From Bacteroidota bacterium (lineage in GTDB: Bacteria > Bacteroidota > Ignavibacteria > Ignavibacteriales > SURF-24): 42,711 nt of DNA. Shown here piece by piece: positions 1 through 42,711 of this stretch (within the stretch, counting starts at the first letter, position 1; each line of letters opens with the position of its first letter). The stretch lies in assembly GCA_030706145.1 (NCBI GenBank), contig JAUZPB010000027.1:1-42711 (forward strand). The letters are read 5' to 3'. The notes beneath the pieces are model-generated. The model ran no database searches. It was given only the letters and a program-made list of their open reading frames with translations, and was not told where the DNA came from. Position numbers and translations under genes: made by a program.

Positions 1-1
1 C

Positions 2-565
2 GACGAAAAGAAGGTTGTTGAGCAGGTTGACGCTCCGCCTCCATTGAAATCGACTATTAAATTTTTACCACCTGTTGTAAAACCTGATGAGCAGGTAACA
101 GATGAGTATATTCCTACAGTAGAGGAATTACACAATGTTGATCCTGGTTCAAGAACTCAGGAAGGACAAGCTGGTGGTGTAGATTATAGCTTGATTGAAG
201 TTACAGAGGCTCCTAAGAAGGAAGTAATTGTAAAAGAAGAAGTAAAAGAAGAAGCTTTTACATTCGTAGAAGAAATGCCTACTTATCCTGACGGACAGGA
301 AGAACTCTTAAGATTTATCGGTTCTAATGTCGTTTATCCTGAAATCGCAAAAAGAGCTCAGGTTGAAGGAAAAGTAATGGTTGGTTTCGTTGTCGAAAAA
401 GATGGAAGTATTACAAGTATTTCCGTTGTTAAAGGTATCGGAGCCGGCTGCGATGAAGAGGCTGTTAGAGTATGTAAATTAATGGGTAGATGGAGACCAG
501 GAAAGCAGAACGGTAAACCGGTCAGAGTTCGTATGGTAATTCCATTCCAGTTTAAATTACAATAA
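2..565 (+). CDS. tonB: TonB family energy transducer, 5' truncated
   Basis: The reading frame is already open at base 2, so the gene begins outside the window; 187 residues are visible. The first part is a proline- and charge-rich stretch (PPPLKSTIKFLPPVVKPDE) typical of the periplasm-spanning linker of TonB. The last ~95 residues form a TonB_C domain, with YPDGQEELLRFI, VVYPEIAKRAQVEGKV and a final hydrophobic strand ending in FQFKLQ. TonB proteins carry proton-motive energy from ExbB/ExbD to outer-membrane receptors. ExbB/ExbD genes would be expected just upstream but cannot be seen. It is followed at 18 bp by a small membrane protein gene, then a PstS-like lipoprotein and a TPR protein on the same strand, probably one operon. 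The domain call is strong; the transported substrate is unknown. Confidence 0.9.
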   Translation, partial: DEKKVVEQVDAPPPLKSTIKFLPPVVKPDEQVTDEYIPTVEELHNVDPGSRTQEGQAGGVDYSLIEVTEAPKKEVIVKEEVKEEAFTFVEEMPTYPDGQEELLRFIGSNVVYPEIAKRAQVEGKVMVGFVVEKDGSITSISVVKGIGAGCDEEAVRVCKLMGRWRPGKQNGKPVRVRMVIPFQFKLQ

Positions 566-583
566 AGGATATTCCCAGACATA

Positions 584-820
584 ATGAAAAATAATGCCTT
601 AAGTGCCAGGATTAATCTTGTGTTCGGCATTATCATGGGACTAGTTTATATTACAGCCGGATTGTTTGTTTATTTCTCTGATGATTTGCATTTTAGTCAG
701 GATTACCATAAAAAAGTGTTGGGTACTGTTATTGTAGTTTATGGTTTCTTTAGATTTTATAAAGTTTATAAAAAATCTTTTGATAAAAATCAAATACAGG
801 ACGAGAATGATGAAGAATAA
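584..820 (+). CDS. small two-helix membrane protein, unknown function
   Basis: A 78-residue protein with two predicted membrane segments (about residues 11-31, INLVFGIIMGLVYITAGLFVYF, and 45-60, VLGTVIVVYGFFRFY) and a charged C-terminal tail rich in Lys, Asp and Glu. I recognise no family. It sits between tonB and the PstS-like gene, 18 bp after the former, and its last four codons overlap the start of the latter (ATGATG at 807-812), which suggests translational coupling and membership of the same operon. An AAAGGATATT sequence upstream of the ATG supports the start. A role near the Ton energising complex is only a guess from position. Confidence 0.7.
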   Translation: MKNNALSARINLVFGIIMGLVYITAGLFVYFSDDLHFSQDYHKKVLGTVIVVYGFFRFYKVYKKSFDKNQIQDENDEE

Positions 821-1772
821 ACTTACAATTCCGGCTATTTTATTTTTTGTTCTAATGATTGCCGGTTGCGGAGGGCAAGATAACCCTCAGGAAGATGATA
901 CCCCGACCCAGGGGAAAATTAAAGTTTGTGTAGATGAGACTTTTGCACATGTCATTAGCTCACAGACTGAAACATTTGAAAAGATCTATACTGAAGCAAA
1001 GCTTAATGTTAGCTATAAGTCTGAAGCTCAGGCAGTCAATGATCTACTATCAGATAGTGCACGTTTAATAATTATTCCTAGAAAGCTTACAAGCGAGGAG
1101 AGGAGTTATTTTGATAAACAAAAAATAATTCCTACAGAACGCAGAGTATGCCTTGATGCTATCGCAGTAATTGTTAATAATGATAACCGGGATACATTGA
1201 TGACCATGCAGAATTTCCGCGATATTATGAGTGGAAAGGTAAATACATGGAAACAACTTGATCCCAAATCGGGTTTATCAAAGATCCAGATAGTATTTGA
1301 TAATCCTAACTCCAGTACTGTAAGATATGTAAGGGACAAAATCAACGGACAATTATCCAAGAGCAGTTATGCAGTAAATAACAATTCTGCAGTTGTTGAT
1401 TATGTTTCAAAGAATAAAAATGCAGTTGGAGTAATTGGAGTAAATTGGATAAGTGATAAAGACGATAGTCTTACACACCGTTTCTTAAGTAAGATCAAAG
1501 TAGTTGGCCTATCTGCAGATTCAGTAAAGAATCCATCAATAGATGACTACTATCAGCCGTATCAGGCATATATTGCTCAGAAGACTTATCCTTTAGTAAG
1601 AGAAGTTTATATGATAACCGGTGAAGCAAGAGCTGGACTAGCTTCTGGTTTTATTGCTTTTGTCGCCAGTGAAAGAGGACAAAGAATTTTCTTAAAAGCA
1701 GGTCTTGTCCCTGCAACTGCTCCGATAAGATTGGTCGAAATCAATAAAGGTAATTTTAAAATAACTAAATAA
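807..1772 (+). CDS. PstS-like phosphate/substrate-binding lipoprotein
   Basis: A 321-residue protein beginning MMKNKLTIP. The start was set at ATG 807 (ATG 810 is equally possible) because it gives a proper lipoprotein signal ending in the lipobox IAGC; a longer frame from 741 would bury this signal. An AGGA lies 6 bases upstream, inside the preceding gene. The mature part has the look of a periplasmic binding protein of the PBP-like/PstS superfamily: GKIKVCVDETF, then AVIVNNDNRD, ...MSGKVNTWKQL, and NPNSSTVRYVRD, which matches the PstS region that binds the anion with Ser/Thr/Arg. In this phylum PstS-like proteins often sit beside TonB and TPR genes, and a role in envelope sensing or phosphate binding is plausible. 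The ligand is unproven. Confidence 0.8.
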   Translation: MMKNKLTIPAILFFVLMIAGCGGQDNPQEDDTPTQGKIKVCVDETFAHVISSQTETFEKIYTEAKLNVSYKSEAQAVNDLLSDSARLIIIPRKLTSEERSYFDKQKIIPTERRVCLDAIAVIVNNDNRDTLMTMQNFRDIMSGKVNTWKQLDPKSGLSKIQIVFDNPNSSTVRYVRDKINGQLSKSSYAVNNNSAVVDYVSKNKNAVGVIGVNWISDKDDSLTHRFLSKIKVVGLSADSVKNPSIDDYYQPYQAYIAQKTYPLVREVYMITGEARAGLASGFIAFVASERGQRIFLKAGLVPATAPIRLVEINKGNFKITK

Positions 1773-1784
1773 AGTAAAGATAAG

Positions 1785-3437
1785 ATGAAAAAATTGAATT
1801 TATCTATTGTATTGAAGTACATACCTTTTGTTGTACTATATGTTATATCTACTTCTTTAAGAGCACAGACCATTGATGAGGGGTTGAAGCTTCTTGAAGT
1901 TGAAAAATATAATGCTGCTAGGAAGGTTTTTGAGGATTATGTCTCAAAGAATTCCAAAAAGCCTGAAGGTTATTTTAATCTTGGCAAATTGGATGTCATT
2001 GAGGGAAAGCTGGATGCAGCACAAGAGACCTTTCAGAAGGGGAAGAGTACTGATGAAGATGATGCCACAAATATTATCGGACTCGGTATGGTTAAACTTG
2101 CAAAAGGGGACACAGCCGGTGCTTGGAAAGATTTTGAAGAAGCATTGGACAAGACAGACAAAAAGAATGTGGATAATTTGATCTACATTGCAGAATCTTA
2201 TGTTTTAACAGACGCTAAAAATTATAATAGAGCAATTGATCTGCTGAACAAAGCTGCAAATAAAAGTAAGAAGAACCCAAGAGTTTATGCAACACTTGGT
2301 GATATATATATGAAGCAGTCCAATGGCAGCCAGGCTATAAGTAATTATAGAACTGCTATTGATTATGACAAAAAATATCTGAAAGCTTATGTAGGTATTG
2401 CTCAGATATATATAAAGATAAAGAATTATGAGGATGCCGAATATAACATTGAAAAAGCTCTGAAAGCTGATTCTACATATGCTCCTGCTTACAGAGTATT
2501 GGCAGAGTACTATTATGGTAAAAAGCAGTATGATAAGGGCTCAGAGAATTTCAGGAAATACGTTCAATTCTCAGAAAATACTCCTGATAAGCAGGTTAGA
2601 TTTGCAACAATGCTGTTCTTATCAAATGAATATGATGAAGCTATAAAACTTATCAATCAGCTTGCTTCAGAAGGAAAGAATAATGACAAGCTTCAGCACA
2701 TATTAGCATTCTGCTATTTCTACAAAGATAATCCTCAAGATGGTGTTCCAGCTTTTGAAAAATATTTTTCAATGGCAAAACCAAATGATGTAAGTGCAAC
2801 AGATTATGAATACCTTGGCAAATTATATGCTAAAGGTGGAAATGATTCTTTAGCTGTTCAGAACTATAAGAAAGCAATTTCTATGGATAGTACCAGAAGC
2901 GGTGATCTTTATGGTGAAATGGCTACAATTGATATGAAGAATAAGAACTGGGCGGCAGCAGCTGATGATTTCCGTAAGAAAGAAACTTTTACAGGCAAAA
3001 AGTTAGGTGCTATGGAATACTTTAATCTTGGTCAGGCTTATTACAAGATGAATGAGTTTGCTAAGGCAGATTCAGCATTTGATCAGTTCATACAGCAGCA
3101 GCCTACTATTGCACAGGGATATTACTGGAGAGCATTATGCAACGCTCAGCTTGATCCTGAATCAGAAAAAGGACTTGCTAAACCATTTTATGAAAAATAT
3201 ATTCAGATAGCATCTGCATCACCAGACCCTACAAAGGTAAAAGGTGGCCTGGTTGAAGCTTATTCTTATTTAGGATATTACTACTATCTGCAGAATGATT
3301 ATCAGAATTCAATTGCAAACTGGACAGAAGTTAGTAAACTAGACCCAAGTAATACACAGGCTTCTGAAGCTCTTAAAGCCTTAAAGGATCCCAAATCCTT
3401 AAAAGCTCAAAAAGACAAGAAACCTACAAAGAAGTAA
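1785..3437 (+). CDS. TPR repeat protein, exported
   Basis: A 550-residue protein with an N-terminal hydrophobic segment (residues ~8-28, probably a signal peptide ending near LRAQ) followed almost entirely by tetratricopeptide repeats. Repeats recur about every 34 residues, for example YNAARKVFEDYVSKNSKKPEGYFNLGK near residue 42 and YLKAYVGIAQIYIKIKNYEDAEYNIEKAL near residue 205. The C-terminus is very lysine-rich (KDPKSLKAQKDKKPTKK). TPR superhelices bind protein partners; this one probably works in the periplasm. It starts 12 bp after the PstS-like lipoprotein and appears to be the last gene of the tonB cluster, since a strong terminator follows. The partner is unknown. Confidence 0.85.
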   Translation: MKKLNLSIVLKYIPFVVLYVISTSLRAQTIDEGLKLLEVEKYNAARKVFEDYVSKNSKKPEGYFNLGKLDVIEGKLDAAQETFQKGKSTDEDDATNIIGLGMVKLAKGDTAGAWKDFEEALDKTDKKNVDNLIYIAESYVLTDAKNYNRAIDLLNKAANKSKKNPRVYATLGDIYMKQSNGSQAISNYRTAIDYDKKYLKAYVGIAQIYIKIKNYEDAEYNIEKALKADSTYAPAYRVLAEYYYGKKQYDKGSENFRKYVQFSENTPDKQVRFATMLFLSNEYDEAIKLINQLASEGKNNDKLQHILAFCYFYKDNPQDGVPAFEKYFSMAKPNDVSATDYEYLGKLYAKGGNDSLAVQNYKKAISMDSTRSGDLYGEMATIDMKNKNWAAAADDFRKKETFTGKKLGAMEYFNLGQAYYKMNEFAKADSAFDQFIQQQPTIAQGYYWRALCNAQLDPESEKGLAKPFYEKYIQIASASPDPTKVKGGLVEAYSYLGYYYYLQNDYQNSIANWTEVSKLDPSNTQASEALKALKDPKSLKAQKDKKPTKK

Positions 3438-3472
3438 ATATTGATCTGATTGATCTTAATTTAGATCTTTAT

Positions 3473-3506
3473 AAAAGGCAGGAGTTTATACTTCTGCCTT
3501 TTTTAT
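3473..3506 (+). terminator. Rho-independent terminator of the tonB-TPR operon
   Basis: A 12-bp stem with one G-T pair (arms 3473-3484 and 3491-3502), a 6-base loop and a run of T follow the TPR gene by 36 bp. Confidence 0.85.
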
Positions 3507-3596
3507 TGTGCATCTGATCGCTTTTATGTAATTCCTGGATTTAGTAGTTTTAGGTTTTCAAAAATGAATTCTAAAACTATTGCCAGGAAAATATCG

Positions 3597-5366
3597 ATGA
3601 AAATATTCATTTTATCTCTGTTTCTATTCTTCTGCAGCATCATCAATGGTCAGACTGTCAAAAATGACAGCAATGTAAAACCTCACTCAATCTTTTTAGC
3701 TATCCCGGAAAGCGATACCGCCTATACTTCAGGTCAAAATTATGCCTTATCTGCAAGTACAACCCCAGGAAGCAAAGTGACAGTAAATGACAAAGAATTT
3801 AAGACATATTCTTCAGGCGCTTTTGCAGGCTTACTGCAAATAAATGAGGGAGAAAACCACTTTCTAATTAATTCAGTTTCACCTAAAGGAGAAATAGCAA
3901 AAAAAGAATTTATAATAATTAAGAGACCGTGGAGTAAAACCATATCAAAGGATTCCCTTGCAATTGATGAGAAAGTAATGGAACCCAAAATGGATCTATG
4001 GCTTGGTGAAGGTGATATTTTGAGCGTAAGAGTAAAAGCTACTCCGGGCTGCAAAGTTACGTTTCTAGATAATCAGGAAATGACAGAGATCCCGGTAAGT
4101 GAAATAAATTGGGCCAGAGGAATATATGAAGGAACATATAAGGTGACTTCAAAAGATAAAAAAGACGATATCCCGCTTACATTTACCTTAGTTACTAAAG
4201 ATGGAAGGTCAATAACAAAGCAGACTGAAAGACGAATATCCTTTAAGGGAGACGAGTTTCCAATGGTAGGAAGGACAAAAGGAGATAGACCTTATTTAAA
4301 TATTGGACTGGGAGATGACAGGCTGGGAGGAGCAAAGCTAGGATTCTTGACTCCTGGAATAAAACTAAAAATAATTGGAAAAGCCGGTTCACAGTACAAG
4401 GTAAATCTATCCGGTAATCTTAATGCCTGGATACCTGAAGATCAGGTCGAACTGCTTCCTAAAGGAACATTTTTACCTTATTCACTTACTTCAAGCTGGA
4501 ATGTATATGGCGATAAAAATTACGATTATGTCTCTGTAGGATTGAATGAAAAACTTCCTTTTACCTCATATCAGGATCCGGAAAACAATAGAATAATAGT
4601 TGATTTACATGGCGCAGTTTCAAATACAAACTGGATAGTTCAGGATCTTACGACAAAAGAGATAAAAAACGTTTATTACGAGGTCCCAGAAGAAGGGCTC
4701 TTCAGGATAATAATTGAACTTAAGCACAAGCAGTCATGGGGCATTAAGACCTATTATACAGGGACTGATTTTGTTATAAGAATCAAACCTCAGCCGAAGG
4801 ATCTGGACTTTGACAAGATGACTTTTGTTTTGGATGCAGGACACGGGGGATCAAATCTTGGAGCATTGGGGGCTACAGGAGCAAGGGAGAAAGATATTAA
4901 TTTGTCTATGGTTTATCAAATTAAGAAGATATTGGAAGATAAAGGAGCAAAAGTAATCTTAACTAGAAAGGATGATACTTATTCTACAAATAGCGAACGC
5001 TTAAAGGCTATTGAAGATTCAAATGCCGATATGCTTATAAGCATTCATTCAAATTCAATAGGATATTCATCAAATCCAGAAAATGTAAAAGGTCTGAGCA
5101 CTTTTTATAAATATATATGTTATAGACCGTTATCTACGTTTATTTACAATGAAGCTCAAAAGGCTGGTATAGATGGACATGGTAACGTAGGGAGTTTTAA
5201 TTTTACACTTAATTCTCCTACAGAGCTGCCAAATGTTTTGGTAGAGCTTGGTTATATGTCGAATCCTGAAGATGAAATTAAGCTTTTAGATGATGATTTC
5301 AGGGAAGAATTAGCCAAAAGGATTGTAAAAGGAATAGGGAAATATTTCGATTACTGTGAAGAATAG
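3597..5366 (+). CDS. N-acetylmuramoyl-L-alanine amidase (Amidase_3)
   Basis: Cleaves the amide bond between N-acetylmuramic acid and the stem peptide of peptidoglycan. I chose ATG 3597, which has AGGA 8 bases upstream and directly begins a signal peptide (MKIFILSLFLFFCSIINGQ); ATG 3564 in the same frame would add 11 residues. With this start the protein has 589 residues. The first ~400 hold beta-rich segments, with a likely SH3-type region around residues 235-290, and an AMIN-like segment. The zinc amidase domain covers about residues 406-585: LDAGHGG (zinc His ~416), GAREKDINLS (zinc Glu), SIHSNS (zinc His) and VELGYMSNPED (catalytic Glu). All expected catalytic residues are present. It stands alone between terminators and is likely a cell-separation or wall-turnover enzyme. 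Confidence 0.9.
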   Translation: MKIFILSLFLFFCSIINGQTVKNDSNVKPHSIFLAIPESDTAYTSGQNYALSASTTPGSKVTVNDKEFKTYSSGAFAGLLQINEGENHFLINSVSPKGEIAKKEFIIIKRPWSKTISKDSLAIDEKVMEPKMDLWLGEGDILSVRVKATPGCKVTFLDNQEMTEIPVSEINWARGIYEGTYKVTSKDKKDDIPLTFTLVTKDGRSITKQTERRISFKGDEFPMVGRTKGDRPYLNIGLGDDRLGGAKLGFLTPGIKLKIIGKAGSQYKVNLSGNLNAWIPEDQVELLPKGTFLPYSLTSSWNVYGDKNYDYVSVGLNEKLPFTSYQDPENNRIIVDLHGAVSNTNWIVQDLTTKEIKNVYYEVPEEGLFRIIIELKHKQSWGIKTYYTGTDFVIRIKPQPKDLDFDKMTFVLDAGHGGSNLGALGATGAREKDINLSMVYQIKKILEDKGAKVILTRKDDTYSTNSERLKAIEDSNADMLISIHSNSIGYSSNPENVKGLSTFYKYICYRPLSTFIYNEAQKAGIDGHGNVGSFNFTLNSPTELPNVLVELGYMSNPEDEIKLLDDDFREELAKRIVKGIGKYFDYCEE

Positions 5367-5424
5367 AAGTAATCAAATAACTCTTTAACGTAGACTCATC
5401 TTAAAAATACCTTCAATTTAAAAT

Positions 5425-5471
5425 AATACCTAGAACTAGCCATATAAAATGGTAAGTCCTAGGTATTTTCT
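5425..5471 (+). terminator. Rho-independent terminator after the amidase gene
   Basis: Left arm 5425-5437 and right arm 5455-5467 pair over 13 positions with one A-C mismatch; an inner CCAT/ATGG pair lies in the loop, and a T-rich tail follows. Confidence 0.7.
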
Positions 5472-5531
5472 ATTAATGAATCCTTTGCGATATTTATTCG
5501 CCCATTATGTCCCAATAATGCAATTTTATTT

Positions 5532-6809
5532 ATGAATAAGAAAATAATCTTAGCGGATAAAGATAAAAGTAACAGAAGTTTCATTAAGCAGATAATAGAA
5601 TCTTACGAGAATTTTGAAGTAATAGAAGTCGATGAGGCCAGAGAATTGCTTCATGTCTCGGTTAATGTGACTCCGAGTCTTATGATTATTGATATCAACA
5701 TCAGTTCGCAGAACTATGAGAAGATAATTGAAATAATAAGATCATCGCGTCCAAAGGAAATCTTACCCATAGTTGTAATATCTTATGCAATTGATAAAGA
5801 AAAGATAATATCGCTCTTAAAGCTTGGGATAGAAGATTTTATCTTAAAGCCTTTTAATCAGAATACGCTCTTAGAGAAACTAAAATATTTACTTGAAAAG
5901 CTTAATGGAAGCATAAGCCATGTTTCGCAGAAAGCTGTTGAAGCTACGGCTACTGACAGTGACAAAGAAAGATATTTACTTGTAGATCATGATAGAAACT
6001 TTAGAAATCAATTTATAAAGCTATTTGGTGAAAAATATGAGATAATTGCAGCTGAGAATGGAGAGGAAGGTTTAGCATTTTTTGAGAAATATCAGCCGCA
6101 ATTTGTTTTTATTGCCGAGCATTTAAAGGTCATAAATGAAAGGATATTAATAAAAAAGATACGGGATATAGCAACTCCGGAGACAAAAATATATTTCCTT
6201 TCTACAATTTTGAAATCGAGTGCTATGAAGTCAAGCCTCTTTAATGGTGTTGTTGAAAAGTCTGTTAGTCCAACGATCTTTCATAAAGAATTTGCGAAGG
6301 TTGTATGGGGAGAAGAGACAAATCTATTCCAAAAGACAACAAAACTGATAAGAAATACGATCCTTGGGTATATTGGAGGTATGATAAAAAAGAGCTTCAA
6401 TGAGATGCTTAAAGATGAATATACAATTTATACACCAAGCGAAAGTTTTAAGAATCCAAATGAAGGATTTGCTTCTGTTGAGTTAATTGACGACAAGAAA
6501 GAAATGTCAGTTACTCTTGGAATCTACGGTGAAAGCAAAGACATTCTATTTATTGCAGAAAGAATAATAGGTGAGCCGGTTCCATTTAATGCACAAGCAA
6601 TAGAGGCAATTGGAGGAGTAATATCTGCCTTAGGGGAACAAGTAAAGCAATTTTTAAGTACTAATGGTATTGAACTAGAGCTGCAAAATGTAAAAGTAAC
6701 TTCAAAACTGGAAAACAAGCTTAGTTTTGACTGGGATCTTGAAGTATATGTAAAGGATAGCAAGAACTCGCATTATGTAATTGGCCTATATTGCTCGAAA
6801 TATATTTAG
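5532..6809 (+). CDS. double receiver (REC-REC) protein with CheX/CheC-like C-terminal domain
   Basis: A 425-residue cytoplasmic protein. REC1 (~1-125) has the acidic pair at D9/D11, a phospho-acceptor at D54 (LMIIDINIS) and the conserved Lys in FILKPF. REC2 (~148-265) begins RYLLVDHDR, but the acceptor position reads FVFIAEHL, so it seems unable to be phosphorylated in the usual way. The last ~150 residues (from ~275) resemble the CheC/CheX/FliY fold, with FASVELIDDKKEMSVTLGIY and EAIGGVISALGEQVK. The canonical phosphatase motif ExxN is ExxG here, so phosphatase activity is doubtful. No kinase gene is adjacent. The domain order is inferred by eye; the third domain is the least certain. Confidence 0.75.
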   Translation: MNKKIILADKDKSNRSFIKQIIESYENFEVIEVDEARELLHVSVNVTPSLMIIDINISSQNYEKIIEIIRSSRPKEILPIVVISYAIDKEKIISLLKLGIEDFILKPFNQNTLLEKLKYLLEKLNGSISHVSQKAVEATATDSDKERYLLVDHDRNFRNQFIKLFGEKYEIIAAENGEEGLAFFEKYQPQFVFIAEHLKVINERILIKKIRDIATPETKIYFLSTILKSSAMKSSLFNGVVEKSVSPTIFHKEFAKVVWGEETNLFQKTTKLIRNTILGYIGGMIKKSFNEMLKDEYTIYTPSESFKNPNEGFASVELIDDKKEMSVTLGIYGESKDILFIAERIIGEPVPFNAQAIEAIGGVISALGEQVKQFLSTNGIELELQNVKVTSKLENKLSFDWDLEVYVKDSKNSHYVIGLYCSKYI

Positions 6810-6957
6810 TATATTTTAGTTTATTAAACTTTAGTACACATTTAAATTATAGTTGGAATATTTGGGTAGGCAAATAAATTAATAAAGATACTATGTGATT
6901 ATGGTGAGATGAAAAAAGAATGGCTAAGTTATCGTGAAGTAATTTATAAAATTGCCA

Positions 6958-6993
6958 GGGGCTGAGCGCTTGAATGGCATTCAAGAGGTCAGC
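6958..6993 (+). pseudogene. tRNA-Ala(GGC) remnant, anticodon arm only
   Basis: Bases 6964-6993 are identical over 30 bases to 7132-7161 of the intact tRNA-Ala, covering the last part of the D-arm, the complete anticodon arm, the variable region and the first T-stem bases. The six bases before it (GGGGCT) match the tRNA 5' end, so most of the D-arm (15 bases) appears deleted, and the T-arm and 3' acceptor strand are missing. It cannot fold as a full tRNA. It could be a decayed duplicate or the scar of a recombination at the tRNA. Confidence 0.8.
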
Positions 6994-7038
6994 TAATTGA
7001 AGTAAAAATATATCAAATATGATTAAAGACCAAAACAT

Positions 7039-7070
7039 TTTGCTTTATTTTGTGAAAAATCATATATTTG
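7039..7070 (+). promoter_or_regulatory. Bacteroidota-type promoter of tRNA-Ala
   Basis: TTTG (7039-7042), a 20-base spacer and TATATTTG (7063-7070) fit the TTTG / TAnnTTTG consensus known for the Bacteroidota primary sigma factor. The start of transcription would fall ~35 bases before the tRNA. Confidence 0.45.
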
Positions 7071-7110
7071 AGTATTACGTTTTTAGCGTAAAAATGAACT
7101 TTTTTATCAT

Positions 7111-7183
<73 letters not shown>

Positions 7184-7189
7184 CTACTC

Positions 7190-7223
7190 ATAACCTCTTA
7201 TATTCTAAGAGGTTATTTTATTT
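7190..7223 (+). terminator. Rho-independent terminator of tRNA-Ala
   Basis: A perfect 11-bp stem (7190-7200 with 7206-7216), 5-base loop and TTTATTTT tail begin 7 bases after the tRNA. Confidence 0.88.
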
Positions 7224-7488
7224 TAAAGCACACAAATGAAAGACAAACCTCTTGCTTAGTAAATACTTGCCGGAAGAATTCCCTAATACTTTTTGTTCGT
7301 CGTTTATACTTTAGTTTAATTCAACCAATCAACTATAAGAATATTTTCCTTTCTAAGATTTAACTCCTCATATCTTTACTTTAATAAAAGTACAGAAATA
7401 CAAAATCAAAAGAATACTAAGTTGGGAATCCACATAGTTTAGCTTTTAATGAGATATAAAAAAGTAATATAAATATAAAGTATATGGT

Positions 7489-7534
7489 GTTGACAAAACA
7501 TAGCAAAATAGTTAAATTGTCAACAGTAAGGAGG
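7489..7534 (+). promoter_or_regulatory. promoter with overlapping inverted-repeat operator and RBS for XRE-ImmA gene
   Basis: A consensus -35 TTGACA (7490-7495) is followed after 17 bases by TAAATT (7513-7518) as -10. The 7-bp inverted repeat GTTGACA (7489-7495) / TGTCAAC (7518-7524) brackets the core promoter, so a dimer bound there would block it. A strong AAGGAGG (7528-7534) precedes the ATG. Autoregulation by the downstream HTH protein is inferred. Confidence 0.6.
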
Positions 7535-7538
7535 TAAT

Positions 7539-8585
7539 ATGTTTGAAGATATATTCGCAAAACGTCTGAAATCGGCAAGAATAATGGCGGGGTTATCTTT
7601 GGAGGACTTAGCAACTTCAATAGATAAAAAAATTACAAAACAAGCGTTACAGCATTATGAGAAGGGCTTAAGAAAACCGGATAGCACTACTTTAATAGCA
7701 TTGTCCAAGGCACTAAATGTTAAAACTGACTATTTTTTCCGAAGAATCGAGGTCCCTGTAAATGAATTTGAGTTTAGAAAGAAGTCTAAGCTAACAATAA
7801 AAGAAGAAAAATCCATTAAAGAAACTACGAAAGATTATTTGGAAAGATATTTAGAATTAGAATCGTTGCTAGGAATTGATAAAAATCATAGAAATCCTTT
7901 GAAGGAATTTAAAATAAGCAATCATACCGATACAGAAAATGCTGCAGTAAGACTTAGAGAAGAGTGGAAGTTGGGACTAGATTCTATTCCAAACCTGATT
8001 GAAACTATTGAGGATAATGACTTAAAGGTATGTGAAGTTGAAGCTCCTACGACTTTTGATGGATTAGCCACTAGAAGTGAGGATTATTCTTTTATTGTTG
8101 TAAATAAAAATATTGGAGATCTAACGCGAAAGAGGTTTACAGTTGCACATGAGTTAGCACATATTTTATTAAATATTGAAGCTGATGGCTTAAAGGAAAG
8201 ACTCTGTCATAGCTTTTCAGGTGCACTATTGCTTCCAAGGGAAGTTTTATTCAGAGAGTTTGGACAGAAAAGGAATTACTTCCGGCTGGATGAATTATGT
8301 GCCATTAAGGAAGAATATGGTATTTCATTACAGGCTATTATCAGGCGGGCATTTGATCTGGAAATAATAACTTCTTCCAAATATAGGGAGGTCTGTATCA
8401 AATTTTCAAAAAATGGATGGACTAAAAATGAACCGGGTAAGTATATAGGAGAGGAGAATCCTAAAAGATTCAAAAAACTATTATCCAGGGCACTTGCTGA
8501 AGGAATAATAACAGTCAGTAAAGCTGCAGCTTTAGCAAATGTTGGATTAGACAAAATGGACCTGGAGCATAATCCTATATTATGA
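7539..8585 (+). CDS. XRE-family HTH regulator fused to ImmA/IrrE metalloprotease
   Basis: A 348-residue protein. Residues ~1-68 are an XRE helix-turn-helix (RLKSARIMAGLSLEDLA, KQALQHYEKGLRKP). The middle and C-terminal part is an ImmA/IrrE (M78) zinc peptidase: DGLATRSEDYSFIVVN, then the metal site FTVAHELAHILL (HExxH), followed by FSGALLLPRE. In the family such proteins are often both repressor and protease, as in ICEBs1 ImmA acting on ImmR and in XRE-M78 antitoxin-like proteins paired with toxins. The stop codon overlaps the next ATG by four bases (ATGA, 8582-8585), coupling it to the PIN gene. This arrangement is typical of a two-gene toxin-antitoxin-like unit. The likely promoter has an inverted repeat for autoregulation. 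The target of the protease is unknown. Confidence 0.9.
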   Translation: MFEDIFAKRLKSARIMAGLSLEDLATSIDKKITKQALQHYEKGLRKPDSTTLIALSKALNVKTDYFFRRIEVPVNEFEFRKKSKLTIKEEKSIKETTKDYLERYLELESLLGIDKNHRNPLKEFKISNHTDTENAAVRLREEWKLGLDSIPNLIETIEDNDLKVCEVEAPTTFDGLATRSEDYSFIVVNKNIGDLTRKRFTVAHELAHILLNIEADGLKERLCHSFSGALLLPREVLFREFGQKRNYFRLDELCAIKEEYGISLQAIIRRAFDLEIITSSKYREVCIKFSKNGWTKNEPGKYIGEENPKRFKKLLSRALAEGIITVSKAAALANVGLDKMDLEHNPIL

Positions 8586-9078
8586 AAATCATAGTAAAAG
8601 ACGCCAATATAATTTTTAGCTTATTGGATTCTGAACTTATGGATGCATGCTTAAAGTTAGATTATGAAGTCTGGACTAGTGATTTTGTTATTAATGAGAT
8701 AGAGAATACAGGACAAAAAAGAAAATCGGCAAGCACATCCGGAGTAAAAAAATCAATGTATATACATATAGTGGAGAGGAAGTTGCCGAAATATATGAAC
8801 TCTCTGAGAACCGGTCTCTTTCTGATGCTGATTGTTCAGTATTCTTATTAACCAAAATAAAAAATGGAATATTAGTCAGTAGCGACAAAGCTTTAAGAAC
8901 ATTTGCTGTAAAGAATGGAATTGAGGTAAAAGGGATAATATGGATAATTGATGAGTTAGTTAAATACAAAATTATAGATCCAACTGTAGCTGCTGAAAAG
9001 TTAGAATTTATAGCTAAAAAAAGTATGTGGCTACCTGCAAATGAAGTAGAAAGCAGGATAAATAAGTGGAGGGGATGA
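8582..9078 (+). pseudogene. PIN-domain nuclease-like gene, interrupted by a -1 frameshift
   Basis: The gene starts with ATG 8582 inside the stop of the XRE-ImmA gene. Frame one reads MKIIVKDANIIFSLLDSEL and TSDFVINEIEN but stops at 8851 after sense-less sequence. A second frame, open from 8698 to the stop at 9078, continues with EEVAEIYELSENRSLSDAD and ILVSSDKALRTFAVKNG. Joined near the A-run at 8715-8720 they make a ~165-residue PIN domain with all four expected acidic sites: Asp in KDAN, Glu in NEIE, Asp in LSDAD and Asp in SSDK. Either one A was lost (pseudogene), the assembly is wrong, or ribosomes slip -1 on the A-run. PIN toxins are RNases; a toxin role next to an XRE-ImmA antitoxin-like gene is inference. 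Confidence 0.75.
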
Positions 9079-9343
9079 GTAAGAAGAGGTATTTGAAATA
9101 TTAACTCAGCAAACTTTTATATATGAAATTGCGGATTCTGGAGCTACAAGATAAGCAGGTATATTTTTTATCTTTCTTGTAAAGCATTCTTACAAGTTGA
9201 TAATCCATTGTTTAGCGCATACTCCAAGATAACTTGGAAATTTCCCCAAATGAATCTGTAAACACAAGTAAAAATTTTATTGAAAAAGTCGAAATAAAGT
9301 TTACTTTATGTATAAACAGAGGGTAATTAATAGAGGGGATAAA

Positions 9344-9574
9344 ATGCTGTATGCTATAGTGGCCTTTCTAGCAGTTTGTTGGATCTGGATTATCGTGGAT
9401 CTTAAAAAAACGCCCATGCACAGTTATGAACTTACAACAGAAGTAGTATTAGAAAAGACTACAAAAGCTAAACTTCAGAATTTAACAAATGAAGAGAACC
9501 TTAGTGATATTTCCTCAATTCAGCCATTTGAAAGCAAAAAGAAGTCCGAAAAGGAAGATCTGAAGGTTGCTTAA
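9344..9574 (+). CDS. small single-pass membrane protein, unknown function
   Basis: A 76-residue protein starting MLYAIVAFLAVCWIWIIVDL, so an N-terminal membrane anchor (residues ~2-20) with a charged, lysine- and glutamate-rich tail. I chose ATG 9344 because AGAGGGGA stands 5-6 bases upstream; an in-frame ATG at 9308 has no such site. I recognise no family. It lies between the XRE-ImmA/PIN pair and the convergent S24-like repressor gene, inside the accessory patch. Its reality rests on the good ribosome binding site and plausible topology. Confidence 0.55.
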   Translation: MLYAIVAFLAVCWIWIIVDLKKTPMHSYELTTEVVLEKTTKAKLQNLTNEENLSDISSIQPFESKKKSEKEDLKVA

Positions 9575-9611
9575 TCAGTTATATGTCTAAAAGCTGATCT
9601 GAAAAACAAAT

Positions 9612-10238
9612 TCAAATATTTTTTATTGCAAGTACAGCTTTGTACATAGTTACTATCATATTCTTTTTAACCGACAAAGGCTCTTCATGAACATTTGGAG
9701 AATAAAATTGATAAAGGTCCTCTGGAAGACAGCGGAAATATCTTATAAATTGTTCTCCGCTTTTTAATCTGCAAGCCACAATAGAACCATTTTCAGGTTT
9801 AGCATCAATATCAAACAAAAGCTTATCATTATAGGAAAACATGCCTTTAGAATGGTTATTTGTTACAATAATTGCAAAGCAGTTTACTTTTTTTGAGTAT
9901 GGCAGTGTGATCTTGCCTATGATATTCTGTGGGACAAAAATTTCAGAAGGGTGTTCGATTCCGGAAACAATTGGGAAGGAGTTTCCGTCGATATTGAACA
10001 ATTCAATATCTTTATCAAACAGGTTTTGAGAATAAAGGAGATTATCAGGATCTGTATCATCTATTTTGATATTTAATCCTTCTTCAAGTTTCCTGATTGT
10101 GTTTTGCCGCGGTTTACTGGTAATTCCTTTCCGTATTTTATAGATAATATGTCTTTGAATACCAGTTTTCTTCTCTAATTCTAAACCGCTAATCCGGAAA
10201 TCTTTCTCCAGCTTTTGTATGAAGTTTTGCCAGCTCAT
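9612..10238 (-). CDS. XRE HTH repressor with S24/LexA-like C-terminal domain (CI-like)
   Basis: A 208-residue protein starting MSWQNFIQKLEKDF; the frame is open further upstream to 10319, but that part has no domain character and overlaps the operator-like repeats. Residues ~5-70 form an HTH (FRISGLELEKKTGIQRHIIYKIR). The C-terminal ~130 residues resemble the S24 fold: NNHSKGMFSYNDKLLFD aligns with the GDSM..GD motif and GSIVACRLKSGEQFIRYF with the strand that carries the catalytic Lys. The Ser is present but the Lys position reads Ile-Arg, so self-cleavage is doubtful. The gene is divergent from a MATE exporter; the spacer carries tandem repeats that could be its operators. Confidence 0.78.
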   Translation of the reverse strand: MSWQNFIQKLEKDFRISGLELEKKTGIQRHIIYKIRKGITSKPRQNTIRKLEEGLNIKIDDTDPDNLLYSQNLFDKDIELFNIDGNSFPIVSGIEHPSEIFVPQNIIGKITLPYSKKVNCFAIIVTNNHSKGMFSYNDKLLFDIDAKPENGSIVACRLKSGEQFIRYFRCLPEDLYQFYSPNVHEEPLSVKKNMIVTMYKAVLAIKNI

Positions 10239-10304
10239 ATAGCATGTTGTTTTTGCAAAATAATGTATGTAAAAATAATTCAAGTAGCAATAAAATGTTT
10301 TTAG

Positions 10305-10401
10305 GTAAACATGACTCATGTTCTAGCAAATTAGAAATGTAAGTAAACTAACTCATTAGTTAAACCAACTCATTAGGTAAACTAACTCAGGTAAACTAAT
10401 T
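10305..10401. promoter_or_regulatory. tandem operator-like repeats between repressor and MATE genes
   Basis: Five copies of a GTAAACTAACTCATTA-like word: 10305-10320 (GTAAACATGACTCATG), 10343-10358, 10360-10375, 10377-10389 and 10391-10401. The middle copies are spaced 17 bases apart. They lie in the divergent spacer upstream of both starts, where operators of the S24-like repressor would be expected. Binding is inferred, not shown. Confidence 0.6.
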
Positions 10402-10448
10402 GTATGTAATAATTCGGATTTTTTGCCAAGAATGTGTATTTTCTCAAA

Positions 10449-11801
10449 ATGAATAAGGATAAATCAATAACAGTAAGAAGATATATATTAAAGATGGCCA
10501 TTCCGGCAATTGCCGGTCTTTCTACGCAAATGGTTGTATCGCTTGTAGATACATCTATGGTGGGAAGGTTGAATGAGGCTGAATATGCACTTGCAGCAAT
10601 GGGCCTCGGCGTTTTAGCAACATGGGCACTGATCAGCTTTTTTTCTAGTCTTGCAACCGGTACGCATGTAATGGTTGCAAGGAGATTTGGGGCGGGCAAT
10701 TATGAAGGATGCGGAAGTGTATTAAACAGCTCACTGATTTTAACTGCTGCAATTGGTATTGTGATCGGATTTATTGGTGTATCCTCTGCATATTCAATTT
10801 CGCATTTTTTTGCTGCTGATGAAAGAGTTGGAGATTATGCCGGACAATTTCTGTATTATAGATTTATGGGAATTCCATTTTTCCTTATTACTGTTTCCTA
10901 CAGGGGATTCTTCTTTGGAATTGGTAAGATTAAGGTATTTATGTATTCAGGTTTAATTGTAAATCTTCTGAACATTATTTTTAACTATTTTTTGATCTTT
11001 GGAAATTGGGGCATTCCCAGGATGGGGGTAGCAGGTTCAGGTTTAGGTTCTACGCTAGCAACTGTATGCGAATCTCTATTTTATTTATGTGTTACATTTT
11101 ATCCTGCTTACAGAAAGAAATTTAATTATTTTAAAGACTTCCGGTTCAATAAAGAGATCGTAAATTCAATTTTCAGAATATCACTCCCGGTTTCTCTTCA
11201 AAATGTATTTCTCCTGGTGGGATTTCTTAGTTTTGTAGCAATTACAGGGCTTATAGGAACAGCTCAGCAAGCCGCCTCTCAGGTTGTTATTTCATCTTTG
11301 TTTATTTCACTAATGCCATGTTTTGGTTTTGGTATTGCTGTTCAGACGCTTGTGGGCAATAACCTGGGCTCTCATAAAATTAATTTAGCAAGGATTTATG
11401 CTCTTGAGACAAGCAAGATTGCAACATACTATACACTGTTTATTGGGGTAATCTTTATTGTATTTCCAAGGATTATTTTGAACCTTCTTACAACAGATAC
11501 AAAAGTTATAGAAACTGCGGTACCTGCCCTTAGAATTGCAGGTTTTGCACAGATCTTTTATGCCACAGGAATTGTACTTGCAAATGGTCTGCAGGCAGCA
11601 GGAAAGACTTTGTTTGTTATGCTATCGGAGGTCTTGACAAACTGGGTGTTGTTTATCCCATTAGCATATTTCTTTGGTGTTTACCTCAAATTTGGTCTTA
11701 TGGGCGCGTGGTCCGCTCTTCCGTTTTATGTCTTGACCTATTCTGCCATAATCTATTTTAGTTTCAGAGGAGGGAAATGGACGAAATTTAAGAATCTTTA
11801 A
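10449..11801 (+). CDS. MATE family multidrug/sodium antiporter
   Basis: A 450-residue polytopic membrane protein with about 12 hydrophobic segments. The ATG at 10449 is preferred to the in-frame GTG at 10434. Family features include the N-terminal MAIPAIAGLSTQMVVSLVDTSMVGRL, where the MATE pattern of a Pro, then D-T-x-M-V-G-R-L is clear, and the matching second half beginning near ISLPVSLQNVFLLVGFLSF. MATE proteins export organic cations or metabolites using Na+ or H+ gradients. Length fits the family (about 440-460). It is divergent from the S24-like repressor gene, with repeated operator-like words between them, so it is probably controlled by that protein. The substrate is unknown. Confidence 0.92.
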   Translation: MNKDKSITVRRYILKMAIPAIAGLSTQMVVSLVDTSMVGRLNEAEYALAAMGLGVLATWALISFFSSLATGTHVMVARRFGAGNYEGCGSVLNSSLILTAAIGIVIGFIGVSSAYSISHFFAADERVGDYAGQFLYYRFMGIPFFLITVSYRGFFFGIGKIKVFMYSGLIVNLLNIIFNYFLIFGNWGIPRMGVAGSGLGSTLATVCESLFYLCVTFYPAYRKKFNYFKDFRFNKEIVNSIFRISLPVSLQNVFLLVGFLSFVAITGLIGTAQQAASQVVISSLFISLMPCFGFGIAVQTLVGNNLGSHKINLARIYALETSKIATYYTLFIGVIFIVFPRIILNLLTTDTKVIETAVPALRIAGFAQIFYATGIVLANGLQAAGKTLFVMLSEVLTNWVLFIPLAYFFGVYLKFGLMGAWSALPFYVLTYSAIIYFSFRGGKWTKFKNL

Positions 11802-12104
11802 GATTCTAGATCTTTAAGATCCTAAGCTTTCAAAATGTGATTTGCATACCCTATTTTGCATGTTACGGCTATTGCATTCATTTATATCACTTTTTTTTTA
11901 TTTTCCCCTTGTGTTACCTGGAATATAGTTTGCTAACCATTCCTATTCCTTTTATTTAATCTCTCTTTTTTATTCATCCAAGGTTCAAAATACCCATCGT
12001 TTTGGTCAAGAAAACTTTACTTGAATTGAAGATCAATTCTGATAACTTGAATCAAGAACATTTTTGTCAGTCAGAATATATAATAATAAACATGGGATGG
12101 ATAG
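11802..12104 (+). other. intergenic region with a 16-bp tandem duplication
   Basis: A 16-base word ATCTTTAAGATTCTAG occurs at 11794-11809 and again, with one change, at 11810-11825, spanning the MATE stop codon; each copy is itself nearly palindromic. The remainder is pyrimidine-rich and shows no gene. A promoter for the YihY pair must lie here but I cannot place it. Confidence 0.4.
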
Positions 12105-13013
12105 ATGAACTTTAAGCTGTATTGGGATGTAATAAAACAAATTGTAGATGAATTTAGTGAAAATAAAGTTCCAAAGCTTGGAGCTGCTTTGGCTTATTAT
12201 ACTGTATTTTCCTTAGCTCCTCTTCTACTTATTGCAATAGCAGTAGCCGGCTTAATATTTGGATCTGATGCTGCATCAGGACGAATCTATGATGAAGTAA
12301 AGGGACTTATTGGTGGACAAGGGGCAGAATTACTGCAAACAGCTATCAAGAATTCCAGCAACAAGAGTGCGGGAATTTTGGCGGCTATTTTAAGTCTTAT
12401 CACTTTGGGAATTGGTGCAACAGCAGTCTTTATTGAACTGCAAGATTCACTTGATATGATCTGGAAGGTTAAGCCAAAATCAAATAAGCCAATTATATCG
12501 TTTGTTAGGACCAGGTTAATCTCATTTGCTCTTGTAGTGGGGATGGGCTTTTTATTGCTGGTCTCACTGGTAATTTCAGCAGCTCTTACGGCTCTAAACC
12601 AATTCTTAACTAACCTGGCATTTATTCCCTTATGGGTTCTGCAGATATTTAATATTGTTTTCTCTTTATTTGTGATCTTTATACTGTTTTCAATGATTTA
12701 TAAGATATTACCGGATGTAAAACTCTCCTGGAAAGACGTTAGAATAGGAGCAATTGTAACAACTCTTCTTTTTGTGGCAGGGAAATACTTAATTGGCCTT
12801 TATCTGGGCAAAAGTACTATCAGTTCGACTTATGGAGCTGCAGGATCATTTGCAGTCTTATTGGTGTGGGTTTATTACTCATCTCAAATATTATTTATTG
12901 GAGCTGTTTTTACATACGTATATGCAACTAGATTTGGTTCAGGCGTAAATCCAACAGAGCATGCCGATAAATTAGAAGCTGGCAAATTTGAGGAATTAAG
13001 CAAGAATAAGTAA
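12105..13013 (+). CDS. YihY/UPF0761 family inner-membrane protein (first copy)
   Basis: A 302-residue membrane protein of the YihY/BrkB-like family (function unknown; once mislabelled RNase BN). Hallmarks are ENKVPKLGAALAYYTVFSLAPLLLIAIAVAG near the N-terminus, QDSLDMIWKVKP in the middle and YKILPDVKLSWKDVRIGA with YGAAGSFAVLLVWVYYSSQI in the last third. About six membrane segments can be drawn. It is followed 73 bp later by a close paralogue of the same length and layout, so the pair arose by tandem duplication. No neighbouring gene hints at function. Confidence 0.92.
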   Translation: MNFKLYWDVIKQIVDEFSENKVPKLGAALAYYTVFSLAPLLLIAIAVAGLIFGSDAASGRIYDEVKGLIGGQGAELLQTAIKNSSNKSAGILAAILSLITLGIGATAVFIELQDSLDMIWKVKPKSNKPIISFVRTRLISFALVVGMGFLLLVSLVISAALTALNQFLTNLAFIPLWVLQIFNIVFSLFVIFILFSMIYKILPDVKLSWKDVRIGAIVTTLLFVAGKYLIGLYLGKSTISSTYGAAGSFAVLLVWVYYSSQILFIGAVFTYVYATRFGSGVNPTEHADKLEAGKFEELSKNK

Positions 13014-13086
13014 GTATTTCATTACACTTTTTTTCTTTGTAACTTAAAAGGAAAAGTATCTTACTCTGAAAGTTTCAGGTGGTAGT

Positions 13087-13992
13087 ATGAGACTAAAAGA
13101 TATCTGGGGGTTTTTAAAGGAAATTTTCTCTGAATATTCAGAAAATAAAATCCCCAAATTAGGAGCTTCGCTTGCTTACTATACAATCTTTTCGATTGCT
13201 CCATTGCTCATAATAGTAATTGCAGTAGCAGGATTCATTTTTGGTAAAGATGCAGCACAGGGACAACTATATGGGCAGATAAAATCGATGGTAGGTAATG
13301 AAGCTGCAGTGTTAGTCCAGACGGCAATAAAGAATTCAAGTAGCAGTTCGGCCGGAATAATTGCAACAATTGTTGGAATAGTTACACTTATTATAGGTGC
13401 TACTGCTGTATTTATTGAGATTCAGGATTCACTTAACATAATCTGGAGGGTAAAACCAAAAGCAAATAAACCATTAAAGGAGTTTTTGCGTACAAGATTT
13501 ACCTCATTTGTATTAGTAATTTCAATTGGAGTATTGTTAATGGCATCACTGATGATAAGTGCTACCATATCTGCTTTAACTGATATAATAGATCAATATT
13601 TACATGTACCAGGGTACCTATTTCAAATAATTGATGTTGTATTATCTTTGTCTGTCATTTATGTACTGTTTTCAATGATCTTTAAGATGCTGCCAGATGT
13701 AGAATTATCCTGGAAAGATGTAAGAATAGGGGCTTTGGTTACAACGATTTTGTTTGTGGCAGGCAAATATCTTATTGGTCTATATCTTGGCAGAAGCAGT
13801 GTTTCATCTGTTTATGGTGCTGCCAGTTCTCTTGCAATAATCTTAGTATGGATCTATTACTCCTCACAAATATTATATCTTGGAGCTGAATTTACTTATG
13901 TTTATGCCGTAAGATATGGATCGGGTATTAAACCTACAGCTTATGCTGACGCAGTGACAATTCAAAAGGTATCACCTATTGTAGAGCATTAA
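13087..13992 (+). CDS. YihY/UPF0761 family inner-membrane protein (second copy)
   Basis: A 301-residue paralogue of the preceding gene, alignable end to end without large gaps: ENKIPKLGASLAYYTIFS, QDSLNIIWRVKPKANKP, KMLPDVELSWKDVRIGA and LVWIYYSSQILYLGAEFTYVY. The main differences are at the N-terminal dozen residues, the loop before the fourth membrane segment, and the C-terminal tail. Start ATG 13087 follows GGTGGTAGT. Both copies look intact, so both are probably functional. The two may form a heteromeric or condition-specific pair, but this is conjecture. Confidence 0.92.
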   Translation: MRLKDIWGFLKEIFSEYSENKIPKLGASLAYYTIFSIAPLLIIVIAVAGFIFGKDAAQGQLYGQIKSMVGNEAAVLVQTAIKNSSSSSAGIIATIVGIVTLIIGATAVFIEIQDSLNIIWRVKPKANKPLKEFLRTRFTSFVLVISIGVLLMASLMISATISALTDIIDQYLHVPGYLFQIIDVVLSLSVIYVLFSMIFKMLPDVELSWKDVRIGALVTTILFVAGKYLIGLYLGRSSVSSVYGAASSLAIILVWIYYSSQILYLGAEFTYVYAVRYGSGIKPTAYADAVTIQKVSPIVEH

Positions 13993-14513
13993 AAAAAGGA
14001 TTAAGATCAACTTTTATTGGCTCATAATAAATTGTGACTTTAGAATGAAACCATCAGAAAAAGGTCACTGTATTTTATTTGGATAAAGACTCAAAAAAGT
14101 ATTAAATTAGTTGGGCCATTTCTTCAAACATCACTACTTTTGTCAGGGTTAAACCTTATTTCAAAATAACCGATAATTAAGCTAGGAAAATTTTAGCTTT
14201 GCAAAGGTATAATGAAAACAAACGTTTGAACCTTTTGTAGTTGATTATAAGCGGTTTTTATAAAAATACAATTTGTTAAATAGATAACTTATAAAAGAGA
14301 CGATTTAATAAATTTCTGGTTTTTGGTATAATATCTTGTCGAGTAATGATTGAATAATAGAAAGAAATTCGATATTATTTAGTTTGAATTTAAAAGGATC
14401 AAGAAAAAAAAGATTAAATGGAATTTTTTTTTGCATTCATTATTTAGAAAAGTTAGGTTAAATTTACGTTCCTTATAGTTAAACATAGTCATGAAGTAAA
14501 GGAGAAAATCTAA
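13993..14513 (+). other. 521-bp intergenic region
   Basis: It begins with a possible terminator (14034-14078). Further on are a perfect 10-bp palindrome CAAACGTTTG (14219-14228), an extended -10-like TGGTATAAT (14334-14342) and the RBS AAAGGAG (14498-14504) of the next gene. No coding frame or RNA family is recognised. Confidence 0.45.
14034..14078 (+). terminator. possible terminator after the YihY pair
   Basis: GTGACTTT (14034-14041) can pair with AAGGTCAC (14061-14068) with one G-T pair, loop 19 bases, followed by a T-rich stretch. The large loop makes it uncertain. Confidence 0.4.
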
Positions 14514-15023
14514 GTGTCAAAGAGTAGAGGCATTTTAGAACAGAAAGCGAGCGAGTCACAACCATTAAGATCAGCAATTGATAATCCAAATGATGAGATT
14601 AGGGAACAGGATTCTCTTAAACCGACGACAATAATAAATGAAGAGGGGAAAAAGGTTATAGTTTTCCAGGACCCATTATATTCGCGCGAGAAGAGAAGTA
14701 TAATCAATTATACGATATTTAAGGGTAGATGGGAATTTGAGAACATTGATGAACCTGATGAGACAGACAAAGAAAAGTGTGCAGTCAAGTTTATGCCGGT
14801 TAGTGACGGTGCTGAAATTACAATTGCATTTAAATCCCTTAAAGATAGGGTCGAATTTATGGATTCTATCTACAGTGATAGTGAAATGAAACAAGTTGGA
14901 ACAGGTATTCAGCTTGAAGATCTGGCTAATTCAAAAGTTTTGAAAACAACAGGAGGACTAATAGGTCTTTCTTTGGCTGGATATGGTTTGTACAAATTGT
15001 TCGGCAAGAACACTAAAGAGTAA
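14514..15023 (+). CDS. hypothetical tail-anchored protein
   Basis: A 169-residue protein starting at GTG 14514, chosen because AAAGGAG lies 9 bases upstream and no ATG is available. The first ~60 residues are polar and probably disordered. Residues ~62-125 form a compact-looking region with alternating strands (RSIINYTIFKGRWEFENI, CAVKFMPVSDGAEITIAF). A hydrophobic segment near the C-terminus (GLIGLSLAGYGLYKLFG) could anchor it in a membrane. I recognise no family. It is monocistronic, between a long spacer and a bidirectional terminator. Confidence 0.7.
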   Translation: MSKSRGILEQKASESQPLRSAIDNPNDEIREQDSLKPTTIINEEGKKVIVFQDPLYSREKRSIINYTIFKGRWEFENIDEPDETDKEKCAVKFMPVSDGAEITIAFKSLKDRVEFMDSIYSDSEMKQVGTGIQLEDLANSKVLKTTGGLIGLSLAGYGLYKLFGKNTKE

Positions 15024-15040
15024 TTTATTCTTTTTACAAT

Positions 15041-15083
15041 AAAAAAATCCCTCATTTCTTAAAGAGAAAGAGGGATTTTTTTT
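15041..15083. terminator. bidirectional Rho-independent terminator
   Basis: A 13-bp stem (15041-15053 with 15070-15082) bounded by A- and T-runs lies between two converging genes, so it can stop both. Confidence 0.9.
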
Positions 15084-15110
15084 ATGCTACATTATTTTCA
15101 AATCTTAGAA

Positions 15111-16160
15111 TTAGAGTAACTCAACAATATTCGTATTTTCAATTACATCATTTCTTATAGCTTTCATAGGTCCTTTTGGGGTTTTAGGAGCATTAATTGT
15201 TGCTTTCATCATGACTTTTGAAGAAGTTTTTGAGCTCTGAATGCAACCTTTTGCAAGATTGAAATAGATTTTGCCAGCTCCCTGAGCTTCTGGATTCTTA
15301 AAATCGTAGTTAACGCCACCTTCACTATACTTATTTTTCCCTTTTGTTCTTAGTTCAAGTCCTGCATTTATTACAGCAAGTCTTTCGCTATTTAGCTTTT
15401 CAAATCCAAGAAGCTTAAACTTTGTAATATTATCAAATCCGAATACTGGTGTAATAGGAGTTGGGTAACTAAACTGCCAGGTAGAATCAATGGCCAGCTG
15501 CTTTGCCGGAAGTGATCTAAAGATCTGCTGAACAAGAGGCTTTAAGGCTCTTTCAGACATATTTTGCTGAAATTGTCTTTTCTGATCACCTGAGACTGAG
15601 TCTTTTATGCCTCTAAGGTCGAGGAATTTTTCGACAATTTTATCAACCCTGTAAACTTCAAGTATTTCACCTTTAGGATTCATTCTAAATGAGAACGGGT
15701 TATTTAGCAGAGACTCATATTCAGCATATTTTTGTCTTTCAGTTTTGTCTTTTAATGTTCCAGACTGATAAGAGACCTTCTGGTTATTTGCTTCAGCATC
15801 CATCTTAACAGATTTTACATTTAGTTTAATATCCATTACTTTGTCAGCATCAACATCCTTAACATCCATATCGATCAGGTAAGTTAAGGTTTGTTTTACG
15901 TCCTGCTTAACTGTACTATTGGTAGTAAGGGACTGCATTTGTGATGAGATAACAGTCAATTTGTAAGATAAATGCTGATCTTTTTTTAGATTATAATCTA
16001 AAGAAACATCTTTAGGTGGAGCATCATCTTTTGAAGTTTGAAGTGTACCTGTTGAATCCATTTTTGCAGAATTTACAGGTTTGTTTGCATTCTGATCTTT
16101 TTTACCGCATCCGATCCAAAGCAAAGAAAAAGCAGTAAAAATAATAAAGAGTTTTTTCAT
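15111..16160 (-). CDS. lipoprotein of unknown function (DUF6263-like)
   Basis: A 349-residue protein with a lipoprotein signal: MKKLFIIFTAFSLLWIGC, with the lipid-bearing Cys at residue 18. After a Lys/Asp-rich linker come repeated beta-strand patterns: VSLDYNLKKDQHLSYKLTV, TLTYLIDMDVKDVDADKVM and SERALKPLVQQIF. The pattern of a threonine-rich middle and a DVDADKVMDIKL strand resembles the DUF6263 lipoproteins of Bacteroidota, but this is from memory and not a search. It starts 9 bp after the NamZ-like gene on the same strand, so both are probably co-transcribed and exported to the envelope. Function unknown. Confidence 0.75.
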   Translation of the reverse strand: MKKLFIIFTAFSLLWIGCGKKDQNANKPVNSAKMDSTGTLQTSKDDAPPKDVSLDYNLKKDQHLSYKLTVISSQMQSLTTNSTVKQDVKQTLTYLIDMDVKDVDADKVMDIKLNVKSVKMDAEANNQKVSYQSGTLKDKTERQKYAEYESLLNNPFSFRMNPKGEILEVYRVDKIVEKFLDLRGIKDSVSGDQKRQFQQNMSERALKPLVQQIFRSLPAKQLAIDSTWQFSYPTPITPVFGFDNITKFKLLGFEKLNSERLAVINAGLELRTKGKNKYSEGGVNYDFKNPEAQGAGKIYFNLAKGCIQSSKTSSKVMMKATINAPKTPKGPMKAIRNDVIENTNIVELL

Positions 16161-16169
16161 TTTTATTCC

Positions 16170-17426
16170 TTAATAAAGTAAATATTTTTTCCTGAATTCC
16201 TTAAATTCATTTAATTCCTGTTTATAGTCAGATATAATTTCTTTTGAGGATACTCCGGAGAGTATCTTTTTTCTTATTGGCCTGTCACCACACAAACGGT
16301 CAAATCTATCATCAGACATCTTAAACTGTGAAGGATAAAGTTTTTGCAGAGAACATAAAAGCTTAAAACCGAACTCAACAGGCTCAAATTTATCCCTGTC
16401 AATAATGGAAATTTTAACACCATGGCAAATTTTATTTTCAAATTTTGGTTTACTAGCCATGTTTGCAATTTCAACAGGAGTATAGTCTGCAGGTTCAAGT
16501 TTAATTCCTGCGATACTTTGACCATCTAATTGAAGAATCAGTTCCTTTGAACTGATAAATGGTGCACCGAAAGTAAGAAATGGGGAATATGTACCTCTTC
16601 CTTCAGATACATTAGTTCCTTCAATAAGACACATTCCCGGGTAAACAATAGCCGTCTCAAGATTTGGTATATTAGGAGATGGGACTGTCCATTTGAGTCC
16701 TGTCTGGTCATAGAACATGTCTCTATCCCAGTTTTTCATTTTTACTACCTTAAGGTCAGCCTTAAGATCTTTACCAATCATTCCGGACTGATTGAACATT
16801 GTTGCAAGTTCGCCGATTGTCATTCCATGCATGATAGGTATGGGAGCGATTCCGACAAAGGAACTCAAACCTTCTTTTCTAATTGGGCCGCCAACCTTAT
16901 GGCCAGAAATGGGGTTAGGCCTATCAAGAACGAGCAGCGGGATATGGTTTTCAGCAGCAGCCTGAACTGTATAAAACAGAGTCGAAATAAAGGTGTAAAA
17001 TCTTGCTCCTACATCCTGAATATCGTAGATAAGGACATCTACGTCCTTCAGCATTTCTTTAGAAGGTTTATTAACTTTGCCATAGAGGGAATAGACCTGA
17101 ATGCCTGTCTTAGAATCTTTGCTGTTAGTAATGGAAGTTCCATCGGGTGCATCACCGCGGATGCCATGTTCAGGTCCAAAGAGGGCTACGATCTTGACAT
17201 CATCTCTATGGAAGAGTGTATCAACCAGATGTACGCCATTGGTAAGAAGTGCGCTATGATTAGTAACTATTCCAAGTCTTTTACCCTTTATCAGTTCAAA
17301 ATTTTCTGATAAAAGAACATTGGCCCCTGGAATGACTTTCTCCTTAACAGTTTCTTTGTCCTGTGCTTTAGAAAAAGTGAAAGCTGAAAAAATGAGAGAC
17401 ACACTCATCAGTAGAAAAATTTTCAT
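16170..17426 (-). CDS. NamZ-like exo-beta-N-acetylmuramidase (DUF1343)
   Basis: A 418-residue secreted protein. The start is placed at ATG 17426, which opens a signal peptide (MKIFLLMSVSLIFSAFTFSKAQ); a TTG at 17447 would add seven residues. Family signatures are LGIVTNHSA, FGPEHGIRGDAPDG, YDIQDVGARFYTFISTL, LDRPNPI and EGTNVSEGRGTYSPF. Bacillus subtilis NamZ, of this DUF1343 family, removes N-acetylmuramic acid from non-reducing ends of glycan fragments, so this enzyme is likely to act in peptidoglycan recycling. Length fits the family. It precedes a lipoprotein gene at 9 bp and lies 56 bp downstream of the Nudix gene. Confidence 0.88.
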   Translation of the reverse strand: MKIFLLMSVSLIFSAFTFSKAQDKETVKEKVIPGANVLLSENFELIKGKRLGIVTNHSALLTNGVHLVDTLFHRDDVKIVALFGPEHGIRGDAPDGTSITNSKDSKTGIQVYSLYGKVNKPSKEMLKDVDVLIYDIQDVGARFYTFISTLFYTVQAAAENHIPLLVLDRPNPISGHKVGGPIRKEGLSSFVGIAPIPIMHGMTIGELATMFNQSGMIGKDLKADLKVVKMKNWDRDMFYDQTGLKWTVPSPNIPNLETAIVYPGMCLIEGTNVSEGRGTYSPFLTFGAPFISSKELILQLDGQSIAGIKLEPADYTPVEIANMASKPKFENKICHGVKISIIDRDKFEPVEFGFKLLCSLQKLYPSQFKMSDDRFDRLCGDRPIRKKILSGVSSKEIISDYKQELNEFKEFRKKYLLY

Positions 17427-17482
17427 GTACACTTTTAATTGCCTCAAAAATATAATTTAAATAAATAGTCAACAAAAAATTA

Positions 17483-18031
17483 CTATAAGTAAGCTGGAAA
17501 TAACTTTTTTGATATTGTCCATGCACAAATGGTAAGTCCATCCCAAATAATATTATCTGAAATCATCTTTTCAATTTCGTCGTAGGATTTTTCAATTAGT
17601 TCAAATTCCTCGGTAATATCACTTTGTAATGGATCGTGAAAAATATCACTTGCAATAAAAACATGGCAGATTTCATCACTAGCGCCAGTATAAGGAGCAA
17701 ACTGACCTGAGAAGATCAGTTTTCCTGCAGAGAAGCCGGTTTCTTCTCTTAATTCCTTAAGTGCGTTTTCTTCAGGCGTCAGATTGCCTTCGATCGAACC
17801 GCAAGGGAATTCAAAGCCTTCTTTCTGATTAAGGTAACGATATTGGTTTACTAAAAGAAATGTTCCGTGGTCAGTAATTGGGATGACCATGGTAGAACCA
17901 AGAGTGTGAACATAATGATACTGGCCGAAGTAGTCTGTGTTTTCAATTTGAAACTCGTCCAGATTGTAGCTCCAGTGGTCATTACGGAAAACAGTCTTTT
18001 GGTTAAGTTTTTTCCAGCGATTAACAGGCAT
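17483..18031 (-). CDS. Nudix hydrolase, ADP-ribose pyrophosphatase-like
   Basis: A 182-residue protein with a Nudix segment GSIEGNLTPEENALKELREE followed by TGFSAG. The metal-binding glutamates of the RExxEE part are kept (E-L-R-E-E), but the usual Arg is Lys and the usual Glu at position 7 of the box is Leu, so the motif is slightly degenerate. Residues upstream (TMVIPITDHGTFLLVNQYRY) and the PCG before the box match the ADP-ribose/nucleoside-diphosphate-sugar branch. The natural substrate is unclear. It starts 2 bp from the end of ndk, so both nucleotide enzymes probably share a transcript. Confidence 0.85.
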   Translation of the reverse strand: MPVNRWKKLNQKTVFRNDHWSYNLDEFQIENTDYFGQYHYVHTLGSTMVIPITDHGTFLLVNQYRYLNQKEGFEFPCGSIEGNLTPEENALKELREETGFSAGKLIFSGQFAPYTGASDEICHVFIASDIFHDPLQSDITEEFELIEKSYDEIEKMISDNIIWDGLTICAWTISKKLFPAYL

Positions 18032-18033
18032 TA

Positions 18034-18465
18034 TTAAAGACCGAAATTATTCAATAATTCGTTTCTAGAGAAGAAATGGGCAATTTCCTTTTCTGCATTC
18101 TCATCAGAGTCAGAGCCATGGCAAATATTAAACTGTTTACTTTCGGCAAAGAGTCTTCTGATTGTTCCTTCTTCTGCTTGTTCCGGATCAGTAGCTCCAA
18201 TTAGTTTTCTAAAATCAGCCACTGCATTTTCTTTTTCAAGAGCAATAGGCACGCATGGCCCTGAGGTCATAAAATCAAGAAGTCCCTCAAAAAATGGTTT
18301 TCCAGTGTGGATCTCATAAAATCCGCTGGCAGAATCTTTAGTAAGGTGAACCATTTTCATAGCTTTGATCTTAAAGCCATTTTTTGTAATCAAAGCAATC
18401 ACCTCACCAATAAGGTTTTTTCTAACACAATCAGGTTTCAATATAGCAAGAGTTTTATTTCCCAA
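18034..18465 (-). CDS. ndk: nucleoside diphosphate kinase
   Basis: Moves the gamma phosphate from ATP to other nucleoside diphosphates through a phospho-His. I place the start at TTG 18465 because CGGAGA stands 8 bases upstream and the family begins here ([11 protein letters not shown]); the frame is open 31 codons further but those residues are foreign to the family. The 143-residue product has [14 protein letters not shown] at the N-terminus and [20 protein letters not shown] with catalytic His116. Length is normal. It is the upstream member of ndk-Nudix, and is separated from sucD by an inverted-repeat terminator. Confidence 0.93.
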
Positions 18466-18512
18466 AATAATATCTCCGAATAAATAATTTTCCAATAAAT
18501 GAATAATAGTTA

Positions 18513-18569
18513 AAAAACAAACATCAAACAGAAAGCCAGACATTAAAATCTGTTGCAATCTGTTTGATG
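18513..18569 (-). terminator. terminator of sucD
   Basis: An 11-bp perfect inverted repeat CATCAAACAGA (18522-18532) / TCTGTTTGATG (18559-18569) lies 21 bases after the sucD stop; on the minus strand it is followed by TTTGTTTTTT. The 26-base loop is long. Confidence 0.6.
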
Positions 18570-18589
18570 AAAAAATCTATAGAACTAAT

Positions 18590-19726
18590 TTATTTCTTTT
18601 TAGACTTTACCAAGGCAGGTTTCTTTGCAGTTCCAGCAGAAGCAGATTTCACGACAATAGCCTTTTTTACCAGCTTTGTTGACTTCTTAGCAGTTCCAGC
18701 TGCTTTATTAGCAGTTAAAGAAGACTTCTTTGTTGCAGCAGCACCTTTTTTTGAAGAACTGTTAGTAGTTGCCTTACCAGTTTTTACGCCGGTCTTCTTA
18801 TTTGCAGCAGCACCTTTAGCTTTTTGCACGGTAGTAGTAGTAGACTTGCCATTAAGGTTTAACAGCGCTTTCTGCATCGTAATGCCGATCTCAGCAGGGC
18901 TATCTACGACTTTAATGCCTGCTTTTTTCATTGCTTCCATCTTTTCCTTTGCAGTTCCTTTTCCACCAGAGATAATAGCCCCGGCGTGCCCCATTCTTCT
19001 GCCTGCAGGAGCAGTTCTGCCAGCAATAAATCCAACAACAGGTTTCTTTACGTATTTTTTTATATAAGCTGCGGCTTCCTCTTCTGCTGAACCACCAATT
19101 TCACCGATCATAACGATTCCCAGGGTATCAGGATCTTCGTTGAAGAGCTTAATTATGTCAATAAACTGGGACCCGACTATAGGATCACCACCAATGCCGA
19201 CACCAGTGGACTGGCCAATATTTAGGTCGCTAAGCTGCTTAACAGCTTCATAAGTAAGAGTTCCACTTCTGGAGACTACGCCCACATTACCTTTCTTATG
19301 AATAAAGCCAGGCATTATGCCAATTTTTGCTTTTCCCGGTGAAATAACTCCAGGGCAGTTAGGTCCAATTAATCTTACATCTTTATTCTTAATTGAGTTG
19401 AAGACCTTTACCATGTCCTTTACCGGAATTCCTTCGGTGATACAAACAATGAGCTTTATTCCAGCATTTGCAGCCTCAAGTATTGCATCAGCAGCAAAGG
19501 AAGGGGGGACGAATATAACAGAAGTATTAGCCTTTTGTTCTTTAACAGCATCAGCTACAGTGTTATAAATGGGAACTCCTTCAAAGTTCTGACCACCTTT
19601 ACCTGGTGTAACACCAGCGACAACTTTAGTACCGTAAGCTATCATCTGTTTTGTATGAAAAGAGCCTTCACCACCAGTAATACCTTGAACAACAAGACGC
19701 GTTTTCTTATCAACAAGAATACTCAT
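18590..19726 (-). CDS. sucD: succinyl-CoA synthetase alpha subunit with lysine-rich C-terminal tail
   Basis: Alpha subunit of the TCA-cycle enzyme that converts succinyl-CoA and NDP or ADP to succinate and NTP; it forms the CoA-binding and phospho-His part. Residues 1-~294 are a complete Suc[39 protein letters not shown], and [18 protein letters not shown] with phospho-His247. A usual SucD is ~290 residues; here 84 more follow, rich in Ala, Ser, Thr and Lys (23 Lys, no Asp or Glu), like histone H1 or bacterial AlkP/Hc1-type tails. The stop is clean and no frameshift is needed. RBS AAAGGGGG precedes the ATG. sucC is not adjacent. The tail may bind nucleic acid or simply be a repeat-expanded linker. 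Confidence 0.93.
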
Positions 19727-19879
19727 TTGAGTCCCCCTTTGCTTTGATGATTTAACGAACTATTAAAGAATTAATAAAGATAAAAAAAACGGTCAAAATT
19801 CCCTAACTATTTTATTTAACTTATTAAGACTAAAAAGAACAAAATTAAGGAGCAGATACTCTAAGAATATCTTTTCAGG

Positions 19880-21331
19880 TTATAAAAGATTCTTCTGTAT
19901 ATAATAACTCATCTTAAGCAATGCTGTCTCATTGAACTGGTTTGCCATAAGTTGTAAACCAATAGGCAGTCCTTCTGAACTAGTGGCAATAGGGATATTT
20001 ATTCCTGGAATTCCTGCCAGGTTAGCTGAAGTCGTATAAATATCATTTAGGTACATTTCCAAAGGATCACTTGATTTCTCACCTATCTTAAAAGCTGTCG
20101 AAGGTGTAGTAGGTGTAAGAATCAGGTCGACCTCGCTAAAAGCATTATCAAAGTCGTTTTTCAGCAAGCGGCGTACCTTTTGCGCTTTTTTATAATATGC
20201 ATCATAATATCCGGCAGAAAGTACATAAGTACCAAGCATTATTCTTCGTTTTACTTCCTTACCAAAGCCTTCACTTCTTGAGAGAGTATACATTTGTTTT
20301 AGGTTATGGCTTTCAGAACTACGATATCCATATCGGGCGCCATCGTATCTAGCCAGGTTACTGGAAGCTTCAGCTGTAGTAAGAATATAATAAGTTGCAA
20401 TTGAATACTCTGTATGGGGCAGGGAGATTTCCTTTACTTCAAAACCAGAGGTTTTGAGCTTTCCAATAAGGTTTTCTATAGATTCTCTTATTTCGGGATT
20501 CAAACCTTGTCCAAAATATTCCTTTGGAATACCAATTCTTGGTTTCCCATTATAATCACCTGAGGCCAAATTAACGTCATCTAGCAGTTTTTGGAAGTCA
20601 GGTACAGGAATATCTGCTGAAGTTGAGTCCAAACAATCCTTACCCGAAATAACTTCCAGAATAAGAGATGCATCTTCAACATTATTAGTAAAAGGGCCAA
20701 TAGAATCGAATGAAGAAGCAAATGCAGTTAGACCAAAACGAGAGACTCTTCCATAAGTCGGTTTCAGGCCAAAAACTCCACAGAAAGCAGCTGGTTGTCT
20801 TATAGATCCACCAGTATCAGTACCTAAAGCTGCATCGCAGCATTCAGAGGCAACAGCAACGGCAGAGCCACCGCTAGATCCACCAGGAACTCTGGAGGGA
20901 TCGACAGGATTCAATACCGGGCCAAAAGCCGAGTTTTCATTTGAAGAACCCATTGCAAATTCGTCGCAGCTGGTCTTCCCAATTATAATTGCATCCTGTT
21001 CTTTTAATTTGTTAATTGCAGTGGCGTTATAGAGCGATACAAAATCTTTTAATATTTTTGATGAGCATGTAAGGGGCTTATCTTTTAATGCTAGCACATC
21101 CTTTATTGCAATTACCATTCCAGCTAGTTTGCCGCAGCTGGAAGAGGATTTGATTTTTGTTTCAATTAGTTCTGCATCTTTTAAGGCATCTTCACTAAAA
21201 ACAAAATTAAAGGCGTTTAGTTTTTTGTTAGCTTCAATGTTTTTTAGGAAATGCTTTACATTTTCAGAGAGCGAAATCTCGCCACTTTTAATTTTTTCTA
21301 ATTTTTCCTGATGGTTTTTGTAGTTAAGCAC
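19880..21331 (-). CDS. gatA: Asp-tRNA(Asn)/Glu-tRNA(Gln) amidotransferase subunit A
   Basis: GatA releases ammonia from glutamine or asparagine for GatB to amidate misacylated Glu-tRNA(Gln) or Asp-tRNA(Asn). The 483-residue product starts at GTG 21331; a stop lies right upstream, so no longer start exists. The amidase signature is complete: MVIAIKDVL with catalytic Lys77, PGGSSGGSAVAVAS with cis-Ser152 and GTDTGGSIRQP with nucleophile Ser176. Length is normal. gatB and gatC are absent from this window, so the complex is encoded at separate loci. It lies downstream of the tatA pair, across a terminator. Confidence 0.95.
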   Translation of the reverse strand: MLNYKNHQEKLEKIKSGEISLSENVKHFLKNIEANKKLNAFNFVFSEDALKDAELIETKIKSSSSCGKLAGMVIAIKDVLALKDKPLTCSSKILKDFVSLYNATAINKLKEQDAIIIGKTSCDEFAMGSSNENSAFGPVLNPVDPSRVPGGSSGGSAVAVASECCDAALGTDTGGSIRQPAAFCGVFGLKPTYGRVSRFGLTAFASSFDSIGPFTNNVEDASLILEVISGKDCLDSTSADIPVPDFQKLLDDVNLASGDYNGKPRIGIPKEYFGQGLNPEIRESIENLIGKLKTSGFEVKEISLPHTEYSIATYYILTTAEASSNLARYDGARYGYRSSESHNLKQMYTLSRSEGFGKEVKRRIMLGTYVLSAGYYDAYYKKAQKVRRLLKNDFDNAFSEVDLILTPTTPSTAFKIGEKSSDPLEMYLNDIYTTSANLAGIPGINIPIATSSEGLPIGLQLMANQFNETALLKMSYYIQKNLL

Positions 21332-21385
21332 TTATGGATTTTCCGGTATTTTTCTTTGAAAAATTGTAATAAATAGAATTTGCAA

Positions 21386-21437
21386 ATAAAAAATATGCCA
21401 TATACAGAAAGGTGTTTAGTCTACCGTATAATGGCAT
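21386..21437 (-). terminator. terminator of the pur-tat transcript
   Basis: On the minus strand, ATGCCATTATAC (21426-21437) pairs with GTATATGGCAT (21395-21405) with a one-base bulge; ATTTTTTATTT follows. It lies after tatA and before gatA. Confidence 0.7.
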
Positions 21438-21531
21438 TTCTTTCAATCTAATTAATATTATATCATTTTCCGATAATATCAGGAAAAATGACCTTTTATA
21501 ATGCTGTTAAGTACTAAATATTCTCATCCGA

Positions 21532-21717
21532 TCATTTTTTAGAATCTTTATCAGATTTTGTATCCTCGATATCTTCCTGTACATCTTTAACAGCTTTTTT
21601 AAATTCCTTCATTCCAGAACCGAGTCCTTTGGCAAGTTCAGGAATTTTCTTTGCACCGAAAAAGATAAATATTACCAGAACGATTAAGATTATTTCTGTT
21701 GTTCCTAGATTTCCCAT
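21532..21717 (-). CDS. tatA: TatA/TatE twin-arginine translocase subunit (second copy)
   Basis: A 61-residue protein MGNLGTTEIILIVLVIFIFF GAKKIPELAKGLGSGMKEFK, with one N-terminal membrane helix, a Phe-Gly hinge and an amphipathic helix, which is the complete TatA layout. I begin at ATG 21717, since GAGGATAAA is directly upstream; an in-frame longer start at 21771 has no family support. TatA forms the size-adapting pore for folded proteins. It follows a longer TatA paralogue, and the two share the MGNLG N-terminus. tatC is not in the window. Confidence 0.9.
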   Translation of the reverse strand: MGNLGTTEIILIVLVIFIFFGAKKIPELAKGLGSGMKEFKKAVKDVQEDIEDTKSDKDSKK

Positions 21718-21833
21718 TTTATCCTCACTTCTTTTTCTTCGTTCTTCAGTTAAAATTACCAGTACAGTCAACCACTTCTACAGCATAAAAGATAAATACA
21801 CAAGCAGAACTAGCACAATAGGGGGTTGTTACG

Positions 21834-22127
21834 TTAATTCTTTTGAGTATTATCAGTATCTTTTGAACCCGGTATAACCACCGGATCAGAAACTTTTTCC
21901 GGAGCAGGAGAATGTAATTCAGTGTCCTTAGGAGCTATTCTTTTTTCTTCATTTCTTACAGAAGTGGAGTTCGGTACCAATTCATCTTCTACGTCTTTCA
22001 TTGCTTTCTTGAATTCTCTCATTCCTTTGCCTATTCCCTGAGCTATCTCGGGAATTTTCTTTGGTCCAAAGAATATCAAAATTACAACGACAATAAGTAT
22101 AATTTCACCCGCGCCAAGATTTCCCAT
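21834..22127 (-). CDS. tatA: TatA/TatE twin-arginine translocase subunit (first copy)
   Basis: A 97-residue TatA with MGNLGAGEIILIVVVILIFF followed by GPKKIPEIAQGIGKGMREF and an acidic, then Pro/Ser-rich tail. The FGPKKIPE hinge is the most conserved TatA motif. The longer C-terminus than that of its neighbour is poorly conserved and may be disordered. It begins 17 bp after purQ and is followed 116 bp later by the shorter paralogue. Two adjacent TatA paralogues may specialise like TatA and TatE, or like TatA and TatB; the short amphipathic region favours TatA-type for both. Confidence 0.9.
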   Translation of the reverse strand: MGNLGAGEIILIVVVILIFFGPKKIPEIAQGIGKGMREFKKAMKDVEDELVPNSTSVRNEEKRIAPKDTELHSPAPEKVSDPVVIPGSKDTDNTQKN

Positions 22128-22143
22128 ATATCTTCCCGCTTTC

Positions 22144-22881
22144 TTATATTGTCTTATTTGTTAATAGATCGTTAGGTGATGCTTCAAGCTGAAGGCTTTC
22201 AGCAATCGATTTAAAAACATATATGCCATCAGTCTTGCCAAGTACAGGGTCACAAGCTCTTTCAGGGTGAGGCATCAGTCCAAGCACATTTCTACGCTTA
22301 TTTATTATTCCTGCAATGTTTAATTGTGATCCGTTAGCATTAAACTCCTGAGAAACCACACCTTCACTAGAGCAGTATTTGAAGACAATCTGATCATTTT
22401 CAATGAGCTCTTTAAGTGTTGCTTCATCTGCAAAATAGTTTCCATCGCCATGAGCAATTGGAATCTTTATTACTTTTTTTTCTGTCAACAAGGATGTAAA
22501 AGGTGTATTTGTATTTTCAACAGAAAGGTAAATATCCTTACAAATAAACTTCAGAGAATCATTCTTAACCATAACGCCGGGTAAAAGTCCAGATTCTAAA
22601 AGTATCTGGAAACCATTACAAATACCAATTACAAGACCACCATTTTCTGCAAAAGAAAGGACTTTTTCCATAACAGGTGAGAACCTGGCAATTGATCCGG
22701 TTCTAAGATAGTCTCCATAAGAAAAGCCGCCTGGAAGGACAATAACATCCGAATTTTTCAGATCCTTATCCTTGTGCCAGAGGAATTCAACATCATAGTT
22801 AAGAACTTTTTTAAGTGCATAATATGCATCATGGTCGCAATTAGAGCCAGGAAAAACAACGACTCCAAACTTAGGTTTCAT
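22144..22881 (-). CDS. purQ: phosphoribosylformylglycinamidine synthase subunit PurQ
   Basis: Glutaminase part of FGAM synthase (fourth step of purine synthesis), delivering ammonia to PurL. The 245-residue class I glutamine amidotransferase begins [20 protein letters not shown]; it carries [17 protein letters not shown] with nucleophile Cys88 and [11 protein letters not shown] with the His-Glu pair near the end. Its ATG overlaps the stop of purS by four bases (ATGA), a common purSQ coupling. purL is not in the window. Length is slightly over the usual 225-230 owing to a short C-terminal tail. Confidence 0.95.
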
Positions 22882-23129
22882 TTTGCCTCTTCTAATGTAA
22901 ACTCAAAATCTTCCATAATAGGATTACTTAACAATTTGGTGCAATATTCATTAATTTCTTTTTCAGCTGCAGATTTGTCATCGGCATTGATAAAAAATTC
23001 GATATACTTACCAATCCTGGTTTGTTCTATATTATTGAAACCAAGCAATTTGGCTCCTTGTTCCACAGCTTTACCTTGTGGATCAACGATCGATGGTCTT
23101 CTTTTTACGATTACAGTTGCTTTGTACAA
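22878..23129 (-). CDS. purS: phosphoribosylformylglycinamidine synthase subunit PurS
   Basis: The 83-residue PurS bridges PurQ and PurL in the three-part FGAM synthase of Bacillus-type organisms. The sequence [20 protein letters not shown] and GVEQ-like [10 protein letters not shown] with a [10 protein letters not shown] strand are characteristic of the family. Its presence shows that this organism uses the small PurL rather than the fused large one. It is the first gene of purS-purQ-tatA-tatA and overlaps purQ by four bases. Confidence 0.93.
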
Positions 23130-23208
23130 TTTTTATCCTGTTAAATTCTTTTCTGAACTAAAATTATATTACCAAAGTTAATAAATAAATACAATAAAAC
23201 ATGCTAAA

Positions 23209-23226
23209 TATGCCGAAAACCGGCAG
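23209..23226 (-). terminator. weak terminator after pssA
   Basis: A short hairpin TGCCG-AAAAC-CGGCA (23211-23225) lies between the pssA stop and purS; the tail on the minus strand is only moderately T-rich. Confidence 0.35.
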
Positions 23227-23256
23227 AATTGAAATAAAACTATTTTTATAACAAAA

Positions 23257-23985
23257 CTATTTAGCTGTCTCTTTTTTCTGCAAAAGATGCAAAAAAAGAT
23301 GCTTAAAGATACCAATAAGAATCATTAAAATAAATATATAGAAAATTGCTATTCCCTTAGTAGCAACAACAACGAGAGCCGAAATAATGAGGAAAGTAAA
23401 AGAATAAGGTCTTTCCTTTATTCCTTTAGCAGAGAGTTTCGGCAGAGTCTCATAGCGTATCTTGCTAACCATTAGCAGAGATAGTATGATGACAAGCGGA
23501 ATAACAAAACTTGAAAAAGGTTCAATAATGTATCCGTCTCTGTAATAAACTAGAATGAAAGAAGCAATGGTAATAGCCGAAGAGGGGATAGGCAAGCCTG
23601 TAAAGTAAGACTTATCGAATCCGACCAATTGAACATTAAACCTGGCAAGTCTAAGTCCTCCTAAGACCATCAGAAGAGAACTAATGACAATGCCAATAGC
23701 TCCATACTGGAATAGATGGGCTTTATAGATAAGAAATGCAGGGGCTACACCAAAACTAACAAGGTCAGAGAGTGAATCAAGTTCAACACCGAATTCACTG
23801 CTGGACTTTGTGAGCCTAGCCATAATACCATCCAGAGCGTCAAATACCGAACCAATAATGATAAAAACAGCGGCATCAATAAATTTCCCTTCATTGGCAT
23901 AGACCAAAGAAAGGAATCCGCTGAACATATTCATCGAAGTAAATAAATTAGGGATAACCGACCTAGTTACTCTGATATTTCTCAT
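23257..23985 (-). CDS. pssA: CDP-diacylglycerol-serine O-phosphatidyltransferase
   Basis: Makes phosphatidylserine from CDP-diacylglycerol and serine. The 242-residue membrane protein has the CDP-alcohol phosphotransferase signature, DALDGIMAR followed by G and two Asp in GVELDSLSD, which fits DG(x)2AR(x)8G(x)3D(x)3D, and about seven membrane helices. I start at ATG 23985, which overlaps the stop of psd as ATGA; a TTG two codons earlier is less likely. Together with psd it forms the two-step route to phosphatidylethanolamine, in one transcript. Confidence 0.94.
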   Translation of the reverse strand: MRNIRVTRSVIPNLFTSMNMFSGFLSLVYANEGKFIDAAVFIIIGSVFDALDGIMARLTKSSSEFGVELDSLSDLVSFGVAPAFLIYKAHLFQYGAIGIVISSLLMVLGGLRLARFNVQLVGFDKSYFTGLPIPSSAITIASFILVYYRDGYIIEPFSSFVIPLVIILSLLMVSKIRYETLPKLSAKGIKERPYSFTFLIISALVVVATKGIAIFYIFILMILIGIFKHLFLHLLQKKETAK

Positions 23986-24632
23986 TTGCAATACTCGAAT
24001 AAAATTGTTTCACCAGCTTTTACCTTATCATCCTTTTTCACTTTTAATTTAAGAGAAAAGGGGACGATAACGTCAACGCGGCTACCAAATTTTATCATGC
24101 CAAACCGTTCTCCAAGCCTAGCCTTATCCTTTAGTTTTACTTCATAAACTATTCTTCTGGCAACAAAACCTGCTACCTGCGTGAAGAAGACTTTCCCAAA
24201 TTTTCCTGAAATGCCAAATTCAGCACGTTCATTTTTTTCAGAAGCCTTATCATTACTTGCAATTAAATATTCTCCTGGAATATACTTTACATATTCAACT
24301 TCACCCGAGACAGGGAACCTGTTTACATGCACATTCAAAGGTGACATAAAGATCGAAACCTGCCATGCTTTATCTTTTAGGTATTTATCCTCATAAATTT
24401 CCTTTATAACAACAACCTTTCCATCGGCAGGGGATACGACTACATTATCTTTTAGGGGCGGATTTCTATCTGGGTCGCGGAAAAAATTAAGCGTAAATGC
24501 AAGTAGGACCAAGCCAGAAATAACCAATACTATTCTAAGAATATTATTAGAGTTAAATAATATAGCTACAGCACATAAAACAAACACAATTATGGTAACA
24601 ACACCAATTGTAGTATATCCGTATTTTGTCAT
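23982..24632 (-). CDS. psd: phosphatidylserine decarboxylase, short type
   Basis: Converts phosphatidylserine to phosphatidylethanolamine. The 216-residue protein has an N-terminal membrane region (~10-50), then FFRDPDRNPP, VSPADGKVV, FMSPLNVHVNR and the self-processing site KFGSRVD (cleavage before Ser184, which becomes the pyruvoyl group). Its length and the GS motif match the short archaeal/Bacteroidota-type Psd rather than the E. coli type. The stop overlaps pssA. It starts 4 bp after the PurC-like gene upstream, so the three genes are likely one operon. Confidence 0.94.
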   Translation of the reverse strand: MTKYGYTTIGVVTIIVFVLCAVAILFNSNNILRIVLVISGLVLLAFTLNFFRDPDRNPPLKDNVVVSPADGKVVVIKEIYEDKYLKDKAWQVSIFMSPLNVHVNRFPVSGEVEYVKYIPGEYLIASNDKASEKNERAEFGISGKFGKVFFTQVAGFVARRIVYEVKLKDKARLGERFGMIKFGSRVDVIVPFSLKLKVKKDDKVKAGETILFEYCK

Positions 24633-24636
24633 GATA

Positions 24637-25344
24637 TCAGTTCTTTGTTAAACTAGAAATAAATTCCACATAATCCCTAAATTCAACCGGGGATTTGAAT
24701 TTATAGGGAGTAATTGATTTAGCATCCGGCGTAGAAGAAAGGACCTTAAGGCTTTTAGGGGTAAAATTGTCGACAACAAAAATTTTATCTTCATCTTTCC
24801 CGAAGAGGCATTTAAACTCAGCTAACACTGTATTTCTACGTTCAAAGTAAGATTTTAGTACAGCATTGACTTTTGAACAAATTCTTTTCATGGTCTTCAG
24901 TTCTTCAATTGGACAAATGTCCAAAGAGATCAGATGACTTTCTGTTATCAAGTTATCTTTAGCATTCCCATAGAGATATTCAAAAATAGGGATAGAAAGA
25001 TCTTCTCCTTCTTTTTTTCCGAAGAGTTTAGCAATTCTTTTATCGACTATATTAAAAACCCTGATTGTAAAAGGGAAACGGGTATGATTTTGAAAGTAGA
25101 CAGAATTGTCGATACATTTCTTAAAACCCGTTGGTATATTATATGACTTCAGATAATCAAAAAAAAATGAATTTATGAAAGCGAACTTTTGTCCTAGCTC
25201 TTTAAACTTTACAATTCTTTTACCGTCTAGATGAACCTGGTCCTTGTATTCGATAATGTAAGAATTATCCTCAGCGTTGAGGTAAATTTTTTCCCCGCTT
25301 TCATCCTGAATTATATTTTTCTTACATTTCAATTTATAATACAA
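24637..25344 (-). CDS. PurC (SAICAR synthetase)-like protein with altered active site
   Basis: A 235-residue protein (TTG start; no ATG or GTG is available) whose length and order of motifs follow SAICAR synthetase: YNIPTGF, then FTIRVFNIVDKRIAKLFG (family VVVRN..AGSLAKR), NLITESHLISL (family MI.EDHI), VNAVLKSYFERRNTVLAEFKCLFG (family G..LVDFKLEFG) and FVVDNFTPKSLKVL (family ADEISPDTCRLW). In the last motif Glu, the second Asp and the substrate-binding Arg are replaced by Asn, Lys and Lys. The N-terminal ATP-loop GKAK is also not recognisable. It is probably a pseudoenzyme or has another substrate. It is upstream of psd-pssA in one operon, while purSQ lies just beyond. Confidence 0.7.
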   Translation of the reverse strand: MYYKLKCKKNIIQDESGEKIYLNAEDNSYIIEYKDQVHLDGKRIVKFKELGQKFAFINSFFFDYLKSYNIPTGFKKCIDNSVYFQNHTRFPFTIRVFNIVDKRIAKLFGKKEGEDLSIPIFEYLYGNAKDNLITESHLISLDICPIEELKTMKRICSKVNAVLKSYFERRNTVLAEFKCLFGKDEDKIFVVDNFTPKSLKVLSSTPDAKSITPYKFKSPVEFRDYVEFISSLTKN

Positions 25345-25537
25345 ATTATTGTTTAATATGTCCGAAATTATAGAAATAGGTACTCAAAGTCAAATTACAA
25401 TTCTATCCGTTTTATTCAAAAATTGAAGAAAAGTTCCAGCCATTTTTATGATTTCTATTGAATTTTAAGTAATTCATAGCGTAATTTCGTATTTTAATAT
25501 TATATAAACAAATCAGTCGTCGTAGTCAGGAGGAAAA

Positions 25538-25864
25538 ATGAAAGGCGGAATGCAAGGAATGCTTAAACAAGTTCAGAAAATGCAGGCTGAGCTTGAGAAG
25601 GTACAAAGCGAATTAGGAAATAAAACAGTAACTGAAGAAGCTGGTGGTGGAATGGTAAAGGCCACTGCAAATGGTAAAAAGGAACTGGTTTCCTTGCAAA
25701 TCGATGCAGAAGTAATAAATGGTGGTGATAAAGAGATGCTGGAGGATCTTGTAGTTGCTGCAGTAAATAAAGCCTTAGATTCAGCAAATAAAATGGCTGA
25801 AGAGGAGATGTCAAAAGTAACAAAAGGAATGCTGCCTCCAGGAATGAATATTCCAGGATTTTAA
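25538..25864 (+). CDS. ybaB: YbaB/EbfC nucleoid-associated protein
   Basis: A 108-residue DNA-binding protein of the YbaB/EbfC family: GMLKQVQKMQAELEKVQSEL, then TVTEEAGGGMVKATANGKKE and LEDLVVAAVNKALDSANKMA, ending in the typical GMLPPGMNIPGF. It forms dimers that bind DNA and is usually cotranscribed with recR, which here begins 14 bp downstream. A clear GGAGG (25529-25533) precedes the ATG. Confidence 0.93.
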   Translation: MKGGMQGMLKQVQKMQAELEKVQSELGNKTVTEEAGGGMVKATANGKKELVSLQIDAEVINGGDKEMLEDLVVAAVNKALDSANKMAEEEMSKVTKGMLPPGMNIPGF

Positions 25865-25878
25865 TAAAGGTATGATTT

Positions 25879-26475
25879 GTGCAAATAGCCGAGCCATTAC
25901 AAATAGCTATAGATGAATTGAGCAAACTGCCCACAGTTGGGAGAAAGACCGCGCAGAGACTTGCAATGCATCTTTTGAAGAGTAACACAAAGGATGTTGA
26001 GAATCTTGTCAGAGCCATAGGTGATCTAAAGACGAAATTGAGGTTTTGCCGAATTTGCTTTAATCTTTCAGTTGATGAAGTTTGTGAAGTTTGTAAAAAC
26101 CCAAAGCGTGATCATAGTACCATCTGCGTTGTTGAAGATATAAATGATGTTATGGCCATTGAAAAGACTAATGAATATAATGGCTTATATCACATACTTG
26201 GAGGAGTTCTTTCTCCTTTAAGTGGTACAGGTGTTGAGTCACTCAAAATAAAAGAGCTGATGCAACGTTTGGAAAATGAAAAGATAAAAGAAGTAATTTT
26301 AGCTCTGAATCCAGATACAGAAGGTGAAACCACTTCTTTATATATTGCTAAGCTAATAAAACCTATGGAGATAAAAGTCTCAAGAATTGCCCGGGGTATT
26401 CCTGTCGGTGGAGATCTGGAATTTACAGATGAAGCTACAATTGGGCGTGCAGTACTTGGACGAATAATAATTTAG
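25879..26475 (+). CDS. recR: recombination protein RecR
   Basis: RecR works with RecF and RecO to load RecA at single-strand gaps. The 198-residue product starts at GTG 25879 (the nearby ATG is in another frame). It has the HhH region LSKLPTVGRKTAQRLAMHLL, the zinc-finger FCRICFNLSVDEVCEVC (four Cys) and a Toprim domain (ICVVEDINDVMAIEK, LALNPDTEGETTSLYI). It ends AVLGRIII. Length is normal and all marks are intact. It lies in the conserved ybaB-recR pair, and the methyltransferase gene starts 3 bp later. Confidence 0.96.
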   Translation: MQIAEPLQIAIDELSKLPTVGRKTAQRLAMHLLKSNTKDVENLVRAIGDLKTKLRFCRICFNLSVDEVCEVCKNPKRDHSTICVVEDINDVMAIEKTNEYNGLYHILGGVLSPLSGTGVESLKIKELMQRLENEKIKEVILALNPDTEGETTSLYIAKLIKPMEIKVSRIARGIPVGGDLEFTDEATIGRAVLGRIII

Positions 26476-26478
26476 ATT

Positions 26479-27213
26479 ATGGCAGAATGGTTTAAAGATT
26501 GGTTTGCTGCTGATGAGTATTTAGAGGTTTACAGACATCGAAATGAAGAAGATGCCAGAAAACTTTTTGAACTAATTCTAAAGAATATAGATACATCAAA
26601 AGTAAAAAGTGTATTAGATATTGCATGTGGTGCAGGAAGACATTCCATTTTTTTTGCGCAAAATGGTTTCCATGTAACAGCTTTCGATCTTAGCTTTAAT
26701 CTGCTTAGAATTGCAAAGCATAAAGCTGAAAAAAACGGATTGGATATTGGCTTTTTTAATGCTGATGTAAGAAATATTACACTAAAGAAGAAATTTGATC
26801 TTATCATTAACCTCTTTACTAGTTTTGGTTACTTTGATACAGATGAAGAGAATTTCTTATTATTTAAAGATGCTCACTTTTTTTTAGAAAAGGGGGGGCA
26901 TTTTGTTTTTGATTATTTTAATATTGAGTATCTTAAGAGAAATTTAGTCGCAGAATCTGTTGAAAAGACAGATTCTAAGACTTTTGTTCAGCAGAGGTTT
27001 ATAGAAGACAATAGGGTAAAAAAGAATATTTTTATCCACAACGGGGGAAAAGATAAAGTTTACTATGAATCGGTAAAACTTTACAGAAAAGAGGAAGTAA
27101 TTACAGGACTTGAAGATGCCGGATTCTGTATTACGAAAATATATGGTGATTACACAGGAAATGATTTTGAATTAAAAAGTTCTCCGCGCCTAATTATTAT
27201 AGCAAAAAAATGA
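26479..27213 (+). CDS. class I SAM-dependent methyltransferase
   Basis: A 244-residue Rossmann-fold methyltransferase: motif I VLDIACGAGRHSIFFAQNGF, the acidic residue after the second strand (VTAFDLS), and motif IV FDLIINLFTSFGYFDT. The last third resembles the Methyltransf_25/11 group that modifies small molecules or lipids. The substrate cannot be told from sequence. It begins 3 bp after recR, and its stop overlaps the following lipoprotein start by four bases. Confidence 0.85.
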   Translation: MAEWFKDWFAADEYLEVYRHRNEEDARKLFELILKNIDTSKVKSVLDIACGAGRHSIFFAQNGFHVTAFDLSFNLLRIAKHKAEKNGLDIGFFNADVRNITLKKKFDLIINLFTSFGYFDTDEENFLLFKDAHFFLEKGGHFVFDYFNIEYLKRNLVAESVEKTDSKTFVQQRFIEDNRVKKNIFIHNGGKDKVYYESVKLYRKEEVITGLEDAGFCITKIYGDYTGNDFELKSSPRLIIIAKK

Positions 27214-27770
27214 AACCACTATTTTTATTAGTGTTACTTGCATTTTTATGTGTGGGATGCGATATTTTTAGCAGCAGGAACCCGGAGTCTCCCGAGCTTC
27301 CAAGAGCGAATTATACTCCGGCAACATCACCTGAAATTTTGCTTCAGAATCTTTCAAATTCTTTCAAGGATAAGGTTCTGGAAAACTATATGTCCTGTTT
27401 TTCCGAAAAAAAATTTCAGTTTTATCCGTCGGCTGGGTCGGTCTCAAAATTTACATTTCTTTTGAACTGGACATTGCAGGATGAGAGGCAATATTTTAAT
27501 AATCTTGTAAATCAGGTAACTCAGAATTCACAGATAGTCTTAAGTTTTCAGAATGAACAAAAAAGTCTTTATGGTGATAGCGTATCTTATTCTGCAACAT
27601 ATTCACTTTCAGTTCCATTTGTTGATGATCAGAAGCCAAAATATTACCAGGGCAATGTGCACTTCCTTTTCATAAAGGATCAGAGTAATCAATGGGTAAT
27701 ATCAAACTGGCAGGATATAAAAGATGATAAATACCCTAGCTGGAGTGAATTGAAGGGGAGGCTAAATTAA
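27210..27770 (+). CDS. lipoprotein, NTF2-like, unknown function
   Basis: A 186-residue lipoprotein: MKPLFLLVLLAFLCVGC ends in the lipobox (Cys17), then a Ser/Pro-rich linker. From about residue 38 (SPEILLQNLSNSFKDKVLENYM) the pattern of helix followed by strands ending in QWVISNWQDIKDD looks like an NTF2-type cone. The gene starts inside the methyltransferase stop (ATGA), and its own stop overlaps the proposed ATT start of the next, paralogous lipoprotein gene. Confidence 0.8.
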   Translation: MKPLFLLVLLAFLCVGCDIFSSRNPESPELPRANYTPATSPEILLQNLSNSFKDKVLENYMSCFSEKKFQFYPSAGSVSKFTFLLNWTLQDERQYFNNLVNQVTQNSQIVLSFQNEQKSLYGDSVSYSATYSLSVPFVDDQKPKYYQGNVHFLFIKDQSNQWVISNWQDIKDDKYPSWSELKGRLN

Positions 27771-28260
27771 AGCTTTAGTTTTACCCTGTCTATTGCTCCT
27801 GATATTTACAGGCTGTAAAAATCCTTTTGCTCCTGCGCTGGATAATTCCACTAGCAGCAGTACGACTATGATTTCTGATCAGTCGGATGTCGAAGGAGTA
27901 TTTAAGAATCTGCAGTATGCCTATACTTTTAAGGATACTACAATCTATGGCGGGGTAATCAGCAATAATTTTAATTTTGCATATAGAGATTATTCTTTAG
28001 GATTTGATGTTAGTTGGGGCAGGGATGAAGAGATGAAGGCTACCTATGGACTGTTTCGCAATGTTCAGAGGTTGGACCTTATTTGGAATAACATAGTCCT
28101 AATATCAAATGATTCGACAAATATTGTCAGAAGTTTTAATTTAACTATTACTTTTAATCCGACAGAAATTGAAAGGATTGACGGAAAAGTAAATCTGCTG
28201 CTTACTAAAAATTCCGGGAAATGGCAGATTGTCAGGTGGACTGACGAATCTAATTATTAA
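27766..28260 (+). CDS. lipoprotein paralogue, probable ATT start
   Basis: A 164-residue product when read from ATT 27766, whose last T is the first base of the upstream TAA stop (27768). The in-frame upstream triplet is TAA (27763), so no earlier start exists; ATG does not occur until after the lipobox. From ATT the product begins with a Lys, a hydrophobic core and lipobox ending in FTGC (Cys17), a complete lipoprotein signal. A strong GGGGAGG (27755-27761) stands 4 bases upstream. TTG 27793 would leave only seven residues before the Cys. The body ends KWQIVRWTDE, like its neighbour, so the two are paralogues. ATT starts are known from infC. Confidence 0.65.
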   Translation: MKALVLPCLLLLIFTGCKNPFAPALDNSTSSSTTMISDQSDVEGVFKNLQYAYTFKDTTIYGGVISNNFNFAYRDYSLGFDVSWGRDEEMKATYGLFRNVQRLDLIWNNIVLISNDSTNIVRSFNLTITFNPTEIERIDGKVNLLLTKNSGKWQIVRWTDESNY

Positions 28261-28271
28261 ACAAAAATACA

Positions 28272-29135
28272 ATGATTTTATTTTATTTCAGAGAAGTTTT
28301 TAAGTCAATTAAAAGGGCAAAGTTATCTTTTGCTCTTTCATTAATCACCACTTGCATTTCTGTTATACTGGTTGTTGCTTCAATTGCTTTAATTAAGTCC
28401 TCGAATACTCTTGAAAGATCAATAAAGGATAAGATTGTAATAAATCTGTTTTTAAGTCCTTCAGATTCAATGCAGACGCATGAAGCTTTCCTGGGCCGGT
28501 TAAAAGCCCTGGGATATTTTTCGGAAATAAAATATTTAGATAAAGAAGAGGCCTACGAGAAATTTATTCAAGAGACAGGCGAAGATTTCAGGAAGGTTTT
28601 AGATTATAATCCTCTTCCTGCTTCTGTAGAAGTTGTTTTAAGACAAGAATATATTGAGAAGAATACAATCCGAAGGATAGCTTCAGAGCTAAAGCAGCTT
28701 AGTGGAGTAGAAGACGTAGTTTTTCAGAGCGAGGCTGCCTTTAAGCTTCTGGATATACTTTTATCCTTAAGGGTTTATGTTTTTGCAGCATCAATTTTTT
28801 TAATTATTGTATCGTTTTATATAGTATATAGCACCAATAAGCTGATCATTGAATCCAGGCGCATTGAGATGGAAACAATGAAACTCGTAGGAGCAAAGAA
28901 AGCAACCATAAGATTGCCAATCATGTTAAACGGAGTCCTAATAGGACTTACAGCATCGCTGTTATCCTTTCTTATTATCAGAGTAATAATAATGCTATTT
29001 GATAATAGTTTAAGACTGTCGATAGCAAATAGTGATTTTTGCATTTTTTATACTGTAATATTTACCAGTGGGCCCATTATCGGATTTTTTGCAAGTTTAT
29101 TTTCAGTAAAAAAAATTGCCCTAAGATTATCCTGA
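28272..29135 (+). CDS. ftsX: cell division protein FtsX
   Basis: The 287-residue membrane protein has the FtsX layout: an N-terminal helix (FALSLITTCISVILVVASIALI), a periplasmic domain (NLFLSPSDS to VEDVVFQSEAAF) and three membrane segments at the end, with RRIEMETMKLVGAKKATIRLPIMLNG as the family motif. FtsX with the ATPase FtsE activates peptidoglycan hydrolases at the septum. ftsE is not next to it, so the partner is elsewhere. It starts 11 bp after the lipoprotein genes. Confidence 0.9.
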   Translation: MILFYFREVFKSIKRAKLSFALSLITTCISVILVVASIALIKSSNTLERSIKDKIVINLFLSPSDSMQTHEAFLGRLKALGYFSEIKYLDKEEAYEKFIQETGEDFRKVLDYNPLPASVEVVLRQEYIEKNTIRRIASELKQLSGVEDVVFQSEAAFKLLDILLSLRVYVFAASIFLIIVSFYIVYSTNKLIIESRRIEMETMKLVGAKKATIRLPIMLNGVLIGLTASLLSFLIIRVIIMLFDNSLRLSIANSDFCIFYTVIFTSGPIIGFFASLFSVKKIALRLS

Positions 29136-29218
29136 ATTACTTTTGATTCGGAAGTCATTATTTAGTAGATTTATGTCCAAATTTTTGTCACCCTATTACA
29201 AACAGAAGGATTGTTTTG

Positions 29219-29740
29219 ATGAGAAATATTTTTCGATCGATTACATTTTTTTCTATTCTATTATCCTCTCTGGTTTTCTCCCAGCAAGGTAATGTAAAGA
29301 TCGGTGCCGATCTTAATCCATATAGACAAACTGCGGGTGGGTTTTATGATTACTCTGACCCTGAAGCTGTCAATATTAAGGTATCTGTCTGGGGATTTGT
29401 AAGATTCCCAGGATACTATTTGGTTCCTAGCTATACAAATCCAAGAGAACTGCTTTCTTTAGCCGGTGGGCCAACAGATGCAGCGCATTTGGAGGACTTG
29501 AGAATATACAGAGTAAAAGAAGATTCAACACAGAGTCTAATAAAATTCAGCTATAATGATCTTTTGTGGGAAGAAAACTTAAAATCTAATAAGGATAAGG
29601 TTCCAAATCTAATTGTTGGTGATGTTTTAGTTGTGCCAGGTGCGCCGCGTTATTATTTCAGGGATAATCTGACAATGATTCTCTCTATAGTATCTGCGGT
29701 TACTTCAGTTACGATTTTAATATTAGGATTAAGAAAATAA
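29219..29740 (+). CDS. SLBB-domain polysaccharide export-type protein
   Basis: A 173-residue protein with signal peptide (MRNIFRSITFFSILLSSLVFSQ) and a segment typical of SLBB domains of Wza-like export proteins: VSVWGFVRFPGYYLVPSYTNPRELLSLAGG, with the following ILRIYRV-type strand and IVGDVLVVPGAPRYYF. A C-terminal helix (LTMILSIVSAVTSVTILILG) could anchor it. It lacks the Poly_export domain that full Wza proteins have. ATG 29219 has AAGGA 8 bases upstream. It lies 11 bp before the autokinase gene and is likely to act with it. Confidence 0.8.
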   Translation: MRNIFRSITFFSILLSSLVFSQQGNVKIGADLNPYRQTAGGFYDYSDPEAVNIKVSVWGFVRFPGYYLVPSYTNPRELLSLAGGPTDAAHLEDLRIYRVKEDSTQSLIKFSYNDLLWEENLKSNKDKVPNLIVGDVLVVPGAPRYYFRDNLTMILSIVSAVTSVTILILGLRK

Positions 29741-29751
29741 GGATTAAACGC

Positions 29752-32001
29752 GTGGAAAATTCCAAATTTGTTAGAAAAGAAGCAGAGACGAATTCTTTTA
29801 AGGACTATTTAAATCTTGTAAGAAACAATATTATACCAATAGTACTGATCACATTGACAGGACTGTTAGTTTCAATAATTTATGCAATAAAAGCTCCCAA
29901 TATTTATAAATCCACAACTATACTAAAAGTCTCAAAACCACAGGGCAGTATACTTAACTCTCCTTTGATCCCGGATATGCAGGATTTTGGAAGCGACAGA
30001 TTTGTTGCAAATGAAATTGAGATACTTAAGAGTTTGATGGTTAGAGAGAAAGTTGCAAAATCTCTGACTGATGAATATAATAAGTCTTCTTATAAGAAAG
30101 GTTTTTATCTCATTTTAAATAAAGATTATGGTAAAGATCCTGAAGTTACTTCACCTATAAAGAAAGAATCCTCGATTTGCGAGGTGCTGGGAAAATCTGT
30201 ATCTATTGAACAAAAAAGAGGACTTGATATAGTTGAGATTACAATTGAATCTCCTTCGCCTGCAGAAGCAGCTCTTATTGTAAATCTATATGCTCAGGCA
30301 TATAGAAATATTAACTTGCAGATAAGTCGTGAGCAGCTTACAACAGTAAAGGATTTTCTATTCGAACAGCGCAAGGAAATGCAGGAGAGCTTGCGTAAAG
30401 CTGAAGAAACATTAAAGAGTTACCAGCAGGCCGGAGGCATTGTTGCTCTTGATGAACAGGCAAAAGCCTTGATAGATCAATTAAGTAAATTTGATGCAGA
30501 TAAAAATGCTGCAAAGATTGATTTAATTGTTTCGAATAAAAATCTGGCTCATTACAAAGACGAATTAAAAAAGCAGGACCCAAAGCTTGCTGATTATTTG
30601 GAAAGTTTTGTTACTGAACCTTACCTTAAAGCATTACAGGAACAGATAGCAAAACTTGAAATACAAAAGGCTGTAGCCTTGGCAGATAAAGAAACTGTAG
30701 TCTCAAAAAATGTTATTGCAGATTATGATTCAAAAATAAAAACCTTGAAGGATCAGGTTGAACAGAAAAAATCTGTCTATAAAGCTGGTATATTAGCATC
30801 GAGCCCAGATGAAGTAAAAGCATTGACTCAGAAGATAATTGAAGAGGAGATAAGGAATCAGTCAGCAAAATCTACTAGTCAGGAACTATCTTCAATGGTA
30901 GGAGCTTACGAAAAGAAATTCAATTCGCTTCCATCGGCAACAATAGAATTTGCAAGAAAGGAACGCGAAAGGGCAGCCATTGAGAAGTTATATCTTTTGG
31001 TTGAAGAGAAGTATCAGGAAGCACAGATCAATGAACAATCACAACCTGGAAATGTACTAATAGTTGATAATGCACGTATACCGGAAAAGCCATCTAAACC
31101 AAACAGACCACTTATTGTTGTTATAGGTTTTGTTTTAGGACTGTGTATGGGTGTAGGTTTTGCATTCTTAAGAAACTACTTTGATAACACAGTCAAAACT
31201 CCAGAAGATATTGAAAAGAAAAACATCAATGTTCTGGCCTGGATTCCGCAGATTGAAGGTCTTGGTGTTAATGGCAATAAAGACTTTGAATTTATTGTGG
31301 CAAAAAAACCTGATGCAATCCCAAGTGAAGCTTTCAGGGCTTTAAGGACAAGAGTACAGTTTTCGAAATTTGATAAAGATGCTATCAGGACTTTGCTCGT
31401 TACATCTTCAGCTCCACAGGAAGGAAAGACTACAGTTACTACAAATTTAGCCGGTAGTTTTGCACAGGCTGGGAAGAAAACAATCATTATTGACTGCGAC
31501 TTGAGGAAGCCAAGATTGCATAATGTATTTAAGACGAATAGATATCCAGGCTTTACAGATTATGTATTTGGTCAGGTTACCTTTGATGAAATTATACGTG
31601 AATCGGAGGTAAATAATCTGCACTACGTCACAGCTGGAACAATTCCACCAAATCCATCTGAAATTTTAGGCTCTTCACAGTTAGAAGACTTTATTAAGAA
31701 GTTAAAAGAAACATACGATATTATTCTTCTGGATTCACCTCCAATTATTGCTGTTACTGATTCAGAAATTCTGTCGAGATTAGTTGATGCAAGTATGCTT
31801 GTAGTTTCTGCAAATACAACTGAACTGGATCTTATGGAAAAATCAGTGGAACTGCTTACACATGAAAGAAATACATTCATTGGAGTAATATTAAATAACT
31901 TCAGTTACAGAAGTGGTTATGGATCTTATTACAAATACTATTATTATTATTCAAGGCCGAATAATGGTGAAAAGGGAAGTAAGAAACTAACCAAGGTATA
32001 A
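29752..32001 (+). CDS. polysaccharide co-polymerase/tyrosine autokinase (GumC-Wzc fusion)
   Basis: A 749-residue inner-membrane protein with GTG start. The first ~470 residues are a Wzz/GumC domain: membrane helix 1 near 28-48, a long coiled-coil periplasmic region (~210-390), and helix 2 near 455-475. The last ~270 residues are a BY-kinase: Walker A SSAPQEGKTTVTTNLAG (~550-565), the second Walker motif IIIDCDLRKPRLH and Walker B IILLDSPP. The end is a Tyr-rich cluster SGYGSYYKYYYYYSRPNN, the expected autophosphorylation tail. It regulates the length and export of capsule or exopolysaccharide. It shares a transcript with the SLBB gene, and UXS follows. Confidence 0.93.
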   Translation: MENSKFVRKEAETNSFKDYLNLVRNNIIPIVLITLTGLLVSIIYAIKAPNIYKSTTILKVSKPQGSILNSPLIPDMQDFGSDRFVANEIEILKSLMVREKVAKSLTDEYNKSSYKKGFYLILNKDYGKDPEVTSPIKKESSICEVLGKSVSIEQKRGLDIVEITIESPSPAEAALIVNLYAQAYRNINLQISREQLTTVKDFLFEQRKEMQESLRKAEETLKSYQQAGGIVALDEQAKALIDQLSKFDADKNAAKIDLIVSNKNLAHYKDELKKQDPKLADYLESFVTEPYLKALQEQIAKLEIQKAVALADKETVVSKNVIADYDSKIKTLKDQVEQKKSVYKAGILASSPDEVKALTQKIIEEEIRNQSAKSTSQELSSMVGAYEKKFNSLPSATIEFARKERERAAIEKLYLLVEEKYQEAQINEQSQPGNVLIVDNARIPEKPSKPNRPLIVVIGFVLGLCMGVGFAFLRNYFDNTVKTPEDIEKKNINVLAWIPQIEGLGVNGNKDFEFIVAKKPDAIPSEAFRALRTRVQFSKFDKDAIRTLLVTSSAPQEGKTTVTTNLAGSFAQAGKKTIIIDCDLRKPRLHNVFKTNRYPGFTDYVFGQVTFDEIIRESEVNNLHYVTAGTIPPNPSEILGSSQLEDFIKKLKETYDIILLDSPPIIAVTDSEILSRLVDASMLVVSANTTELDLMEKSVELLTHERNTFIGVILNNFSYRSGYGSYYKYYYYYSRPNNGEKGSKKLTKV

Positions 32002-32037
32002 AGTTTACTAATAAAAATTTTAAAAATAAATTTATAC

Positions 32038-32074
32038 AAAACCCAATAATATTTAATATTATTGGGTTTTTTGT
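32038..32074 (+). terminator. Rho-independent terminator after the autokinase
   Basis: AAAACCCAATAATATT (32038-32053) pairs with AATATTATTGGGTTTT (32055-32070) and TTTTTT-type tail follows. It separates the autokinase and UXS genes. Confidence 0.88.
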
Positions 32075-32118
32075 TTATTTTAAATAAAGTAAGAATTTCA
32101 ACAATTGGAGAGTTGAGG

Positions 32119-33072
32119 ATGTTTAAACCAACAGCAGTAGTTACAGGAGGAGCAGGTTTTCTGGGATCTCACTTATGTGATAGACTATTAGCAGAAGGAA
32201 TGAAGGTTTACTGCGTTGATAATCTAATCACGGGCAACCTTGATAATATAGCCCATTTATTTGGAAATGAAAATTTCACCTATATTAAGCATGATGTAAC
32301 AAATTTTATTCATATTCCTGGAAGAGTGGATTACATTCTTCATTTTGCTTCACCAGCCAGCCCAATTGACTACCTTAAGCTGCCTATACAGACATTGAAA
32401 GTAGGGTCACTTGGAACACATAAGGCACTAGGACTTGCAAAGGAGAAAAAAGCCAGGTTTTTAATAGCTTCTACATCTGAAGTCTATGGAGATCCAACAA
32501 TTCATCCACAGAAGGAAGAGTATTGGGGAAATGTAAATCCTATAGGTCCCAGGGGAGTTTATGATGAGGCTAAAAGATTTTCTGAAGCCTTAACAATGGC
32601 TTATAACCGTTATCATGGTGTAGAGACAAGGATCGTTAGGATCTTTAATACATATGGGCCAAGGATGAGGCTAGATGATGGAAGGGCACTACCAGCCTTT
32701 GTTGGTCAGGCTCTAAGGGGTGAAGATATTACGGTTTTTGGTGATGGAAGCCAGACAAGGAGCTTCTGCTATGTTAGTGACCTTGTAGATGGGATTTTCC
32801 GCCTTTTGATGTCAAATGAAATATATCCTGTAAATATTGGAAATCCCAGCGAAATTACAATTAAACAATTTGCTGAAGAAGTAATTAAGCATACAGCTAC
32901 AAAAAGCAAGATTATCTATAAGGATCTGCCTGAAGATGATCCAAAGGTACGCCAGCCTGATATTACAAGAGCAAAAAGTATTCTTGGATGGTCACCTAAA
33001 GTTGACCGTCAGGAAGGACTAAAAATTACGATAGACTATTTTAAGAAAAGAATTGCACACTTATTAGTCTAA
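32119..33072 (+). CDS. uxs: UDP-glucuronate decarboxylase (UDP-xylose synthase), SDR family
   Basis: Makes UDP-xylose from UDP-glucuronate, feeding polysaccharide synthesis. The start was set at ATG 32119 (AGTTGAGG upstream), not the open frame at 32062 that overlaps the terminator. The 317-residue extended SDR has [15 protein letters not shown] for [15 protein letters not shown], the [19 protein letters not shown] motif typical of UXS, SEVYGDP, and the catalytic Y-x3-K in [20 protein letters not shown] is also UXS-like. Gene context after an autokinase supports a capsule role. Confidence 0.9.
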
Positions 33073-33380
33073 GCTACTTTTTTATTTATCCTACTTAAAA
33101 AGGCTGAATAATGGTTTTCCATAATTCAGCCTTTATTTTTATCTATTTCCCAATACTAAGTGAAAGTCTACATTTTTTATTGTAAAAAATGAAGCCAAAT
33201 TTTTGACTTTTGACACTATGTAATCATATTTACATTAAATTATAAATGCATACTAAGAAAAAGTAACCAGGGTTAAATTTGTCCTTAATATTCAATTTGT
33301 TTTAATTCCTGGGAGACTTCGGGAGATGACACTAAGGATTTTTGGCCAATCTTTTACTTAAAATTAAAAAGAGGTACAAA
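33073..33380 (+). other. intergenic region with UXS terminator and a palindrome
   Basis: It holds the terminator at 33097-33140 and a perfect palindrome CATTTTTTA-TTG-TAAAAAATG (33171-33191). The remainder up to the next start has no coding frame; the promoter of the stress cluster should be here but I cannot place it with confidence. Confidence 0.5.
33097..33140 (+). terminator. Rho-independent terminator of uxs
   Basis: AAAGGCTGAATAATGG (33099-33114) pairs with CCATAATTCAGCCTTT (33119-33134) with one mismatch, 4-base loop, and an ATTTTT tail. Confidence 0.88.
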
Positions 33381-34331
33381 ATGAAAGCGGTAAATGGGAA
33401 ATGGAAAATCAGTCTATTTTTTGCTCTATTTTTTTCTGTCCTTATGCTTCAGGGAACAGAATATGGACAAGACAAATCAAAGGACAAGGATAATGCATAC
33501 AAAAAGGTAGCAAGGGATCTTACATCCAGATTGTCAAAAAGAGTAAACTTGACAAAAGATCAATCAGGAAAGGTACAGGATATACTAGTCGATTACCAAA
33601 AGGATATTTCCGATAAATGGAACGACAGATCAATGGCAGACAATTCGGGAAATAAGAAAGACTTAACAAATGATTTGAGGGATGCAGATAAAAAAGCAAA
33701 TGATAAGATTGAAAAGGCATTAAGCGGAAATGAACTTTCCTCATATATAAGTTCAAAGAAAGAATGGTGGGCAAAGATCAAAGACAGGGTTTACTCAAAA
33801 GATTTTATGGATCTTGTAAACTATAAAGAAGAAGATGATAATGCCACTGTTGGCAATGCAAAAAAATCCAAAAAAGACAACGCAGACAAATCAGATAATA
33901 ACGACCTATCTCGCAGATTTGAGCCATATGCCAAAATGATGGCTACAGAACTGATGCAGAAGTTAAATTTAAGCCTGCAACAAGCAGCTGATATTCAGGA
34001 TGCATTGGTCGATTATCAAAAATCAGTTGCTGATATTAGACAGAAGTCAATGGGCAGCAGAGATGAAAATGTAAGAGTAGCCGATAATACCGGAAGAAGA
34101 AATGAGAACCGCTCAGACAATGTTGTTGGAAGTAATAGAAGAAATGAAAATATGTCTGAATTCAGAGATATAGATAACTCTGCTAATGATAAAATAGTAA
34201 ATGTTCTTGAAGATAATCAAAAATCCAAATATGAACGTGTTAAGACCCAGTGGTGGAAAGAAGTAAAAGACAGAGTTTACGCTGAAGTAAAGCGTGAAAA
34301 CCGCAATGTAAGCGGTAAAACTTCGAAATAA
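33381..34331 (+). CDS. exported CpxP/Spy-like protein with internally duplicated helical domain
   Basis: A 316-residue protein beginning with a signal-like segment (ISLFFALFFSVLMLQGTEYG). The start at ATG 33381 follows GAGGTACAAA. Two copies of a helical unit can be aligned: residues ~40-140 and ~183-303. Paired landmarks are LTKDQSGKVQDILVDYQK / LSLQQAADIQDALVDYQK, DADKKANDKI / DIDNSANDKI and KEWWAKIKDRVYSK / TQWWKEVKDRVYAE. The LTxxQ-like element at the start of each unit recalls CpxP/Spy periplasmic chaperones, but similarity is only at motif level. The two units are joined by charged low-complexity linkers. It heads a cluster with CsbD, YtxH and YflT-like genes, which suggests an envelope or desiccation stress role. 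Confidence 0.7.
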   Translation: MKAVNGKWKISLFFALFFSVLMLQGTEYGQDKSKDKDNAYKKVARDLTSRLSKRVNLTKDQSGKVQDILVDYQKDISDKWNDRSMADNSGNKKDLTNDLRDADKKANDKIEKALSGNELSSYISSKKEWWAKIKDRVYSKDFMDLVNYKEEDDNATVGNAKKSKKDNADKSDNNDLSRRFEPYAKMMATELMQKLNLSLQQAADIQDALVDYQKSVADIRQKSMGSRDENVRVADNTGRRNENRSDNVVGSNRRNENMSEFRDIDNSANDKIVNVLEDNQKSKYERVKTQWWKEVKDRVYAEVKRENRNVSGKTSK

Positions 34332-34362
34332 ACAAAACAAAAGAAAGGATGGTTAGAGTAGT

Positions 34363-34548
34363 ATGGATAGACTGGAAATAAAAGGGAACTGGAATCAACT
34401 GAAAGGCAAATTAAAACAAAAATATGCTAACCTGACAGATGATGACCTTCGATATGAAGAAGGGAAAGATGATGAGCTCCTTGGAAGAATTCAGAAAAGA
34501 ACCGGGCGCACCAGGGAAGAAATAATAAAAGAAATAAAAAACATGTAA
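34363..34548 (+). CDS. CsbD family stress protein
   Basis: A 61-residue cytoplasmic protein matching CsbD/Yjb[41 protein letters not shown] and [16 protein letters not shown]. The family is induced by general stress (sigma-B in Bacillus), but its molecular action is not known. It lies 31 bp after the Spy-like gene on the same strand, with AAAGGATGG before the ATG, so it is likely in the same transcript. Confidence 0.92.
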
Positions 34549-34579
34549 AGTAAAAACATGTAAGGTCCCTTTATAAGAG

Positions 34580-34668
34580 TTCTCAAATTCATTGAAGTAG
34601 AGCTGCGCTCTAGAGTTAATTAAGCTTAAGAGCGACTCACATTTTTTCTTCTTCAATGAATTTGAGAA
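34580..34668. repeat. 18-bp perfect inverted repeat with 53-base spacer
   Basis: TTCTCAAATTCATTGAAG (34580-34597) and CTTCAATGAATTTGAGAA (34651-34668) are exact reverse complements. The spacer starts with a second hairpin TAGAGC-TGC-GCTCTA (34598-34612). It lies between converging CsbD and YtxH genes. No T-run follows either arm. Confidence 0.8.
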
Positions 34669-34707
34669 ATTTTGAAAATGTAATAATATCTTCTGAAGAT
34701 TCAATAT

Positions 34708-34755
34708 TTCTTAAATATTAGATATTCTTAAATATTAGATATTCCTAAATATTAG
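34708..34755. repeat. 17-bp tandem repeat, 2.8 copies
   Basis: TTCTTAAATATTAGATA at 34708-34724 and 34725-34741 is followed by TTCCTAAATATTAG at 34742-34755, which runs into the last codons and stop of the YtxH gene. Confidence 0.85.
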
Positions 34756-35089
34756 CGTGCGTATTATTGCCGCCTCCCTTTAATGTGTCCTCCAGAATTT
34801 CTTTACTCGTTTTAATATGCTGACTTTCGGTTTTATAGGTATTAACGCCTGCACTTAAGGCTGATTGTACGCGATTTACAGTCGTGACCGTTGAGTCTTT
34901 TACCTTCGAGTAGAACTTCTCTGTAGTATCTTTAATTTTTGTAAGCGAGGTATCAACATTGTCCATTATATCAGTTCTAAGTTCTTTACCAGTTTTGGGT
35001 GTTAGCAGGAAAGTAAGTATACTGCCTGTAGCGCTGCCAATTAAAGCTCCAGTAATTATCATTCTTGTTCTGTTTTGTCTTCCAAACAT
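34745..35089 (-). CDS. YtxH domain-containing protein
   Basis: A 114-residue protein with an N-terminal Gly/Ala-rich membrane helix (MIITGALIGSATGSILTFLL) followed by TPKTGKELR, the hallmark of YtxH domains, then a long charged helix (VDTSLTKIKDTTEKFYSKVKD). YtxH proteins are small general-stress membrane proteins of unknown role. The AGGAGT upstream of ATG 35089 is strong. The 3' end carries part of a tandem repeat. It is on the opposite strand to CsbD and downstream of the YflT-like gene. Confidence 0.9.
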   Translation of the reverse strand: MFGRQNRTRMIITGALIGSATGSILTFLLTPKTGKELRTDIMDNVDTSLTKIKDTTEKFYSKVKDSTVTTVNRVQSALSAGVNTYKTESQHIKTSKEILEDTLKGGGNNTHANI

Positions 35090-35203
35090 ATAACTCCTCC
35101 TTTAAGATTCAACAAGTAATTTTATGACTGAACTAATTAAAAAAGAAATTCAGCAGTGAGTAAGTTTTTCACAAAGAACAAATTCTAACTGGGTAATTCA
35201 ACA

Positions 35204-35782
35204 TCAGGAATTTCCTGGAGAAATATCTTTTTTAATGTTTGGTCTATCGCTTTTATTAAAGTCACCTTCAGCTTCGCTTGTAGAGGAAATTTCATCAGCT
35301 CCTGTATTGACAAGGATTTCTTTAGCTTTCTGGGCCCATTCTCTATTATCGCAGTGAATAGAAATTAGCATTCCGCCGCTTTTGATTCTGCCGTCATATC
35401 TTTTTGCTTCATATTCAGGAATCCCCATGCCAATAAGAGTTCCAGTAATTCCGCCAATAGCTCCACCAGCTCCCAGACCAGCCAAAGCAGCTACAATTGG
35501 TCCGGCAGCAATAAAAGGTCCAATTCCCGGAATAGCCAGAGCTCCAATGCCAGCAAGCCAGCCTAAGGCTCCGCCAAGTACAGCTCCAGTTCCTGCTCCT
35601 GTAGCGGCTCCTTCAGGTGCTTTAGTTCCTTTTTCAAAACCTACATCTTTGTTACTAATATTTTCTGGTAATAAGACTGAAATATCTTCGTGCCTGAATC
35701 CTGCCAATCTTAGAGAATCTATTCCTTCTTCGATCATGTTCTTGGAAGAATATATTCCAAAAACTGAAACATTTTTTGCCAT
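35204..35782 (-). CDS. general stress protein, YflT-like N-terminal domain with glycine zipper
   Basis: A 192-residue protein beginning MAKNVSVFGIYSSKNMIEEG. The start at ATG 35782 has GAGG 6 bases upstream; four more codons are open before it. The N-terminal ~50 residues (GIDSLRLAGFRHEDISVLLP) fit the YflT/heat-induced stress protein domain. The middle is a long Gly/Ala-rich hydrophobic stretch (GAATGAGTGAVLGGALGW; LAGLGAGGAIGGITGTLIG) like glycine-zipper membrane inserts. After it comes KRYDGRIKSGGMLISIHCDN, which is a second copy of the ferredoxin-like half. Function is unknown but the domain is common in general-stress clusters. It is followed 115 bp later by the YtxH gene. Confidence 0.8.
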   Translation of the reverse strand: MAKNVSVFGIYSSKNMIEEGIDSLRLAGFRHEDISVLLPENISNKDVGFEKGTKAPEGAATGAGTGAVLGGALGWLAGIGALAIPGIGPFIAAGPIVAALAGLGAGGAIGGITGTLIGMGIPEYEAKRYDGRIKSGGMLISIHCDNREWAQKAKEILVNTGADEISSTSEAEGDFNKSDRPNIKKDISPGNS

Positions 35783-36082
35783 ACGTTGCCTCATTAATTT
35801 TTTTGATCCCTTAGTAATATTTAGTCTATCAAATAATTATACTTTTATCAAGGTATTTATTTCCAGAAAGTAGATCATCTGATATGTTGTAAAAGGTTGG
35901 TCAGAAGAAAAGCCTACAGTAAAAAGCATACAGCTCAAAAAGTACCATATAAAAAGGTAGTATACTATGAGAAGTATGATTATATAGAAGCGTCAAATTG
36001 AACTTGACAAAAGAAGAATATAAAACAGAGCAATAGAATTACCTTTTAGATAAGGTCACCAAAGAATTCTTAAAGAAAAAGG
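35783..36082 (+). other. 300-bp intergenic region
   Basis: AT-rich sequence between the YflT-like and Cas6-like genes, with no clear ORF, RNA or CRISPR-like repeat. The promoter of the YflT-YtxH pair must lie near its left end. Confidence 0.4.
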
Positions 36083-36889
36083 TCAACTGCCAGATCTGGC
36101 GTCAGCCAGGCCGAAACCCAGAGAGTTTAAAAAGCCAAATCCTGTATCATAGCCGATTTGCAGAAGCTCTTTGTTGCCACGTAATCTAAATGGAGTAATA
36201 TTGCCAACAACGATGCTTTTTCTATGGTTTATTTCAATAGAAAGTTTGGCTGTAAGTTTTTTCTTATTTCTTAATTTATCCTCGATGAAATTTCTATCCC
36301 AGTCGAGTTTTACCATAGCATTTGGAAGCTCTTTGTTATAAATAAGGCTATATTTTCTTTTAAGGTCCTCTGTAATGATCCTGCTTATATCATAAGGGTT
36401 ATCCTTAAAGGTCAGGTAAAAATTAGTAGGGATATCTTTTATTTTTCTTCGAATTGAGATAATAACAGGGGAGCGCAAATCAAATTCCATCTGATCGTTG
36501 AAAATGGGATCAGGAAGAACTTCGAGATTCTGAATTGTAAAAACAGTATTTGGGCATCTTTTAATAGCTATTTCGCTTTTTGCTCTAATTGATTCAAGTA
36601 CATTATCCTTGATATACTGGTCTATTAGAGGAAAGGACAGATAAAGATAAGCGTTATGGCTTCTTAAGTAAAGTTTATTAGATCTATGCAGGACATTTTC
36701 GAAATGAAGTGCAAATGTAAATAGTCTGAACGGTTTATCAGCAAATCTATAATTTTTCTGTGATAAAAAGTCCTTTAATCCATCAGAATCCAATCCGAGT
36801 AAATTAGAGATTTCCTCAGATAAAGATGAATTGTAATTATATATAAATTCTTTTTCTTTTGTCGCTTTAAGCTTTATTAAAAGTCTCAT
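36083..36889 (-). CDS. cas6: Cas6-like CRISPR RNA endoribonuclease, orphan
   Basis: A 268-residue protein with the Cas6 RAMP layout: first ferredoxin-like strand MRLLIKLKA, then FIYNYNSSLSEEISNLLG, FRLFTFALHFEN, and the C-terminal glycine-rich loop ITPFRLRGNKELLQIGYDTG followed by FGFLNSLGFGLAD (G250-G260). In canonical Cas6 the N-terminal helix ends LHdkGY; here it reads DFLSQKNY, so Ser43 replaces the expected catalytic His. Cas6 normally cuts pre-crRNA in CRISPR repeats, but no CRISPR array or other cas gene is seen in the window. The gene stands alone, downstream of a small membrane protein gene on the same strand but 243 bp away. A non-catalytic RNA-binding role is possible. Confidence 0.72.
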   Translation of the reverse strand: MRLLIKLKATKEKEFIYNYNSSLSEEISNLLGLDSDGLKDFLSQKNYRFADKPFRLFTFALHFENVLHRSNKLYLRSHNAYLYLSFPLIDQYIKDNVLESIRAKSEIAIKRCPNTVFTIQNLEVLPDPIFNDQMEFDLRSPVIISIRRKIKDIPTNFYLTFKDNPYDISRIITEDLKRKYSLIYNKELPNAMVKLDWDRNFIEDKLRNKKKLTAKLSIEINHRKSIVVGNITPFRLRGNKELLQIGYDTGFGFLNSLGFGLADARSGS

Positions 36890-37132
36890 TATTTTCTCAA
36901 TGAATCTTAGAGAGCGCCCTGAAGAGAAATATTAAAATGTTAATATATTAAGCTAAAACATTTTTGTTTCATTATCAACTTACTTTGGATGAATTATGGC
37001 CACAATGGGAAAAAAAGCATTATTATTGGCAAAAAATAAACAATTTCACCAAAACTTGGCTATCGACAAAATACATAGTGTAAAAATTACGAATTACTAA
37101 ATATAGCTATATAGAGAAAGTATATACTCCTA

Positions 37133-37408
37133 TTATTCTTTTATATAAACCGAACTTGGTATTAGCTTTTTCTTATTATATTCAGGTGTCATTTTTTGTC
37201 CGGCTTGTTTGGTTTCCTTCTTTAATTGCGAAAGAAGAGAATAGGCGGATCTTAGATTCCAAGAATTAGTCTTGAGGATTTCCTGGTAAGATGGTACATA
37301 AATATCATTGTGCTGATTAAGGTATTTCCTATAAGCATGTAATTCGAGGTGAAGGCGAATTATATACAAAGAAACCACCCATACTACTATTAGCCCAAAT
37401 AGCTCCAT
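37133..37408 (-). CDS. small membrane-anchored protein, unknown function
   Basis: A 91-residue protein with one N-terminal membrane helix (LFGLIVVWVVSLYIIRLHL) and a polar C-terminus (SYQEILKTNSWNLRSAYSLL and a Lys-rich end). A strong AGGAGGG lies 5 bases upstream of ATG 37408, which makes it a real gene. No family recognised. It is on the same strand as the Cas6-like gene, 243 bp upstream of it, so cotranscription is possible but not shown. Confidence 0.65.
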   Translation of the reverse strand: MELFGLIVVWVVSLYIIRLHLELHAYRKYLNQHNDIYVPSYQEILKTNSWNLRSAYSLLSQLKKETKQAGQKMTPEYNKKKLIPSSVYIKE

Positions 37409-38089
37409 GGTTTACCCTCCTAAATTCAATTATGCTTACCCGATTCAAAAGCTGAAGAATAATCAACTTTTTCAATAAAACGATATAATTCAATTTCCTG
37501 ACTAAAATTGCCCTTTGTAGACGTAATATCGAATTGTGTGTCGTTCTGTTTAAGATCCGATCTAATTAAGATCTGATAAGATTAAATTTCATGAAAATCT
37601 AACCCCTTAAATAACTTCTCTTCGTTTTTTTCTGGCAGTATATTCTGACTATTTTGGGTATATGGCATACGTGTCTCATATTATAATATAGCAATTCCGA
37701 ATTTAGACGCAAAAAAAAATATAACTTTTGTGGGAATAGGTAATTTTCTTTGACCAAAATTTTCAATTTTTGTTCAAAATGGAAGGGCAAAAAAGCAAAG
37801 AATTGCAAGTTTATGTAAAAATTATACATCTGTGCAGTAGAAATTATTATTTTTAAGATTTTTGGTCTAATTTTTCCAAATAATAAGTAAAAGGATCAAC
37901 AAAGTTTTCATAAAAATCTGTAAATTAAGATTGAAATTTAGGCTTTTTTGCAACTACCAAACTATGGCTTAATATTTGAGTAAGAAAAATGGCAAGGTAG
38001 GGCTAACCGGATAAAACGATCCAGCCTTCGTTTTTATTAGAGTTTTAAGTATTGTTTATATAATAAATCATATTGGAGTTATATACAAA
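37409..38089 (+). other. 681-bp intergenic region upstream of nifJ
   Basis: Extremely AT-rich. It contains repeated AAGATC[CT]GAT words near 37552-37578, and close to nifJ a compact GC-rich hairpin (38001-38026). An open frame on the minus strand at 37599-37829 has no RBS, family likeness or codon character and is not called. Promoter signals for nifJ must lie here. Confidence 0.45.
38001..38038 (+). promoter_or_regulatory. hairpin and T-run in the nifJ leader (possible attenuator)
   Basis: GGCT (38001-38004) pairs with AGCC (38023-38026), and GGAT (38009-38012) with ATCC (38019-38022), followed by TTCG and TTTTTATT. It lies 52 bases before the nifJ start, where it would act as a terminator within the leader. 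No upstream gene on this strand needs it. Confidence 0.4.
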
Positions 38090-41000
38090 ATGGAAAGAAA
38101 AAAAGTAACGATTGACGGAAATGAAGCTGCAGCGTATGTGGCACATCAAGTCAATGAGGTTATTGCTATTTATCCAATTACACCTTCGTCACCAATGGGG
38201 GAACATTCAGATGAGTTCTCAGCAAAGGGTAAAAAGAACATATGGGGAACAGTTCCTTCTGTAACAGAAATGCAAAGTGAAGGAGGTGCTGCAGGTGCTG
38301 TTCATGGTGCTCTTCAAAATGGCGCTTTGACAACAACATTCACCGCATCACAGGGATTATTGCTTATGATCCCGAACATGTATAAGATAGCTGGTGAATT
38401 GACTCCAACTGTTTTTCACGTAACTGCACGTTCACTAGCATATGCCGCATTATCAATCTTTGGTGATCATAGCGATATAATGGCTACAAGACAGACAGGT
38501 TTTGCAATGCTAGGATCAAACTCTGTCCAGGAAGTAATGGATTTTGCGCTTATTTCACAGGCAGCAACACTTGAGTCAAGAGTTCCGTTTGTTCATTTCT
38601 TCGATGGCTTTAGGACATCACATGAAGTAATGAAAATTGAGCAGCTTGCAGTTGAAGACTTAAAGGCAATGATAGATAATGAACTGGTATTAGCCCACAG
38701 AAAAAGAGCTCTTACACCAGATAAACCGGTTTTAAGAGGCACTGCCCAGAATCCTGATGTTTGTTTCCAGGGAAGAGAAGCTGGAAATAAATATTATGAT
38801 GCTTGCCCGGAAATAGTTCAGAAAGCGATGGATAAGTTTGCTGGTCTTACAGGCAGACAGTATAAATTATTTGACTATTACGGAGCTCCAGATGCTACAA
38901 GAGTAATAGTGATTATGGGATCAGGTGCTGACGCTGTTGAAGAAACAGTTGAATACCTCTCAAAGAATTCAGATGAGAAGATAGGTGTTGTTAAAGTCAG
39001 ACTTTTCAGACCTTTCTCAATTAAGCATTTAATTGAAGCTTTACCAAAGAATGTAGAAAAAATTGCTGTTTTGGATAGAACAAAAGAGTCAGGTAGTGTT
39101 GGCGAACCACTTTACCAGGATGTAGTTACTGCAATTGATGAAGCTATGTCATCAGAAAATGCGCCATATGCAAAATATCCAAAGATAATTGGTGGAAGAT
39201 ATGGACTCTCGTCAAAAGAATTTACACCTGCAATGGTAAAAGCAGTTTATGATGAGTTGAAGAAAGACAATCCAAAGAAGCATTTTACTGTTGGTATTGA
39301 AGATGATGTTACATTTACAAGCCTTGAAGTTGATCCAAACTTTACAACAGAGGGCAACGATGTAATTCGCGCATTATTCTACGGTTTAGGTGCTGATGGT
39401 ACAGTAGGTGCTAACAAAAATACAATCAAGATTATCGGTGAAGAGACAGAGAATTATGCACAGGGATACTTTGTATATGATTCAAAGAAATCCGGTTCAA
39501 CTACTGTTTCACACTTAAGGTTTGGAAAGAAACCAATAAAGTCAAGCTATCTTATTCAGAAAGCAAACTTTATCGGTGTTCATCAGTTTAACTTCTTTGA
39601 GAAGTTCGACATACTTCAATATATCATTCCAAACGGAACACTTTTGTTAAACAGCCCATATCCAAAAGAAGAAGTATGGTCAAAACTTCCAAAGGTTGTT
39701 CAGCAGCAGATAATTGACAAGAAATTAAACTTCTATGTAATAGATGGTTATGATGTAGCAAAGAAGACAGGCATGGGTACAAGAATAAACACTATCATGC
39801 AGACATGTTTCTTTGCAATTTCAGGAGTTCTTCCTAAAGACGAAGCAATTGAGCAGATCAAGAAATCGATCAAAAAGACATACGGTAAGAAAGGCGATGA
39901 AATTGTAAGAAAGAATTTTGAAGCTGTTGACCATACATTAGCACATCTTTATAAGATAGATGTACCGGCTTGCGCTGATAGTGAAATTGCAATTCCACCT
40001 GCAGTTTCAGACAAAGCTCCAGAATATGTAAAGACTGTCCTTGCAAAGATTATGGAAGGTAATGGTGATTTCGTAAAGGTTAGCGAAATGCCAGTTGACG
40101 GAACTTTCCCAACAGCTACAACAAAGTGGGAAAAGAGAAATATTGCTCTTGATGTACCGGTTTGGGATAACGAGATCTGTATTCAGTGCGGTAAATGTGC
40201 TCTGGTTTGCCCTCATGCTGCTATTAGAAGTAAAGTTTATGATAAAGCATTACTTGCTAATGCTCCACAGACATTTAAGTACATGGATGCAAAAGGCAAA
40301 GAATATCCAGAAAATTCAGCTTATACAATACAGGTATCAGTTGAAGATTGTACAGGATGCCAGTTATGCTATGAAGTCTGCCCAGTAAAGAATAAGAAGG
40401 AAGTAAAACTGAAAGCTCTTAATATGGCAGCACAGATCCCATTAAGAGAGACAGAAATACCAAACTGGGATTTCTTTGTAAATCTTCCAGAGTATGACAG
40501 ACGCAAAGCTAATGTTGGAACAGTAAAAGGCAGCCAGCTTTTGCAGCCACTCTTTGAGTTCTCAGGTGCATGTACAGGATGCGGTGAAACTCCATATGTT
40601 AAGTTAGTTTCACAGCTTTTTGGTGATAGAATGGTCGTAGCAAATGCAACAGGCTGTTCTTCAATTTATGGTGGCAATCTACCTACAACTCCATGGTCAC
40701 AGAATCCAGAAGGACGTGGTCCAGCATGGTCAAACTCATTGTTTGAAGACAATGCAGAGTTTGGATTAGGTATGAAGCTTGCTGTTGATAAACACAATCA
40801 GTTTGCTAAAGAATTACTTGTTACACTTTCTGATGTAATTGGTCAGGATCTAGTTAACGAGTTGTTAAATGCCGATCAGTCAGATGAGACAGGTATTTAT
40901 AACCAGAGAGAAAGAGTTGAAAAACTGAAAGAGAAACTTCAGGGAAATGATTCAATTGAAGCAAAGAGTTTGCTTGCAGTTGCTGATTATCTTGTTAAGA

Positions 41001-41674
41001 AGTCTGTATGGATCATGGGCGGTGACGGATGGGCTTATGACATTGGTTACGGCGGTTTGGACCATGTAATTGCCAGTGGCAAGAATGTCAATATTCTTGT
41101 TCTGGATACAGAAGTCTATTCAAATACTGGCGGACAGATGTCAAAGTCAACTTCACTTGGAGCTGTTGCTAAATTTGCTGCTAGCGGTAAGCCAACAGCA
41201 AAGAAGGATCTTGCTTTAATGGCTATGAGTTATGGTAATGTTTATGTTGGAAAGGTTGCTTTAGGAGCAAATGACCTTCATACTATCAAAACATTCCTTG
41301 AAGCAGAAGCTTACAATGGTCCATCATTGATCATTGCATATTCACACTGTATAGCACACGGTATAGATATGTCAAAGGGTCTTGATTGCCAGAAGAATGC
41401 AGTTGAGTCAGGACACTGGCCATTATTCAGGTATAATCCTGAGCTTGCTGCTGAAGGAAAGAATCCATTTAAGCTCGACTCAAAAGCACCAAAGATCAAG
41501 GTTGAAGAGTATGCATATAACGAAACAAGATATACCATGCTCAAGAAATCAAATCCTGAACAGTCCAAGATGCTTTTAGCTTTGGCACAGAAAGAAGTTG
41601 AAAAGAAATGGAAATATTATGAGAATATGGCTTCAATAGCACCTGAAAAGGGAAAAGAAGAAGAAGCTAAGTAA
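38090..41674 (+). CDS. nifJ: pyruvate:ferredoxin (flavodoxin) oxidoreductase, single-chain
   Basis: Oxidises pyruvate to acetyl-CoA and CO2 and reduces ferredoxin, in anaerobic and microaerobic metabolism. The 1194-residue protein has all domains of the single-chain PFOR family: domain I with YPITPSSPMGEHSDEFS; domain III; two 4Fe-4S motifs CIQCGKCALVCPHAAI and CTGCQLCYEVCP near residues 695-770; a further cluster Cys in FSGACTGCGETPYVK; and the TPP domain (GDGWAYDIGYGGLDHV, VYSNTGGQMSKST). Length is that of the family (1170-1200). It is followed by a terminator and a DHODH-like gene. The long untranslated leader may regulate it. Confidence 0.97.
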   Translation: MERKKVTIDGNEAAAYVAHQVNEVIAIYPITPSSPMGEHSDEFSAKGKKNIWGTVPSVTEMQSEGGAAGAVHGALQNGALTTTFTASQGLLLMIPNMYKIAGELTPTVFHVTARSLAYAALSIFGDHSDIMATRQTGFAMLGSNSVQEVMDFALISQAATLESRVPFVHFFDGFRTSHEVMKIEQLAVEDLKAMIDNELVLAHRKRALTPDKPVLRGTAQNPDVCFQGREAGNKYYDACPEIVQKAMDKFAGLTGRQYKLFDYYGAPDATRVIVIMGSGADAVEETVEYLSKNSDEKIGVVKVRLFRPFSIKHLIEALPKNVEKIAVLDRTKESGSVGEPLYQDVVTAIDEAMSSENAPYAKYPKIIGGRYGLSSKEFTPAMVKAVYDELKKDNPKKHFTVGIEDDVTFTSLEVDPNFTTEGNDVIRALFYGLGADGTVGANKNTIKIIGEETENYAQGYFVYDSKKSGSTTVSHLRFGKKPIKSSYLIQKANFIGVHQFNFFEKFDILQYIIPNGTLLLNSPYPKEEVWSKLPKVVQQQIIDKKLNFYVIDGYDVAKKTGMGTRINTIMQTCFFAISGVLPKDEAIEQIKKSIKKTYGKKGDEIVRKNFEAVDHTLAHLYKIDVPACADSEIAIPPAVSDKAPEYVKTVLAKIMEGNGDFVKVSEMPVDGTFPTATTKWEKRNIALDVPVWDNEICIQCGKCALVCPHAAIRSKVYDKALLANAPQTFKYMDAKGKEYPENSAYTIQVSVEDCTGCQLCYEVCPVKNKKEVKLKALNMAAQIPLRETEIPNWDFFVNLPEYDRRKANVGTVKGSQLLQPLFEFSGACTGCGETPYVKLVSQLFGDRMVVANATGCSSIYGGNLPTTPWSQNPEGRGPAWSNSLFEDNAEFGLGMKLAVDKHNQFAKELLVTLSDVIGQDLVNELLNADQSDETGIYNQRERVEKLKEKLQGNDSIEAKSLLAVADYLVKKSVWIMGGDGWAYDIGYGGLDHVIASGKNVNILVLDTEVYSNTGGQMSKSTSLGAVAKFAASGKPTAKKDLALMAMSYGNVYVGKVALGANDLHTIKTFLEAEAYNGPSLIIAYSHCIAHGIDMSKGLDCQKNAVESGHWPLFRYNPELAAEGKNPFKLDSKAPKIKVEEYAYNETRYTMLKKSNPEQSKMLLALAQKEVEKKWKYYENMASIAPEKGKEEEAK

Positions 41675-41711
41675 ATCATAATTAAATAAAGTTCTTACAC
41701 ATTGTTTTAGA

Positions 41712-41747
41712 CAGGCGTTTTTTTTAATAAAGAAACGCCTGCATTTT
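41712..41747 (+). terminator. Rho-independent terminator of nifJ
   Basis: CAGGCGTTT (41712-41720) pairs with AAACGCCTG (41733-41741), 12-base loop, with a T-rich tail. It partly separates nifJ from the next gene. Confidence 0.75.
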
Positions 41748-41824
41748 ATATAAGCCCTTTGCATTATTTTAGATACTATGAAACTAGGTAATTAAACTAT
41801 TTATTAATAAACAGTGAGAATACT

Positions 41825-42711
41825 ATGGATTTAACAACAACTTATATGGGTTTAAAACTAAAGAACCCTTTTGTCCCATCGGCATCACCTCTTTCGGAGA
41901 CTCTGGATAGCGTAAAATCTTTAGAAGATGCAGGAGCAAGTGCTGTTGTCGTATATTCATTATTTGAAGAACAGATAACTCATGAAGCTAATGCATTGGA
42001 CTTTTACTTAACACAAACTGCAGATAGCTTTGCAGAAGCCTTAAGCTACTTTCCGAAGCCTGAACAGTTCAAGCTCGGACCAGAAGAGTATCTTAATCAT
42101 ATCAACAAACTCAAGAGTGCAGTAGATATTCCAATTATTGGCAGCCTAAATGGTGTTAGTGTCGGCGGATGGATGAAATTTGCAAAAGATATAGAAGAAG
42201 CTGGCGCCGATGCTCTTGAATTAAATGTCTATTACATACCAACAGATCTAAACCTTTCGGGCTCACAGGTAGAACAGATATATGTTAATAACCTAAAAGC
42301 CGTAAAAGAGAACATTAAAATTCCAGTCGCAGTAAAGCTAAGTCCATATTTTTCATCTATGGCAAATCTGGCAAAGAAGCTTGATGATGCAGGTGCAGAT
42401 GCTCTTGTTATGTTCAACCGTTTTTACCAGCCAGATATTGATTTAGACAGCCTTGAAGTAGTTCCAAATCTTTCTCTAAGTTCACCATGGGAATTAAGAT
42501 TGCCATTAAGGTGGATCTCAATTCTTTACGGCAGGATCAAAGCCAGTATGGCTGCTACAAGTGGTGTTCATGACTATGAAGATGTAATTAAGGTCATGAT
42601 GGCCGGCGGTGATGTAGCTATGATGTGCTCAGAACTGCTAAGGCATGGAAGTGGAAGGATCTCACAGATGTTAGAAGGATTAACCAGATGGATGGAAGAA
42701 AAAGAGTATGC
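41825..42711 (+). CDS. dihydroorotate dehydrogenase-like FMN protein, 3' truncated
   Basis: The frame runs from ATG 41825 to the end of the window (295 codons visible, no stop). It starts [20 protein letters not shown], a class 1 DHODH-like TIM-barrel opening, followed by [40 protein letters not shown] and a glycine-rich strand [16 protein letters not shown] for FMN phosphate. Similar proteins follow nifJ in cyanobacteria and Ignavibacteria and are annotated 'DHODH-like'; the true reaction is not known, and they are often not pyrimidine enzymes. The catalytic base of class 1 DHODH is not clearly seen. Redox coupling with ferredoxin is conceivable. Confidence 0.88.

Follow-up and report, generated by a model that had tools for sequence, protein, structure and literature searches.

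A stand-alone Cas6-family protein of Ignavibacteria that lacks the catalytic triad and is probably kept as a non-cleaving RNA-binding protein

Profile searches and alignment identified a Cas6-family protein of 268 aa that has lost the whole catalytic Tyr-His-Lys triad and is encoded by a stand-alone gene at positions 36083 to 36889 on the reverse strand of a 42,711-nt contig from Ignavibacteria (the entire contig is called the window below). This protein is probably a Cas6 paralogue that has moved out of CRISPR-Cas and is kept as a non-cleaving RNA-binding protein. If this is true, the set of Cas6 proteins described below, which lost the triad several times, stand alone and persist under strong selection where neither Cas1 nor RAMP genes were found, would cleanly exemplify exaptation of a CRISPR protein to a different RNA function. 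The point matters to annotators as well: the protein earns the label ‘CRISPR-associated endoribonuclease Cas6’ above the cut-off, yet both cleavage and a role in CRISPR are doubtful.

The reading frame is open and starts with ATG. Its product matches a full-length Cas6 profile above the curated cut-off (TIGR01877 cas_cas6, E 1.2e-23, 84.6 bits against a cut-off of 58.65), as well as PF01881 Cas_Cas6_C (8.6e-19, score 69 against a cut-off of 23) and PADLOC Cas6b (1.6e-34). A first-pass annotation of this DNA had proposed a Cas6-like protein, to be checked with HMMs, and had pointed to a C-terminal glycine-rich loop; the profiles bear out the identity and the loop is present as GYDTGFGFLNSLGFG (residues 246-260), its five glycines being common to canonical copies. 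Solved structures matched by sequence search include Pyrococcus Cas6 and its paralogues. Judged by its sequence, the protein is a true member of the Cas6 family.

The triad was followed in an alignment of 32 relatives, which was then enlarged to 82 drawn from the class as a whole. Tyr28, His43 and Lys55 (window protein numbering) occur in every one of 50 canonical Cas6 proteins of the order (100%); the window protein has Ser, Ser and Arg at these positions and thus lacks the triad of a CRISPR endoribonuclease. The helix motif LH[DE][KI]G[YF] of the relatives reads L-S43-Q-K-N-Y, with no canonical His elsewhere in the motif in the alignment. The first-pass annotation was therefore right about Ser at the usual position of the catalytic His; it understated the catalytic loss, as Tyr28 and Lys55 are gone too. 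An alignment of the solved Cas6 structure 5YI6 with the canonical family recovers this Tyr, His and Lys; we take them as the counterparts of Y31, H46 and K52 of PfuCas6, residues with described roles (PMC3652601).

Two other proteins share the loss. Together with L002 (genome G001) and L003 (genome G002), both from the same family of bacteria, the window protein forms clade A, with support 100/100 in the 82-row tree. L002 and L003 are 45-47% identical to the window protein, and all three triad residues are absent from them (Ser; Lys/Gln; Gly at the respective positions). A profile built from the three members scored 493-532 bits on the members and at most 229 bits elsewhere in 391 genomes of the class. 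Clade A retains G246, G250, G252, G258, G260, K179, P141, P233 and the W197-D198 pair. Other positions have changed: His62, His68, Arg76, Lys110, Arg178 and Arg199 are invariant in clade A and rare or absent in canonical copies; Ser86, 94% conserved in canonical copies, is replaced by Phe in clade A and in clade B described below; and the loop lysine K254, 84% conserved in canonical copies, is Leu in the window protein. A structure model from two sequences (mean pLDDT 46.9) was too poor to place residues of the cleft, His62 and His68 included.

The gene is under purifying selection. L002 and L003 share 85% amino acid identity (15% of residues differ) with dN/dS of 0.042, a rough figure given the high dS (∼2), although nonsynonymous change is still plainly suppressed; canonical pairs, at 0.05-0.10, are constrained to an equal degree. 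The conservation in relatives that the first-pass annotation had suggested looking at was observed, with the gene kept in its triad-less state, also in G002, where neither Cas1 nor RAMP genes were found.

The genome of the window (G000; 98.5% complete, 345 contigs) has a single Cas6 copy, this one. Neither Cas1 nor RAMP (Csm/Cmr) proteins were found in the whole assembly, nor were arrays of repeats ending in ATTGAAA; a general scan for arrays over 405 kb of its other contigs was empty. In the window itself 41 cas protein queries had no relative, no arrays were found and remnants resembling CRISPR repeats were looked for near cas6 and not seen; the gene thus has no detected genetic link to a CRISPR array or to cas genes, as had been stated at first pass. 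The same Cas1 and RAMP searches against G002 were negative. Two further searches carry less weight: the Cas3-HD family gave no matches even in G001 with its Cas3 helicase and is uninformative, and the DevR search is weak, G001's own Cas7 being barely above the cut-off. It is possible that a CRISPR locus is hidden in a gap of the window genome assembly, the contig having broken at a CRISPR repeat. The window contig ends (38090-42711) in a gene that in G001 (L035:1-4216) precedes a type III-A locus, and its last two genes are the same two that precede that locus.

Among the three genomes of clade A, CRISPR-Cas was found in G001: a type III-A locus with Cas10 (L035) and a type I locus with Cas3 and Cas7 (L036) and with Cas1. 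Each locus carries its own triad-intact Cas6 and an array, while the triad-less copy is on another contig, so that the genome has two Cas6 proteins of the first kind and one of the second.

Loss of the catalytic His is not confined to clade A. It is absent from 12 of the 82 Cas6 proteins of the class; the other nine, also stand-alone, include five in clade B (G005 and G078-G081; support 100/100) and single copies in G022, G057, G082 and G330. Among the single copies Lys was lost only in G082, G330 and G022; G057 keeps both Tyr and Lys. In four of the five clade B copies the Tyr position is held by Lys or Arg. All nine pass the NCBI cut-off for ‘CRISPR-associated endoribonuclease Cas6’. The tree requires at least four changes of state; the claim that clades A and B are surely of separate origin was dropped, since the AU test does not reject a single clade (p 0.29). 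An origin from mobile elements is unsupported, as viral contigs contained no relatives.

None of the eight genes of clades A and B has an interrupted reading frame. Selection on clade B is strong: dN/dS is 0.016-0.10 (0.016 in the G080/G081 pair), the same range as across the three triad-less pairs that could be computed, and synteny of clade B is kept across four genomes. The window and eleven other His-less regions (232 kb in total) contained no homologues of the 41 cas queries and no arrays, whereas about 19 of 29 canonical copies lie some 1.5 kb or less from a cas gene, despite shorter flanks. Triad-intact and triad-less Cas6 occur together in five genomes (G001, G022, G078, G081 and G330). 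Searches of G080 turned up no Cas6 besides the His-less copy and no RAMPs, and its Cas1 has shrunk to a fragment that contains a stop.

Directly upstream of the triad-less cas6, on the same strand, is a gene (37133..37408) for a small protein of 91 aa whose only hydrophobic segment is N-terminal (hydropathy peak 2.38). Genes for such proteins (91-97 aa) hold this position in all three clade A genomes, and the family's remaining two genomes have them as well, there without any cas6. Over the ∼20 kb compared, the window has no other neighbour in common with the G001 and G002 genes. The ‘stress and membrane genes’ setting described at first pass is specific to the window genome, except for the conserved small membrane-protein gene. 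Upstream of cas6 we also found a conserved 39-nt block, GTTGATAATGAAACAAAAATGTTTTAGCTTAATATATTA (36941..36979, reverse strand), which ends 51 nt before the cas6 ATG; it lies 40-51 nt before the start in all three clade A genomes, which share TTGATA-17 nt-TAGCTT, and none of 300 shuffles was as good in either comparison. The block reads like a promoter. Cas6 may then have its own promoter and an operon with the small gene may not exist; as the two genes are 209-243 nt apart, each with its own conserved upstream block, the operon would be a putative one. A connection between cas6 and the small membrane protein next to it, by which a ribonucleoprotein would be localised to the membrane, is possible but weakly supported. 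The only Rfam match in the window was a tRNA.

Canonical Cas6 proteins of Ignavibacteria type I-B/III loci (e.g. L004 and L005 in G001) are 38-39% identical to the window protein over the whole length and share with it the glycine-rich loop and the helix motif; unlike it, they keep Tyr, His and Lys, and most adjoin cas genes. Closer in kind are PfuCas6nc and PhCas6nc of Pyrococcus (PDB 3UFC; 3QJJ/3QJL/3QJP), which are non-catalytic paralogues with the Cas6 fold; 3UFC and 3QJJ were found by sequence search (E 7e-14 and 3e-12 with the canonical profile). As a Cas6-family protein without the catalytic His, the window protein resembles Cas6nc. It departs from them in being bacterial, with no Cas1 or RAMP detected and a small membrane-protein gene beside it. 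PfuCas6nc, moreover, is accompanied in its organism by a catalytic paralogue (PMC3652601); no such partner was found in G000. What is new relative to the Pyrococcus proteins is the repeated loss, the stand-alone setting and persistence where no CRISPR genes were found. The literature on orphan or stand-alone Cas6 gave no direct match.

These comparisons bear on the alternatives. A protein serving CRISPR in the manner of Cas6nc would bind repeat RNA and, acting in trans for arrays at other places in the genome, modulate or chaperone crRNA. PhCas6nc does bind CRISPR repeat RNA without cleaving it (PMC3727216), and five genomes hold both kinds of Cas6; still, this explanation is improbable given that G000 and G002 lack detectable Cas1, RAMP proteins and arrays of the ATTGAAA type, that G080 has only a broken remnant of Cas1 and no RAMP, and that in no case was the triad-less gene found in linkage with cas genes. 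Slightly less improbable, though unlikely, is a shifted active site, with RNA still cleaved through other residues, e.g. basic ones or the clade-specific His62/His68. The precedent is Sulfolobus solfataricus Cas6-1 (Sso1437), which like the window protein has neither the catalytic His nor the catalytic Tyr; SsoCas6 cleaves without His by means of Lys25, Lys28, Lys51 and Arg residues (PMC3652601). The invariant basic residues gained by clade A, and Lys or Arg at the Tyr position in most of clade B, would fit such a shift. Sso1437, however, has retained Lys51 along with further basic residues; it cleaves repeats and is encoded in a CRISPR-Cas-rich genome (PMC3652601, PMC4041471). Clade A has lost the equivalent of Lys51, varies at the His (S/K/Q) and Lys (R/G/G) positions of the helix and, at the adjacent invariant position of the helix, carries the acidic Glu26.

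If the gene were a functionless leftover from the decay of a CRISPR-Cas locus, its active-site residues and the linked cas genes would be the first to go, but decay is very hard to reconcile with the open frames, with the suppressed nonsynonymous change in the three computable pairs, with a core retained outside the active site, or with the upstream block of clade A and the synteny of clade B; we give it very little credence.

Under the favoured explanation, that of a non-cleaving RNA-binding protein, a Cas6 paralogue would have left CRISPR-Cas and, with the loss of its Tyr-His-Lys triad, given up cleavage. The retained two-RAMP fold and glycine-rich loop would still bind RNA, probably an endogenous transcript, which the protein might chaperone, stabilise or regulate at the level of translation; it may have been recruited to a non-CRISPR RNA, as supposed at first pass. 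In genomes that still have CRISPR, the triad-less protein could compete for repeat RNA. Given the SsoCas6 precedent (PMC3652601), a protein without the triad may nevertheless cleave, so that the window protein could have some residual cleavage. A precedent for action on a non-coding RNA that lies outside arrays is Sulfolobus solfataricus Cas6-3 (Sso1422; PMC4041471); its RNA, however, is similar to a CRISPR repeat and undergoes cleavage, unlike what is proposed for the window protein. A wider scenario, in which Ignavibacteria Cas6 was repeatedly freed from CRISPR to become a non-cleaving regulator of host transcripts, with a small membrane protein bringing RNA to the membrane in one lineage, is offered as a tentative conjecture.

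Several minor observations concern the related genomes. The gene after the His-less cas6 of G022 encodes SpoVG (PF04026; L136:8248-9314), and a SpoVG gene is also located inside the intact type I cas locus of the same genome (L146:7844-8113), suggesting that the His-less Cas6 of G022 derived from a cas6-spoVG segment. The clade B cas6 of G078 has a tandem duplication of its 3′ end (L140:9672-9855; 92 nt, 93% identical, at the gene end). On contigs G078:C36 and G079:C354, Cas1 domains are part of open frames ∼780-800 aa long, which may be fusions. Finally, G003, a genome of the same family as the window genome, has an array (L038; G003:C52 near 21-24 kb) with a period of ∼75 nt and 22 copies of GTTGTTTTAAATATCTTC; a Cas1 is nearby, the genome has no Cas6, and the system is possibly of type II.
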